NCBI GenBank assembly: GCA_029262035.1 | Contig: JAJDAE010000317.1 | Location: forward strand, 1-53,624 | Direction of reading: 5' to 3' | DNA: 53,624 nucleotides | DNA from: Candidatus Zhuqueibacterota bacterium | Lineage (GTDB): Bacteria; Zhuqueibacterota; Zhuqueibacteria; Oceanimicrobiales; Oceanimicrobiaceae | Shown: positions 1-53,624 of the stretch, piece by piece | Layout: the number at the start of each line of letters is the position of its first letter | Position numbering within the stretch: the stretch's first letter is position 1 | The notes under the pieces: model-generated | Databases searched by the model: none | Seen by the model: the letters and a program-made list of their open reading frames with translations, nothing else | What the model was told of the DNA's origin: nothing | Position numbers and translations under genes: made by a program

Positions 1-998
1 TTAACATCGTCAATGAACTCCTGAATATCCTTTTCAGTTATTTTAAAGTTTTCCGGTCCGCCTTCATGGTGAACATGGGTCGTACCAATTATGGTGTAAT
101 TATTCCAAGGTGTGATGAAAAATAATCGAGATCCTTTATTCACAAGCGCATCATCATCCTTGGACTCATATTGGCTTGAAATCCCAACTGCAAACTCAGA
201 AAAAAGTTTACGCTTAACGACCAAATTCATCGCTGCGGACAACTTGACTTCCGTTTTGGGGCGATGCCCATTAAGTTTATCAAGGACATCATTAAACCAT
301 GGTCCGGCATTGTTTATGACAAGCTTGGAAGAAATTTCAAAAGTCTCACCCGTTAAATTATCTTTGGCTGCTATACCTGTAATTTTGTTATTATCAATTT
401 TGAAGCCAGTCATTTCAACATAGTTTGCTACGGAAGCACCCTTCTCAACTGCTGAACGGAGCATCGCCAGAAGCAGTCTTTCAGAATTGTCAACCTGGCA
501 GTCGTACCAAATTGCGCCACCTGTAAGACCGTCTTCATCTACCCCGGGAATAATTGTTTTGCACTCATCTTTTGAGACAACTTTACCACGCGGCATAAAT
601 TTATCGGGATCAGCAAGACCGTTACGATCAAATCCAATTAAATCATTTAAAAACAAAGCAATACTCATGCTCTCTTTACCCTTTAAAGCATGTCCGTAGG
701 TTGGCATAATACAGGGCAATGGATGCACAAGGTGAGGGGCAATTTTCATTAAAATTTTGCGCTCACGGATGGATTCACGCATACGCTTGAAGTCTGCATG
801 TTGCAAATAGCGTAAACCACCGTGAATAATTTTAAGGCTATTTGAAGAGGTTGCGCCACCGAAATCATTTTTTTCTACCAGCGCCACAGATAGTCCGCGC
901 AAGGTAGCTTCTCTGGCAGCTGATGCACCATAAATTCCACCACCGATGATAACGATGTCAAACGTTTTATTTTGTAACTCCGAGATATTGCGTTGCAT
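1..998 (-). CDS. glpD: Glycerol-3-phosphate dehydrogenase, FAD-dependent (C-terminus cut by window edge)
   Basis: Partial gene: the ATG is at 998 and the frame stays open for 332 codons to the left edge. The N-terminus carries a dinucleotide-binding motif (VIIGGGIYGASAAREA), then the GlpD/DAO-family run SNSLKIIHGGLRYLQ. Further on there are FAD-dependent oxidoreductase segments such as VINNAGPWFNDVL and RLFFITPWNNYTIIGTTH. Known family members oxidise sn-glycerol 3-phosphate to dihydroxyacetone phosphate at the membrane and pass electrons to quinone. The C-terminal part is not visible. AAGGA lies about 9 nt before the ATG. The gene follows the methyltransferase stop by 15 nt, so it probably belongs to the transcript starting at the glycosyltransferase, an unusual setting for glpD. 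A related DAO-family oxidase acting on another polyol phosphate is possible. Confidence 0.85.
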   Translation of the reverse strand, partial: MQRNISELQNKTFDIVIIGGGIYGASAAREATLRGLSVALVEKNDFGGATSSNSLKIIHGGLRYLQHADFKRMRESIRERKILMKIAPHLVHPLPCIMPTYGHALKGKESMSIALFLNDLIGFDRNGLADPDKFMPRGKVVSKDECKTIIPGVDEDGLTGGAIWYDCQVDNSERLLLAMLRSAVEKGASVANYVEMTGFKIDNNKITGIAAKDNLTGETFEISSKLVINNAGPWFNDVLDKLNGHRPKTEVKLSAAMNLVVKRKLFSEFAVGISSQYESKDDDALVNKGSRLFFITPWNNYTIIGTTHVHHEGGPENFKITEKDIQEFIDDV

Positions 999-1013
999 TA
1001 GAGCCTTCCTTGT

Positions 1014-1820
1014 CTACTTTTTCGCAAATGCCATTATATGCCAGCCTGTATTCCTGGTTACAGTCTTTGGAAGCAGGTTAAACGCGGGAACAAAAAAGGC
1101 ATTAAAAAAAATAGCTTTCAACCCTTTTTGCAAGCGAGACTTAACCGGAAATCGTTCCGGAACAATTTTTACTTCTGAGAATTTTGTTAATAACGCCTTA
1201 AACTCCGGGATAGTGTATTTTTTTAAAACCGGGGCATCTTCATGTTCTAACTCAACGCCAAGTGTTTTAGAAAGAAAGTTGAGCCATGATCTTCTATTAT
1301 AAACCATCATGATCACCTCTCCACCGGGCTTAACTACGCGGTACAATTCGTCAACCATTTTTTGGGCATTAGCAGTGTATTGAATAACACCATGTGCATA
1401 AACCACATCAAATGAATTGTCTTCAAACTCCAACGCCTCACCATTACCAAGCTTGAATTCACCATCAATTTTACTTTGTTCAAAATATTTACCGGCCAAA
1501 TCAATCGATTGTTCTGCTAAATCAATGCCGGTAACTTTGGCGCCTTTCTTAGCAAAACGGATCAAGTCAATACCAATGCCACAACCGACTTCAAGAATTG
1601 TTTTATCCTTGTAAGCTGAAAAATCAACAACTTTAGGCAGATAGCGTAACTTATCAAAACGATATTCATCTAGATCTTCGAAAAAGCCCAAAGTTCCTAT
1701 CGGATGTTTGGCCAACTCAAGATCATGGATATGTTCATTCCAATACACTCGAATTTTATCTAACAAAGAATCGTCCAATTTTAAATCGTTGGTTTTTTCC
1801 ATTTCTGCGGTATCACTCAT
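1014..1820 (-). CDS. Class I SAM-dependent methyltransferase (Methyltransf_11 type)
   Basis: 268 residues. Motif I (EVGCGIG, about residues 77-83) and the acidic residue ending motif II (VTGID, D100) form the SAM pocket. FDVVYAHGVIQYT fits motif IV and LYRVVKPGGEVIMMVYN fits the post-motif region of UbiE/Methyltransf_11 enzymes. The substrate cannot be read from sequence. The position after a glycosyltransferase, an AsnB-type amidotransferase and a radical SAM enzyme suggests decoration of a sugar, lipid or small molecule rather than ubiquinone or menaquinone methylation. AAAGGA stands about 7 nt before the ATG at 1820. No signal peptide, so probably cytosolic. Confidence 0.85.
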   Translation of the reverse strand: MSDTAEMEKTNDLKLDDSLLDKIRVYWNEHIHDLELAKHPIGTLGFFEDLDEYRFDKLRYLPKVVDFSAYKDKTILEVGCGIGIDLIRFAKKGAKVTGIDLAEQSIDLAGKYFEQSKIDGEFKLGNGEALEFEDNSFDVVYAHGVIQYTANAQKMVDELYRVVKPGGEVIMMVYNRRSWLNFLSKTLGVELEHEDAPVLKKYTIPEFKALLTKFSEVKIVPERFPVKSRLQKGLKAIFFNAFFVPAFNLLPKTVTRNTGWHIMAFAKK

Positions 1821-1850
1821 AAAAAAATCCTTTTATTTTCCTTCAGCAAT

Positions 1851-2924
1851 TCACTTTGCGTTATTAAGAGCAGGCCTAAACATTTTGAACAATGACTTCT
1901 TCGTTATTTGCCTACTATCAAATTTAAACCCGTTCATTGAATCAGCCAACTGCCAATGTTCCGAAAAACTCTTAGGGAAACTCCTGATTGCATTAGCATT
2001 TTGGCCAAACCAAATTTTACTAAAAGCTGTATTTCTAATATTACCCAGTTTCATTTTTTTGGCAGGACTGGCAAAAACATTCCCCCATGAATCAATATAT
2101 GCAAAGTGCTTTTCATAACTTGGAGAAGTTTTACCTACAATATCCAAACTTCTAAATGATTCAAGCATAGACAAATAATGACTTGGTTTACCAACCAAAA
2201 CATTTTTGAAATTCTTCATCATTTCACTTATCTGCAATTCAACCTGTTCATAATCAGATTGAGTTAATTTAAAGGAATCGTTAAACCCAAAATTCCTTTT
2301 CCCAAAAGTCTGGGCAAAGTTAAAACAAAATCCATCAATACCCTTTACAATTGTCAATTCGGCAAGCGGTATCAACTCTTTAATATTTCGGTGGGTTACA
2401 ACAGCTTTAATAATAATTTCGGGGGAGGAATTTGCACGCATGGCTTTAAGATTATCAATCGCGGAAACCGCAAGATCATAATACCCTTTTATCCCACGAA
2501 TTTCATCATTTAAACAAGCGGTTGCGGCATCAAGTGAAATGCATATTCTATCAAGGCCAGCCTCTATTAGTTTATTTGCCCGCCGCTCATTTATTAACAA
2601 TCCATTTGTCACTAATTCAGTGGTTAAACCCTGACTTTTTGCAAAACTAATAATTTCAAATAAATCTTTTCTTAATAAAGGTTCGCCGCCTGTGAAAGTG
2701 AGATTAACCAATCCAGCCTTGGCTAACTGCCTTACAAGTTCAATTGACTCTGAATGACTTAAAATTGTCGAGTCAGGCTTAGACTGCCAGTCCTTACACG
2801 TTTGACATCTTGCATTACAAGTATTTATCACTTCCCATTCGGCCTTTAATGGCCCGGAAATCGTCCCATCATCCCCACTATTAAATTGTAGCAAATTCCT
2901 CAGATGCTTGAGTGGTTTTTTCAT
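1851..2924 (-). CDS. Radical SAM protein with cysteine-free SPASM/Twitch-like tail
   Basis: 357 residues from the ATG at 2924; a longer frame exists only from a TTG at 2969. Cys36, Cys40 and Cys43 (CNARCQTC) form the CxxxCxxC site for the SAM-cleaving [4Fe-4S] cluster. They are followed by the GGEPLLR motif and an ISLDA strand typical of MoaA/PqqE-like enzymes. The C-terminus keeps the SPASM outline (IDSWGNVFASP, then KLGNIRNTAFSKIW), but the positions that usually bind an auxiliary cluster are not cysteines. The start overlaps the end of asnB by 44 nt and has only a weak ribosome site, so translation is probably coupled. Substrate unknown; a carbohydrate, lipid head group or peptide is possible. 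Confidence 0.82.
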   Translation of the reverse strand: MKKPLKHLRNLLQFNSGDDGTISGPLKAEWEVINTCNARCQTCKDWQSKPDSTILSHSESIELVRQLAKAGLVNLTFTGGEPLLRKDLFEIISFAKSQGLTTELVTNGLLINERRANKLIEAGLDRICISLDAATACLNDEIRGIKGYYDLAVSAIDNLKAMRANSSPEIIIKAVVTHRNIKELIPLAELTIVKGIDGFCFNFAQTFGKRNFGFNDSFKLTQSDYEQVELQISEMMKNFKNVLVGKPSHYLSMLESFRSLDIVGKTSPSYEKHFAYIDSWGNVFASPAKKMKLGNIRNTAFSKIWFGQNANAIRSFPKSFSEHWQLADSMNGFKFDSRQITKKSLFKMFRPALNNAK

Positions 2925-4821
2925 AGTTATTGTTTTCGCTCCGCAAATATATGTCTTGCCAGATACCAAATACCATCATCGACCACAGTCGGTGACTATG
3001 ATTTTCCTTGTCCTTTAGATGCTCATCTTTAAGCTTTTCAACATATTCCGGATTAAAGAATCCTTCTCTTTTAACTTTTGATGGTTCTAAAACATCCATC
3101 ATTAAATCTTTTAAATCTGTTTTAAGCCAGTTTTTAATAGGTATGCTGAAGCCTTCTTTACCACGAGTAAGGATTTCGTTAGGCAGCAAATCGCCCATAG
3201 CCTTTTTCAGCAAGTACTTTGTGCTCTTTCCCTTAAGCTTCATCGCACTCGGTATCGTGGCAGCAAATTCAACAAAACGATGATCCAAAAATGGGACACG
3301 TGCTTCAAGGGAGGTCGCCATACTCATGCGGTCAACTTTCACCAAAATATTGTCGACGAGATAGCTTTTTATATCTACATATAATTGTCGATTTATTTGA
3401 TCATTGGTATGTTCAGCTTTAGTGAAATAATTTCTAATATGGCCGTATGAATCGTACCCATTTAGATTTTCCCGCATATCATCTGAATACAGCTTGCTTT
3501 TTTCTATTTCTTGCAGGAATATCATCCAGCGCGTGTGCTGTAAATCCCGGGGCAAACGCATGCCTTCATCAAATCTTTTTGCCTTGTTAATTAAGCCTTT
3601 TTTCTTTTCAGTCGGGGGCATACTATTTAAGATGGGTGAAACCAAACCTTTACGAAAAAAACCGGGAAGGTTGCCATAACTATTGCCCATTCTATTTGCA
3701 ATATAAGTGTCATAACCGGCGAAAAGTTCATCCCCGCCATCCCCGGAAAGTGCAACAGTTACATGCTGCCTCGCCATTTTTGAAACGAGATAGGTTGGGA
3801 AAATTGAAAAATCACCGAAAGGTTCATCAAGATGACCAACTAATTTTTCAGTTAAATCAAGTGCATTTGTTTCGATGGTAGATTCATAATGTTCAGTGTT
3901 AAATTTCTTAGCTATTGTTTGAGCAAAACCGGTTTCGTTGTAGGAGGACTCCTTAAACCCAATCGAAAAAGTTTTTACCGGTCTGTCCATTATTTTACTC
4001 ATCAACGCTACAATAGAACTGGAATCAATGCCCCCGCTTAGAAAAGCCCCAAGAGGAACATCCGACATTAATCTTATTTTAACGGAATCATGCAGAAGTT
4101 CAATTAATTGCTCACAAAGTTCATCTTCACTCGCTGAACATTCATTGTACTTTAAATCCCAATATTCTTTAATAGTAATTTTGCCATCTTTCAAAGTCAG
4201 GCTGTGCCCTGGTGGAAGTTTTTTAATATCTTTAAATATGCTATAGGGCGAAGGTATATATTCAAACGTCAAAAAAGTATCAAGCGCTTGTCTGTCAACT
4301 TCGCGCGAAACACCATCAAGCTTTAGGATGGATTTAAGCTCGGAACCAAATGCGAACTTTAGAGGATCGGAATAATAATATAGCGGCTTAATACCCAAAC
4401 GATCCCGCGCTATAAATACTGTTTGATTTCGCAAATCCAGAATGGCAAAACCAAACATGCCATTTAGTTTTGTTGGGCATTGGTCTCCATATTCTTCATA
4501 GGCATGGACAATTGCTTCGGTATCCGTATTTGTCTGAAATTTATGGCCTTTCTTTTCGAGCTCAGCTCGTAACTCTAAATGATTGTAAATTTCGCCATTA
4601 AAAACAATCCATACAGATCCATCTTCATTGGAAATTGGCTGATGTCCCGTTGCCAGGTCAATAATACTCAGCCGTCTCATACCCATACCAAAATTGTTTT
4701 TTACAAAAATACCTTCATCATCCGGACCTCGATGTACAATTGCGTCACACATGGCCTTTATTTCTCGTTGGCCAACCGGACGCTCTCTCTCAAAATAAGT
4801 TACTCCACAAATTCCACACAT
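2881..4821 (-). CDS. asnB: Asparagine synthase (glutamine-hydrolysing) family amidotransferase
   Basis: 646 residues. MCGICGV places the N-terminal nucleophile Cys2 of a class II glutaminase domain (about 1-200, with RGPDDEG and FNGEIYNH). SGGIDSS at 262-268 is the PP-loop of the synthetase domain, and SLEARVPFLDH is a family signature near the C-terminus. The standard reaction converts aspartate, glutamine and ATP into asparagine. Homologues in polysaccharide and exosortase-type clusters often amidate sugar acids or other carboxylates. The context here (GT4 upstream, radical SAM and methyltransferase downstream) makes such a specialised role plausible, but a housekeeping AsnB cannot be excluded. 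AAGGA lies upstream of the ATG. It follows the glycosyltransferase by 13 nt. Confidence 0.9.
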   Translation of the reverse strand: MCGICGVTYFERERPVGQREIKAMCDAIVHRGPDDEGIFVKNNFGMGMRRLSIIDLATGHQPISNEDGSVWIVFNGEIYNHLELRAELEKKGHKFQTNTDTEAIVHAYEEYGDQCPTKLNGMFGFAILDLRNQTVFIARDRLGIKPLYYYSDPLKFAFGSELKSILKLDGVSREVDRQALDTFLTFEYIPSPYSIFKDIKKLPPGHSLTLKDGKITIKEYWDLKYNECSASEDELCEQLIELLHDSVKIRLMSDVPLGAFLSGGIDSSSIVALMSKIMDRPVKTFSIGFKESSYNETGFAQTIAKKFNTEHYESTIETNALDLTEKLVGHLDEPFGDFSIFPTYLVSKMARQHVTVALSGDGGDELFAGYDTYIANRMGNSYGNLPGFFRKGLVSPILNSMPPTEKKKGLINKAKRFDEGMRLPRDLQHTRWMIFLQEIEKSKLYSDDMRENLNGYDSYGHIRNYFTKAEHTNDQINRQLYVDIKSYLVDNILVKVDRMSMATSLEARVPFLDHRFVEFAATIPSAMKLKGKSTKYLLKKAMGDLLPNEILTRGKEGFSIPIKNWLKTDLKDLMMDVLEPSKVKREGFFNPEYVEKLKDEHLKDKENHSHRLWSMMVFGIWQDIYLRSENNNYEKTTQASEEFATI

Positions 4822-4834
4822 AGTTTCAGCATCC

Positions 4835-6010
4835 TTACTTTACTTCAGATTCAATAAATTTGTACAATTCTTTGGTTTTGTTTAAATAAACATCGTAACT
4901 ATACTTATCTTCGGCAAGTTTGGCTGCGTTCTCACTAATTTTTTTACCCAAATTTTTATTTTTTAATATAGATAACAGACCGTCTCCAAAAGACTCAGGG
5001 GTACAATCTGTTAAAATTGAGACGTCCTTATTTAAGACCTGAGTATGAGTGAGATGATTTGTGGCAACAATCGGTTTTCCCGAACGAAGATAGGAGTAGA
5101 TTTTAAGCGGCGTATTGTTACCTTCCAGGCGTGGCGAAACGAGTATGTCTGAATTTTCGATATAGGCCGGTACCTCCTCGGGAACAACTGAGCCGGTAAA
5201 AAGAAAATGGCTTTCCATATTAAGTCGCTTTGTTTTTTCTTTATAAGCCTCAATTTGTTCAGGTTTTCCACCTACCATAACAAAGCGCACCTTAGGCGTA
5301 TCCTTTATCACTTTAACACTCGAATCGATTAGAAGATCGATACCCTGATAAGTTTCAAATGTACCCGCATATAAAACTGTGACCTCACCGTTTAATTTTA
5401 CTTTTTTCCTTATTGCCTGGCTATCTACTTCTGTATTAAAAACCAAGCTATTATCGGCCACGTTTTCGATCAAGACATTATGCTTGTCTGGGAATAATTT
5501 TCCAACATAATCATGCAACTCAGGACATATTGTAATAACTGCCTTAGCGCTTTTAATTGTGTAGTTTTCAAGTCCGTCGAAAATCTTTTTAATAATCCCT
5601 GACTTAGTAAACTTAAAATTTTCTAATTGTTGGGGCAAGCTTGAATGCATGTCATACAAATGTGTAATTCTATACTTATTGGCGAACCAGGCACACCAAA
5701 AACCAGCTTCTTCATGAGAATGAATAAGATCATAATTACCAGCTTTCAGCAAAGCTCTTGTTTTAAAAAGCAGAAGCAGATCAAGAATAATTTTGGGTTT
5801 AGAGGGCCCGATGGCAATTTTTTTAATAAACGGAACTTTAGCAATTCGATGGATAGTAACACCTTCAACTTCAACATCTTCACCAAGATGATAAGTTAAC
5901 AGATCAATTTTATACCCAAATTTCGAAAGTGCTTTAAGACGATGGAGCACGCTAAAAGGGGTGCCGCGGGGTTGAAAAAAAGGCTGTGGAGCAATCATTA
6001 AAACGCGCAT
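4835..6010 (-). CDS. GT4-family glycosyltransferase
   Basis: 391 residues from the ATG at 6010. GAGGTGA sits 5-6 nt upstream and decides this start over an in-frame start 10 codons earlier. The N-terminus (MRVLMIAPQPFFQPRGTP, then FSVLHRLKALSKFGYKIDLL) is the GT-B acceptor Rossmann half. IHSHEEAGFW lies in the first domain. LYAGTFETYQGIDLL and SDILVSPRLEGNNTPLKIYSYL are the donor-binding segments of group 1 transferases. It should transfer a nucleotide-activated sugar with retention to a lipid-linked or surface glycan; donor and acceptor are unknown. It is the first gene of a five-gene minus-strand run and is preceded by a candidate sigma-54 promoter. Confidence 0.88.
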   Translation of the reverse strand: MRVLMIAPQPFFQPRGTPFSVLHRLKALSKFGYKIDLLTYHLGEDVEVEGVTIHRIAKVPFIKKIAIGPSKPKIILDLLLLFKTRALLKAGNYDLIHSHEEAGFWCAWFANKYRITHLYDMHSSLPQQLENFKFTKSGIIKKIFDGLENYTIKSAKAVITICPELHDYVGKLFPDKHNVLIENVADNSLVFNTEVDSQAIRKKVKLNGEVTVLYAGTFETYQGIDLLIDSSVKVIKDTPKVRFVMVGGKPEQIEAYKEKTKRLNMESHFLFTGSVVPEEVPAYIENSDILVSPRLEGNNTPLKIYSYLRSGKPIVATNHLTHTQVLNKDVSILTDCTPESFGDGLLSILKNKNLGKKISENAAKLAEDKYSYDVYLNKTKELYKFIESEVK

Positions 6011-6075
6011 GTAAATCACCTCATTATCATTTTCAGTCACAAGAATTATATATTACAATTCAGCATACTTTTGCA

Positions 6076-6092
6076 GGCAATTATAATGCCAA
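6076..6092 (-). promoter_or_regulatory. Candidate sigma-54 (-24/-12) promoter upstream of the GT4 operon
   Basis: The minus strand reads TTGGCATTATAATTGCC. The invariant GG and GC dinucleotides are exactly 10 nt apart, matching the TGGCAC-N5-TTGCW consensus except for T at the sixth base and C at the last. It lies about 65-80 nt before the GT4 start codon, downstream of the terminator of the preceding exopolysaccharide operon, as expected for a new transcription unit. A sigma-54-dependent response regulator is encoded at the right end of the window; a link between the two is inference. Confidence 0.55.
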
Positions 6093-6223
6093 GAGAAAGT
6101 TTGAGAAAACCCATTAAAAACGTTAGTAAATAGCTAATTTTACGCCTCTTATTTTGAATTTACGATAAACTTGGTTTGTCCTATTTGTGCCACTTTGAAA
6201 CGATGTAAGCTTTTGACACAAAC

Positions 6224-6258
6224 AAAAAAAGAGATAGTACAGAATCACCATCTCTTTT
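6224..6258 (-). terminator. Rho-independent terminator of the exopolysaccharide operon
   Basis: On the minus strand AAAAGAGAT pairs with ATCTCTTTT across a 14-nt loop, and a run of seven T follows. It begins about 22 nt after the stop codon of the sugar transferase gene, so it marks the end of the wza/wzc transcript and isolates it from the GT4-asnB unit. Confidence 0.8.
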
Positions 6259-6280
6259 AAGAACGCTCCCGAACATCAAT

Positions 6281-7738
6281 TTAACTCGCTCCGTAACCAA
6301 ATAGAACAACAAATACAGTGCGAAAAAGAATTTTTACATCCAGCCATAGCGACCAACGGTCAATGTATTCTAAATCCATCTCCATCCATTTTTCAAACTG
6401 AATATTGTTTCTGCCACTTACTTGCCAAATACAAGTTAGCCCAGGTTTTAAACTGAGGCGCCTTCGTTGCCAGACTTTATATAGCTCCACCTCAACAGGC
6501 AAAGGAGGTCTTGGTCCCACAATGCTCATATCTCCTTTTAAGATATTTATCAGCTGAGGTAGTTCATCAATACTAAGCCTTCTAAGAAAACGACCTACTT
6601 TGGTGATGCGTGGATCTTTCTTCATTTTAAAAACAGGACCATCCATTTCGTTTTGTTTCTCCAGCTCCCTTTTTTTCATTTCAGCACCAACAATCATTGT
6701 CCGAAATTTGTACAGCTTGAATTTTCTTCCATTCAACCCAGAGCGTACCTGAGCGAAAAAGATTGGCCCCTTGGAACTGAGTTTAATTGCAAGTATAGTG
6801 ACCAAAATCAACGGGCTGAATAAAATGAGGAGAAATATCGATAATAACACATCAGTTGTACGTTTTAAAAAGAGCTGCCACTGTTTTGCAGAAAATGCTT
6901 CAAATTCAAGAAGCGGGAAACCGCTAAAATCAGTTTGGCGTACTTTTGCGATTCGCAAGTTATATAAATCCATTGAAATAGAAGTGCTTATTCCTTCTCT
7001 TTCACAGGCAAGAATAGCTTCATCAATTCGGTTAAGCCAGAGTCTTGGAACGACAAAAATTACACGATCTACAACGATACGGTGCAAAACAAAAGGAATA
7101 TCTTGTAATCTTCCAAGAACCCGAAAGCCGTCGATACTCTTTCCATACATACCATGCTCATCATCAATCAAACCGACTATTTTAAGTCCCCAGTGTGCAT
7201 GTTCTTTAACAACCTTGATAAATTCCTGCGCTCTTTTTCCGGTTCCAACAATCAGAATATTAACCTGATTATAACCCTTTGAGTGAATATAATCGAAAAA
7301 CTTATAAAGAATATATTTGCCAATAATTAAAAAGATGCAGCTGGTGATCGCATAATTGGCAATAAATAACCGGCTGGTTAAAGTAAGTTTAGAAAGAAAA
7401 ATAACGCTTCCGGTGGTAATGGTTGCCCAAAATCCGGATTTAATAGTAATTAAAATAACATGAAGAAACCTTTTAGTTCTTAAGTCTTTGTAGGCACCTT
7501 GGGCCGACAGAAAAAAGAGCCAAAGCGGGATACCGGAAAGAAATATTATTGAATTCCTCTCAATAAAATAAAAGAGACCTGAAAAGTCTGGTGTTGCGGC
7601 AAATGCCATTTCACCTAAGTTGTAAAAGGTTCTAATATAAAAACTTAAAAAGTAGGTTGTAATTATTGAAAGGCAAATAAAAAACAGATCAACCACGCGA
7701 ACAATATTACTGAGGAATATTTCTTTTTCTTTTACCAT
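6281..7738 (-). CDS. Undecaprenyl-phosphate sugar phosphotransferase (WbaP/WcaJ-like priming transferase)
   Basis: 485 residues. The N-terminal half has four to five hydrophobic helices followed by a CoA-binding-like Rossmann region (NILIVGTGKRAQEF). The C-terminal third is the bacterial sugar transferase domain: KRTTDVLLSIFLLILFSP, GPIFFAQVRSG, LYKFRTM, then SIDELPQLINILKGDMS and IVGPRPP. These enzymes move a hexose-1-phosphate from UDP-sugar to undecaprenyl phosphate on the inner face of the membrane, starting repeat-unit synthesis. It is the last gene of the exopolysaccharide operon, 36 nt after the epimerase and just before a strong terminator. The sugar (glucose or galactose) is not determinable. 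Confidence 0.92.
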   Translation of the reverse strand: MVKEKEIFLSNIVRVVDLFFICLSIITTYFLSFYIRTFYNLGEMAFAATPDFSGLFYFIERNSIIFLSGIPLWLFFLSAQGAYKDLRTKRFLHVILITIKSGFWATITTGSVIFLSKLTLTSRLFIANYAITSCIFLIIGKYILYKFFDYIHSKGYNQVNILIVGTGKRAQEFIKVVKEHAHWGLKIVGLIDDEHGMYGKSIDGFRVLGRLQDIPFVLHRIVVDRVIFVVPRLWLNRIDEAILACEREGISTSISMDLYNLRIAKVRQTDFSGFPLLEFEAFSAKQWQLFLKRTTDVLLSIFLLILFSPLILVTILAIKLSSKGPIFFAQVRSGLNGRKFKLYKFRTMIVGAEMKKRELEKQNEMDGPVFKMKKDPRITKVGRFLRRLSIDELPQLINILKGDMSIVGPRPPLPVEVELYKVWQRRRLSLKPGLTCIWQVSGRNNIQFEKWMEMDLEYIDRWSLWLDVKILFRTVFVVLFGYGAS

Positions 7739-7774
7739 TTCAAGTGCGGTGTGTTATTATCAAAGCTATTTTAT

Positions 7775-8731
7775 TCAAACGCGGTTTTTAGTATACCACT
7801 CGACAAACTTTTTCACGCCTTCTTCAACATTCACTTGCGGATCGTAGTTAATTTCACTTTTAGCTTTGGTAATATCAGCATAAGTAATTGGCACATCTCC
7901 AGGCTGCACAGGTAATTTTTCTACATTTGGTTCTTTGCCTAAAGATTCTCCGATTAACTGAATTAAACTTTTCAACTCAATTGTCTTGGATTCCCCAAGA
8001 TTATAGATGTGATAACTTGAGCAATGTTCAATCGATTTACAGATGCCATCAATTATATCAGAAATATAGGTATAATCCCTTCGAGTGTACCCATCTCCAA
8101 ACATGGGCAACTTTTCACCTTTATATATTTTATCGGTGAATTTATGGATTGCCATATCGGGGCGTTGCCTGGGTCCGTAAACGGTAAAAAACCTTAGGCA
8201 TGTAACAGGTAGTTTAAATAAATGATGGTAGGTATAGCAGATTAACTCTCCTGCTTTTTTTGTTGATGCATAAGGAGAAATCGGAAAATCGACAAGATCA
8301 TCTTCAGCGAAAGGGACTTTTTCATTCTTCCCATAAACAGAAGATGATGAAGCAAAAATAAATTTCTTAATCCCATGATTTCTGGCCATTTCAAGAAGAT
8401 TTGATGTACCTTCAACATTGACACGTTGATAAAGTAATGGTTCTTGAATAGAGGGACGAACACCAGCTCTTGCAGCCAAATGGACAATAGTATCGAATTT
8501 ATTTTCAGGGAAAATATTGTTTAAAAGCGAAAAATCGAGTATATCACCATCAATCAGTTGGTAATTGGGATGGTTTAACAGGGTTTCTATATTGGATCGT
8601 TTTATTCTTATGTCGTAATAGTCGTTAAAATTATCCAAACAAAAGACTTTGTTTCCTTGTTCAAGTAATCTCTCGCTTAAATGTGAACCTATAAAACCTG
8701 CCCCGCCTGTCACTAATATCCTATTACTCAT
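7775..8731 (-). CDS. UDP-glucuronate 4-epimerase-like NAD-dependent epimerase
   Basis: 318 residues, an extended short-chain dehydrogenase. TGGAGFIGSH near the N-terminus binds NAD, SSSSVYG supplies the catalytic Ser/Thr, and YASTK is the YxxxK active site. The stretch FFTVYGPRQRPDMA is typical of UDP-glucuronate/galacturonate 4-epimerases rather than of GalE or dTDP-glucose dehydratases. It would supply UDP-galacturonate for the surface polysaccharide made by this locus. It lies between the Wzc kinase and the priming transferase with short gaps, clearly within the operon. UDP-glucose 4-epimerase activity remains possible, and galT in the same locus would fit that too. Confidence 0.85.
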   Translation of the reverse strand: MSNRILVTGGAGFIGSHLSERLLEQGNKVFCLDNFNDYYDIRIKRSNIETLLNHPNYQLIDGDILDFSLLNNIFPENKFDTIVHLAARAGVRPSIQEPLLYQRVNVEGTSNLLEMARNHGIKKFIFASSSSVYGKNEKVPFAEDDLVDFPISPYASTKKAGELICYTYHHLFKLPVTCLRFFTVYGPRQRPDMAIHKFTDKIYKGEKLPMFGDGYTRRDYTYISDIIDGICKSIEHCSSYHIYNLGESKTIELKSLIQLIGESLGKEPNVEKLPVQPGDVPITYADITKAKSEINYDPQVNVEEGVKKFVEWYTKNRV

Positions 8732-8772
8732 CGTAGTTTATCGTCCTCTGATAAAAACTATACTCACCCGTT

Positions 8773-11100
8773 CTAATAATGATAATAACTATAGCCCGGG
8801 TGTGCCATATCTGCAGTTGTTCCATTCAATATGGTACCCAGTACATTTGCCGGAACACTGGCGAAAAGCTCCAGTTTTTGTTTTGCCAAATCCCGGTTAG
8901 TTTTACCTGCTCGAATAACGATAGCAACCGCATCCACCTGCGTTCCAATTACAACTGCATCAGTGGCTGCATTCAGGGGGGGGCTATCGAAAATAATCAG
9001 ATCGAATTTCCTTCTGGCTTCATCTAAAAAGCGCTGCATTTGGTGTGAACCCAACATCTCGCTAGGATTTGGTATAAGAGAACCACAGCTGATAAGCGTT
9101 AGGTTTGGAATATACGTTTCTTGTAGAACCGTTTCCAAGGGAAGCGCCCTGGTTAAATAATTTGTAAATCCAGGTTCTTTTATTAAACCAAAAGAATTGT
9201 GCAAAACCCCTCGCCTTAAATCTGCATCAATTAAAAGTGTATTTGTTTTTAATTGTGCAAAAGTAATCGCCAAATTTGCTGTTGTAAATGATTTACCGTC
9301 ACTAGGCTCATTGCTAGTAATAACCATAGACTGCAACCGACCAGTTTCTTTCGTGAAAAGTAGATTTGTTCGAAGTGAGCGATATGCTTCCCCTATTGGA
9401 GTTGGCGAATAATCATGTGTAACAATCTGCCGATCTATCTGTTTCATTTTTTCAGAATCCTGAAAATCACCAACATCATCAAAATCAATTAAAGGTATCG
9501 CTCCCAAAATTTGCAAATTCAGATATTTTTTTACATCATCGGCAGTTCGAATACTTTTATTAAAAACTTCAAGAATGATTACAAAACCAAGTCCAAATCC
9601 AAGTCCTAAAATGCCACCGACAGATGCTTGTATTTTTTTATTGAAGCTGGCAGGAAATTCCGGTTTAATTGCGGGATCAAGAATTTCGATATCTTCTGTC
9701 TCACCCACCGTCTTACCTTCAAAGCCCCTTAGCTCGCTGAGCGATTGGATATATTGTGACTCTAATACTTTGTTGTCTCTCTCCAATTCAGTTAATTGTT
9801 GCTCCTGTGCAGGTAATTGGCTCATAGAATATCTTAAGCTGTTCAACTTGCTTTGTATTCTTTTAACCTTTGAGTCTAAACTTTTAATTTCAGTTTGGGC
9901 AATATTCTCAATTTGGCCATGCGTTGCAATAATTTGGTTTTCAACTTCTTTAGCCCTATAGCTTTGTTCAGAAGAAGTCTGAATAATTTCTTCCCATTTT
10001 TTTTCCAAGTCTTTCAGCTTAGTTCTGAAAACAAGCATTGTAGCATTGTCATTGAAATAAGGACTATCAATAATTTGTCTGTAAATATAACGATTATCTA
10101 TTTTACTCGCGTTAGGATTATTGGCGTTTACGGACCCCACTCTGGCCTTCGCTATTAAATCTTTAATTGTTTGTGAATACGCCGAAAGCTTATCCTTATC
10201 CTCCTGCTTCAAGGCAACCTGAGTGACTTGCGTCTTCTGCTCTGAGTTGAGATTAACTGCGTAACGCTCTTTAAACTGTTTTAACTTTAGATCTGATTCC
10301 GCGAGTCGGGCGTTGGCTTCAGCATTACGCTCTTCAAGTAATGCTTTCCTCTTCTCGCCAGTGTCATCTTTCATTTGCGTACTTTCACGTACAAATGCCT
10401 TAGCCAATCGATTCGTCATTTCCGCCGCTAAAAATGCATCCTCATCAGACATTGTTACCGTCATTAAATTTCCAGACTTATTCCATTTTACATTGGTTTT
10501 ACTACGAAAATCCTTAACAGCATCTCTAAATGGTAAAATAGAAAATTTAATTTCCTGAGGTTGTTGTAATACCCTTTCTACAAGTTGAAACGAAAACCCA
10601 TTTAAAGAAAACGGTCTGTCAACAATATCATCGACACTACCTTCATATAAAACCCTATCTGCAATATCTTCAAAGCTTTCAATAAAGGAAAATTTAAAAT
10701 CACTATCTATCTTTAAAATATAATCGCCGGGAATGGCACTCATGGATGAATTAAAAGACTTAAATAATTCTTTTCTCGATGCCCCATCGTTTTCATCACT
10801 TGCATACTGCATTGTTAGCCCGAGCTCAGCCACAACTTTTTCAGCGAAGGATCTACTTGTAAGAACTGTAGTTCTACTTTGTCTTAAAACGTCATCATTG
10901 CGTTCATAACTCTTAAAAAGTACAACTGCTCTAGCCTCATATATTGGAGGAAGGCTTAAAGTATATAATAACCAAGGTATAAAAATTACAAAAGAAATAA
11001 TGAGGACTAACCACCAGCGTTGGATAATCGCTTTGTAGTAACGGCTAATATCAATTTTTTCATCTTGTATTAGCTCTTCATCGAGGTACATTGATTCCAT
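8773..11100 (-). CDS. wzc: Polysaccharide co-polymerase / tyrosine autokinase (Wzc-type)
   Basis: 775 residues. A Wzz chain-length domain begins with a membrane helix near residues 30-55. A long coiled-coil region and a GNVR-like segment (QLPAQEQQLTELERDN) follow, then a second membrane helix (GGILGLGFGLGFVII). The C-terminal BY-kinase has Walker A NEPSDGKSF, Walker A' LLIDADLRRG and DLIIFDSPP. The chain ends in a tyrosine cluster (YSYYHY), the usual autophosphorylation tail. It controls assembly and export of the polysaccharide together with Wza. The ATG at 11100 has GGAGTG 7 nt upstream and follows wza by 13 nt. The Walker A has D where GEGKS is usual, a common variation. Confidence 0.93.
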   Translation of the reverse strand: MESMYLDEELIQDEKIDISRYYKAIIQRWWLVLIISFVIFIPWLLYTLSLPPIYEARAVVLFKSYERNDDVLRQSRTTVLTSRSFAEKVVAELGLTMQYASDENDGASRKELFKSFNSSMSAIPGDYILKIDSDFKFSFIESFEDIADRVLYEGSVDDIVDRPFSLNGFSFQLVERVLQQPQEIKFSILPFRDAVKDFRSKTNVKWNKSGNLMTVTMSDEDAFLAAEMTNRLAKAFVRESTQMKDDTGEKRKALLEERNAEANARLAESDLKLKQFKERYAVNLNSEQKTQVTQVALKQEDKDKLSAYSQTIKDLIAKARVGSVNANNPNASKIDNRYIYRQIIDSPYFNDNATMLVFRTKLKDLEKKWEEIIQTSSEQSYRAKEVENQIIATHGQIENIAQTEIKSLDSKVKRIQSKLNSLRYSMSQLPAQEQQLTELERDNKVLESQYIQSLSELRGFEGKTVGETEDIEILDPAIKPEFPASFNKKIQASVGGILGLGFGLGFVIILEVFNKSIRTADDVKKYLNLQILGAIPLIDFDDVGDFQDSEKMKQIDRQIVTHDYSPTPIGEAYRSLRTNLLFTKETGRLQSMVITSNEPSDGKSFTTANLAITFAQLKTNTLLIDADLRRGVLHNSFGLIKEPGFTNYLTRALPLETVLQETYIPNLTLISCGSLIPNPSEMLGSHQMQRFLDEARRKFDLIIFDSPPLNAATDAVVIGTQVDAVAIVIRAGKTNRDLAKQKLELFASVPANVLGTILNGTTADMAHPGYSYYHY

Positions 11101-11113
11101 TATTTCACTCCAA

Positions 11114-11785
11114 TTATCTTGTAATTTGAATATATAATACAGCGATATTCATGCCAAAAGAGACAAACCCTAAAACATCTCGATAGGTAAATGGATTTTT
11201 GCTTGGCACAATAATTTGGTCACCAGTACGAATTCCAATATCTTGCAACGAATACCCGCTCTCGAAACTTTTCAGAAGATTTTTAATGGCAACACGTCCG
11301 CCTCTCTCAGTAAACATATTTTTTAATTCACTCTTTTCTGTTGGTCCGCCAGCAGTTTCAATTATTTCCCACAACGAAGCATTGGGTGGAATTAAATATG
11401 CCCCAGGACGATTTACAGCACCTTGAACAGTAACGCGAATTAATGGCGTTATTGAAACAAAAGGATCTTTTAAGAAAGGGATAAGTTTTTCTTTTATTAA
11501 ATCTGAAAGTGATTTGGCACTATGACCAACCACTTTAACTTCAGAGATAAGTGGAAGTAAAATATTACCTTGGTTATCAATAGCATAATCACCATTTAAA
11601 TCTTCAATTCCTGCATTACCCTCTGCCATTCTCCATGGTTGCCAAACCTTAACTCTTATTGCATCTCCTTTTGCAAACGTCAAAAAACGATTTTGAGAAT
11701 ACAAAGTTGTTGTATTACCAATAATCTGCAATCCAGTTACCAGTAAAACAAAGCTTAAAATTTTTCTGCATTCGTTAAAAAACAT
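11114..11785 (-). CDS. wza: Polysaccharide export outer-membrane protein (Wza/SLBB family)
   Basis: 223 residues with an N-terminal signal segment (ILSFVLLVTGLQIIG). A Poly_export domain follows (KGDAIRVKVW, DYAIDNQGNILLPLI, AKSLSDLIKEKL). The SLBB part reads VTVQGAVNRPGAYLIPPNAS, then LWEIIETAGGPTE. I see no lipobox cysteine, so anchoring differs from E. coli Wza; the C-terminal hydrophobic stretch (FVSFGMNIAVLYI) may hold it in a membrane. It forms the periplasm-to-exterior channel that works with Wzc. GAGGTGA lies 4-5 nt before the ATG. At 223 residues it is shorter than E. coli Wza, as in many Bacteroidota-type homologues. Confidence 0.88.
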   Translation of the reverse strand: MFFNECRKILSFVLLVTGLQIIGNTTTLYSQNRFLTFAKGDAIRVKVWQPWRMAEGNAGIEDLNGDYAIDNQGNILLPLISEVKVVGHSAKSLSDLIKEKLIPFLKDPFVSITPLIRVTVQGAVNRPGAYLIPPNASLWEIIETAGGPTEKSELKNMFTERGGRVAIKNLLKSFESGYSLQDIGIRTGDQIIVPSKNPFTYRDVLGFVSFGMNIAVLYIQITR

Positions 11786-11822
11786 ATTTCACCTCAAAAA
11801 ACTTAATAAAACTGTTCCTAGC

Positions 11823-12554
11823 TTATCTTGATCTGTAATACCTAAAGCGTTTTTCTTTACTTTCAAGATTTAATTCTTTCATAATACTGCGCAGTTTAAT
11901 AGAACCTATTTTGGTACTCCCATATATCGGCGAATTTAAAACCTTTTTAACTGCAAAAACTCCTCGATTTGGATTTTCAACAACCACTTGTTTTATTTTC
12001 TCATTTAGTGGTAATAATTTTTTATCCAAAGGTTGTTTTGGTGATGCTCCAAAAGCAGTTGGTTTTGCTCCCGTTTCCTGAGATGCACTACGAGGCGGTT
12101 TAAAAATTTGAGCAACCTCAGCATCTTTATCAACTACTGCGGTAGATTCAACTTCAGAAAAACTCCTCTTTACGCTTTTTGTTATATCCAGTCCAATTGA
12201 CATATCAAAATCATTGATTGCTTCTTCCAAAGAATCATAATGAGATAGAATACGATTAAACTCCAACATTTCAAAAACATCAACAACTTCAGGCGTCATT
12301 TGAACTAATTTTAAATCTCCGCCTCTTTCCCGTATTCCTTTTATTTCACCAACAAATACTCCCCACCCAGCACTACTGACATAATTAACTTGCCCCATAT
12401 TAATTATGACATGCAAACTGCCTTCATTTAAATTTTCAATAATTTTATTCAGTAAAATTGAGCAAGTCATCGTATCAATATAGCCTTTTACTGTTAAAAG
12501 TGCTATATCACGCCTCGCACCAATTTTACCTTGTGATATTTCTATGCCTTCCAT
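11823..12554 (-). CDS. STAS-domain protein with extra C-terminal basic domain
   Basis: 243 residues from the ATG at 12554 (AAAGG just upstream; the longer frame needs a TTG). Residues about 1-110 are a STAS domain of the anti-sigma-factor-antagonist type, with INMGQVNYVSSAGWGVFVG holding the conserved Ser of the DSxG-like motif. A low-complexity linker (about 125-180) follows. The last 60 residues are basic (YGSTKIGSIKLRSIMKELNL, ending RFRYYRSR) and look like a small winged-helix or nucleic-acid-binding module; that assignment is inference. STAS proteins usually act by partner switching with HPK-type kinases, none of which is nearby. Placement directly before wza suggests control of polysaccharide production. 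Confidence 0.75.
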   Translation of the reverse strand: MEGIEISQGKIGARRDIALLTVKGYIDTMTCSILLNKIIENLNEGSLHVIINMGQVNYVSSAGWGVFVGEIKGIRERGGDLKLVQMTPEVVDVFEMLEFNRILSHYDSLEEAINDFDMSIGLDITKSVKRSFSEVESTAVVDKDAEVAQIFKPPRSASQETGAKPTAFGASPKQPLDKKLLPLNEKIKQVVVENPNRGVFAVKKVLNSPIYGSTKIGSIKLRSIMKELNLESKEKRFRYYRSR

Positions 12555-12777
12555 ATTAGCCTTTTGGGTTATCAAAATTTATGCCACTTTGCAACATACT
12601 AAATATATTTTTTTATTCACCATATGAACGTAAGTTCGGAATTAATGTACCATACTAAAGCAATAATAACCCCCTCCTCATTAATTACTTGTGCTAAAGC
12701 GAAACATTGTAACTCGCTGAGACAAATATATTGCGAAAAAGAAACTCAATTATTGATTTCAAGTATATGGTTTTATT

Positions 12778-14247
12778 TTAGAATTCAGAACTCTTTTTTT
12801 GAGCTATTTTTTGACATAGCTTGATGTATTCTTGCGCAGGGTTTTCCCAGGAGAACTCATTTGACATTGCTTTGCGAATCACTACTTGCCATTTTTCTTT
12901 AGTACTAAACTCCTTAACTAACTCCTTTATGCTTTTTAATAAATCAGGAATATCTGATTTCGTAAAAGAAGATGAGTATCCGTCACTTATATATCCTTTT
13001 GCTATAACTTTTTCCAGGCTAAACTCATTGCCAAATATTGGTATTGTGCCATACTTCAAAGAAATCGATGGGTTAACTATTCCATTTTGTTCACAGCTCG
13101 CTTGTAATAAAACATCAGCCCCTGCAACAGCCTTATGAATACTTGCATCATCTTCAATTAGCATTATTTTACATTTATCACCAAGATTGCTGCATTTTTC
13201 TTGCAAAAGCTCAAACGTCTTATTTTTTCTGGTGCATCCAATTAATATCGACAGTTTTAATTTGAGTAAGTTCTTAAGCAGGCTTTCAAATAATTTTATA
13301 TTAACCGTGTTCTCTGTATTTATTATTGTAAAAAATACTGGAACATCTTCCTCGAAATTCAAACCATATTCTTCAACAAGAACTTGTTTACATTCTCTCT
13401 TACCATCTAAGTTTTCACTATTAAAAGTTTTTGGAATTAACTTATCTTCGTCAGCATTCCAAACTTGAATATCAATTTGAGGAGCAATCATTGCAACCTC
13501 ATTTTTATTTCTACCTATTTTCGTTAATGCGGCTTCCAGCTCAGCTGTTATCTTACTACTGCCAACACTAAGTATATCAGCATATTGGAGCCCTGAATAT
13601 AAAAAGCTCAACTTATCCGTACCAAGAATTTTATGTTGGGAATTCACCTTATCTTCCTCAAAACCAATAGATTTAAACGAAGCATTAGAGAACTCACCAA
13701 TACTATTTGGATTATGGACTGTTAGTAAAGTTTTTGTATTCTTGAAAAAGCTGTCATCCTTGTATAAGGTTTTTAGAAGCATTGGGATCAATGCTGTTTG
13801 CCAATCATTACAATGAATAATATCAGGCTGCCAGTATAAAAGTTTTAAGGTTTCCAAACACCCAATTGCAAAGAAAATAAATCGCTCGGCCGTATCGTCA
13901 TAAAGAATTTCAGAGTCTGAATCAAAATACAATCCATTTCTATCAAAATATTTTTTATTATCCAAAAAATAAATTTGCACCTTTGAATTAGGTAGAAACG
14001 CAGACTTACTTTTTGCAGCATGAGTTTCCTCTGCAAGTTTTATCTTTAAACCTTGTAAACGTATAACCTCTCTTAAAATATATTTTCTTTCATTAACTAC
14101 TTTGTATTTAGGCATCATTACACGAATATCATGGCCTAAATTTTTTATATATTTTGGAAATGAATTTGCTACTAAAGCCAAATCTCCAGTCGTGGCAAAA
14201 GGGTATACTTCAGGGACAACGTAAAAAATTTTCAGTAAGTTTTTCAT
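12778..14247 (-). CDS. Glycogen/starch synthase-like GT5 protein, catalytic residues missing
   Basis: 489 residues, full length for GlgA. The fold is recognisable: N-terminal VVPEVYPFATTGDLALVANS, IIHCNDWQTALIPMLLK, LTVHNPNSIGEF, and WNADEDKLIPKTFNSENLDG align with the starch-synthase catalytic and GT1 domains. The ADP-glucose lysine motif KTGG is ATTGD here. The Arg and Lys of the usual SRL-x-QKG segment are absent (FTIINTENTVNIKLF). The E-P-C-G loop is CEQNG, keeping only the Glu. It may be a non-catalytic or re-purposed member. It lies 18 nt after galT and 223 nt before the STAS gene start, in the polysaccharide locus rather than a glg operon. Confidence 0.75.
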   Translation of the reverse strand: MKNLLKIFYVVPEVYPFATTGDLALVANSFPKYIKNLGHDIRVMMPKYKVVNERKYILREVIRLQGLKIKLAEETHAAKSKSAFLPNSKVQIYFLDNKKYFDRNGLYFDSDSEILYDDTAERFIFFAIGCLETLKLLYWQPDIIHCNDWQTALIPMLLKTLYKDDSFFKNTKTLLTVHNPNSIGEFSNASFKSIGFEEDKVNSQHKILGTDKLSFLYSGLQYADILSVGSSKITAELEAALTKIGRNKNEVAMIAPQIDIQVWNADEDKLIPKTFNSENLDGKRECKQVLVEEYGLNFEEDVPVFFTIINTENTVNIKLFESLLKNLLKLKLSILIGCTRKNKTFELLQEKCSNLGDKCKIMLIEDDASIHKAVAGADVLLQASCEQNGIVNPSISLKYGTIPIFGNEFSLEKVIAKGYISDGYSSSFTKSDIPDLLKSIKELVKEFSTKEKWQVVIRKAMSNEFSWENPAQEYIKLCQKIAQKKSSEF

Positions 14248-14265
14248 TTTCTATCTAAATATTCT

Positions 14266-15264
14266 TTATTGAATAATATTGGTTAAGTATTCAGCAGCAG
14301 ATTCCGGAGAGGTTGAATTAATGTAAAATCCAGAGCCCCATTCAAAACCAGCAACTTTTGTTAGTTTAGGGATTATTTCAATATGCCAATGATAATGAAA
14401 TAGATTTTCGTCCTGAATTGGCGACGAATGCAAAATAAAATTGAACGGTGGGTAACCTAGAGCAAGATTTATTCTAGATAACGCATCTTTGAGAGCGGAG
14501 GCAGTTTCCTTGTACATAAATTCAGGCATTCTTTCAAAATGAGAATAATGGTTCAAAGGTAACAGCCATGTTTCGAAAGGAAAACGCGGGGCGTACGGTT
14601 CTATGGTTAAAAAATTTTCCGTCATCGAAACAACTCTAAGTTGAGTGGCAACTTCCTGTTTAATAACATCGCAATAGATACAACGCTTCTTGAATTGATA
14701 AAACTTCTTGCTACCTTCAAGCTCCTCAGAAACTCTCTTGGGAACAATTGGAATTGCAATTATTTGAGAATGAGAATGTTCAAGTGAAGCGCCAGCTGCG
14801 ACACCATGATTTTTAAAAATTAAAACATACCGAAACCGGGGATCTTTTGTTAGTTCATCAATTCGGTTGCGGTAAACTAACATTATTTTCTCAATTTCAT
14901 TTATACTTAAATCGGACAAATCATAGGCATGGTTGGGGGTTTCAATAATTACTTCATGGGCTCCAACACCATTCATCATATCAAAATTCCCGTACCCTTT
15001 TGGGTTTACTTCACCTTCAATATTAACCGCAGGAAATTTGTTTGGAATGACCCGAATTGTCCAACCACCGACATCCCTTTCATTTGTAAGTTCTCTTAAA
15101 GCCATTATTTCCGGTGGTGTCTTTGATTCATTTCCCGGGCAGAAAGGGCAAAAACCTCCTCCCTTAGCATTAGGCTCATTTGCCCAATCAGAAGGACGCT
15201 TTCCTCTTTCAGATGAAATGATAACCCATCTTCCCACAATTGGGTCTTTCCGCCATTCAGACAT
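14266..15264 (-). CDS. galT: Galactose-1-phosphate uridylyltransferase-type enzyme
   Basis: 332 residues of the HIT superfamily. HSHSQ at 163-167 is the active-site H-x-H-x-Q with the nucleotidylated histidine; the commoner E. coli GalT form is HPHGQ. Cys39/Cys42 (CPFC) and a second CIYC pair form the structural metal site. NKFPAV and VGAHEVIIETP are typical GalT strands. It exchanges UMP between UDP-glucose and galactose-1-phosphate, feeding UDP-galactose to the polysaccharide. Related enzymes of this subgroup use other hexose phosphates or ADP-sugars, and the neighbouring GT5-like gene makes an ADP-sugar role conceivable. No clear ribosome site precedes the ATG. Confidence 0.85.
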   Translation of the reverse strand: MSEWRKDPIVGRWVIISSERGKRPSDWANEPNAKGGGFCPFCPGNESKTPPEIMALRELTNERDVGGWTIRVIPNKFPAVNIEGEVNPKGYGNFDMMNGVGAHEVIIETPNHAYDLSDLSINEIEKIMLVYRNRIDELTKDPRFRYVLIFKNHGVAAGASLEHSHSQIIAIPIVPKRVSEELEGSKKFYQFKKRCIYCDVIKQEVATQLRVVSMTENFLTIEPYAPRFPFETWLLPLNHYSHFERMPEFMYKETASALKDALSRINLALGYPPFNFILHSSPIQDENLFHYHWHIEIIPKLTKVAGFEWGSGFYINSTSPESAAEYLTNIIQ

Positions 15265-15467
15265 TAAAAATACAGTCCATTAGTTTAAATCTGTATTAAC
15301 TTTCATTTAACAGAAAAAATCAAATAAAGGCGGCAATGTGATTTCAAAAAAATAGGCTGACTAAAAGTACTAAAGCAAATTTTCCGAGAAAAAAGCGACA
15401 TGTGATAATATAAAGAAACATGCTCTATACTTTTAGGCAGCCCTATTAAAGAGCGCGATTCATTACT

Positions 15468-16310
15468 TTATAACTTGGAAATATATTTCTGAGCTATATT
15501 AGTATACTCACTATTTGGATAAACTGCCAAAAGTCGATCAAACTCTGCACGGGCTTGTGCTAAATCACCCAGTTTAATGTTACAAACACCTAATTTTAAT
15601 TGGGCGTCATCATTTTTATTTGAATTTGAAAAAGAAAAAACTTTTTCAAATTCTGCTATAGCCTGGTTATAATTTAGCATTCCAAAATAACTTTCACCAA
15701 TCCAATACTGACAATTGTCAGAAAGTAAATTATTGGGGTCACTATTAATTAATTCAGAAAACATAGAAACCGCAACTTGATACTTTCTCCCTTTAAATGA
15801 ACTCAAAGCCTTTTGATATTTCGCCTTAAATACGGCTGAAGGTTGAGTAACAGGTCCATTGGTTCTGGCTACAGTCGTAGTAGTAGTCATACTTTCTCTT
15901 GATTCCAACTCACTTATTTGTATCTCTTTTTGCGTTAATTCAGAACGCAATTGTGATATTTCGCCCTCTTTTTTTACCAAATCATCTTTTAGCATTGCCA
16001 AATCACCTTCCATCTGCTCCGAATTAGAAACGCTTGATTCGCTAAAACTATAATCTGTATTTTGAATGTCTGACTTTTCTTCAACAGGCGTGATCCCCAG
16101 AAGCTTCAAGACCTCGGCTTCGTCCGAATTGGTTTGTTCCTCCTGAATGTATTCCTCTTCACCCAAAAGTTCATCAATATCAATTGAATCGGCTTCCGAA
16201 CTCTGACGTGACGCGCCACAACTCAAAAATAAACCCAGGGAACTCAAAACAATCAAAGACAAAAATGATTGCTTTGCAAACACCACAGGGTTAAAATTAT
16301 TTTTCTTCAT
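15468..16310 (-). CDS. YbgF/CpoB-like TPR lipoprotein with coiled coil
   Basis: 280 residues from the ATG at 16310, chosen because GGAGGT (16318-16323) lies 7 nt upstream. A lipoprotein signal ends in LFLSC with Cys31. An acidic linker, a coiled coil (about 110-150, heptad-rich ELTQKEIQISELESRE) and three TPR units follow, including SDNCQYWIGESYFGMLNYNQ and the last starting DDAQLKLGVCNIKLGDLAQA. This is the layout of CpoB/YbgF, the periplasmic Tol-Pal partner that coordinates outer-membrane constriction with peptidoglycan synthesis. Neither tolB nor pal is in the window. Its position after the Mre-PBP2-RodA genes and a barrel protein suggests envelope maintenance. Confidence 0.8.
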   Translation of the reverse strand: MKKNNFNPVVFAKQSFLSLIVLSSLGLFLSCGASRQSSEADSIDIDELLGEEEYIQEEQTNSDEAEVLKLLGITPVEEKSDIQNTDYSFSESSVSNSEQMEGDLAMLKDDLVKKEGEISQLRSELTQKEIQISELESRESMTTTTTVARTNGPVTQPSAVFKAKYQKALSSFKGRKYQVAVSMFSELINSDPNNLLSDNCQYWIGESYFGMLNYNQAIAEFEKVFSFSNSNKNDDAQLKLGVCNIKLGDLAQARAEFDRLLAVYPNSEYTNIAQKYISKL

Positions 16311-16360
16311 GTAACTTACCTCCAAATAAGTTTTTCGATTCAATAAGAAGAAATGCTAAA

Positions 16361-17503
16361 CTATTCCTGTTTTCTTAAAATGAAATACGAAGCGGTACCA
16401 ACGGAAGCCGCACCGACGGCTCCCCCAAGGATACGCCAAGGTGTACCACTAGAAGAAACTGTAACGTTAATCGGTTTAGTTGGTAATCCCGAATACCCAA
16501 CGCCTGTAAGCGTTTCATCAACCGCAACAACGCAATACTCCAATCCATCCACAGTTACTGCATATCCAGGAATTTCTCCTTGATATAAATTATCATTATT
16601 GGCTTCCAATGCTGCAACGTTCCATTTTTGCGTTCCCAGCGGACGATAAAGTGCAGCGACAACCTTAAGTGGCACTTTTGAATAAACGTTTGCTTTTACG
16701 TTTACATTCTTACCCGATTCCGCTTTATTTATAATTCTGTGAATAATTATTGGGGAAGCCTGATCGACATTACCAAATGGTGCATCATAAGAATTCATTG
16801 CAAGAGGATTTGGATTCTTTTCAGGGATTCCGTCATGATCAAGATATCCATCCTGATCTTCGGCTATTTCGGGCATTAGATCTAATTCGTCGGGAATATT
16901 ATCATGATCCCTATCAAGACTACCACTATTGAAATAATAGGTCACACCACCATGTACATCCAGAACTTGATCATTCTCATCGCCTTGCCATAACTGGTCA
17001 AGACCATCGGTAAACGAGTATCGAAATGTCGCGCCAAGATTCAAGCCAAAATTTCTGGAAACACGGTATTCTATACCACCGCCAGTTTTTAGAAATGAAT
17101 CAGTACCTTCATCTAAAGTTCCGGCAATGTCATCTTTTGCAGTCCAAAAAACACCGCCACCACCTACAAACAAGTATGGGTTCCAATGATTGAATGGTAA
17201 AAGATTAAATATCGCACTTAGTTCAAACGGAATGATTGTTGTTTCAGAATTGTTTACGGTATTTGAACCCAATGCGGAAAAACCAAGTTCACCGCTTACT
17301 GCCAGGTAAGGGAACGGCATGACACGTACGTGGCCTGAGACTAGTGGACTTAAACTCGCGTTGGGTAAATCTGCCTCTAACTTACCGGCACCAACATTAA
17401 CACCCAACCCTAGACGCCAATCACCTCCAAATAAAAAAGTTGCTCTCTCCCCCATTAACAAAAAAAGCATTACTATAAATGCTATTCTAAATTTCCCTGC
17501 CAT
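16361..17503 (-). CDS. Outer-membrane barrel protein with calcium-type repeat and C-terminal hydrophobic anchor
   Basis: 380 residues from the ATG at 17503 (GAGAGG upstream; a GTG at 17506 is the alternative). A signal peptide is followed by an OmpA-like eight-strand barrel region (about 30-185, for example HWNPYLFVGGGGVFW and GGGIEYRVSRNFGLNLG). A short Asp-rich segment resembling thrombospondin type 3 calcium repeats (DRDHDNIPDELDLMPE, DQDGYLDHDGIPE) follows, then an Ig/FN3-like domain. The last 25 residues contain a hydrophobic helix (ILGGAVGAASVGTASYFIL) with a basic end. No OmpA peptidoglycan-binding domain is visible. It has its own good promoter 34-62 nt upstream. Confidence 0.7.
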   Translation of the reverse strand: MAGKFRIAFIVMLFLLMGERATFLFGGDWRLGLGVNVGAGKLEADLPNASLSPLVSGHVRVMPFPYLAVSGELGFSALGSNTVNNSETTIIPFELSAIFNLLPFNHWNPYLFVGGGGVFWTAKDDIAGTLDEGTDSFLKTGGGIEYRVSRNFGLNLGATFRYSFTDGLDQLWQGDENDQVLDVHGGVTYYFNSGSLDRDHDNIPDELDLMPEIAEDQDGYLDHDGIPEKNPNPLAMNSYDAPFGNVDQASPIIIHRIINKAESGKNVNVKANVYSKVPLKVVAALYRPLGTQKWNVAALEANNDNLYQGEIPGYAVTVDGLEYCVVAVDETLTGVGYSGLPTKPINVTVSSSGTPWRILGGAVGAASVGTASYFILRKQE

Positions 17504-17536
17504 CACGAACCTCTCTGCAAAGTTATAAACGAATTA

Positions 17537-17565
17537 AATTTATTAAACAGTAGCCTAAAAGTCAA
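17537..17565 (-). promoter_or_regulatory. Sigma-70 promoter of the barrel protein gene
   Basis: On the minus strand TTGACT (complement of 17560-17565) and TAAATT (complement of 17537-17542) are separated by exactly 17 nt. The ATG of the barrel protein gene follows about 34 nt after the -10 box. This separates the barrel/lipoprotein unit from the upstream rodA transcript. Confidence 0.7.
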
Positions 17566-17698
17566 GCCAATTCTTAACTATACCCTTGATTTATATGATG
17601 ATAAGTGTAGATATTTGTAAGTAATTCAACCCTTATTACATCTACTTAACACTTCTAAAAAAACAGACAGATATGGTAATTTTACAACACCACTGAAT

Positions 17699-17717
17699 AA
17701 ATTGCGGAATCGCAATT
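17699..17717 (-). terminator. Possible terminator after rodA
   Basis: AATTGCG pairs with CGCAATT across a 4-nt loop, about 7 nt beyond the rodA stop codon. On the minus strand the stem is followed by TTATTC rather than a clean U run, so termination would be weak. The placement just after the last gene of the Mre-RodA set supports it. Confidence 0.4.
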
Positions 17718-17723
17718 CGGGTT

Positions 17724-18950
17724 TTATAAATATTCAAACCGTTTTCGCGCAGCATTTAAAATGAGTCCGGTTAGAACAAAGTTTGCAAGGAGCGAAGAAC
17801 CACCGTAACTGAGAAATGGCAGAGGTAAGCCTGTTACTGGCATTATTCCAATAGTCATACCAATATTTACAAAAATTTGAAATATAAAAATTATGGCTGC
17901 GCCAAAAGTGACAATGCTAAGAAATTTACTTTTTACACTACCTGCAATATCAATGGCTTTAGTAACGAGAAAAAAGAAAAGACTTAACAAAATTATCGCA
18001 CCGATAAAACCAAACTCCTCGCCAATAACACAAAACACAAAATCAGTATGTTGTTCCGGTAAGAATCGTAAATGCGTTTGGGTTCCCTCTAAAAAACCTT
18101 TTCCCGAAAAACCGCCGGAGCCAATCGCAACTTTGGATTGAATAACCTGATACCCCAAGCCATGCGGGTCCTGAACTAATCCCAAAAATGTCAATATCCT
18201 GTTTTGTTGATATTCTTTCAATAAGTCCCACATAATCGGGGTAATAATACCAACTCCGATATTTATAATAAAGTTAACCAAAAAGAACGTGAGCCCACGC
18301 TGAAAAAAAACCAAAATAACACAGATAATAATCATCGCGACTAAAAAGGAATAATAATTAAATGCGCAAACCAAGCTAATGAGGGGGGCAAGAAAAACAA
18401 ACAGAACCATTGCTGAAAGTCCTGCCCAATGCAAAACGGGCAGAAGCAATGCCAAAAATACAAGGGCTGAACCCAAGTCAGGCTGACGCATAACGAGCAC
18501 GAACGGGATCAGAATAATAAGTAAGGCGATAACAAGTTCTTTTAAATTATTTAAGTTTCTTGTATCTCTCGATAAATATTTTGCTAAAGCCAAAAGTGCA
18601 CCAACTTTTGCAAACTCAGCTGGTTGCAGCCAAACAGGGCCTAGCGTAATCCACCTTCGTGTCCCTGTTCCTTTTCCAATCAAAAAAACTAAAATTAACA
18701 AAAATAGACAAATGGCATAAATTGTATATGCGTGCTTATAAAATATTTTAATGGGGGTATAGGTTACAAAAAATAAAGCGATTAAAGATATTGCAAACCA
18801 AACCATTTGTTTACTAAATTTTTCATGAGCAGTTACTGCTTCTGTACTGTAGGTGGCGCTATATATTGCAACAAGTCCGCATACTGTTAGTACGCAAACA
18901 GTCAAAAGGATACTGAGGTTAAGGTTGTCCAATGAAAAACGCTTTAACAT
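17724..18950 (-). CDS. rodA: Peptidoglycan glycosyltransferase RodA
   Basis: 408 residues of the SEDS family with about ten membrane helices. Diagnostic segments are GTGTRRWITLGPVWLQPAEF, then KVGALLALAKYLSRD, LVMRQPDLGSALVFLALLLP, and FLPEQHTDFVFCVIGEEFGF with GLPLPFLSYGGSSLL near the end. The Asp of the QPDLGS loop is the catalytic acid known for this family. RodA polymerises lipid II for lateral wall growth as partner of PBP2. The gene starts 7 nt after the mrdA stop and ends the mre-mrd set. RodA is preferred over FtsW because of the neighbours. Confidence 0.95.
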   Translation of the reverse strand: MLKRFSLDNLNLSILLTVCVLTVCGLVAIYSATYSTEAVTAHEKFSKQMVWFAISLIALFFVTYTPIKIFYKHAYTIYAICLFLLILVFLIGKGTGTRRWITLGPVWLQPAEFAKVGALLALAKYLSRDTRNLNNLKELVIALLIILIPFVLVMRQPDLGSALVFLALLLPVLHWAGLSAMVLFVFLAPLISLVCAFNYYSFLVAMIIICVILVFFQRGLTFFLVNFIINIGVGIITPIMWDLLKEYQQNRILTFLGLVQDPHGLGYQVIQSKVAIGSGGFSGKGFLEGTQTHLRFLPEQHTDFVFCVIGEEFGFIGAIILLSLFFFLVTKAIDIAGSVKSKFLSIVTFGAAIIFIFQIFVNIGMTIGIMPVTGLPLPFLSYGGSSLLANFVLTGLILNAARKRFEYL

Positions 18951-18957
18951 GATTTAC

Positions 18958-20745
18958 CTATCGCTGTGCGACAACAACTTCTTTATTTTTTAAATACGTT
19001 CGTAAAACACCGCCTGCAATGGGCGCAGCATTAGCGCCGCCACCGCCACCATTCTCAAGCATTATGCATAAGGCAATTTCCGGATTATCTTTAGGAGCAA
19101 AACCGATAAACCAAGCGTGACTATCTCCATGAGGGTTTTGGGCTGTACCTGTTTTACCACAAACATCAAACCCTTTAATCCAGGAAGCCCGGCCAGTCCC
19201 TTTTGGTCCATTTACAACCAGATACATACCCTCCTTAAGAACCTTATAGGTTTCTTCCTGAATTTGTGTAATTGTAATTTTATTGGGTTGAAAACGCTCC
19301 ACTTTCCCGGTACCGGGTTCAACCAACCTTTTAATAAAATGAGGTCTGTAAGCAGCGCCTTCATTCCCAATAATCATCGCAAAATACGCCATTTGCAGTG
19401 GTGTTGTAAGTAGATCACCTTGTCCAACAGACAAATTTAAAATAAGCCCCCTCGTCCACTTACCTTCACCATACTTTTGATCGAAGTATTCCGCATTTGG
19501 TATTAAGCCCGCGCTTTCATTTGGAAAATCAAGACCAATTTTGCTACCGAAACCAAAATAATGCGAAAAGTCTGTCCAGTTTTTCAATCCAACATCAAGA
19601 CCTTTGTGATAAAAATAAACATTACAGGATTGCTGAATTGCATTCAATAAATTCATCTCCCCATGTCCCTCTTCTTTCCAACACGCAAAAGGACGCCGTC
19701 CCAAACGATAAGACCCGGTACAAAGAACCGTTTCTGTTAAATTTATCGTATCGGTTTCAAGTCCGGCTGCTGCAACTACAATTTTGTAGGTTGAGCCTGG
19801 CGGGTACAGGCTCTGAGAAGCACGATTGTACAAGGGCTTCTGCTCATGATTAACAAGCTTATTCCAAATATCAGGTGTCAGGGGATTTGAAAATATCTCG
19901 GGGTCATAATCCGGTTTGCTAAGAAAAGCCAGCACATCGCCATTCCTGGGATCCAAAACCACAGCCGCGCCTTTTTTATCGACCATAACATCTTCGAGGT
20001 ATTTCTGGATATTGGCGTCAATTGTAAGGTAGATATCTTTACCGGTTTTAGGTTCGCTTCCGGAAAGCTCGGAAAGCTCCCTAACCTCACGCCCTAAAAC
20101 ATCGACCTCAATATATTTAACACCGTCTTCACCACGTAGAAACTTCTCGTATTTTACCTCGAGGCCATTTTTCCCTACAAAGTCCCCCCTTCTGTAGTTT
20201 TCACCAGTCCTTCGAAATTTAGTGATTTCATCAGACGTAATTTCTCCCAGGTAGCCAAAAAGATGAGGGGCTTTTACCTCCGAAGGATAAAACCTCTTTG
20301 AGTCGATATGATAATAGACCCCAACCAGATCAAATAAATTTTCTTCAATGTCACTTACAGTTTTAAAATCAACATTTCGCTTAACTCTTACTGGAGAAAA
20401 GTTTCCTATTTTCTTCTTTTTTACTTTTTTCACTAATACTTTTTCATCAATATTCAAAATCAAGGCAAGAAGCCTGGAAGTTCCCTTAGAACGTAAAAAC
20501 TCATAAGGTATTACCGAAATAGAATAGGTTGGTCTATTATCCACCAGAACAATTCCCGACCTATCGAGAATTAACCCACGTGGGGCATCAACAATTACGT
20601 CTCTTATCCTGTTTCTTTCCGATTCGGTATAATACTTTTCCCGGTTGTATAATTGCAATTGTACCAATCGGAAAATCAAACCCAAAAAAACGATTGTAAC
20701 CAAAGCCAGGTAAAATCGATTTAAATTTTGCCCATTATTTTGCAT
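18958..20745 (-). CDS. mrdA: Penicillin-binding protein 2 (transpeptidase)
   Basis: 595 residues. One N-terminal membrane helix (about 10-32) is followed by the PBP dimerisation region (RIRDVIVDAPRGLILDRSG). The transpeptidase domain has the three penicilloyl motifs: Ser318-T-Y-K321, SCN at 373-375, and KTGTA near residue 530. FQPNKITITQ and GLILNLSVGQGDLLTTPLQM are typical of PBP2. It cross-links peptidoglycan during elongation, bound to the inner membrane and facing the periplasm, with RodA as glycan polymerase. It starts 2 nt after mreD and ends 7 nt before rodA, so the genes are translationally linked. Confidence 0.96.
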   Translation of the reverse strand: MQNNGQNLNRFYLALVTIVFLGLIFRLVQLQLYNREKYYTESERNRIRDVIVDAPRGLILDRSGIVLVDNRPTYSISVIPYEFLRSKGTSRLLALILNIDEKVLVKKVKKKKIGNFSPVRVKRNVDFKTVSDIEENLFDLVGVYYHIDSKRFYPSEVKAPHLFGYLGEITSDEITKFRRTGENYRRGDFVGKNGLEVKYEKFLRGEDGVKYIEVDVLGREVRELSELSGSEPKTGKDIYLTIDANIQKYLEDVMVDKKGAAVVLDPRNGDVLAFLSKPDYDPEIFSNPLTPDIWNKLVNHEQKPLYNRASQSLYPPGSTYKIVVAAAGLETDTINLTETVLCTGSYRLGRRPFACWKEEGHGEMNLLNAIQQSCNVYFYHKGLDVGLKNWTDFSHYFGFGSKIGLDFPNESAGLIPNAEYFDQKYGEGKWTRGLILNLSVGQGDLLTTPLQMAYFAMIIGNEGAAYRPHFIKRLVEPGTGKVERFQPNKITITQIQEETYKVLKEGMYLVVNGPKGTGRASWIKGFDVCGKTGTAQNPHGDSHAWFIGFAPKDNPEIALCIMLENGGGGGANAAPIAGGVLRTYLKNKEVVVAQR

Positions 20746-20747
20746 AA

Positions 20748-21233
20748 TTATGCCAGACGGCTTTTATTGAAAGCGCTTGGAATGGCTAAATAAATAACCG
20801 CCATAAATACTAATGTATACATTGAGTGGGGTATCACACTTCTAAAAAATAAAGGCCAAAATCCAATTGATGAGCCAATGGACACAATCGGGAAATATGT
20901 TAAATTATGAATTAAGGTAGTTATGAATAAAAACAGTAAAAGTAATAAGAACCGTCTTTCGAATTGTTCATTAATCCAATAGCCTGCAAAAAATACAGCC
21001 AGGATATTACCGAGTGATGAAACACCAACAAATCCGGTACCAAAAAAATCCAGCACAACCCCGGCAACGAAACCGCTAATTAAACCCCAAAACCGGCCAT
21101 GTTTAAAAACGATAGCCAGAACCACGATAAAAACCAGATCAGGTGTAATGTTTTTTATTGAAAACAGAGGGATAAGGGTTAGCTGTAATATAATTGCAAC
21201 AGCAAAAAGTAAACTATAAAGAAGAACGTACAT
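20748..21233 (-). CDS. mreD: Rod shape-determining protein MreD
   Basis: 161 residues with five or six predicted membrane helices and little soluble sequence. TLIPLFSIKNITPDLVFIVV and GLISGFVAGVVLDFFGTGFV, with the following GVSSLGNILAVFFAGY, match the conserved loops of MreD. It is the inner-membrane link in the elongasome. Position between mreC (4 nt gap) and mrdA (2 nt gap) makes the assignment firm even though MreD is poorly conserved. Confidence 0.92.
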   Translation of the reverse strand: MYVLLYSLLFAVAIILQLTLIPLFSIKNITPDLVFIVVLAIVFKHGRFWGLISGFVAGVVLDFFGTGFVGVSSLGNILAVFFAGYWINEQFERRFLLLLLFLFITTLIHNLTYFPIVSIGSSIGFWPLFFRSVIPHSMYTLVFMAVIYLAIPSAFNKSRLA

Positions 21234-21237
21234 TTGC

Positions 21238-22038
21238 CTAATTCAAATCAATATTATGGGATTTCACCACAAAAACTTCTTCCAACCTTGAAAAGTCTAC
21301 TGCAGGTTCTACAACAATATTCATAAACATACCAAGTTTTTCATCGCTAATGGATTTTATTTCGCCAATGGTCAATCCTCCGGGAAAAATTCGACTTATG
21401 CCGGATGTAACAATTTTATCGCCAACTTTTACATCCGAGCGTTTCGGCACCTCCCCAAGCACCAATTCACTTCCGGTTTTAAACCATCTTATAATACCGG
21501 GAATTCTTGTTCTTTGATCGATAACTCCTACTCTAAAATTTCTATCCAACAATAAATACGCTATAGCTTTATTCTCGCTGACTGAGAATATTTTACCGGC
21601 TAAACCTTGAGCAGTAACTACAGCCATATTTTTGTAGACACCTTCATTTTTACCGACATCCAGAATGACTGAATTAATAAAACTGTCCTGAGAATGACCA
21701 ATGATTTTTCCTATCACTAAATCAAATTTACTTCTCGATTTAAAGTTCAGCAGATTCTTGAGTCTGTCATTCTCAAAAGCCGCTTCCCGCAAGCGACTGT
21801 TTTCAAGCATCAAATTAGCATTTTGTTCATTTAGCCAGAGGTTCTTTTCACGAAGTTGATAATAGCCTCTAAGTGCTGTAACTTTATTTAGAAAAAAACC
21901 AAAGCCTTCCACCGTCCAAGCCCGAACATTTTGAATTTGAGAATTATTGTTTGAAAAAATAAGAACTACCGATACCAGCACACCACAAAAAAAAGTAATA
22001 AAGTCTCTTCTGTGAAGCAGCAACTCATTCGGTAACAT
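21238..22038 (-). CDS. mreC: Rod shape-determining protein MreC
   Basis: 266 residues. One N-terminal membrane helix (FITFFCGVLVSVVLIFS), a short coiled coil (about 60-95, LREKNLWLNEQNANLMLENS) and a periplasmic beta domain follow. The beta domain carries VIGKIIGHSQDSFINSVILD, GKNEGVYKNMAVVTAQGLAG, and KVGDKIVTSGISRIFPGGL. MreC spans the membrane and activates PBP2. The start is the ATG at 22038; the ribosome site is weak. The gene is separated from mreB by 386 nt, more than usual, most of it a palindromic repeat. Confidence 0.95.
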   Translation of the reverse strand: MLPNELLLHRRDFITFFCGVLVSVVLIFSNNNSQIQNVRAWTVEGFGFFLNKVTALRGYYQLREKNLWLNEQNANLMLENSRLREAAFENDRLKNLLNFKSRSKFDLVIGKIIGHSQDSFINSVILDVGKNEGVYKNMAVVTAQGLAGKIFSVSENKAIAYLLLDRNFRVGVIDQRTRIPGIIRWFKTGSELVLGEVPKRSDVKVGDKIVTSGISRIFPGGLTIGEIKSISDEKLGMFMNIVVEPAVDFSRLEEVFVVKSHNIDLN

Positions 22039-22190
22039 CTTCTATCCCGGATAATTTATAAATATTCGACACCAAATTTCAGTTGACTATAATTTTATGG
22101 TGAGAAAATTGGGTTTGAGAATGATTGGATTTGTTGATTTATTCCTAAAATAAATGTCATTATTCATTACAACAACAATCCAAATAGATT

Positions 22191-22393
22191 AATTAGTGAT
22201 TGGCCGAAAACTCACAAATATGTCTTTCTGAGTGTGAGCACCCAAATTTCCCGCTTGAGGCAAAAGTTGAAGCGCGAAGAATCTTCTGCTTGCGAGAGAG
22301 ATTCTTCGCACACCAACAGCTACTTTGAAAAGCTGTCTCCGGGGCTTTGTGCTCAGAATGACGCGAATATGTAGTTTTCGTTCAGGCATTAAT
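22191..22393. repeat. Palindromic MITE-like interspersed repeat between mreB and mreC
   Basis: About 203 nt that reads as one imperfect palindrome. The outer arms share ATTARTG, CGAAAACT and GTC[AT]TTCTGAG in inverted order: left arm 22191-22230, right arm 22350-22393. A central perfect 11-nt stem GCGAAGAATCT / AGATTCTTCGC (22274-22284 and 22299-22309) has a 14-nt loop. ATTAATT occurs at both ends (22188-22194, 22388-22394). The TTCTGAG...GAAGAATCT pattern is, from memory, like short palindromic repeats dispersed between genes in many bacteria. A 66-codon minus frame inside it is only its translation. The rest of the gap (22039-22190, 22394-22424) holds no gene that I can see. Confidence 0.65.
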
Positions 22394-22424
22394 TATGAGT
22401 TTTGCCAGCAGTTTGTAAATAGAG

Positions 22425-23474
22425 TTAGTAACGTCTGTTATTACTTAATATTTTCTGATATTCGGTTAGATTATCAAAAATTCTTCCTGTACCTAAAACA
22501 ACACAGGTCAGGGGCTCTTCAGCCACAATTATTGGAAGCTCCGTATCAATACGCAAACGCTCATCGAGCCCTTTTAGTAACGCACCGCCGCCAGTTAGAA
22601 CAATCCCTCTATCCAAAATATCGGAGGCCAATTCCGGGGGTGTTCTTTCCAGGCACAATTTTACCGCGTCAATAATGTATCCAACAGCTTCGGCCAGAGC
22701 ATCCTGAATTTCCTTGGCATGAACTTTTACAGTTTTGGGGATACCTTCTACCAAATCACGGCCTTTAACAATTTTTACATCTTCGGCTTTAAACGGTGCT
22801 GCGGACCCCATATTAATCTTGATTGCTTCAGCCGTGTTTTCACCAATTAAGAGATTGTAGGCCTTTTTAAAATACTGGATAATCGCCTCATTCATTTCAT
22901 CGCCGCCAATTCTAATTGAAATGTCGGTTACAATACCTGACAAAGAGATTACCGCTATTTCTGTGGTACCGCCGCCAATATCAATAACCATGCTGCCCAC
23001 AGGGTCTTCGATGGGTAAATTAACGCCAAGCGCAGCCGCCATGGGCTCTTGAATCAAATATATTTCTCTACCGCCTGCGTGTTCCGCAGAATCCCGAACA
23101 GCTCTACGCTCAACCTCGGTGATACCGGAAGGAATACATACAGCGATTCGTGGACGAATAAATCGATTTGTTTGCACTCTTTTAATAAAATGACGAATCA
23201 TTTTTTCGGCGAGATCAAAGTCTGCAATCACACCATCTTTTAAGGGACGAATCGTAACCAGATCGCCCGGCGTACGTCCCATCATGGTCTTGGCGTCATT
23301 GCCGTACGCCATTATTGTTTGGTCGTTTTTTCGCACCGCTACAATTGAAGGCTCGTTAATTAAAATCCCCCGACCTTTAACATAAACCAGGGTATTTGCA
23401 GTACCCAGATCAATTGCAATATCATTTGATAAAAACTTGCTCCAGAATGAATCTATTGAATAATTTTTTTCCAT
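22425..23474 (-). CDS. mreB: Rod shape-determining protein MreB (bacterial actin)
   Basis: 349 residues. Actin-fold ATPase motifs are clear: DLGTANTLVYVKGRGILINE (phosphate 1), MVIDIGGGTTEIAVISLSGI (phosphate 2) and GIVLTGGGALLKGLDERL (adenosine). PSGITEVERRAVRDSAEHAG is a strong MreB signature. MreB filaments on the cytoplasmic membrane face orient the elongation machinery. It sits 45 nt after purH and upstream of mreCD-mrdA-rodA. A small CGCTT/AAGCG stem lies in the short gap before its start. Confidence 0.97.
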   Translation of the reverse strand: MEKNYSIDSFWSKFLSNDIAIDLGTANTLVYVKGRGILINEPSIVAVRKNDQTIMAYGNDAKTMMGRTPGDLVTIRPLKDGVIADFDLAEKMIRHFIKRVQTNRFIRPRIAVCIPSGITEVERRAVRDSAEHAGGREIYLIQEPMAAALGVNLPIEDPVGSMVIDIGGGTTEIAVISLSGIVTDISIRIGGDEMNEAIIQYFKKAYNLLIGENTAEAIKINMGSAAPFKAEDVKIVKGRDLVEGIPKTVKVHAKEIQDALAEAVGYIIDAVKLCLERTPPELASDILDRGIVLTGGGALLKGLDERLRIDTELPIIVAEEPLTCVVLGTGRIFDNLTEYQKILSNNRRY

Positions 23475-23518
23475 TAAATTATCTTTCGCTTTTAAGCGTA
23501 AAAGTTATAATTCTATCA

Positions 23519-25075
23519 TTAATGGCGAAAATGTCTAACGCCGGTAAAAACCATTGCCATTTTATTTTCATTCACCGCAGCGATAACTTCTTCATCGCGC
23601 ACCGAACCCCCAGGTTGGATAAGTGCCGTGGCTCCTGCTTTAGCGGCAACATCCACACCATCACGAAAAGGGAAAAATGCATCTGAAGCTAAAATTGTAC
23701 CCTCTAAATTAAGCTGCATTTCATTCGCCTTCTTTACTGCAAAATAAGATGAATCTACTCGGGACATTTGCCCGGCGCCAATACCAATTGTTCGGTCTTG
23801 TGTCGAATACACAATTGCATTTGATTTTACCCATTTGCAAATACGCCAGCCAAACTTAAGAGCCATCCACTCTTCTTCTGTTGGCTCACGCTCGGACACA
23901 ACGTTAAAATCTATATCGCTTATATTCTTGAAATCTTGATCTTGTAACAGCATCCCACCCTGAATTCTTTTTAACTGAAAGGCTTTTTCGATCTTATTGA
24001 ATTCTGCTAATTTTAACACACGCAAATTTTTCTTTTGTTTTAAAATTTCCAATGCCTGCTCATCAAAGTCGGGTGCGATGAGTACCTCAGTAAAAATTTC
24101 CGAAATTACACGGGCGGTTTCGGCATCTACTTTTCTGTTTATACCAACGATACCGCCAAAAGCAGATACCGGATCTGTTCCTTTCGCATGGAGGTATGCT
24201 TCCTTGATAGATTTTCCAATGGCAGCCCCGCATGGATTAGTATGTTTTACAATCACAACACACGGTTCATCAAATTCCTGCACAACCCCTAAAGCCGCAT
24301 CCGCATCAATTAGGTTGTTATAAGAAAGCTCTTTCCCATGCAACTGTTCAGCCTTTAACAGACCGCTACTCAGTTGCCCTGATTCTGCGTATAACGCCGC
24401 CGTCTGGTGCGGATTCTCGCCATATCTGAGCCCTCGCACTTTTGATAAATTAAGATTCAATGTATCAGGTAATTCTGCGTTATCAGTTCTTTTTGTGAGA
24501 TATTGGCTAATCTTTCTATCATAGTTCGAGGTTAAGGCATAGGCCGTAGCTGCCAACTTTTCGGTGGTTTCGGTATTAACTTCACCATTGGTTTCCCCTA
24601 ACTCATTAGCCATACTTTCATATTGCCCAGGCGAGGTTACAACCGCAACCGAAAGATAATTTTTTGCCGCAGCCCGAATCATGCAAGGCCCGCCAATATC
24701 TATACTTTCCAAAGCTTCCTGCCTTGTAACATCAGGCTTTGAAACTATTTTTTCAAATGGGTACAGATTAACAACAACCATGTCAATAGGTGCAATATCA
24801 TGCTGAATTAATTCCTGCATCTGGTCGCTGTTTTCTCTTAGCCCCAGCAAACCGCCATAGATTTTTGGATGAAGCGTTTTGACGCGTCCACCAAGGATTT
24901 CCGGGAATTCAGTAATGTCTGAAACGCTTGTTGTGTCAATACCATTTTCCTTCAGATAAGCAGCAGTACCGCCGGTTGAAACAATTTCAACACCAAATTC
25001 TTTTAAAGTTTTTGCAAATTCCAAAATGCCGGACTTGTCATAAACACTAACAAGTGCCCGTTTAATTTTGGGCAT
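23519..25075 (-). CDS. purH: Bifunctional AICAR transformylase / IMP cyclohydrolase
   Basis: 518 residues. The N-terminal MGS-like IMP cyclohydrolase domain (about 1-150) has [35 protein letters not shown] and [16 protein letters not shown]. The AICAR transformylase domain carries [29 protein letters not shown] with the catalytic Lys-His pair, and [14 protein letters not shown] and [15 protein letters not shown] near the end. It performs the last two steps of IMP synthesis in the cytosol. GGAGAA lies 8 nt before the ATG. It follows purN by 21 nt, forming a purN-purH pair. Confidence 0.97.
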
Positions 25076-25096
25076 TAAACATTCTCCATTTAAAAC

Positions 25097-25723
25097 TCAA
25101 CCTGCTTTCCTGACAATCAATTTTCGGCCATTAACTTCAATCTTATTTTCACAAAATAATTGCAATGCTTCTGGAAATATTTTATGCTCTTCTGCAAGTA
25201 CACGTGCAGCGAGCGTTTCAGGTGTATCGTCCTCAAGAACCGGAACACATCTCTGTAAAATTGGAACCCCCGTATCATACTCATCATCTACGAGATGAAC
25301 CGTGACACCGGAGACTTTGGAGCCATATCCCAAAACAGCTTTATGAACCCGCACGCCGAACATTCCCGCACCGCCAAAAGATGGCAAAAGTGCAGGATGA
25401 ATATTCAAAATTCTGTTTTTATAACCACGAATAACAGTCTGTCCGATTTTTTTCATATACCCGGCTAAAGCAATTAGTTGAACCTGGTATTTTTCAAGGG
25501 CAGCTAAAATTGCACTGTCATAATTTTCTTCAGACTCAAAATCATTTTTGTTAAAATAAGTATAATGAATCCCGTTTTTTTTTGCAATATCAAACGCGCC
25601 AATTTCCGGCTTATCTCCAATAACTAAAACAACTTCAGCCGCGAGTCGCCCCTCTCCAATAGCTTCAATAATTGCCTGGAAGTTTGAGCCACGGCCGGAT
25701 ACAAAAACCGCTATTTTCGTCAA
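25097..25723 (-). CDS. purN: Phosphoribosylglycinamide formyltransferase
   Basis: 208 residues if started at the TTG at 25723, which has AGGT about 11 nt upstream and gives the family-typical beginning (TKIAVFVSGRGSNFQAII). An in-frame TTG at 25744 would add seven residues but has no ribosome site, and no ATG is available. IALAGYMKKIGQTV, then RILNIHPALLPSFGG, carries the formyl-transfer Asn-His pair, and VSGVTVHLVDDEYDTGVPIL the catalytic Asp. It formylates GAR with 10-formyl-THF. It precedes purH. The C-terminus is usual length. Confidence 0.93.
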   Translation of the reverse strand: MTKIAVFVSGRGSNFQAIIEAIGEGRLAAEVVLVIGDKPEIGAFDIAKKNGIHYTYFNKNDFESEENYDSAILAALEKYQVQLIALAGYMKKIGQTVIRGYKNRILNIHPALLPSFGGAGMFGVRVHKAVLGYGSKVSGVTVHLVDDEYDTGVPILQRCVPVLEDDTPETLAARVLAEEHKIFPEALQLFCENKIEVNGRKLIVRKAG

Positions 25724-25915
25724 CTTAAGATTACCTGATTTCAATAATTATAAAGACCAAGTGGGGAAAAAGTAAGATAAGCTATCTGCTTGGGTAACCC
25801 CGCTACAATCTGAACTCCCTTTAAGAAAGCGCAAAGCAAGAAGAAAAAAGTGTATTTTACTGCAACTTTTAGATAGTAAACTTTTGTTCCAAAAGCAATG
25901 AAATAATGGGAGGAT

Positions 25916-26857
25916 TTAAGTTACAATCGGTTCAATTATCTGCAACTTGCCAACGTCGGCATCCAAACGGGCAAGCGCACCCACCGGCATTGTGTACTTA
26001 ACATCCACATGCCCATAGGGGAAGTTGGAAATGATTGGGATATTGAGGTCGGAAGTCAACTCTGCCACCAACTGTTCGATGGTAAGCGAAGGGCCATTAG
26101 TTGGCTCAGAATCTGTAAAATATCCTAAAACCAATGCAGAGATCTTATTCAATTCACCGGCGTTTTTTAATTGAGACAAAAACCGATCAATTTTATAAGG
26201 AGTCTCGCCCACGTCTTCAAGAAATAAAATCGCATTATTCAGATCCGGTAAATAAGGTGTTCCCAGCAACGAACAGATCATCGCAAAGTTTCCCCCGAGT
26301 AGTCGTCCTTCTGCTTTCCCGGCATTAAGAATCTTGATATCGGTTTTAATTCCGTCAAAATCCAACGATTCTTTTCCCGAAGTCACCGCTTGCCAGAAAT
26401 GATTTTCAGTGGGTGTCTCAATCCCCATTCCCATTTCAACAGCCACCATAGGGCCGGAAAATGACACAAGAGATGTCTTTGCATAAATTGCCAATTGTAA
26501 TGCGGTTATATCGCTATATCCCAAAAGAATTTTAGGATTTTTTTGGATGAGATCATAATCAATCTGAGGAAGTAGCCTTGGCGTACCATAGCCGCCTCGT
26601 ACGCAGAAAATAGCTTTAACGGCAGAGTCAGCGAACATATTGTTTAAATCAGAGACCCGCGCTTCGTCAATTCCGGCAAGGTATCCATGAACCTGTTCAA
26701 CACTTTCACCAAGCTTAACTTGATAACCTAAATTTTTGAGGTATTGTACACCCTTTTGCAGCCGCTCTGGTTTCATAGGGCTGGCCGGTGCAACGACGCC
26801 AATTGTATCACCTGCTTGGAGTCTGGGAGGTTTTAAACTAGAATCTAATATCATCAT
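25916..26857 (-). CDS. LD-carboxypeptidase (peptidase family S66)
   Basis: 313 residues from the ATG at 26857; GTG 26860 and ATG 26854 are alternatives. The nucleophile motif KILLGYSDITALQLAIY, the oxyanion region FCVRGGYGTPRLLPQI, and ILFLEDVGETPYKIDRFLSQ with its Glu, plus a late His (FPYGHVD), fit the Ser-Glu-His triad of LdcA. The enzyme trims the terminal D-Ala from tetrapeptide stems when peptidoglycan is recycled in the cytosol; homologues cleave microcin C7-like peptides. The start overlaps the end of the GWxTD gene by about 20 nt, so they are co-translated. The 192 nt after it hold only a weak CTTTTG/CAAAAG stem. Confidence 0.9.
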   Translation of the reverse strand: MMILDSSLKPPRLQAGDTIGVVAPASPMKPERLQKGVQYLKNLGYQVKLGESVEQVHGYLAGIDEARVSDLNNMFADSAVKAIFCVRGGYGTPRLLPQIDYDLIQKNPKILLGYSDITALQLAIYAKTSLVSFSGPMVAVEMGMGIETPTENHFWQAVTSGKESLDFDGIKTDIKILNAGKAEGRLLGGNFAMICSLLGTPYLPDLNNAILFLEDVGETPYKIDRFLSQLKNAGELNKISALVLGYFTDSEPTNGPSLTIEQLVAELTSDLNIPIISNFPYGHVDVKYTMPVGALARLDADVGKLQIIEPIVT

Positions 26858-28163
26858 CACTCAACAAATCAAAAACTTCATTATAATTACTAATTCTGTA
26901 ATCGGAACCAAATAATTCAAATACCACTTTTCTGTTTAACATTTGGTAGAGCCAGATCACTCGTCGTTTTTCACCGAAAAGCCCCTGGGATGGCTCAAAC
27001 ATAGCATGCTCCAAGGGTTGGTCGATATAGCTGGGGTGCCCCAATTTAATAAACACCATTCCCATCTGGGTTTTCCAGCCGGGGATAAACCCCTTAAATT
27101 TATCATTGGCAATTAATACCCTGCGATAATACTCATTCAAATACTCATTCACATTGGTTTCTGGCGTGGGATCTTTACTTTTCCAAAACTGATTAAAAGC
27201 CTTTATCTGCTCATCCCCCTCTAGCTCTTTTATCGCCTTAATCTCATCCTTATCGGCAATATAGAGCAATTGTTCTATGGATTCCTTCAAGTCTTCATAA
27301 ACGAATTTTTTCTGTTGCGATTTGGGTGCAAGCTGCTGTAAAACACTAACAGAATCGTCTTTATAGTGAACCGTTACGTTAACATCAAAATTCAGGGAAA
27401 GTGTTTCCTTGGAAATTATAATATATTTTTTATTTAAAATTCCTACACTTGCAAATGATTCCACTTTCCTTTGTTGAACCCGGCCATTGACCAATTCAAC
27501 CTTGTATTCAAGACTCGCTGAATCTCCTTTTGGAATATTATATATTTCGTAGTAAACATATAAGCCAACATTGTCTTTTTTGGGTTCCGCTCCTTCAATA
27601 AAATCAATTGAATTTACAAACAATAAATTGCTAACAGTAAAGCTCTCACTAAAATAATCAGCCAGCCTTACAGTACCTTCCATATCAGATACACGCTGCG
27701 TTTCCAAATCCTTCAGTTCGATTTTAAAATTGTATTCGCCTGGTTTTAATTCAACCGAATTACGTGTAAACCCATATTTTTCCTCAAGTTTGGTTTCCTT
27801 AAAATCACTTGCAAAAATCTCACCTTTCCATCTTTTATACTCAATCTCATCACTGCTTGAATCTGAAATTGTCAATGTCGCCTGAAAGTCAGAACGGAAT
27901 TTTTTTAAATCATCATCCGTATCACGATTTCTAATAAATTGAAGATTATTAAATGGGAAGTTTAGTTGGATATACAACTTGCTTAATTTCAGGCTATCTG
28001 AGGCAAAATTAAACATTCGAAGTGCAAATACAGGACTTTCGGATTCTAGATTTTTCTTTGTAACCTCAAATATTTGGGGGGTTGATTCCTGAGTATAGGC
28101 CGTTTGACAAATTTGGCTTAAAAGAATTATCAGGAGGATAGTTTGAAAAAATCCTTTTCGCAA
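26838..28163 (-). CDS. GWxTD-domain protein (variant motif GWKTQ)
   Basis: 441 residues. The start is TTG at 28163 with AAGGGG 8 nt upstream. A signal peptide (MRKGFFQTILLIILLSQICQ) is followed by beta-rich domains up to about residue 290, then a helical C-terminal region. The signature PGWKTQMGMVFIKLGHPSYI departs from GWxTDRG: Asp is Gln and Arg-Gly is Met-Gly. GWxTD proteins are extracytoplasmic proteins of unknown function frequent in FCB and Acidobacteria genomes. This copy lies 31 nt after a second, canonical copy with the same domain order, so they probably arose by duplication. Exported to the periplasm or outer membrane; no lipobox. Confidence 0.85.
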   Translation of the reverse strand: MRKGFFQTILLIILLSQICQTAYTQESTPQIFEVTKKNLESESPVFALRMFNFASDSLKLSKLYIQLNFPFNNLQFIRNRDTDDDLKKFRSDFQATLTISDSSSDEIEYKRWKGEIFASDFKETKLEEKYGFTRNSVELKPGEYNFKIELKDLETQRVSDMEGTVRLADYFSESFTVSNLLFVNSIDFIEGAEPKKDNVGLYVYYEIYNIPKGDSASLEYKVELVNGRVQQRKVESFASVGILNKKYIIISKETLSLNFDVNVTVHYKDDSVSVLQQLAPKSQQKKFVYEDLKESIEQLLYIADKDEIKAIKELEGDEQIKAFNQFWKSKDPTPETNVNEYLNEYYRRVLIANDKFKGFIPGWKTQMGMVFIKLGHPSYIDQPLEHAMFEPSQGLFGEKRRVIWLYQMLNRKVVFELFGSDYRISNYNEVFDLLSDDDIRF

Positions 28164-28194
28164 TTCAGGTGCCCCTTGCTTTCAAAAAGCAGAA

Positions 28195-29526
28195 TTAATT
28201 TTTTAAAATCTCGTACAGCGTTTCAGGATTCTCAAGACGATATTGTCCAAAACCGTTATCATCATAAAATACCAGCTGACGGTTATATGTATAGTAATCC
28301 CAAATTTGTATAGCTTTAATGGTTTTACCAAGCCTTCTGGTTCTGAAATCCATATTATACGGATTCCGTTGAATATTATCTGGTTTTCCAAGCATTATAT
28401 AAGCCCATCCTCTGTCTGTTTGCCACCCGCCTTTACTCAAAGAATGATAGTTAGCATTGGCAAATACGACTCTCGCATAATACTCATCACGTAATTCATT
28501 TTCGCTAGTTAACGGAGTGGGATCATGTTTCTTCCAAAAAACCAGAAATTCGTGATGTTTTTCTCCCGTGCTTAATTTTTGCAAGCGCTTATACTCTTTT
28601 TTTGTGGCCAAATACTTTAATACATGAATAGCTTCCTCAACTGATCTAAACTCAACTGGTAGCCCCTGGAGATACCAGTTAAATCCCTTCTCGGCATTAA
28701 ATTCTTTACCACCGGATTCCATAAAAACTTTCAGTTTATAATTTCCATGCGGCAAATTTTCGCCAACGACATCAATGAAATTTTGTGTAACTCTACCTTC
28801 TCCGGCACTAAAATATTCATGTTCGTACCAAACAGTATCCTGCTGGCCTAACACTTGATATTTAACCCTAAAACTATCATCTTGTGTTACATTATAAATT
28901 TCAAAATATGCTAAAATCCGAAAATCATCGCTTTGCTCATTGGAAACTCTCGGTGTAAAAATATAATTACCGGTATCTTCTTTTTTCTGAATTCCATCAA
29001 GGAAAAGAATATTGCTAATTTGCACAACAGGTTTCGAAAAGTCTTTAAGGGTTATCTCTCTATTGAACTCACTGCGAAACAAAGTTTCTTTATCCTGCAC
29101 TGTAATTAAAACATCGTATTCCCCGGATTGCAGATCAAAACTTACTTTGTTTAAATTAAATTTTTTAACTGAGTTTACTTCATCAAGAGACTCGATTGCA
29201 ATGAAATCGCTGAACTTTCTACTTTCAGAACTATCATCTTTTCGACTTTTAGCCGTCACTTCGACATTGTATTGCGCTAAAAAGGTGTCTTTTTTAACCT
29301 TAACAAATTGAACGTTATCGTATAAAATTTTCACATATACATCTAACTTACTAAGCAGGCCATCACCGGCAAGGAAATTAACTAACTCAACATCAACGGA
29401 AACTGAATCTTGTTCATTTTGCAAAACAGGTGATGGCAAAAAAATCGGGAAGGCGTAAGCATCAACACAAAAAGCAAAAAGAACCAGATATACTGGTATG
29501 ACCACTTTTTTTATCTGATTTATCAT
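28195..29526 (-). CDS. GWxTD-domain protein (canonical motif GWQTD)
   Basis: 443 residues with a signal peptide (VVIPVYLVLFAFCVDAYAFP) and a beta-rich body containing repeated YDVLITVQDKETLF- and DFRILAYFEIYNV-like strands. A C-terminal GWxTD domain reads GGWQTDRGWAYIMLGKPDNI and then IWDYYTYNRQLVFYDDNGFG. The paired gene downstream has the same layout and similar phrases (YFEIYN/YYEIYN, FWKKHDPTP/FWKSKDPTP). Function is unknown; the family is predicted to work at the cell envelope. AAAGGTG is 5-7 nt before the ATG. It follows rimO by 53 nt. Confidence 0.87.
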   Translation of the reverse strand: MINQIKKVVIPVYLVLFAFCVDAYAFPIFLPSPVLQNEQDSVSVDVELVNFLAGDGLLSKLDVYVKILYDNVQFVKVKKDTFLAQYNVEVTAKSRKDDSSESRKFSDFIAIESLDEVNSVKKFNLNKVSFDLQSGEYDVLITVQDKETLFRSEFNREITLKDFSKPVVQISNILFLDGIQKKEDTGNYIFTPRVSNEQSDDFRILAYFEIYNVTQDDSFRVKYQVLGQQDTVWYEHEYFSAGEGRVTQNFIDVVGENLPHGNYKLKVFMESGGKEFNAEKGFNWYLQGLPVEFRSVEEAIHVLKYLATKKEYKRLQKLSTGEKHHEFLVFWKKHDPTPLTSENELRDEYYARVVFANANYHSLSKGGWQTDRGWAYIMLGKPDNIQRNPYNMDFRTRRLGKTIKAIQIWDYYTYNRQLVFYDDNGFGQYRLENPETLYEILKN

Positions 29527-29579
29527 ATTTTACACCTTTAAACTTGTAATTGATTATAATAACAATTAAGCGAAAATGT

Positions 29580-30863
29580 TCAACTTTTTGCAAATAAATT
29601 ATATTCGTTGCAGTCAATAATTTTCGCATCAATAAAATCGCCAGGGGTTAAGCCTGCACTTTTTATGAAAACGGAATTATCGATTTCCGGACAATCATAA
29701 ATGGTGCGTCCAGCGAAGGCTTCTTCTTCCTTATCAAATCCATCAACTAAAACGGTGAGCCTTTTATTTATCAAACTTTCATTAAATCTGCTCGAAATCT
29801 CGGTCTGAATATCATTTAACTCGGCAAGCCTTTCCTGAATTATATGATCCGGAACCTGATTGGGGAAGTTATAGGAAGGTGTATCTTCCTCATGTGAATA
29901 AGCGAATAAACCCAACCGCTCAAAATGTATATCTTCCATAAAATCAACCAATTCACGGTGGTCATCCTCAGTTTCACCCGGAAACCCCACTATAAAAGTT
30001 GAGCGTAACGCAATCTCAGGGTTCCCCTGTCGCAACTTCTTTATAATTGTCTCCATGTCCTTACGTGTTGTTTTCCTGGCCATATTTTTAAGTAAGCGAT
30101 TAGAAACATGCTGAACCGGCATATCAACATAATTAATAACATCTTTTTTATCGATAATTATTTCGATGATATCATCAGAAAAGTGTGCGGGGTAAGTATA
30201 CAGCAAACGTATCCATTTTATTCTCTTAATTGAGGAAAGTTTGTCCAACAGTGGAACCAATTGCTTTTTTCCATAGATGTCAACGCCATAAATGGTTGTA
30301 TCCTGCGCAATGATGATAAGTTCCTGCACACCCCTATCCGCAAGCATTTCCGCTTCTTCAACCAAACTTTCAATGGTTCGGCTCTTAAAATTACCACGTA
30401 TCCCTGGAATTGAACAGAAAGTACACGGGTTTTCACAGCCTTCAGAAATCTTCAAATATGCGAAATGCCTTGGTGTTGTGAGTAAGCGCTCTCCGAGAAT
30501 TTCTCGCTTCAAATCAAGCTTTTCGGTTAGTTCCTGCACAATACGGCTGATATCCCGATTTCCGTAAAACCCGTCTACCTGAGGAATTTCTTTTTTTAAG
30601 GCGTCCGGATACCGCTGAGAAAGGCAGCCTGTAACATATACGCGCTTGCATTTCCCTTGTTTCTTTAATTCAACAGCTTCCCAAATTGCGTCAATAGATT
30701 CTTCTTTTGCACCTTGAATAAAACCACAAGTATTGAGGATAATGGTTTCAGCATCTAACGGATTGTCAACAAATTCAACATTTTCACCCTTTAACCCGCC
30801 GAGCAAAAATTCGGAGTCGACCAAATTTTTGGGACAACCCAAAGTGGTAAGATTAATTTTCAT
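29580..30863 (-). CDS. rimO: Ribosomal protein S12 methylthiotransferase RimO
   Basis: 427 residues from the ATG at 30863; GAGG upstream lies within the end of ftsY and the two genes overlap by 11 nt. Cys10 (LTTLGCPKNLVDSE), the Cys in NTCGFIQGAKEESID and the one in TGCLSQRYPD bind the auxiliary cluster. SEGCENPCTFCSIPGIRG holds the CxxxCxxC of the radical SAM cluster. A C-terminal TRAM domain (about 360-427) binds the substrate. It adds a methylthio group to the conserved Asp of S12. Longer starts add 11 poorly matching residues. RimO is favoured over MiaB by CPKNLVD. Confidence 0.95.
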   Translation of the reverse strand: MKINLTTLGCPKNLVDSEFLLGGLKGENVEFVDNPLDAETIILNTCGFIQGAKEESIDAIWEAVELKKQGKCKRVYVTGCLSQRYPDALKKEIPQVDGFYGNRDISRIVQELTEKLDLKREILGERLLTTPRHFAYLKISEGCENPCTFCSIPGIRGNFKSRTIESLVEEAEMLADRGVQELIIIAQDTTIYGVDIYGKKQLVPLLDKLSSIKRIKWIRLLYTYPAHFSDDIIEIIIDKKDVINYVDMPVQHVSNRLLKNMARKTTRKDMETIIKKLRQGNPEIALRSTFIVGFPGETEDDHRELVDFMEDIHFERLGLFAYSHEEDTPSYNFPNQVPDHIIQERLAELNDIQTEISSRFNESLINKRLTVLVDGFDKEEEAFAGRTIYDCPEIDNSVFIKSAGLTPGDFIDAKIIDCNEYNLFAKS

Positions 30864-31785
30864 TAAATAGCGCCTCAACAAACGTTTCTGCATCAAACGG
30901 TTTTAAATCATCAACCTGTTCACCTAAACCGACAAAACGCACCGGTAATTGCAGTTCTTTTTGAATTGAAAAGACCATACCACCTTTTGCGGTGCCGTCG
31001 AGCTTGGTTACCACCAGACCGGTTACATCCACAACTTCTCTAAACTGCTTGGCCTGCATTATGGCATTTTGTCCCGTCGTTGCGTCGAGTACAAGTAATG
31101 TTTCGTGAGGTGCGCCAGCAACCGCTTTATCTAATACGCGGTTTATTTTTTTCAACTCTTCCATTAAATTTACTTTTGTATGCAGCCGGCCAGCGGTATC
31201 AACAATTAATACATCAACATCTCTCGCCAAAGCAGCTTTGCCTGCATCAAAAGCAATTGCCGCCGGGTCAGCCCCTTGCTGTGTGCTTATAACTTCAGCT
31301 TCTACTCGTTTAGCCCAAATCTCAAGCTGCTCAGTGGCTGCCGCCCGAAAAGTATCTGCAGCAGCAAGCATTACGGTTTTTCCTTTTTGATGAAAAAGCT
31401 TGGCGAGCTTGGCAATTGTGGTGGTTTTGCCAACACCATTTACACCAACCAACACTATGATGTAAGGTTTTTTGTTAGGTTGAAAAAATCCTTCAACAAA
31501 GTCGGTTGTGGTTCTATCGAGAGATTTACTGAGATGTTCTTGTAAAAACGTAAAGAGTTCTTCCTTATGATCAAACCCGATGCGATTCACATGATCGCGC
31601 AAATCGTCCACAACCTCCATGCTTGTGGCCACACCAATATCAGAGGAAATTAAAACTTCTTCAACTTTATCTATAAAATCGTCATCGATTTCGAATTGAT
31701 TTTTAACCAGGCTGGAGATTTCGCCAACAAAACCCTCTTTCGTTTTGGCCAAACCTTGTTTAAATTTTTCAAAAAAGGAAGCCAT
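30853..31785 (-). CDS. ftsY: Signal recognition particle receptor FtsY
   Basis: 310 residues: NG domains with only a short N-terminal extension, as in many non-enterobacterial FtsY. The GTPase motifs are [18 protein letters not shown] (G1), [15 protein letters not shown] (G2), [19 protein letters not shown] (G3) and [11 protein letters not shown] (G4). It receives ribosome-nascent chain complexes with Ffh at the inner membrane. The gene is 2 nt after pgsA and overlaps rimO. GAGGCG lies about 9 nt before the ATG. Confidence 0.97.
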
Positions 31786-31787
31786 TC

Positions 31788-32342
31788 TTACATCGCCTCT
31801 TTTACAACATTCACTCGCGATGTCCTTTTCATTCTTATAGAATAGCTAATTGAGGAAGCTGCTATAAAAGCAATGCTGGTATAAAGAAGAATTTCGCTAA
31901 AACCTAATTCTACCGTATAGGCGACAACCGTTAAACCCAAAATTGTAACCGTGATTTTACCAAGCATATTAGATTCAACCATTACTCTGGTGCGCAGAAC
32001 CAGAAAAGAACTCAAAACGACAATACCTACATCACGCACAATAATTAAGACGACGAACCACACAGGCAGACCTCGGGTTTCTGCAAGAATTATTGCAATA
32101 CCGGCGATCGTAATCTTGTCGGCTATAGGGTCTAAAACACGACCCAGATCCGTACGCTGTTTTAGTTTTCTTGCCAATCTGCCGTCGTAGGCATCGGTTA
32201 GGGCAGCTAAAAACATAATTACCACCGCCAGGTAACTTCCCATTTCTGTTTGTAATTTAAGCAGATAAAATATGGGAATGACCAGAATTACGCGGGTTAT
32301 ACTTAAAATGTTTGAAATGTAAGTAAATTCACTTATCCGCAC
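31788..32342 (-). CDS. pgsA: CDP-diacylglycerol-glycerol-3-phosphate phosphatidyltransferase family protein
   Basis: 184 residues, start GTG at 32342 with AGGA upstream. The CDP-alcohol phosphotransferase signature DG-x2-AR-x8-G-x3-D-x3-D is intact: DGRLAR, then GRVLDPIAD. About five membrane helices follow the family pattern. The usual reaction joins CDP-diacylglycerol and glycerol-3-phosphate to phosphatidylglycerol phosphate in the inner membrane. Because the upstream genes encode a geranylgeranyl reductase, a ferredoxin and a UbiA-like protein, action on an isoprenoid ether lipid cannot be excluded; sequence alone does not decide. It lies 10 nt after the reductase gene. Confidence 0.88.
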   Translation of the reverse strand: MRISEFTYISNILSITRVILVIPIFYLLKLQTEMGSYLAVVIMFLAALTDAYDGRLARKLKQRTDLGRVLDPIADKITIAGIAIILAETRGLPVWFVVLIIVRDVGIVVLSSFLVLRTRVMVESNMLGKITVTILGLTVVAYTVELGFSEILLYTSIAFIAASSISYSIRMKRTSRVNVVKEAM

Positions 32343-32352
32343 TTTTAAAGTC

Positions 32353-33528
32353 CTATTTTAGGAAAACTTTCATTATATCGAATAACATTGCAGGCTGTTT
32401 AATTAATGCTTTTTTGAAAATATTACCCAGGGTTCTTTTTTCTTCAGGCAAGGCAAGTACGGAATCGGCGGTCGCATTAAGATCGTCATCCGTTAGTTTA
32501 GAAATCGCTTGTTTTATTTTGTGCATGCGCTCATGATTTTTGCCTTGAATCTTGTGCCACTTTTCGGGGTACTCAGCAAACCTTTCTCCGGTCACATCAT
32601 TTTCTTTTATCGCCTGAGCTGCAACCTGACCAGCAATTCGCCCGGCAAGCATTGCAGTAACAATTCCACCACCTGTAACCGGATTAACCTGATGCGCTGC
32701 ATCGCCAACCAGCATTAAACCATCCATTACAATTTTCTTTAAAGTAGGTGCGCAGGGGACACCTCCTACAACCGTATATAAAACGGCGGCATGTGGAAAA
32801 TACTTCTCAATAAATTCTTCTAAATACCTTTTTGCTGACTTTTCTTTGGCAAACTCACCCGAAATACCTATTCCAACATTTGCAGTGGTTTCATCTTTTG
32901 GAAAAACCCAAAGATAACCACCCGGGGCAACATCTCTTCCAAAATACAAATATATATTATCCGGATTTATTTTGATATTTGCTAGAGTCATTTGCAGACA
33001 GCACTCTAAATCCTTCAACTTGATATTTGTTTTGAGTCCTCCAAAACGTCCGACTCTCGATTCAACGCCATCGGCGCCAATCACAATTTTCGAGCTGATT
33101 TTGTAATCTTTACCGAGGTGTTTTACAGAAACACCTTTTACGCTACCGTTGTCTCTTAAAAGTCCATTGACATAGGCTTTTGTTTTAACTTCAACCCCGG
33201 CTGAGGCAGCTATATTTACAAGACCAAAGTCAAAAATCCGGCGGTCGAGCATATAACCCTGGTCCGCATCGCTGGCGACCTCCACTTCTTTTCCGTGTGG
33301 TGAAACAAGCACAGCGCCTTTAATGCGATTGCTGATCCAACGTTCTTCCGGTTCAACAACAAGTCTAAGGCTATCTATGCCAACTGCTTCGGCACAGCGT
33401 ACCGGGATGCCGATTTCGCGATCCTTTTCCAGCAGCAACACATTGGCTCCTTGCTCAGCGGCATGCTTTGCCGCCCAAGCGCCGCCAGGACCTCCGCCAA
33501 CAACTATGCAGTCATAGCTATTCCGCAT
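32353..33528 (-). CDS. Geranylgeranyl reductase family flavoprotein
   Basis: 391 residues. FAD-binding GGGPGGAWAAKHAAEQGANV and then LLLEKD open the chain. PVRCAEAVG matches the conserved cysteine loop of geranylgeranyl reductases. GGYLWVFPKDETTANVGIG contains the YxWxFP motif that shapes the prenyl pocket, and LVGDAAHQVNPVTGGGIVTA is the second FAD motif. Family members saturate geranylgeranyl chains of archaeal lipids, chlorophyll or menaquinone. The gene overlaps a ferredoxin by 11 nt; in methanogens the homologous reductase has a neighbouring ferredoxin as electron donor. Substrate here is inferred only. A basic helical tail (about 330-391) is present. Confidence 0.88.
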   Translation of the reverse strand: MRNSYDCIVVGGGPGGAWAAKHAAEQGANVLLLEKDREIGIPVRCAEAVGIDSLRLVVEPEERWISNRIKGAVLVSPHGKEVEVASDADQGYMLDRRIFDFGLVNIAASAGVEVKTKAYVNGLLRDNGSVKGVSVKHLGKDYKISSKIVIGADGVESRVGRFGGLKTNIKLKDLECCLQMTLANIKINPDNIYLYFGRDVAPGGYLWVFPKDETTANVGIGISGEFAKEKSAKRYLEEFIEKYFPHAAVLYTVVGGVPCAPTLKKIVMDGLMLVGDAAHQVNPVTGGGIVTAMLAGRIAGQVAAQAIKENDVTGERFAEYPEKWHKIQGKNHERMHKIKQAISKLTDDDLNATADSVLALPEEKRTLGNIFKKALIKQPAMLFDIMKVFLK

Positions 33529-33712
33529 TCACCATCTCTGATATCTCAAGTGGTTTGAGTGTTTCTACCGGGCAAACCCAAACGCAAAGCATACAATCCG
33601 TGCAATGCGGTAAAATTTCTATTCTGGCTTCAAACAGCTCAATCGAATCGACCGGGCATACTGCAACACATGCTCCACAAAAATCGCATTTGTCATCGAC
33701 AACTCCGATCAT
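33518..33712 (-). CDS. 2[4Fe-4S] ferredoxin
   Basis: 64 residues with two complete CxxCxxCxxxCP sites: CDFCGACVAVCPVD and CTDCMLCVWVCPVE. This is the standard small low-potential bacterial ferredoxin. It starts 2 nt after the UbiA-like gene and overlaps the geranylgeranyl reductase start by 11 nt, so the three proteins are made together. The likely job is delivering electrons to the reductase FAD; that is inference from gene order and the methanogen precedent. Confidence 0.93.
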   Translation of the reverse strand: MIGVVDDKCDFCGACVAVCPVDSIELFEARIEILPHCTDCMLCVWVCPVETLKPLEISEMVNAE

Positions 33713-33714
33713 GC

Positions 33715-34707
33715 TTATTCTTTACCGGTTTCAACAGCCAGGGTCGGATAATTCACTCCAAAACGGAGCCGATAATAAATTTTTGCGCTAAAATAAATCG
33801 TGGCTACAGTTCCAATAAAAAAGTAATCCTTAAATAAAATTCCCCACTTAAAACTAATGGCAATAATCAAAAACACCATAGCATATTTTAAGGAACGTTC
33901 TACTTCACAATTTTTTGCACTAATTGCCGCCCATAAAAAAAATGGTAGTGCAAATAATGCCGGATAAAAAATCAATTCATCTTTCAAAATAAATGCGCTA
34001 GCGATGGATACAACAGTCAGCACCACAGCGACGCAAAGTGTGGTTGAAAAACCAAACTTTTCAGCAAAAGCGTTTTTACCCTGCGAGTCATCAGATGGTG
34101 AATTTTCAACAGCTTCAAACAAAAGCAAACTTAAAAAAAAGCAGAGATACGGCGATGCCTGAATCACCAACGCGCTGCTTAACCGGCCATTGAAAAACCA
34201 TCCCCCTCCAAAAAGCAGAAAGGCTGTAACCAACTTTGCAAGTAGTGCAAGTATTAGTTTATCTTTCCAGGCAAATGGTGAAAAATTAAACAGATAGCCC
34301 AGCAAAAGCAGAATAATAAAAGCCAACACACCTATTTTCCAGAAAAAAAAGAAACTAAAGCCAAGTGTCAAAACAATCAGAATAGAAGACTCGATAAACG
34401 CCGACTTAGGTGTTAGCATTCCAGGTGCTATAAATGTAAACTTACTTTTGGTTTCAGAAGATTTTCTTTCCATGACCTGGTTAAGCACAAATATCGCACC
34501 CATTAAAATGGTTACAGCCAGGCCAAGCCAAATCAGTCTATCCTCTCCAAACGCAGCCACACCATTTGAAATATTCCCTTCTGAATGCAAATAGGGTTCA
34601 GTTTTATTCTGCACATAATAGCCGGATAGAAACAAAACCCACACCGGAAAAAACATTATTGGTTTCAATATAAAAAAATAATCAAATGGCTTCAAAAGTT
34701 GTTTCAT
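33715..34707 (-). CDS. UbiA-like polytopic membrane protein with degenerate Asp-rich motifs
   Basis: 330 residues from the ATG at 34707 (a TTG at 34716 would add three). About nine membrane helices. The UbiA outline is present: LNQVMERKSSETKSKF sits where NDxxDxxxD is expected, followed by APGMLTPKSA in place of RPLPSG. ENSPSDDSQGKNAFAEKFG sits where the second motif DxxxDxxxGxxT is expected. The first motif keeps Asn but has Glu for the first Asp and no third acid at the usual step. Prenyl transfer is therefore uncertain, and it could be a divergent prenyltransferase or a non-catalytic relative. It lies 15 nt after purF. Confidence 0.6.
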   Translation of the reverse strand: MKQLLKPFDYFFILKPIMFFPVWVLFLSGYYVQNKTEPYLHSEGNISNGVAAFGEDRLIWLGLAVTILMGAIFVLNQVMERKSSETKSKFTFIAPGMLTPKSAFIESSILIVLTLGFSFFFFWKIGVLAFIILLLLGYLFNFSPFAWKDKLILALLAKLVTAFLLFGGGWFFNGRLSSALVIQASPYLCFFLSLLLFEAVENSPSDDSQGKNAFAEKFGFSTTLCVAVVLTVVSIASAFILKDELIFYPALFALPFFLWAAISAKNCEVERSLKYAMVFLIIAISFKWGILFKDYFFIGTVATIYFSAKIYYRLRFGVNYPTLAVETGKE

Positions 34708-34722
34708 TGGTTCCAATCGTAA

Positions 34723-36165
34723 TTAGTTATTTGCAATTTCAAGATCTTCATACAATAGTTTTTTTGCGCCTTTTTCCGGCAGTAAAGGATAATCTCCTGT
34801 AAAGCAGGCTGTACAAAACCCACTTGTATCCTTTGAGACAGCACCAATCATTCCTTCAAGAGAAAGATACCCCAAACTTTCAACTCCCAGATATTCACGA
34901 ATTTCTTCTACTTTTTTATTTGATGCAATCAACTCGTCCTTGGTTGGAAAATCCATACCATAATAACATGGTGCAATAATAGGCGGCGAAGTAACACGAA
35001 CATGAACTTCCTTCGCGCCGGCATTACGTACCATTTTTGAGAGGTGTTTCAAAGTGGTGCCGCGCACAATTGAGTCTTCCACTAACACAACCCGCCGATC
35101 ACGCAATACTCCCTCTACAGGATTAAATTTAACCCGGACATTGAACTCCCGCGAGGATTGCTGCGGGTGGATAAATGTACGACCAATGTAGTGGTTGCGG
35201 ATTAGTCCAATCTCAAACTTAATTCCCGAAGTACTGGCATATCCCAAGGCGGCTGTATTTGATGAATCAGGCACAGAGATAACAATATCGGCATCAGCCG
35301 GGTGTTCCAAGGCAAGATTTTTACCCAACTTGCGTCGGGCACGATCTACGTTTTCATTAAAAATTTTACTGTCAGGCCGGGAAAAATACACATGCTCAAA
35401 AATGCAGGCCGTCCTGGGCGCTTTTTCATCCAGCCAGTACGATTTCAGACCATCCTTTTTAATAGCCAGGACTTCACCTGGTTCAATTTCGCGAACGTAC
35501 TCAGCACCTATCAGGTCCAACGCACAAGTTTCGGAAACAATGAAATACGTGTTATCTTTTTTTCCGAGACACAATGGCCGCCAACCACGGGGATCGCGTA
35601 CGCCGTAAACGCCATCTTTAGTTCCGACAGCAAGGCAATACGCACCCTGCATTTGAGATAATGCATCTCTGATTTTTTCAGCAAAATCTGTTTCTTTGGA
35701 GCGTGACATTAAATGTAAAACAATTTCTGTATCAGAAGTTGTTTGAAAAATTGCTCCTGATTCAACTAATTTCGCACGGACAGATTTTGAGTTAACAAAA
35801 TTGCCGTTATGTGAAATTGTCACCGGAGTATCTTTGAAGTTCACCAAAAACGGCTGTGCATTGTTGAGCATCGTAGAACCGGTAGTTGAATACCGATTGT
35901 GTCCAATGGCAATATTTCCTTTTAGGGAATTTAAAGTGTTGATGTCCGAAAACACCTGACTGACCAACCCCATATCAGCATGCCGGTAAAAATTGTTGCC
36001 ATCCGTTGACACGATACCACAGCTTTCCTGACCGCGATGTTGTAGTGCATAAAGCGCCTGATAAGCATAAATTGATGCGTCTTTATGGCCAAAGGCCGCA
36101 ACGATACCACAATTTGATTTTGGCTTATCCTCTGCTTCTTCCGTATGATGTTGTAGTAAATTCAT
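34723..36165 (-). CDS. purF: Amidophosphoribosyltransferase
   Basis: 480 residues. An 18-residue leader precedes the nucleophile in NCGIVAAFGHKDAS, consistent with the self-cleaved propeptide of the Bacillus-type enzyme. The class II glutaminase domain has LQHRGQESCGIVS and GHNRYSTTGS. The phosphoribosyl domain ends in RVVLVEDSIVRGTTLKHLSK (PRPP loop). Cysteines in FCTACFTGDYP together with an upstream one match the [4Fe-4S] ligands of that subgroup. It makes phosphoribosylamine from PRPP and glutamine, the first purine step. The start overlaps the previous gene by ATGA. It is not adjacent to purNH (about 9 kb away). Confidence 0.97.
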   Translation of the reverse strand: MNLLQHHTEEAEDKPKSNCGIVAAFGHKDASIYAYQALYALQHRGQESCGIVSTDGNNFYRHADMGLVSQVFSDINTLNSLKGNIAIGHNRYSTTGSTMLNNAQPFLVNFKDTPVTISHNGNFVNSKSVRAKLVESGAIFQTTSDTEIVLHLMSRSKETDFAEKIRDALSQMQGAYCLAVGTKDGVYGVRDPRGWRPLCLGKKDNTYFIVSETCALDLIGAEYVREIEPGEVLAIKKDGLKSYWLDEKAPRTACIFEHVYFSRPDSKIFNENVDRARRKLGKNLALEHPADADIVISVPDSSNTAALGYASTSGIKFEIGLIRNHYIGRTFIHPQQSSREFNVRVKFNPVEGVLRDRRVVLVEDSIVRGTTLKHLSKMVRNAGAKEVHVRVTSPPIIAPCYYGMDFPTKDELIASNKKVEEIREYLGVESLGYLSLEGMIGAVSKDTSGFCTACFTGDYPLLPEKGAKKLLYEDLEIANN

Positions 36166-36560
36166 AATACCTTTATAAAAAACAAAGCTGTTCCGACACC
36201 TAGTAAATTAGCAAGAATATCTTTAAAGCCGGGATGTCCTTTTTTACTTTTGAGGTCATAAATTTCTTTGGTTATACCTAATCCGGTAACGCTAAATGTA
36301 CTGATATAAGTCGCCGAACTTTCGGGGCTCTTTACAGTTTGATTCAAAAAAACATAACCATACGCAGTTAAAAAACCGCTTACAAGAAAATGCTGCAATT
36401 TATCTTTTCCCAACCAGGGATCGTTTGTTGTCTCACTTTTTAAAATTGCCCTGCGCGAAAAACTATTTTCTTGCCGGTTACCACCAGCATTAACATTTCC
36501 AACACAAATACATATTACACCTAAACACAAGGCGGCTATTATATTCTGTGAAGCCTTCAA
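36162..36560 (-). CDS. YfiM/DUF2279-like small membrane protein
   Basis: 132 residues from a TTG at 36560; no ATG is available upstream and the ribosome site is weak. A signal-like segment (IIAALCLGVICICVGNVNAG) is followed by GKDKLQHFLVSGFLTAYGYV, GLGITKEIYDLKSKKGHPGF and DILANLLGVGTALFF. The D-K-x2-H-F, G-x2-K-E-x-Y-D and D-x2-A-N-x2-G residues match the DUF2279/YfiM family. The family is of unknown function and is thought to lie in the outer membrane or periplasm. It overlaps purF by 4 nt and follows the transporter by 2 nt. Confidence 0.7.
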   Translation of the reverse strand: MKASQNIIAALCLGVICICVGNVNAGGNRQENSFSRRAILKSETTNDPWLGKDKLQHFLVSGFLTAYGYVFLNQTVKSPESSATYISTFSVTGLGITKEIYDLKSKKGHPGFKDILANLLGVGTALFFIKVL

Positions 36561-36562
36561 CT

Positions 36563-37936
36563 TTATTGAAATTCTCTACCAAAAATAACTGCAATTATAA
36601 TAATTGCCACTGCAACCGGTGATACAAACCGTAGCAAAAAGTTCCAATGGTTATATTTAAAAAAAGTCTGTTCGCCGTCATGAAATTCTTCTTCTTTGAC
36701 TGAAGATTGCAGTATCCAACCGACAAATACAGCGATCAAAAGCCCACCTATAGGCAACATCCAATTGCTCACCAAATAATCAAATGTATTAAAAAAGCCG
36801 ACAGTAGAGGTTTTCCCAATAATATTCAAATTGGATAGTCCCTGATGGGCGCCATTTGATAAGGCAGATAATATTCCCAGCATAAAAATAAGAAAGCCCG
36901 TGCCTGCGGTTGCCTTTTTCCGCTCCCATTTGAACTCATCTACAAAATATGACACCACAACTTCCAACAATGAAATGGTTGAAGTCAGTGCTGCAAAAGC
37001 AACCAAAGCAAAAAATAAAGGTGCGAAAAAAGTGCCTCCTGGCATCTTCACAAAAATGACCGGCAGGGTTGTAAAAAGAATGCCGGCGCTTTTTGTTGGT
37101 ACTAAATCAAATGAAAAAATAATCGGATAAATCACCATGCAGGCAACCATTGCAATACAGGTATCCAGGCCGCTTACAATTAACGCGGACTTGGGTAAAC
37201 TATCTCCTTTACGCATATAACTACCATATGTAATTATCGTGCCCATTCCCAGACTAAGTGTGAAAAAGGAATGCCCAACAGCTTCCAAGACGGAATCAAA
37301 AGTTAATTCTGAAAAATTTGGTCTGAAAAGAAAAGTCAGCGCTTTTCCTGCGCCCCCCGTCTGTAACGACTGAATGAGAAGAATCACAAAAATCCCAAGC
37401 AGAACGGGCATTAAAATTTTAGTAACGCGCTCAATGCCTTTAGCAACTCCCCCCATTATTACAAATACAGTCAGAGACATAAAGAGGCCATGCCAAAAAA
37501 CTTGCTTAAATGGATTCGTCACAAAAGTACCGAACTGATTCCCGACCTCCTGTTCCGATAACCCATTAAATGAACCGGACACAGATTTAAAAAAATATTC
37601 CAAAGTCCAGCCGGCAATAACACTGTAATATGAAAGCAATACAAAGCCGGTAACCACCCCCAGACCACCTACGATTTTCCATTTGTTCCCCCCCAACTCC
37701 TTGAAGGCGCCTACTGCATTTTTTTGGGTTTTCCGACCAATCAACATTTCCGCAGTCATTATTGGTATACCAATAGCAACGATACAGAGCAAGTAGACAA
37801 GCACAAAAGCGCCACCATCATTCTCATAAGTTATATATGGAAACTTCCAAATATTACCAAGTCCAATGGCAGAACCTGCTGCAGCAACCACAAATCCAAA
37901 CCGCGAAGACCAACTACCTCTATCGTTATTACTCAT
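36563..37936 (-). CDS. Neurotransmitter:sodium symporter (NSS/SNF) family transporter
   Basis: 457 residues, about 11 membrane helices. The N-terminus WSSRFGFVVAAAGSAIGLGN then IWKFPYITYENDGGAFVLVY holds the unwound TM1 Na+/substrate site of LeuT-type carriers. AALTSTISLLEVVVSYFVDE, with the TS pair, is the TM8 sodium-site region. The length and 11-helix count match bacterial TyrT/MhsT-like members. It imports an amino acid or related amine with Na+. GAGGGAGAT lies directly before the ATG. Substrate is unknown. Confidence 0.92.
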   Translation of the reverse strand: MSNNDRGSWSSRFGFVVAAAGSAIGLGNIWKFPYITYENDGGAFVLVYLLCIVAIGIPIMTAEMLIGRKTQKNAVGAFKELGGNKWKIVGGLGVVTGFVLLSYYSVIAGWTLEYFFKSVSGSFNGLSEQEVGNQFGTFVTNPFKQVFWHGLFMSLTVFVIMGGVAKGIERVTKILMPVLLGIFVILLIQSLQTGGAGKALTFLFRPNFSELTFDSVLEAVGHSFFTLSLGMGTIITYGSYMRKGDSLPKSALIVSGLDTCIAMVACMVIYPIIFSFDLVPTKSAGILFTTLPVIFVKMPGGTFFAPLFFALVAFAALTSTISLLEVVVSYFVDEFKWERKKATAGTGFLIFMLGILSALSNGAHQGLSNLNIIGKTSTVGFFNTFDYLVSNWMLPIGGLLIAVFVGWILQSSVKEEEFHDGEQTFFKYNHWNFLLRFVSPVAVAIIIIAVIFGREFQ

Positions 37937-37994
37937 ATCTCCCTCTCCATAAATATCTAATCATTACAGCATAAATAATAAAAAAAGCGGTGTT

Positions 37995-38507
37995 TTAGAA
38001 ATTTGCACGTAATGAAAGCCCCCAAAATCCAACCTGCTCCCCACCCTGATTTATTCCACCCACACGAAGTGCTAAATCCGGCCCGGCATCGAAGTCATAT
38101 AAATGTGCATCAATGTAAGCATCGATCATACTCAAAAGTACTGCTGCGCCCATCCACCAAAAAGTCAGGTTTCGTCTATCCTTATAAAAATTCTGTTCTT
38201 CTAAAGACAGAGCAGTTTGAACCTTGTTATTATAACGAATTGCCAGCCCAATGAAAGTACCTTGAGTTGCAACAACCAATAAACTTTTTATAATTTGTTT
38301 ATTATAGAACTGACCCCATCCAGGAAGCGCCAACGATCGTAACATAGCACCTTTTGGCGACTTAGTAACAAGCTGTGATTTCTCTGTTTTCTGCAAACTG
38401 TCATTTGGCATTTTTTGATAAAGAGGAAAACTATAACAGGCTCCAACCTCTGGGGCACTCACATGTAACTGAGCGGCCAATACCATAATAAAAACAAGAG
38501 CTTTCAC
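37995..38507 (-). CDS. DUF5683-like membrane protein
   Basis: 170 residues, start GTG at 38507. A signal peptide (MKALVFIMVLAAQLHVSA) is followed by GAMLRSLALPGWGQFYNKQI then IKSLLVVATQGTFIGLA, and LTFWWMGAAVLLSMIDAYID then AHLYDFD. The P-G-W-G-Q-x-Y-N and D-A-Y-x-D-A-H-L-x-x-F-D residues are the DUF5683 hallmarks seen across Bacteroidota. Function unknown; two hydrophobic hairpins suggest an envelope protein. A promoter-like pair lies upstream at 38539-38566. Confidence 0.8.
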   Translation of the reverse strand: MKALVFIMVLAAQLHVSAPEVGACYSFPLYQKMPNDSLQKTEKSQLVTKSPKGAMLRSLALPGWGQFYNKQIIKSLLVVATQGTFIGLAIRYNNKVQTALSLEEQNFYKDRRNLTFWWMGAAVLLSMIDAYIDAHLYDFDAGPDLALRVGGINQGGEQVGFWGLSLRANF

Positions 38508-38538
38508 TTCAACGCCATAAAATCTTAAAGAAGAGATG

Positions 38539-38566
38539 AATATACAAACATAATTTAAAAAATCAA
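38539..38566 (-). promoter_or_regulatory. Candidate sigma-70 promoter of the DUF5683-like gene
   Basis: On the minus strand TTGATT and TATATT are 16 nt apart, about 32 nt before the GTG start. The surrounding 120 nt are AT-rich with no reading frame, fitting a promoter region, but AT richness also raises the chance of a random match. Confidence 0.45.
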
Positions 38567-38630
38567 AGATTAGACTCGAAATTTATTTTCCAATGAAAGC
38601 TTGAATCCCGTTCAAAAATCCTGAGGTATT

Positions 38631-38816
38631 TTATGTTATATCTTCGAAATCTGCGTCTTCAATATCTTGATTTCCCAAATCCAAAGGTGGCTTTTGTTGC
38701 TGATTGGAATTTTCTACTTTATTCTTATTTTTGGTACCGGTTAGACTTGCAGTAAAAATTCTAACTACTTTTGTTATAAAATAAAAAAGGAAACCCCAAA
38801 TAATCAATTTTAACAT
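38631..38816 (-). CDS. Small membrane protein, DUF4834-like
   Basis: 61 residues. An N-terminal membrane helix (MLKLIIWGFLFYFITKVV then RIF) is followed by a polar, Gln/Asn-rich linker and an acidic end (DIEDADFEDIT). This layout, one helix plus a tail ending in an Asp-Phe-Glu-like motif, is like the small DUF4834 proteins of Bacteroidota. Function unknown. It lies 6 nt after the deoxynucleoside kinase gene and is probably co-transcribed with it and the folate genes. Confidence 0.6.
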   Translation of the reverse strand: MLKLIIWGFLFYFITKVVRIFTASLTGTKNKNKVENSNQQQKPPLDLGNQDIEDADFEDIT

Positions 38817-38822
38817 AATTAT

Positions 38823-39461
38823 TTATTTACCCGGTGAATAATATTGTGTACCTGAAATAGGTTTAATGGCATTGTTTACCAGATCTTCAAAATCTTCTTC
38901 CCGGTTAACAAAATCGATTTCCGTTGAATTAATAATTAACAATGGCGAATCGCTGTAATTGAAGAAAAATTGATTATAGGCTTCATTTAACTCGCGGATA
39001 TATTCCTCAGAAATCACCCGTTCATAATCGCGATTACGTTTTTTTATATTATAAATTAACCGCTCCGTATTGGACTGTAAATAGATGACGAGGTCTGGTT
39101 TGGCAATATCTTGTTCAAGCATATAAGCTATTTTATCGTAAAGGAGCAGCTCTCGATTTTCAAGATTAATTGTGGCAAAAATTCGATCCTTGGCAAAAAT
39201 ATAATCTGCGATAATTAAGTCATGAAAAAGTTCTCTTTGTGGAATTTGCTGCTGTTGCCGGTAACGGCTCAACAAAAAAAATAATTGTGTCGGGAAAGCA
39301 AATTGCCTTGGATTTAAATAGAAGTCTTTTAAGAATGGGTTTTCGTCTTGTTTTTCCAGGACTTCCTTACCACCAAAGTGCTCGGTTAATTTCTTTGTGA
39401 GACTCGTTTTGCCCGCGCCGATAACGCCTTCAATTGCAATATATTGGAGAGATGCGGCCAT
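38823..39461 (-). CDS. Deoxynucleoside kinase
   Basis: 212 residues. P-loop IAIEGVIGAGKTSLTKKL at the N-terminus, FLLSRYRQQQQ, LIADYIFAKDRIFA (the D-R region that contacts the nucleoside) and ERLIYNIKKRNRDYERVI (the arginine-rich lid) are those of the dCK/dGK/dAK family. It phosphorylates a deoxynucleoside with ATP in salvage. Specificity between deoxyadenosine and deoxyguanosine cannot be read. It starts 8 nt after folK, an order also seen in Bacteroidota. Confidence 0.92.
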   Translation of the reverse strand: MAASLQYIAIEGVIGAGKTSLTKKLTEHFGGKEVLEKQDENPFLKDFYLNPRQFAFPTQLFFLLSRYRQQQQIPQRELFHDLIIADYIFAKDRIFATINLENRELLLYDKIAYMLEQDIAKPDLVIYLQSNTERLIYNIKKRNRDYERVISEEYIRELNEAYNQFFFNYSDSPLLIINSTEIDFVNREEDFEDLVNNAIKPISGTQYYSPGK

Positions 39462-39469
39462 GGTGAATA

Positions 39470-39973
39470 TTAAAACTCGATTTTTGATTTAGAAGTGTGA
39501 AGTGTTATTTCATTGCTTGATATGTTGAGGTAATCAACGCAAGTTTGCTTTGATGAAACCATAAATCCCGGAGCCAACTCACTCATAGGAACCTGAACAA
39601 AGCTTCTGTTTTTATTTTCCGGGTGCGGGATGGTTAACACACTACTGTTTATCAGCTTTTCACCCCAAAACAATATATCAATATCGATAATTCTTGGTCC
39701 CCACTTAATGTCTTTAACGCGACCCAGGTTCTGCTCAATTTTTTGTAAAACAGAAAAAAAGTTCAACGGCTGAATCCATGTAGAGACTTGCACGACCATA
39801 TTAAAAAACCTGCCCTGTTGCAAATAACCAACCGGTGCTGTTTCATAAATTGAAGAAAAGTCTAATATGTATGTAGTTGGGATATCAGATATTCTGGCAA
39901 GGGCAGATTGAATATTCTTCAACCTGTCGCCAATATTGGTACCTAATCCCAAAAACACGCAATCCTCAAACAT
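39470..39973 (-). CDS. folK: 6-hydroxymethyl-7,8-dihydropterin pyrophosphokinase
   Basis: 167 residues from the ATG at 39973; a longer frame from a TTG overlaps folB and is less likely. VFLGLGTNIGDRLKNIQSAL, SSIYETAPVGYLQQG, FFNMVVQVST, and WGPRIIDIDILFWGEKLI are the HPPK signatures, with the Asp pair DIDIL binding Mg2+. It transfers pyrophosphate from ATP to hydroxymethyl-dihydropterin in folate synthesis. The start is 4 nt after the folB stop, so the two steps are coupled. Confidence 0.95.
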   Translation of the reverse strand: MFEDCVFLGLGTNIGDRLKNIQSALARISDIPTTYILDFSSIYETAPVGYLQQGRFFNMVVQVSTWIQPLNFFSVLQKIEQNLGRVKDIKWGPRIIDIDILFWGEKLINSSVLTIPHPENKNRSFVQVPMSELAPGFMVSSKQTCVDYLNISSNEITLHTSKSKIEF

Positions 39974-39977
39974 TTGC

Positions 39978-40343
39978 TCACGTGGGTTTCCGGACAATTT
40001 CGACTTCTATACCGTCTTGCAAACCCCTGATTGGTGCATGTGGTTTTCGAATTCGAACCAGCACTTCTGACGATTTATATTTTCCCAAAATATTAGTAGC
40101 AATATTTTCCGCCATTGTTTCAACCAAATTGAACTTATTGTTCATCACAACACCTTCAACCGTATCGAACACCTGGTATAAATCTATGGTGTCCTTCAAT
40201 TTATCAGTCAACGCAGCCGATGAATTATCCACTCTGAGTTCGATATCAACTTCAAACCTTTGGCCGATTTCTTTTTCTTCATCCCACACCCCATGATATG
40301 CGTGGAATGTCATGTTTTTTAATCTGATGATATCTGAAGCCAA
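39978..40343 (-). CDS. folB: Dihydroneopterin aldolase
   Basis: 121 residues, start TTG at 40343 with GGGAG 7 nt upstream. FHAYHGVWDEEKEIGQRFEV is the pterin-binding start of FolB. The catalytic Lys sits in RIRKPHAPIRG, and NLVETMAENIATNIL completes the family pattern. It cleaves dihydroneopterin to hydroxymethyl-dihydropterin and glycolaldehyde. It heads the folB-folK-kinase run and lies just beyond the groEL terminator. Confidence 0.94.
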   Translation of the reverse strand: MASDIIRLKNMTFHAYHGVWDEEKEIGQRFEVDIELRVDNSSAALTDKLKDTIDLYQVFDTVEGVVMNNKFNLVETMAENIATNILGKYKSSEVLVRIRKPHAPIRGLQDGIEVEIVRKPT

Positions 40344-40436
40344 TGGGTAACTCCCTACCTCAACCAGTAATTTTATAGTAAGTTGCTATTTTATATATGG
40401 GGACGAATATATCAAAATATCGTTCATTAGTCAAGA

Positions 40437-40471
40437 CAAAAAAGGGTCGTCCATATTGGATGAACGACCCT
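40437..40471 (-). terminator. Rho-independent terminator of groESL
   Basis: On the minus strand AGGGTCGT pairs with ACGACCCT around a 13-nt loop, and six T follow. It lies about 31 nt after the groEL stop codon. It is the clearest terminator in the window and separates groESL from folB. Confidence 0.9.
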
Positions 40472-40501
40472 GATTTTACAAATATTTGAATCGACGAAAA
40501 T

Positions 40502-42148
<1,647 letters not shown>

Positions 42149-42201
42149 TTAAAGCCTCCATGACTTTCTCAAGTTAATCAAATTCTAATGGTAATAAATT
42201 A

Positions 42202-42486
42202 CTATATAACTGCTAAAATATCGCTTTCTCTCATTATCAGGTACTCATCTCCGTCGATTGTTACTTCAGTACCGGAATACTTTCCGTAGAGAACCTTGTC
42301 GCCCTTTTTCACTTCCATCGCAACTTTGCTGCCAGCATCGCTAATCTTACCAGGCCCTACTGCAACAATTTCACCTTCCTGGGGCTTTTCTTTAGCGGTA
42401 TCAGGAATAATAATACTTCCCTGTGTTTTTTCTTCCGGATCATTCGACTTAACGATAACGCGATCCGCCAAAGGCTTTACATTCAT
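42202..42486 (-). CDS. groES: Co-chaperonin GroES (10 kDa)
   Basis: 94 residues from the ATG at 42486. AGGAGG lies 6 nt before this ATG but touches the in-frame ATG at 42492, so the inner start is favoured, giving the usual [13 protein letters not shown] beginning. The mobile loop ([19 protein letters not shown]) and [20 protein letters not shown] complete the fold. Seven subunits cap GroEL. First gene of the groESL operon. Confidence 0.97.
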
Positions 42487-42530
42487 ATACATCCTCCTAA
42501 AAATTTAGAATTGTTAATTAAACTCTTTTG

Positions 42531-42557
42531 TTAGCACTCAACTCTGATGAGTGCTAA
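42531..42557 (-). promoter_or_regulatory. CIRCE operator (HrcA binding site) of groESL
   Basis: A perfect inverted repeat TTAGCACTC-N9-GAGTGCTAA. It begins about 14 nt downstream of the -10 box and ends about 45 nt before the groES start, covering the expected transcription start region. The heat-shock repressor HrcA binds this sequence; hrcA itself is not in the window, so it acts in trans. Confidence 0.97.
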
Positions 42558-42570
42558 ATAATTCGGCATG

Positions 42571-42599
42571 AATATATGTAACAGGAAATAAAATGTCAA
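42571..42599 (-). promoter_or_regulatory. Sigma-70 promoter of groESL
   Basis: On the minus strand a perfect TTGACA (complement of 42594-42599) and TATATT (complement of 42571-42576) are exactly 17 nt apart. The CIRCE element follows immediately, the standard arrangement for HrcA repression. Confidence 0.9.
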
Positions 42600-42769
42600 G
42601 CATTTTTAAACAAAAAATCATATTTTAATAAATTGTAAAAAATACACTTAAACGGAAAGAACAATATAAAAAGTTGGATTTGGGAAAGCCAAAAAACTAA
42701 ATGAATTTTAAATCAAAAAAAATACATATAGCTGAAGTAGGATTCTTAAAAAGAAGAATTTTGATTTTA

Positions 42770-43963
42770 TTAACCACGCATCCTTTTAACCTCCTGGTCG
42801 GTGGCGCCAAGGCAATATTGCAACCCCAAAAGATTTGAAGAGGTTAACTGCCCATCGGCAACCTTCTTTAACAAATCATGAGCGTTAAAAGCGATTCCCA
42901 AGCCACTATTCTGGAGCATAATTGCATCATTTGCGCCATCGCCAACGGCTACAATTTCTTCCATAGATATACCTTCTTTTTCGGCGATTTCGTTGACAAT
43001 ATTCCCTTTTCCTTCTGCGTCAATAATTCGACCTTTTACTTCACCGGTCAGTTTCCCATCTTTAATTTGCAAATCATTGGCGAAAGCATAATCAAAGCCA
43101 AGTTGATTTTTTAACTTCTCAGCAAAAAACCTGAAACCGCCTGAAATTAGCGCGAGTTTGAATCCCATCGCCTTCAGTGTGGAAATAAGCTCATAGGTAC
43201 CGCTGGTCAAGCGCATGGAGTCAGCAACTTCTTCAAGAATATTAACAGGCAACCCCTTCAATAAGGCAACTCGTTCGCGCAAGGCATCTTTAAATGCAAT
43301 TTCTCCGGCCATGGCCTTGTTCGTAATTTTGGAAACCTGCTCCCCGACTTTGGCTGCTTTAGCAAGCTCATCGATAACTTCGCCATCAATAATAGTTTTG
43401 TCCATGTCGAATACAACCAGGCGCCTCCTTCGGCGAAAAGGTGTATCAGGCTGAATGATGGTATCGAAACCGACTTCGTCGCAGGTTTTTTGAATAACCT
43501 CTTTCAGGACGGATAGGTCACGTAAATCGGAAGCATCGACCAACATCTCCAGTACCACTAATTCTTCACTGGCAAGATGGTGCATGCGCTCAATATTGAC
43601 TCTAAAGTTTGCGAGGGTATTACTTATGGCTTTCAGGATGCCAACTTTATCACGTCCGATTATGGTAAAAACCTGTAGATTCTTTTCCACCGCTTTTGAC
43701 GCAATTGCCGGCTCAACCAAGTCGATATTAACATCCAGAGACAAGGCTTTTGCTTTTTCTTTCAATCGGGTATATGCATCTTCAGAACGGTCATTTTGCG
43801 CGATGGGCTCAATAATCATAAACATGATAAAAATTCCATGTAACGCATTTTGCTCAACGGCAACTATATTCAATTTTGAGTCAGTTACAATGCTGCAGAC
43901 ATCTGCAATTATATAAGGTTGGTTGTTCCCCAAAACGGTTAATACAATGAGTTTTTCTGTCAT
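42770..43963 (-). CDS. serB: Phosphoserine phosphatase with ACT domains
   Basis: 397 residues. Two N-terminal ACT-type regulatory domains (about 1-80 and 95-175, for example TVLGNNQPYIIADVCSIVTD and FTIIGRDKVGILKAISNTLA) are followed by a HAD domain. The nucleophile motif is VVFDMDKTIIDGEVIDELA (DxDxT). ALISGGFRFFAEKLKNQLGF and EIVAVGDGANDAIMLQNSGL are motifs II-IV. It hydrolyses phosphoserine in serine synthesis; the ACT domains suggest feedback by serine. A strong promoter lies 45-73 nt upstream, so it is a separate unit from groESL. Confidence 0.94.
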   Translation of the reverse strand: MTEKLIVLTVLGNNQPYIIADVCSIVTDSKLNIVAVEQNALHGIFIMFMIIEPIAQNDRSEDAYTRLKEKAKALSLDVNIDLVEPAIASKAVEKNLQVFTIIGRDKVGILKAISNTLANFRVNIERMHHLASEELVVLEMLVDASDLRDLSVLKEVIQKTCDEVGFDTIIQPDTPFRRRRRLVVFDMDKTIIDGEVIDELAKAAKVGEQVSKITNKAMAGEIAFKDALRERVALLKGLPVNILEEVADSMRLTSGTYELISTLKAMGFKLALISGGFRFFAEKLKNQLGFDYAFANDLQIKDGKLTGEVKGRIIDAEGKGNIVNEIAEKEGISMEEIVAVGDGANDAIMLQNSGLGIAFNAHDLLKKVADGQLTSSNLLGLQYCLGATDQEVKRMRG

Positions 43964-44007
43964 CTCGAGCTGCGAATTATGGTGAATTTCAATAAAATTA
44001 AGTACGG

Positions 44008-44036
44008 AGTGTATTAAGAAAACTCAAGAATGTCAA
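44008..44036 (-). promoter_or_regulatory. Sigma-70 promoter of serB
   Basis: On the minus strand TTGACA (complement of 44031-44036) and TACACT (complement of 44008-44013) are 17 nt apart. The ATG of serB follows 45 nt after the -10 box. Confidence 0.8.
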
Positions 44037-44099
44037 GGCAATAAAAGGGAGACTAAAATATCCGGAACCCTGCTCGCTTAACCTGGTACGAAGGGGGAG

Positions 44100-45833
44100 T
44101 TAAAAAGAAAAACTCACTTCAAAATCAAAAAGCGTATTTTGCGAGTCACCCGATTCATCTTCAAGGCTGCGATCATCGTCAAAGTTTGCCAGCACAGTTA
44201 GCCGCCATTGGGGAGACAGTGTCCAGGTGAGAAAAATTAACAGGGAATTGTTACTCCGATCTGAATAAAGGCTATAACTGCTGGAATTTATCGAAGCCAA
44301 ATCCGTGTTCAAACGAATGGTGGTTGAATTTGTCAAAGAGGTATTGGGATACCTTCTAAACAAAAAAGCCTCACGCACTGTTAAAATGAGGCTGTTAATC
44401 TTAAAAACCTCAAGTGTGACGACGGGGCCGTATTCATAAAAATCTTCGAACTCAATGCTATAAACTGAGGAAACTGCATCCGTGACTGCATCGGAACTCT
44501 GGTCAAATTGAGCGAGTAATTTTTCATGAGTTTCTATGCCATAATGAAACCCGGCGCCGATCTTCCAATTTTGATTTAGCGTAAACATCATTTCAGGTTC
44601 AACATCCCAATTAAGCACATCAGGCAAACTATTTTCATTCACAAAGTCGTACTGGCGTTTGGTGAGAGAACCATCTAACTTCAAACCAAACCAATTTGTA
44701 AAATTCCACTCGATATCACCGGTAAAATAATTCTCCCAATAATCCTGTAGAAAATAATCCGCAGGTACATTTAGATAATTTCTGAACCTTAGTTCGTTGT
44801 CCAGGTTCAAACTTAGTCTGCTCCCAAAACCTTGACTCAAGCCAAGTAAAAAACCATTTTCTTTATAATCATTAATATCATTTTCCCGGTGCTGTCTTTG
44901 AACATTCCGGTAGCGTAAACTCAACTGTGAACTAAACCCCCAATTTAACCTGGAAGTCAAATCAAAAGAATTATTAATGTAACTCGAATAAATACTATCA
45001 CTCTCAACATAGTTGCGGATCTGAAAATCATCGCCGACTTCAAACGAAAAAGGCTTCACATTAAAAATGAAATCAAGGCTGGATAAATTTTGCAGGTACT
45101 TCAGGTCGAAATCACCATAGAATGAAGTCCCCTCAAAGCGGTTTTTAAAACGCCATTTTGCGGATGGTGACACACGCCAACTGTAATCAAAATAGGCTTC
45201 TCCCGAAAGATAGTCCTTGCTGTATTTAAAAAATGTATGGCCATTTAGTTGAGAGCCATTGGCGGAGGTGTAATCCATGCTAAACCTGACGCCGCTGAAA
45301 GGATTGCCGTTGCTTTCCAGAAAAGTGCTGTCTTCTTCCAAAATCTTCAGGCTAAATTCCTGCCGCCACAAGTCAACTCCGCTGATTAACTCATTCGACC
45401 ATTTTAATTTAGATTTATTAGAGCCAAGTCCATATCCAAAGCTTTCATCAAAAAGTGATGCATTTAAGTTTGTTTCTCCTGTTTCGGATTCTGATGGTTT
45501 GAGCAACTCCCAAATCGAATCGAGCCACAAATTTGCCATGTAAAAATCGTTGTTTTGCGATGCGGTTTTTGCTTCATTCAATAATTCCGGAAGCTGTTTT
45601 GCAACAAACGGATCCTCCATTACAGCCGGGTTTTGCTTTACCCATCTCTGTAATCGCAAGGCGCTAATTTTGTAGAGGGTCTCTTCATTCCAGTTTTCTT
45701 CACTTAATGAATCCAATTCTGTACTCGAACCCAGCCCGGAATTAGACTCACAAAATCCTTTCGGCAGAAAGAACACCAGGGAGAAGACCGGAACTAAAAT
45801 AAACCTAAAGAAACTGAGAATATTTTTTTTCAA
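44100..45833 (-). CDS. Predicted outer-membrane beta-barrel protein, family not recognised
   Basis: 577 residues; the only in-frame start is TTG at 45833, 4 nt after the stop of the 42-residue gene, with no clear ribosome site, suggesting coupled translation. Signal peptide MKKNILSFFRFILVPVFSLV, then a helical region to about residue 115 (RLQRWVKQNPAVMEDPFV). About 18-22 amphipathic strands rich in Phe, Tyr, Trp and Asn follow (GHTFFKYSKDYLSGEAYFDY, FTGDIEWNFTNWFGLKLDGS). The chain ends FDFEVSFSF, a C-terminal aromatic typical of barrel proteins assembled by BAM. Could be a porin, transporter or adhesin scaffold. Its upstream neighbours are all exported or membrane proteins. Confidence 0.65.
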   Translation of the reverse strand: MKKNILSFFRFILVPVFSLVFFLPKGFCESNSGLGSSTELDSLSEENWNEETLYKISALRLQRWVKQNPAVMEDPFVAKQLPELLNEAKTASQNNDFYMANLWLDSIWELLKPSESETGETNLNASLFDESFGYGLGSNKSKLKWSNELISGVDLWRQEFSLKILEEDSTFLESNGNPFSGVRFSMDYTSANGSQLNGHTFFKYSKDYLSGEAYFDYSWRVSPSAKWRFKNRFEGTSFYGDFDLKYLQNLSSLDFIFNVKPFSFEVGDDFQIRNYVESDSIYSSYINNSFDLTSRLNWGFSSQLSLRYRNVQRQHRENDINDYKENGFLLGLSQGFGSRLSLNLDNELRFRNYLNVPADYFLQDYWENYFTGDIEWNFTNWFGLKLDGSLTKRQYDFVNENSLPDVLNWDVEPEMMFTLNQNWKIGAGFHYGIETHEKLLAQFDQSSDAVTDAVSSVYSIEFEDFYEYGPVVTLEVFKINSLILTVREAFLFRRYPNTSLTNSTTIRLNTDLASINSSSYSLYSDRSNNSLLIFLTWTLSPQWRLTVLANFDDDRSLEDESGDSQNTLFDFEVSFSF

Positions 45834-45837
45834 ATTG

Positions 45838-45966
45838 CTATCTGAATAAAATAGAAACGATTATAAGCACCACGAAAATCAGAATGATCACCGGCAGTGC
45901 CGCTTGACCTAAAGTGATTTCTTTGCTGATTGTTTTTACAGGGCGAACTTTTTGATTAAGCAACAT
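45838..45966 (-). CDS. 42-residue single-helix membrane protein
   Basis: A short frame (ATG 45966 to TAG 45838). MLLNQKVRPVKTISKEITLG forms a basic N-terminus; the remaining 22 residues (ALPVIILIFVVLIIVSILFR in part) form one strongly hydrophobic helix. GGTG lies 6 nt upstream. It fits exactly between the T9SS-cargo gene (78 nt before) and the barrel gene (4 nt after), which itself lacks a ribosome site. That argues for a real, coupled gene. Possible roles: small membrane subunit or assembly factor. Function unknown. Confidence 0.6.
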   Translation of the reverse strand: MLLNQKVRPVKTISKEITLGQAALPVIILIFVVLIIVSILFR

Positions 45967-46044
45967 TTCTGCACCATATCTTATTAAAACGAGGATTCGG
46001 TGCCAACAACTTATACCGAATGAGCACCGAATCCCCGATTAAAT

Positions 46045-49000
46045 TTATTTCAACAACATCATGGTTTTAGACATTTTGAACTTGTTCCCGGCATTTATTT
46101 GATAGAAATAAATGCCGGAAGAAACAGACAGACCAAAATTATCTTTGCCATCCCATTGAACGCTATAAGCGCCGGCTTCCTGAACTTTACTTACCAGCGA
46201 CCGAACTTCCTGGCCGAGCAGGTTGAATATTTTCAGGCTGATATCAGCGCTTTCCGGAAGCTGATATCTGATAGCTGTTTCCGGGTTAAAAGGATTCGGA
46301 TAGTTTGCCATCAAACTGAATTGACCCGGCAGGGCAGAACCGTTCTCACCTTCAACACTGGTGATATTGTCCTCTTCCATGCTCACTTCAATATTCTCAG
46401 CATCATTGCCTTCGCCAACGGCCACAGCTTGTGCAGACTCAGCACTTGAACCGCCATAATAGCCCTCGGCGTATCCCGCTCCGGTGGCTTCAATTTTGTA
46501 TTCACCTGCTGCCAATCCGGTTATCACGAAATTGCCTTCTGCATCTGTAACCGCATTCACCTGTGCTTCATCATCCTGTGTGGCGTGTACCAAAATGCCA
46601 TCCAACGGTTTATCAGAAGTTGATTTGATTCTACCGCGAATTGCGTAAACGCCATGACCTTCAAGAGATGTCAGGCCAAAATCTATGCCCGTTTTCACCT
46701 GGTTTGGAAATACCTCAACGCGATCGGCATTGCGGAACAACTTTGCATCATCATAAAACTCGCCAATAAAATCAAGCGCCCAGGAAAAGACGAAATAATT
46801 TCCAGCCGGTAAATCGGTCAGCCGGTAATATCCATCCGGACCGGTAAATGTGATGTGTGGTCTACGTTTATTAGGTTTAACCGCGATGACTATTGCGCCG
46901 TGCAATGGCGTGTCATCGGTATCGGAGAAAACACGACCTGCGATGGTAGCGCCCGTGTCCTTGTGCGGTTCGAGATAGAAATCGATGTTCGGCGTAACAT
47001 CTGGAGAATTTACCACAACCGGTGTTGCGTCCCCGCGATGCCGGGCGTTTTCATAAAACTCGTTGAAATAGCCACGAGCAATAACTTGAACCAGATACTC
47101 GCCGGTTGGCAAGCCGGAAACCAGGTAGTTGCCATTTTCGTCCGTGTATTCAGCTTTGTGCCTGCCGGAATTTGGATCAAATACCCGTACAAGCGCTTTG
47201 GCCAATGGCATAGAATCTTCAGCCGAGGCCACAAAACCTGCAATCGCGCCACCTGCATCCAGAGTAAAATTAATATCGGTCACACTGGTATCTTCAGTAA
47301 TTTCAATGAACGTAGCTTCTTTTTTACTCGAAGCTTCTTCAAAAAATTCACGCAAATAATGGCGTGCATTGGCAACCACGAGATACTTACCCACAGGGAC
47401 ATTTTCGATGAGGTAATTTCCGAGCGAATCTGTTTTTCCACGGAACCCGACATCAGACAAAGAAGCATTAGTATTTCTTCTTTCCTTGAAGGCTTCAACA
47501 ATAGCGCCGGCAATAGGCTCGCCGGTGTTTTGATCTTTGACTGACCCGGCAATTGAACTACGTTTTACCAATGAAAAATCGACATCACTCGAGTGTGAGT
47601 CCGGGCTTACCAAAATAGGCGACGCCTGACTACGCTCATTTACATTGTCGTAGAACTCACCGTTGTAATTCTGGGCTGCTGCGTAGGCAATGTAGCTGCC
47701 CGGGCGTAACTGCACTAAATAATTTCCGTTGTCATCGCTGCGGGTTTCAACAAGAATACGCTTTGCATCACGCAACGAAGTTGCCAGGCTGCCATAGATT
47801 TTGATGTGTGCACCGGCAATGGCTGAACCGTCAACTTCATCGGTCACAGTTCCTGAAATTGCACTGGCCGGGCTCAAAATAAAATCTATTCCGGGCACTG
47901 CTTCCGGCTCAATAATATCGATGAAAGTTGCGCCGCCAAAATTCGGCGAATCGTCATAAAACTCACGCTTATAGCCGGATGCATTCGCCACAACAGCGTA
48001 AGAGCCTGAAGGTAAAGATTCGACTGAATAGGAACCATCATCTCCCGTAATAACGTGTCTCGCAAAACGAGGATTCACAACGAGGAATGCAACTACATGC
48101 GCGCCTTCAATTGCCGAAGTATCGGGTTCAACGGCTACCGTTCCTTGTATTTTTCCGCCTTCACTCAGGCCAAAATTGATATCTGTAATGCTGGTATCGC
48201 CCTGTACATTTAGCGGCGTTGCTTCGAGGTAATTTCGGGTATCGTCATAAAACTCACCGATAAATCCTCTTGCACGTGTGTGCAAAACATACACCCCGGG
48301 GATCAAATTTTCGATGGTGTAATTTCCACTATCATCGCTTTCGGCTTTTTGAATCCAGGGAATTCTACCCAGGCGAACAGCTCTGACAACGGCACCGCCA
48401 ATTGGTAAATTCTGAGCGTCCTGGGTTATGGCTCCGGCAATAGAACCTTCAGCAGGCTGGCTTACAAAAACATGCGCTGCTGCGCGTAATTTTAAACCAT
48501 CAACTTCAATATGCGCAATAACTTTGCCGTGGCCATTATCATCACCCGCCTTGAACAGGCCGTCATCATTAATTTTGCCTAAGCCATCCGGTTCAACCGC
48601 CCAGCGTACAAACTTAGGACGCACATTCAGATTGCCGCGGCTAACCACAACGTGAAAAGCTTGCTCACTTCCGGCAGGGACTACAGCTCTCCCGGGAACA
48701 ACTTTCACATCGAAAAACGGTTTTAGTATTCTACCAATCCGAATCAAAACACGTTTGGTAAAAACACGTCCACCGAGGCGTACAGCTACCTGAATTTTTA
48801 CTTCGCCAGGCTTCCGGCCTGCGATAAAAAAGCCATCATCCGTGATTGTTCCCATGGAATCCGGTTCGACTGTCCAGGTCATTTCATCAGCAAGTATTGG
48901 TGTATGTGCATCTTTGTTAATTGAGTAGGCGAAAACTTCAAGCTGAAGCCCCTGCCCTATTTCTAGTTCTGCGCTTTCCGGAGTTATCAGCACGTCCAAA

Positions 49001-49080
49001 TCCTGGGCATTCAGTCCAGAAAAACCTGTGCTAAAAATAACGCCTAACATCATTGCAAGCAGTAATTTAAATCTGTTCAT
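46045..49080 (-). CDS. T9SS-secreted protein with two Ig-like domains and seven carboxypeptidase-regulatory-like repeats
   Basis: 1011 residues. Signal peptide 1-25. Two BIG2-like beta domains (about 28-118 and 122-206, with TWTVEPDSMGTITDDGFFIA and RWAVEPDGLGKINDDGLFKA). Seven CarboxypepD_reg-like repeats of about 93 residues (213-306, 310-403, 407-504, 509-606, 611-703, 712-803, 814-900). A C-terminal sorting domain (925-1011) has NYPNPFNPETAIRYQLPE, FNLLGQEVRSLV and SGIYFYQI. Such tags direct type IX secretion and, in Bacteroidota, cell-surface anchoring. Six repeats keep an E-F-[YF]-[DE]-[DNE] motif. Likely a large surface fibre or adhesin; no catalytic domain seen. GGAG precedes the ATG. 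Confidence 0.85.
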   Translation of the reverse strand: MNRFKLLLAMMLGVIFSTGFSGLNAQDLDVLITPESAELEIGQGLQLEVFAYSINKDAHTPILADEMTWTVEPDSMGTITDDGFFIAGRKPGEVKIQVAVRLGGRVFTKRVLIRIGRILKPFFDVKVVPGRAVVPAGSEQAFHVVVSRGNLNVRPKFVRWAVEPDGLGKINDDGLFKAGDDNGHGKVIAHIEVDGLKLRAAAHVFVSQPAEGSIAGAITQDAQNLPIGGAVVRAVRLGRIPWIQKAESDDSGNYTIENLIPGVYVLHTRARGFIGEFYDDTRNYLEATPLNVQGDTSITDINFGLSEGGKIQGTVAVEPDTSAIEGAHVVAFLVVNPRFARHVITGDDGSYSVESLPSGSYAVVANASGYKREFYDDSPNFGGATFIDIIEPEAVPGIDFILSPASAISGTVTDEVDGSAIAGAHIKIYGSLATSLRDAKRILVETRSDDNGNYLVQLRPGSYIAYAAAQNYNGEFYDNVNERSQASPILVSPDSHSSDVDFSLVKRSSIAGSVKDQNTGEPIAGAIVEAFKERRNTNASLSDVGFRGKTDSLGNYLIENVPVGKYLVVANARHYLREFFEEASSKKEATFIEITEDTSVTDINFTLDAGGAIAGFVASAEDSMPLAKALVRVFDPNSGRHKAEYTDENGNYLVSGLPTGEYLVQVIARGYFNEFYENARHRGDATPVVVNSPDVTPNIDFYLEPHKDTGATIAGRVFSDTDDTPLHGAIVIAVKPNKRRPHITFTGPDGYYRLTDLPAGNYFVFSWALDFIGEFYDDAKLFRNADRVEVFPNQVKTGIDFGLTSLEGHGVYAIRGRIKSTSDKPLDGILVHATQDDEAQVNAVTDAEGNFVITGLAAGEYKIEATGAGYAEGYYGGSSAESAQAVAVGEGNDAENIEVSMEEDNITSVEGENGSALPGQFSLMANYPNPFNPETAIRYQLPESADISLKIFNLLGQEVRSLVSKVQEAGAYSVQWDGKDNFGLSVSSGIYFYQINAGNKFKMSKTMMLLK
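46381..48444 (-). repeat. Seven tandem protein repeats within the T9SS cargo gene
   Basis: Each unit of about 280 nt encodes I-x-G-x-V near its start, then I-x-G-A-x-V, D-x-x-G-N-Y, L-P-x-G-x-Y and, in six units, the acidic-aromatic motif EFYDD or a close form, followed by A-T/S-P. DNA identity between units looks modest by eye, so the repeats are old at DNA level though well kept in protein. Confidence 0.8.
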
Positions 49081-49124
49081 TTAAAAATCTCCGTGCGTTA
49101 TTTACAATAAATTCAGTTGACTTT

Positions 49125-49142
49125 GTAACTTCGAAAAGTTAC
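49125..49142. promoter_or_regulatory. Short perfect palindrome upstream of the T9SS cargo gene
   Basis: GTAACTT and AAGTTAC flank a 4-nt CGAA spacer, 45-62 nt before the start codon. It could be an operator half-site pair or an RNA stem in the leader. No T run follows on either strand. Function unproven. Confidence 0.35.
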
Positions 49143-49275
49143 TTTTCATAGCCCGTTAAAAATACCTTTCATCGATTACTCCGTTGGGCAAAACTTGTAA
49201 TGGGCCTTGTTAACAAGTTTTTAACCTGACGGGGTTTATTTCTTGTTTTCGATAAACACCCCCTTTTTTCTCAAT

Positions 49276-50814
49276 TTAATTTTTAGGTACATTTCGTAAA
49301 CTTTTTCTGATTAGATCAAATGCGATTTGCACTGCCTCGTTGGCTGCAATAAAGTTGCCTTTTCCAACAGACTCCGCTGCTACATTTCTGAGATCCCTGG
49401 CGCTTCTCAGTAACTGCCGGTTCCAGGTTTCATTAGTGAAATTTGCAATTCTATTTTCAGTTTCCACAATCGCTGCATCAAGTTGGCCAAGTTGTTGTTC
49501 AACATTTTTCTGCTCGATATTACTGCTTCCACCTTCATTCAGAACTTTTTCTGCGCGTGTCAGGAATCTCTGCGCCACCAAAGTTGACTCAAGCGCCAAG
49601 CGGTTCGTTTTTGCATTGGCAGCACGTTGTGCCCGGTTGATAGCAGCTTCGGCTACGTTGAGTAAGATTTTTGCATCCGCAGGGGAATCAGTTTGAATAT
49701 TTGCTTTAGCCCAGGAAATTTCATTTTTGGTATTTTCTATTTGCTGGAAAATGTTGCTCGAAAAATTTCTACGGCCGTTGTCTTGTGCAATTCGGATCGC
49801 TCTTCGAACCAGGTTTTCAGCCAGCTTTAATTTCCCCAGAGCTTCGGGGTTTTTCCCGGCCCGAGCTAAAGTTTGCGCCTGATTCAAAATGTTGTTTGCC
49901 CGGTTAAAAAGGATTTTAGGGCGGGGTTTATCGCTTTGCTCAATCAAATCACGTGACTGCTCGATAAAATCGCGCAGCCGCACAAATTTATCCTCAATCC
50001 CAACATCACTCACTGCAACCCCACGATCTGTTGAGGCCAAATTTATGGCGCGTAACAGGAGTAACGAAGCCTGATCCAATAATTTTTTCGCAAGACTTTT
50101 TCTGCCATTGCTATAAGCTGTCAGCGCATTGTGGGCAGTGGTCAATGCATTCTGGTAAGTCTGTCTGGCCAAATGGCTCTGCGAACGCTCAACCAGATTT
50201 GCGGCACGTTCTTTTAGGTTTTCAAACTTTCTTTTCTCTTCGGCGAGAACATCGGCGTCACCCGTGTTTGAAAACGATTTTGCCAGGGTTATTGCTTTGT
50301 TAACCAAGGTCAAAGCCAAGTTGTAATGCTCAAAGGAGCGCTCGTACCGCTTGGCCCCAAAAGCCCGCTCAGCGCTGTTGTAATTATTTTTAGCTTGTTC
50401 AAGTAAACGCTGGGCTTCACGCTGTCTCGTGTTTGAAACCAATTGTTCCGCTTGGGTGAAACGTTCGCTTATTCTGTTCCGCAGTCTGCCGACAGTTCCT
50501 GCGAACGTCTTAATTGCTATTTCTTCAGCACGATCAAGCAAAGAGACCGCAGCTCGAATTTTAGCAACTGCCAGCGTAAAACGCTTATCCTTTGCATCGG
50601 CCACTGCTTCTTCCCGCAACTGTTGCGCTTTCAAAACCATCTCCAGCGCTCTATCGTTGCCGGAAACAGTCAGAAAATTAATCAAGCGTTCAATCCGGAA
50701 ATCCAACTCCTGAAGTAATTTTTCGACGTCGGTTCTGTCTTGTGCAAAACCGTTCGGCAAAAAGACATTGGCGATGAAGAGTACAAGCAAGATTTGTTTT
50801 AATATTTTAATCAT
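49276..50814 (-). CDS. Exported alpha-helical repeat protein, family not recognised
   Basis: 512 residues. Signal peptide MIKILKQILLVLFIANVFLP then NGFAQ. The mature chain is almost entirely helical with recurring L-L-x-x-A-x-x-L-A phrases (LLDRAEEIAIKTFAG, LVNKAITLAKSF, LLLRAINLASTD, ILNQAQTLARAG, FLTRAEKVLNEG), which suggests eight or more antiparallel helical hairpins like TPR or spectrin-type bundles. No enzyme motif or C-terminal secretion tag is visible. It is the first gene of the surface cluster, 195 nt before the T9SS cargo gene, with a candidate sigma-54 promoter 42-57 nt upstream. A periplasmic scaffold or chaperone is one possibility. Confidence 0.6.
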   Translation of the reverse strand: MIKILKQILLVLFIANVFLPNGFAQDRTDVEKLLQELDFRIERLINFLTVSGNDRALEMVLKAQQLREEAVADAKDKRFTLAVAKIRAAVSLLDRAEEIAIKTFAGTVGRLRNRISERFTQAEQLVSNTRQREAQRLLEQAKNNYNSAERAFGAKRYERSFEHYNLALTLVNKAITLAKSFSNTGDADVLAEEKRKFENLKERAANLVERSQSHLARQTYQNALTTAHNALTAYSNGRKSLAKKLLDQASLLLLRAINLASTDRGVAVSDVGIEDKFVRLRDFIEQSRDLIEQSDKPRPKILFNRANNILNQAQTLARAGKNPEALGKLKLAENLVRRAIRIAQDNGRRNFSSNIFQQIENTKNEISWAKANIQTDSPADAKILLNVAEAAINRAQRAANAKTNRLALESTLVAQRFLTRAEKVLNEGGSSNIEQKNVEQQLGQLDAAIVETENRIANFTNETWNRQLLRSARDLRNVAAESVGKGNFIAANEAVQIAFDLIRKSLRNVPKN

Positions 50815-50855
50815 GTTTAAATTCCTAATAACTCACCCAGGTTAGTCGTGATTTG

Positions 50856-50871
50856 GGCAAAAGATATGCCA
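50856..50871 (-). promoter_or_regulatory. Candidate sigma-54 (-24/-12) promoter of the surface cluster
   Basis: The minus strand reads TGGCATATCTTTTGCC: the GG and GC dinucleotides are exactly 10 nt apart and TTGC is complete. The start codon at 50814 lies about 42 nt beyond the -12 element, a normal leader length. An NtrC-type regulator gene lies about 1.5 kb upstream, making control by it or a relative plausible. Confidence 0.6.
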
Positions 50872-51010
50872 CTTGCAAGACAAAACAGTTTAAGTGCTTA
50901 TAAATAAACAATTTATGAAATTAAGTGTGGTTTTTTCTAACTAAAAAATGAACCGGACGGTACACAAGCGGGTGAACCTAGAGGTACAGATTTATGAGGC
51001 GAAAGCGATG

Positions 51011-51099
51011 AATCATCATTCTAAAATCGTTAATCGACATTAGTTATTCAATAAACCAGAGTACATTGAATATCTAATGTCGATTAACGAATGATGATT
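51011..51099. repeat. Long inverted repeat, about 35-bp stem
   Basis: Left arm 51011-51052 and right arm 51065-51099 are near-perfect inverted copies (shared cores AATCATCATTC, CGTTAATCGACATTAG, TATTCAAT). The left arm carries six extra bases and there is a single mismatch; the loop is about 12 nt. Neither strand has a T run after the stem. It lies after sdpI and before the surface-cluster promoter. It could be a mobile palindromic element, a structured RNA or a transcript-end stabiliser. Confidence 0.7.
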
Positions 51100-51125
51100 T
51101 GTAGAAATAGAACGGTTGTTTCAAT

Positions 51126-51818
51126 TTACCGGCCGGAAGCCTGTTTATTCGGGTCATTTTTCCAAACATGATAGGAATATCCAACAACAATAACCATCAA
51201 GGCTACAATACCGCCAGTCATAAGCTTGCCCAGGAAAGCTGCGTTAAATAAAGCCGTAAGTGTGACGGCAATCCCAAGTAACATGAAGAGTCTTCCTCCG
51301 AGTCTATGGGTTTTGTTCCACGAGAGTTCGCTCGAAAGCGTCCAGGGCGTTCTGATCCCCCAAAAAAAGTTGCTTCGAACTTTACTCATATAATTGCCCG
51401 TGACAACCAACATCAGTCCAAGCGAGACCTGGATAAAAGAGTTGATCTTAACTGGAATCCCCAGAGCATTTGCAACCACTGCGGTGTGACTCAATGTCAT
51501 TATTATCGAAACCAAAATCCAAATGGAGTTGTACGCTTTGCTGGAGTTCAGCAGATTCTGCTTCCGTGGTTCGATGAATGGCAGAACGAAAAATAGAACC
51601 GATATACCAAGCAAACAAGCAGGCATCATACTTAACGCTTGCAACTTACCTGCGTATCCATCAGCGGTTCCACTTGTATTCCAGTGAATTGCAATTCTGA
51701 CATCGGACGGCAACTGTACCCACGCCCACGCAGAAAAAAAAACTGCTAACGCGAAAAGCATCCCGTTGACCACCAGGGGTAATTTAAATCTACGTAAATG
51801 TTCTCTCATGCTATTCAA
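51126..51818 (-). CDS. SdpI-family membrane protein (DUF1648 + SdpI)
   Basis: 230 residues from a TTG at 51818. AAAGGAGGG (51824-51832) is optimally spaced for this TTG and too far from the in-frame ATG at 51809, so TTG is chosen. The TTG shares TTGA with the repressor stop. Six membrane helices; LPSDVRIAIHWNTSGTADGY is the DUF1648 signature and SNFFWGIRTPWTLSSELSWN then KTHRLGGRLF the SdpI signature. In Bacillus, SdpI gives immunity to the SdpC toxin and sequesters its repressor SdpR. No toxin gene is near, so here it may protect against foreign toxins or sense envelope state. Confidence 0.88.
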   Translation of the reverse strand: MNSMREHLRRFKLPLVVNGMLFALAVFFSAWAWVQLPSDVRIAIHWNTSGTADGYAGKLQALSMMPACLLGISVLFFVLPFIEPRKQNLLNSSKAYNSIWILVSIIMTLSHTAVVANALGIPVKINSFIQVSLGLMLVVTGNYMSKVRSNFFWGIRTPWTLSSELSWNKTHRLGGRLFMLLGIAVTLTALFNAAFLGKLMTGGIVALMVIVVGYSYHVWKNDPNKQASGR

Positions 51819-52087
51819 TTTGACCCTCCTTTAATTTGGAAAAGATCCATCAAGGACGACAATGCCTCTTCAAGAACAGACACGTGCAGGTGATAGGTAA
51901 TTACAGTGCCCTGTTTGTCGCCGTGAATTAAATCTGCTTCCCGCAACACGGCAAAGTGTCTTGACAGAGTTGGTTTGGTAATGTCAAAATGTTTTGAAAT
52001 CTCTCCTGCCGTCATATTGTTTTTACGCAACAAAGCTATAATCTTACGGCGAGTTGGGTCTGAGAGAGCTTTGTAGACAAGATTCAT
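51815..52087 (-). CDS. ArsR/SdpR-family transcriptional repressor
   Basis: 90 residues from the ATG at 52087; a GTG three codons upstream is possible. YKALSDPTRRKIIALLRKNN, MTAGEISKHFDITKPTLSRH and FAVLREADLIHGDKQGTVIT form the winged helix, with the recognition helix KPTLSRHFAVL. The metal-binding CxC of ArsR/SmtB is absent, as in SdpR. It most likely represses its own operon with sdpI, through the palindrome over the -10 box, with relief when SdpI holds the repressor at the membrane (known for Bacillus). Confidence 0.9.
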   Translation of the reverse strand: MNLVYKALSDPTRRKIIALLRKNNMTAGEISKHFDITKPTLSRHFAVLREADLIHGDKQGTVITYHLHVSVLEEALSSLMDLFQIKGGSN

Positions 52088-52146
52088 AACGTACACGCAA
52101 AAGTGAAGAGATTAAGCAGCATTGTTTTGTATTTAGCTAATTATCT

Positions 52147-52161
52147 AATAATAGTATTATT
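52147..52161. promoter_or_regulatory. Candidate operator of the ArsR/SdpR repressor
   Basis: A perfect palindrome AATAATA-G-TATTATT overlaps the -10 box of the repressor gene. An autorepressor bound here would block the promoter. AT-rich composition makes chance palindromes possible. Confidence 0.5.
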
Positions 52162-52176
52162 TTTGTCTGTTGTCAA
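52148..52176 (-). promoter_or_regulatory. Sigma-70 promoter of the arsR-sdpI operon
   Basis: On the minus strand TTGACA (complement of 52171-52176) and TATTAT (complement of 52148-52153) are exactly 17 nt apart. The start codon follows 60 nt after the -10 box. Confidence 0.85.
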
Positions 52177-52291
52177 GAATTATTTGTTATTACATCCAAA
52201 ATTTTTGGTATAAAAATTTAGGAGATAAGTGCAACTTCATCTGGTTCGGGCAATTCTTGGGGACTATGTAATTAAAATGAGGGGCACGAAA

Positions 52292-53624
52292 TCAGTTTTG
52301 AGGAATCCCCAAACGCTCCATCATTGAATACAACTTCCGGCGGGTGATGCCGAGCAATTTAGCGGCATTACTTTTATTGCCGGCGGCCTTGTGCAGAGCG
52401 TTTTTGATAAGGTCTACTTCAACTTGTTCCATGGAAAGACCACATTCGGGGATTTCAATGGCAGTGGAGCCGGTGGCAGCAGGCAGACTTTTAACGTGCG
52501 GCGGGAGATCTTCAATGCTGATTTTTTCATTGCCGGCCATAATCACGGAACGTTCGATGATATTTTCCAACTCGCGCACGTTGCCGGCCCAGTTATATTT
52601 TGTCAGGCGGTCGAGGGCATCCGGAGTGATACCATCTTCCGGCTTGCCAAATTTCTTCAGGAAATGCGTCACCAAATTAGGGATGTCTCCCTTGCGCTCA
52701 CGCAGCGGCGGCAGTACAATCGGGAAAACATTGATGCGGTAGTACAAATCTTCGCGGAAAGTATTATCCTTGAGCATCTCCTCCAACGGTCGGTTGGTGG
52801 CAGCAATAATTCGCGCTTTAATTGTGATGGTTTTGGTACCGCCGAGGCGTTCAATCTGACGGCTTTGCAGCACGCGCAATAGCTTAACCTGAGTGGCGGG
52901 TGTTACCTCACCTATTTCATCGAGAAAAATTGTGCCATTACCGGCTAATTCAAAACGGCCGACTTTCATTTTATCTGCGCCGGTGAAGGCGCCCTTTTCA
53001 TGGCCGAACAATTCGCTTTCAAGCAGGCTTTCCGGCAATGCACCACAATTGACAGCTACAAATGGGGCGCTGGCACGGGGGCTCAGTTGGTGAACGGCCT
53101 GAGCGATCAATTCCTTGCCTGTGCCGCTTTCCCCACGAACCAGAACCGTGGCATCGGTGGGAGCGACTTTTTCTGCCATTTTATAAACTTGCTGCATGGC
53201 GCCGCTCGCCCCGACCATATTTTCCAGTGAATATTTATTTTTGAGCTGTTTTTTAAGTTGAATATTTTCAGCCTTAAGCTCACGCTTTTCCATGATGTGA
53301 TTGACTTTGACTTTGAGCTCATCCATTTCAAACGGCTTGATAATATAATCGTACGCGCCTTTCTTCATGGCGTCCACGGCATTTTGCGCAGTGGCGTAGG
53401 CAGTCATGAGAATGACTTCCGTCTCAGGCCGTTTCTTTTTCACTGTGTCCAGCACAAACAGTCCGTCTTTACCGGGCATTTTTAAATCCGTGATAACCAG
53501 ATCAAATTCACCCAACTCAAATTTGGCCACGCCGTCTTCAGCGCTATCGGCAGTAGTCACGCTGTAGCCAATGGGCTCCAGTGCAAATTTCAAAATTTTG
53601 CTCATTTTAGGTTCGTCGTCGATA
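52292..53624 (-). CDS. Sigma-54-dependent response regulator, NtrC family (N-terminus cut by window edge)
   Basis: Partial at its 5' end: the frame continues past the apparent Met at 53605 to the window edge as IDDEPK, the acidic-pocket beginning of a receiver domain, so the true start is outside. The receiver has phospho-acceptor LVITDLKMPGKDG, then T and K switch residues (LMTAYAT, YIIKPFE). The AAA+ domain shows Walker A GESGTGKE, the sigma-54 contact loop GAFTGA and Walker B FLDEIGE. A Fis-type helix-turn-helix (GNKSNAAKLLGITRRKLYSM) ends the chain. It activates sigma-54 RNA polymerase when phosphorylated. No kinase is visible; it may lie beyond the edge. Confidence 0.95.
   Translation of the reverse strand, partial: IDDEPKMSKILKFALEPIGYSVTTADSAEDGVAKFELGEFDLVITDLKMPGKDGLFVLDTVKKKRPETEVILMTAYATAQNAVDAMKKGAYDYIIKPFEMDELKVKVNHIMEKRELKAENIQLKKQLKNKYSLENMVGASGAMQQVYKMAEKVAPTDATVLVRGESGTGKELIAQAVHQLSPRASAPFVAVNCGALPESLLESELFGHEKGAFTGADKMKVGRFELAGNGTIFLDEIGEVTPATQVKLLRVLQSRQIERLGGTKTITIKARIIAATNRPLEEMLKDNTFREDLYYRINVFPIVLPPLRERKGDIPNLVTHFLKKFGKPEDGITPDALDRLTKYNWAGNVRELENIIERSVIMAGNEKISIEDLPPHVKSLPAATGSTAIEIPECGLSMEQVEVDLIKNALHKAAGNKSNAAKLLGITRRKLYSMMERLGIPQN

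What the first reader, a model, noticed from the sequence alone, without database searches (positions are those of the whole stretch)
44100..50814. Unrecognised four-gene cell-surface cluster
In transcription order: a secreted helical-repeat protein, a 1011-residue T9SS cargo with Ig and seven carboxypeptidase-regulatory-like repeats, a 42-residue membrane helix, and a 577-residue outer-membrane barrel. All four are exported or membrane proteins; the barrel has no ribosome site and starts 4 nt after the small gene. None matches a system that I can name. A surface fibre with its own outer-membrane and periplasmic partners would explain the set.
Basis: partly seen in the sequence, partly recalled or inferred. 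Interest (0 to 1): 0.68.

Follow-up and report, generated by a model that had tools for sequence, protein, structure and literature searches.

The report
Phylum-wide T9SS cargo and barrel operon
Three of the four genes form a gene set conserved across a little-known bacterial phylum, probably switched on by the alternative sigma factor 54, that makes one large secreted surface protein together with an outer-membrane barrel and a periplasmic rod-like protein that belong to no described family; what it does for the cell is unknown.

Summary
The four ORFs are real and in the order described (minus strand). In 82 genomes of the phylum, cargo and barrel co-occur in 43 and disagree in 9. Wherever two members share a contig they lie on one strand: helical+cargo 37/37, cargo+barrel 27/27, helical+barrel 24/24. 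The cargo keeps about 1010 residues and one architecture (two Ig-like, seven carboxypeptidase-regulatory-like domains, T9SS tail); it is the best conserved member. The 42-residue gene is not core: only two of the cargo-barrel loci examined have one like it.

New findings: (1) a sigma-54 promoter motif before the helical gene in 21 of 24 helical-first loci, against 2 of 277 other genes; in two loci with another gene order it precedes the first gene instead; (2) an RNA element between helical and cargo genes, found once per genome; (3) a strong hairpin after the cargo stop. The genome encodes SprA, the PorU sortase and about 140 T9SS tails.

Barrel and helical protein match no family convincingly. 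Best explanation: a sigma-54-controlled module that displays one T9SS cargo, held by a dedicated barrel with a periplasmic rod partner. The anchor and rod roles are inferred. The fibre idea is untested.

The parts
50857..50871 (-). Sigma-54 (-24/-12) promoter motif TGGCATATCTTTTGC, about 43 nt before the helical gene
   Evidence: Motif present before the helical gene in 21/24 helical-first loci (18 by script, this window copy, and L074 and L081 after correcting ORF starts); 2/277 other genes; coordinates
49276..50814 (-). HELIX: 512-aa secreted (Sec signal) protein, about six three-helix repeats of about 82 residues; presumed periplasmic
   Evidence: ORF; AF2 model pLDDT 79; self-profile offsets 78/82/165/249; single unit resembles 4fzp/4fzo/2pmr (TMt 0.75-0.80); orthologs in 51/82 genomes
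49257..49269 (-). Degenerate copy (AAAAAAGGGGGTG) of an extended Shine-Dalgarno-like sequence that relatives carry as AAAGGAGGTGA just after the HELIX stop
   Evidence: 15/30 HELIX stops against 4/229 other genes; sequences; coordinates
49178..49235 (-). Intercistronic RNA hairpin: conserved outer stem (CCCCG...CGGGG; one mismatch here) around a variable inner stem with GGCCCA in the loop
   Evidence: SD + stem pattern found exactly once in each of 8 of 11 genomes, at this place, none in reversed-pattern control; fold z-scores -1.4 to -6.9 in the window's family; outer stem hardly varies so covariation is not informative; window copy is degenerate
46045..49080 (-). CARGO: 1011-aa T9SS cargo, signal peptide, two Ig-like, seven CarboxypepD_reg (transthyretin-like) domains, C-terminal sorting domain
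   Evidence: Pfam/NCBIfam; all 27 aligned orthologs carry CarboxypepD_reg, FlgD_ig and Por_Secre_tail; 34-58% identity over full length
46063..46302 (-). T9SS type A sorting domain of the cargo (residues 927-1006, PNPFNPET motif)
   Evidence: PF18962 4.5e-11, TIGR04183 3.4e-13; also found by whole-genome search
45990..46037 (-). Strong hairpin just after the cargo stop; likely mRNA 3' stabiliser or partial terminator
   Evidence: -26.7 kcal/mol, z -3.8; relatives have hairpins of other sequence at the same place, median -23 against -9.8 kcal/mol for other genes, p 1.4e-12
45838..45966 (-). 42-aa single-pass membrane protein; accessory, not part of the conserved core
   Evidence: ORF; similar 35- and about 38-aa ORFs (motif LxxAALP) only in G005 and G006
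44100..45833 (-). BARREL: 577-aa outer-membrane protein, helical periplasmic domain about 50-111, barrel about 142-577 (roughly 18-20 strands)
   Evidence: ORF; AF2 (pLDDT 54, low); Foldseek hits only to barrels in general; orthologs in 46/82 genomes, ending in an outer-membrane-type terminal F
52292..53605 (-). NtrC/AtoC-like sigma-54 activating response regulator, candidate activator; directly upstream of HELIX in several relatives, here separated by SdpI- and ArsR-like genes
   Evidence: Pfam; NCBIfam AtoC/PrsR-like below equivalog cut-offs; synteny in L063, L065, L070, L073, L076, L078; histidine kinase next to it in L063

Best explanation
HELIX, CARGO and BARREL form one envelope module transcribed from a sigma-54 promoter, with the neighbouring NtrC-type two-component regulator as the likely activator in some families. 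CARGO crosses the inner membrane by Sec and the outer membrane by the T9SS, and is displayed as an elongated surface protein of nine beta-sandwich domains. BARREL is its dedicated outer-membrane partner (anchor or shuttle). HELIX, a rod of three-helix bundles, works in the periplasm with the cargo or with the barrel's helical N-domain. RNA elements on either side of the cargo cistron set cargo expression apart from that of its partners. Strongly supported: gene set, co-occurrence, domain content, T9SS presence, sigma-54 motif, cargo-flanking RNA structures. Inferred: barrel as anchor or shuttle, helical rod as periplasmic partner, RNA elements as expression control, the identity of the activator, and any fibre or coat.
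For: Single-strand synteny of HELIX-CARGO (37/37), CARGO-BARREL (27/27) and HELIX-BARREL (24/24) where on one contig; cargo/barrel co-occurrence 43 both, 30 neither, 9 discordant, Fisher p 3e-13 without phylogenetic correction. Order changes to cargo-helical-barrel in other classes while linkage is kept. The sigma-54 motif sits before the first gene under both gene orders. Fixed cargo architecture in 27 orthologs. T9SS in this genome: SprA, PorU over its curated cut-off, about 140 sorting tails, one PorP/SprF elsewhere. Precedent: T9SS cargo genes linked to genes of a cognate outer-membrane barrel that is needed for secretion or binds the cargo (PMC12618676, PMC9143113). Cargo cistron flanked by RNA elements.
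Against: BARREL is not PorP/SprF, PorV or any named family. The known dedicated barrels serve type B cargo, whereas this tail is type A, for which PorV and PorU suffice in the model organisms. Eight genomes keep HELIX without either partner, and f8/f11 carry BARREL away from HELIX-CARGO, so the three are not inseparable. GroEL-based codon usage does not mark the cargo as unusually highly expressed. The barrel model is of low confidence. No direct evidence of protein contact.
Confidence: 0.45

Rival explanations
1. The module works with exopolysaccharide: the cargo is a matrix or coat protein that holds polysaccharide at the cell surface, and the barrel is a polysaccharide-related outer-membrane protein in the manner of EpsL, with sigma-54 control as in PEP-CTERM/exosortase systems.
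For: 2 of 30 barrel orthologs match TIGR03014 EpsL, best 2.9e-5. HELIX-CARGO is divergently next to an SLBB/Poly_export gene in L099, and to a PrsT-like TPR gene with glycosyltransferases in L072. The window's other end carries a polysaccharide cluster with a sigma-54-like motif at 6077-6091 before a glycosyltransferase. A PEP-CTERM gene is RpoN-dependent and involved in floc formation (PMC9850573).
Against: EpsL match absent in the window protein and 27 other orthologs; polysaccharide genes are not constant neighbours; no exosortase or PEP-CTERM features; the sorting tail is T9SS.
Confidence: 0.25
2. BARREL and HELIX are an outer-membrane/periplasm tether or channel of their own, and the cargo is merely co-regulated with them.
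For: BARREL lies apart from HELIX-CARGO in f8/f11, next to a LiaF-TM-like membrane protein; in five C-first genomes and G076 BARREL directly follows HELIX by 31-170 nt.
Against: HELIX is even more tightly linked to CARGO (37/37), and BARREL's presence tracks CARGO best (43 both, 9 discordant).
Confidence: 0.17
3. BARREL is a Slam-like exporter: periplasmic helical domain plus barrel that puts a co-encoded substrate on the surface independently of the T9SS.
For: Same general layout; 1 of 30 orthologs has a marginal SlipAM match, E 0.0085.
Against: Marginal in one member only, none in the window protein; predicted barrel is larger than my recollection of the Slam barrel (about 14 strands, not tested); cargo carries a T9SS tail.
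Confidence: 0.05
4. Chance neighbourhood of unrelated envelope genes.
For: Each gene alone resembles common envelope genes.
Against: Conserved same-strand synteny and shared promoter position across several families and more than one class.
Confidence: 0.02

Closest known systems
T9SS type B cargo with cognate PorP/SprF-like shuttle (e.g. SprB-SprF, PG1035-PorP)
   Same: T9SS cargo gene linked to a gene for a specific outer-membrane barrel (PMC12618676, PMC9143113)
   Different: Type A tail; barrel not detectably related to PorP/SprF, larger, with its own helical periplasmic domain; extra helical-rod gene; sigma-54 promoter motif
PEP-CTERM/exosortase surface-protein systems with PrsK/PrsR and RpoN
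   Same: Sorted surface proteins, sigma-54 promoter, NtrC-type two-component regulator with a full-length TIGR02915-like response regulator (below cut-off), polysaccharide genes nearby in some genomes
   Different: No PEP-CTERM tail; sorting is T9SS; RR and kinase fall below the PrsR/PrsK cut-offs
DUF357-type three-helix bundle (2pmr; uranyl binding protein 4fzo/4fzp)
   Same: Fold of a single HELIX repeat, TMt 0.75-0.80, rmsd about 2; 2 of 28 orthologs match DUF357 in Pfam
   Different: Here about six tandem copies in a secreted protein; no significant E-value in Foldseek; homology unproven; that 4fzo and 2pmr are DUF357-type is from memory
STAB-SD plus 3' inverted repeat mRNA stabilisers of Bacillus cry genes
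   Same: Non-initiating extended Shine-Dalgarno upstream and stable hairpin downstream of one cistron (PMC4113751)
   Different: Intercistronic, in a Gram-negative lineage, with an additional unique hairpin; effect on stability not shown; window copy of the SD degenerate

Membership tests
T9SS cargo (type A) | Sec signal plus C-terminal Por_Secre_tail/TIGR04183 domain | tested here: met
   PF18962 43.3 bits (cut-off 27), TIGR04183 49.4 bits (cut-off 23); 27/27 orthologs; signal peptide judged by eye
T9SS cargo (type A) | Secretion machinery in the same genome | tested here: met
   SprA_N over cut-off; PorU sortase 870.9 bits, cut-off 420
T9SS cargo (type A) | Actual secretion through the T9SS | not testable with these tools
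   No expression or proteome data
PorP/SprF shuttle | Match of BARREL to PF11751 | tested here: not met
   None of 30 orthologs matches at E 0.05; the genome's PorP/SprF match is elsewhere, C129
PorV shuttle | Match of BARREL to a PorV or T9SS barrel model in NCBIfam | tested here: not met
   No T9SS model among matches of 30 orthologs or of the window protein
Slam (SlipAM) | PF04575 barrel domain | tested here: not met
   One marginal hit of 30 (E 0.0085), none in window protein
EpsL polysaccharide outer-membrane protein | TIGR03014 match | tested here: inconclusive
   2 of 30 orthologs, best 2.9e-5; not the window protein
Sigma-54-dependent operon | -24/-12 motif TGGYAY-N5-TTGC before first gene | tested here: met
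   21/24 helical-first loci against 2/277 other genes
Sigma-54-dependent operon | Transcription start and RpoN dependence | not testable with these tools
   Needs start-site mapping or an rpoN mutant
DUF357 family (HELIX repeats) | Pfam match of the window protein | tested here: not met
   Window protein no match; 2/28 orthologs best 1e-5

The most novel reading that the evidence does not exclude
A previously undescribed, phylum-wide surface-display system: one T9SS cargo of fixed architecture held by a barrel of a new family that is coupled through its periplasmic domain to a rod of three-helix bundles, under sigma-54 control, with the cargo cistron bounded by dedicated RNA elements that set its stoichiometry.
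Probability: 0.3. Interest if true: 0.75.

Novelty: new variant of a known kind. Interest (0 to 1): 0.56.

Why it matters
It gives an uncultured phylum a conserved surface structure with a testable gene set, two protein families not convincingly matched by Pfam or NCBIfam, and the suggestion that T9SS type A cargo can also have a dedicated barrel partner. The sigma-54 motif gives a handle on when the surface protein is made and predicts a two-component system that controls it. The RNA element found once per genome between helical and cargo genes is a compact candidate for post-transcriptional control of a surface protein.

Tried and rejected
Four-gene system including the 42-aa gene: rejected as core, only G005 and G006 have look-alikes. 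PorP/SprF, PorV and Slam membership of BARREL: not met. Solved relatives by sequence: none for BARREL, only generic TPR/MIT/designed helical proteins for HELIX. Foldseek of BARREL: generic barrel hits at TM 0.2-0.33, uninformative. HELIX and BARREL N-domain homology: weak (probability 44%). Very high cargo expression from codon usage: not supported. Rfam: only sub-threshold chance matches. Sigma-70 and terminator consensus scan: at chance level. Covariation of the intercistronic stem: outer stem too conserved to test, inner stem not alignable. Pseudoknot between loop GGCCC and downstream GGGCC: seen by eye in about 4 of 7, not pursued. LiaF-TM protein as a member: downstream of BARREL in 17 loci, but no match in the window's genome.
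Full report
OBSERVATION. Pfam and NCBIfam support the cargo's domains (seven CarboxypepD_reg stretches, Big_2, FlgD_ig, Por_Secre_tail/TIGR04183) and find no convincing family for the other three proteins. The barrel has one copy in its own genome. The window is a whole contig of a 5.3 Mb draft genome; the nearest named relatives are candidate division KSB1 MAGs.

CONSERVATION AND SYNTENY. Searches of the 82 genomes held for the phylum found BARREL in 46, HELIX in 51 and CARGO in about 49 (the cargo list was curated by hand to set aside paralogs and keep contig-end fragments). HELIX and CARGO occur together in 40 genomes and are neighbours on one strand in all 37 where both lie on one contig. 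CARGO and BARREL occur together in 43, and in all 27 same-contig cases CARGO precedes BARREL on the same strand. HELIX and BARREL share a contig and strand in 24. Co-occurrence of cargo and barrel has Fisher p about 3e-13; this is not corrected for shared ancestry and should be read as descriptive. The order is HELIX-CARGO-BARREL in most families and CARGO-HELIX-BARREL in others. In f8 and f11 BARREL lies apart from HELIX-CARGO. Eight genomes keep HELIX alone. Seventeen genomes outside the phylum had none.

WHAT VARIES. Between CARGO and BARREL lie different things: a short membrane protein resembling the window's 42-residue one in G005 and G006 only, a WXXGXW lipoprotein, a DUF1800/DUF1501 pair (intact in G005 and G007, a fragment in G006), or nothing. 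A roughly 230-residue LiaF-TM-like membrane protein follows BARREL in 17 loci but was not found in the window's genome. A roughly 320-residue lipoprotein with a choice-of-anchor X domain joins the set in five loci.

PROTEINS. CARGO is the best conserved (34-58% identity to the window copy over 27 orthologs, mean column identity 46%); all members carry CarboxypepD_reg, FlgD_ig and the sorting tail. HELIX is predicted all-helical (pLDDT 79; the pTM of 0.29 means relative repeat placement is undetermined). Its profile matches itself at offsets of 78, 82, 165 and 249 residues, so about six 82-residue three-helix repeats. A single repeat resembles DUF357-type bundles, without a significant E-value. 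BARREL has a helical N-domain and then roughly 18-20 strands, but the model is poor (pLDDT 54, three sequences). Orthologs gave only marginal Pfam matches (SlipAM 0.0085 in one) and an EpsL match in two.

SECRETION. The genome encodes SprA, PorU well over the curated cut-off, one PorP/SprF and 141 matches to the sorting tail. CARGO is therefore very probably exported by the T9SS; whether it is anchored by PorU, by BARREL or by both is open.

REGULATION. A strict sigma-54 motif TGG[CT]A[CT]N5TTGC stands before HELIX in 18 of 27 loci by script, against 2 of 277 other genes, 0 of 29 CARGO and 0 of 30 BARREL (Fisher p 2e-20). With the window, after leaving out loci where HELIX is not the first gene, and correcting two over-long ORF starts (L074, L081), it is 21 of 24, with one-letter variants in two of the remaining three. 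In the cargo-first loci L085 and L087 a TGGCAC-N5-TTGA motif stands at the start of the first gene, a lipoprotein. In the window the motif is at 50857-50871. An NtrC/AtoC-like response regulator lies directly upstream in several f1 and f6 genomes, with a histidine kinase beside it in L063; that it acts on this promoter is inference.

RNA ELEMENTS. After the cargo stop there is a strong hairpin in most loci (median -23 against -9.8 kcal/mol for other genes, p 1.4e-12), of unrelated sequence between genera and mostly without a U-tract. After the HELIX stop there is an extended Shine-Dalgarno sequence that precedes no obvious gene start (15/30 against 4/229), followed in the window's family and in G032, G035 and G053 by a CCCCG...CGGGG stem. 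The combined pattern occurs once in each of eight of eleven genomes, always here, and never in the reversed-pattern control. The window's own copy is degenerate and did not match. The arrangement recalls the 5' STAB-SD and 3' inverted repeat that stabilise cry mRNA (PMC4113751), but codon usage does not show the cargo to be unusually highly expressed.

MECHANISM. The most economical reading is a surface-display module: T9SS cargo, dedicated barrel, periplasmic rod, switched on by sigma-54. The barrel-cargo link rests on synteny, co-occurrence and analogy with PorP/SprF-type pairs (PMC12618676, PMC9143113), not on contact evidence. The chief rival is a polysaccharide-linked matrix system, suggested by weak EpsL similarity, occasional polysaccharide neighbours and the RpoN-dependent PEP-CTERM precedent (PMC9850573).

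VERDICT. A real, conserved and apparently unnamed gene set; a new variant of T9SS cargo with a partner barrel rather than a categorically new machine. The fibre hypothesis and the membership of the small gene are not supported by the present evidence.

Noticed in passing
window 6077-6091 (minus), before gene 4835-6040: A second sigma-54-like motif (TGGCATTATAATTGC) upstream of a glycosyltransferase gene near polysaccharide genes (Wzz-like 8773-11100, Poly_export/SLBB 11114-11785).
   Followed up: partly
L065:6190-9073, L067:380-3162, L066:5200-5457: DUF1800/DUF1501 gene pair inserted between cargo and barrel in two genomes, with a DUF1800 fragment left in a third: apparent gain and decay at this slot.
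   Followed up: partly
17 loci, e.g. L063:4823-5512, L090:8741-9445, L096:8408-9115: LiaF-TM-like membrane protein of about 230 aa directly downstream of the barrel, also where the barrel has moved away from the cargo; no match in the window's genome.
   Followed up: partly
L072:10552-11520, L074:11087-12148, L085:1358-2293, L086:3-941, L087:8691-9707: A lipoprotein of about 320 aa with a choice-of-anchor X domain joins the cluster in these loci; first gene of the unit in L085 and L087.
   Followed up: partly
L073:10785-11090, L085:5724-6038 and similar: A WXXGXW-repeat lipoprotein of about 100 aa occupies the slot near cargo and barrel in several families.
   Followed up: no
window 51022-51094: Near-perfect inverted repeat (ATGTCGATTAACGAATGATGATT and its complement) upstream of the helical gene; Rfam reports only sub-threshold microRNA look-alikes.
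   Followed up: no
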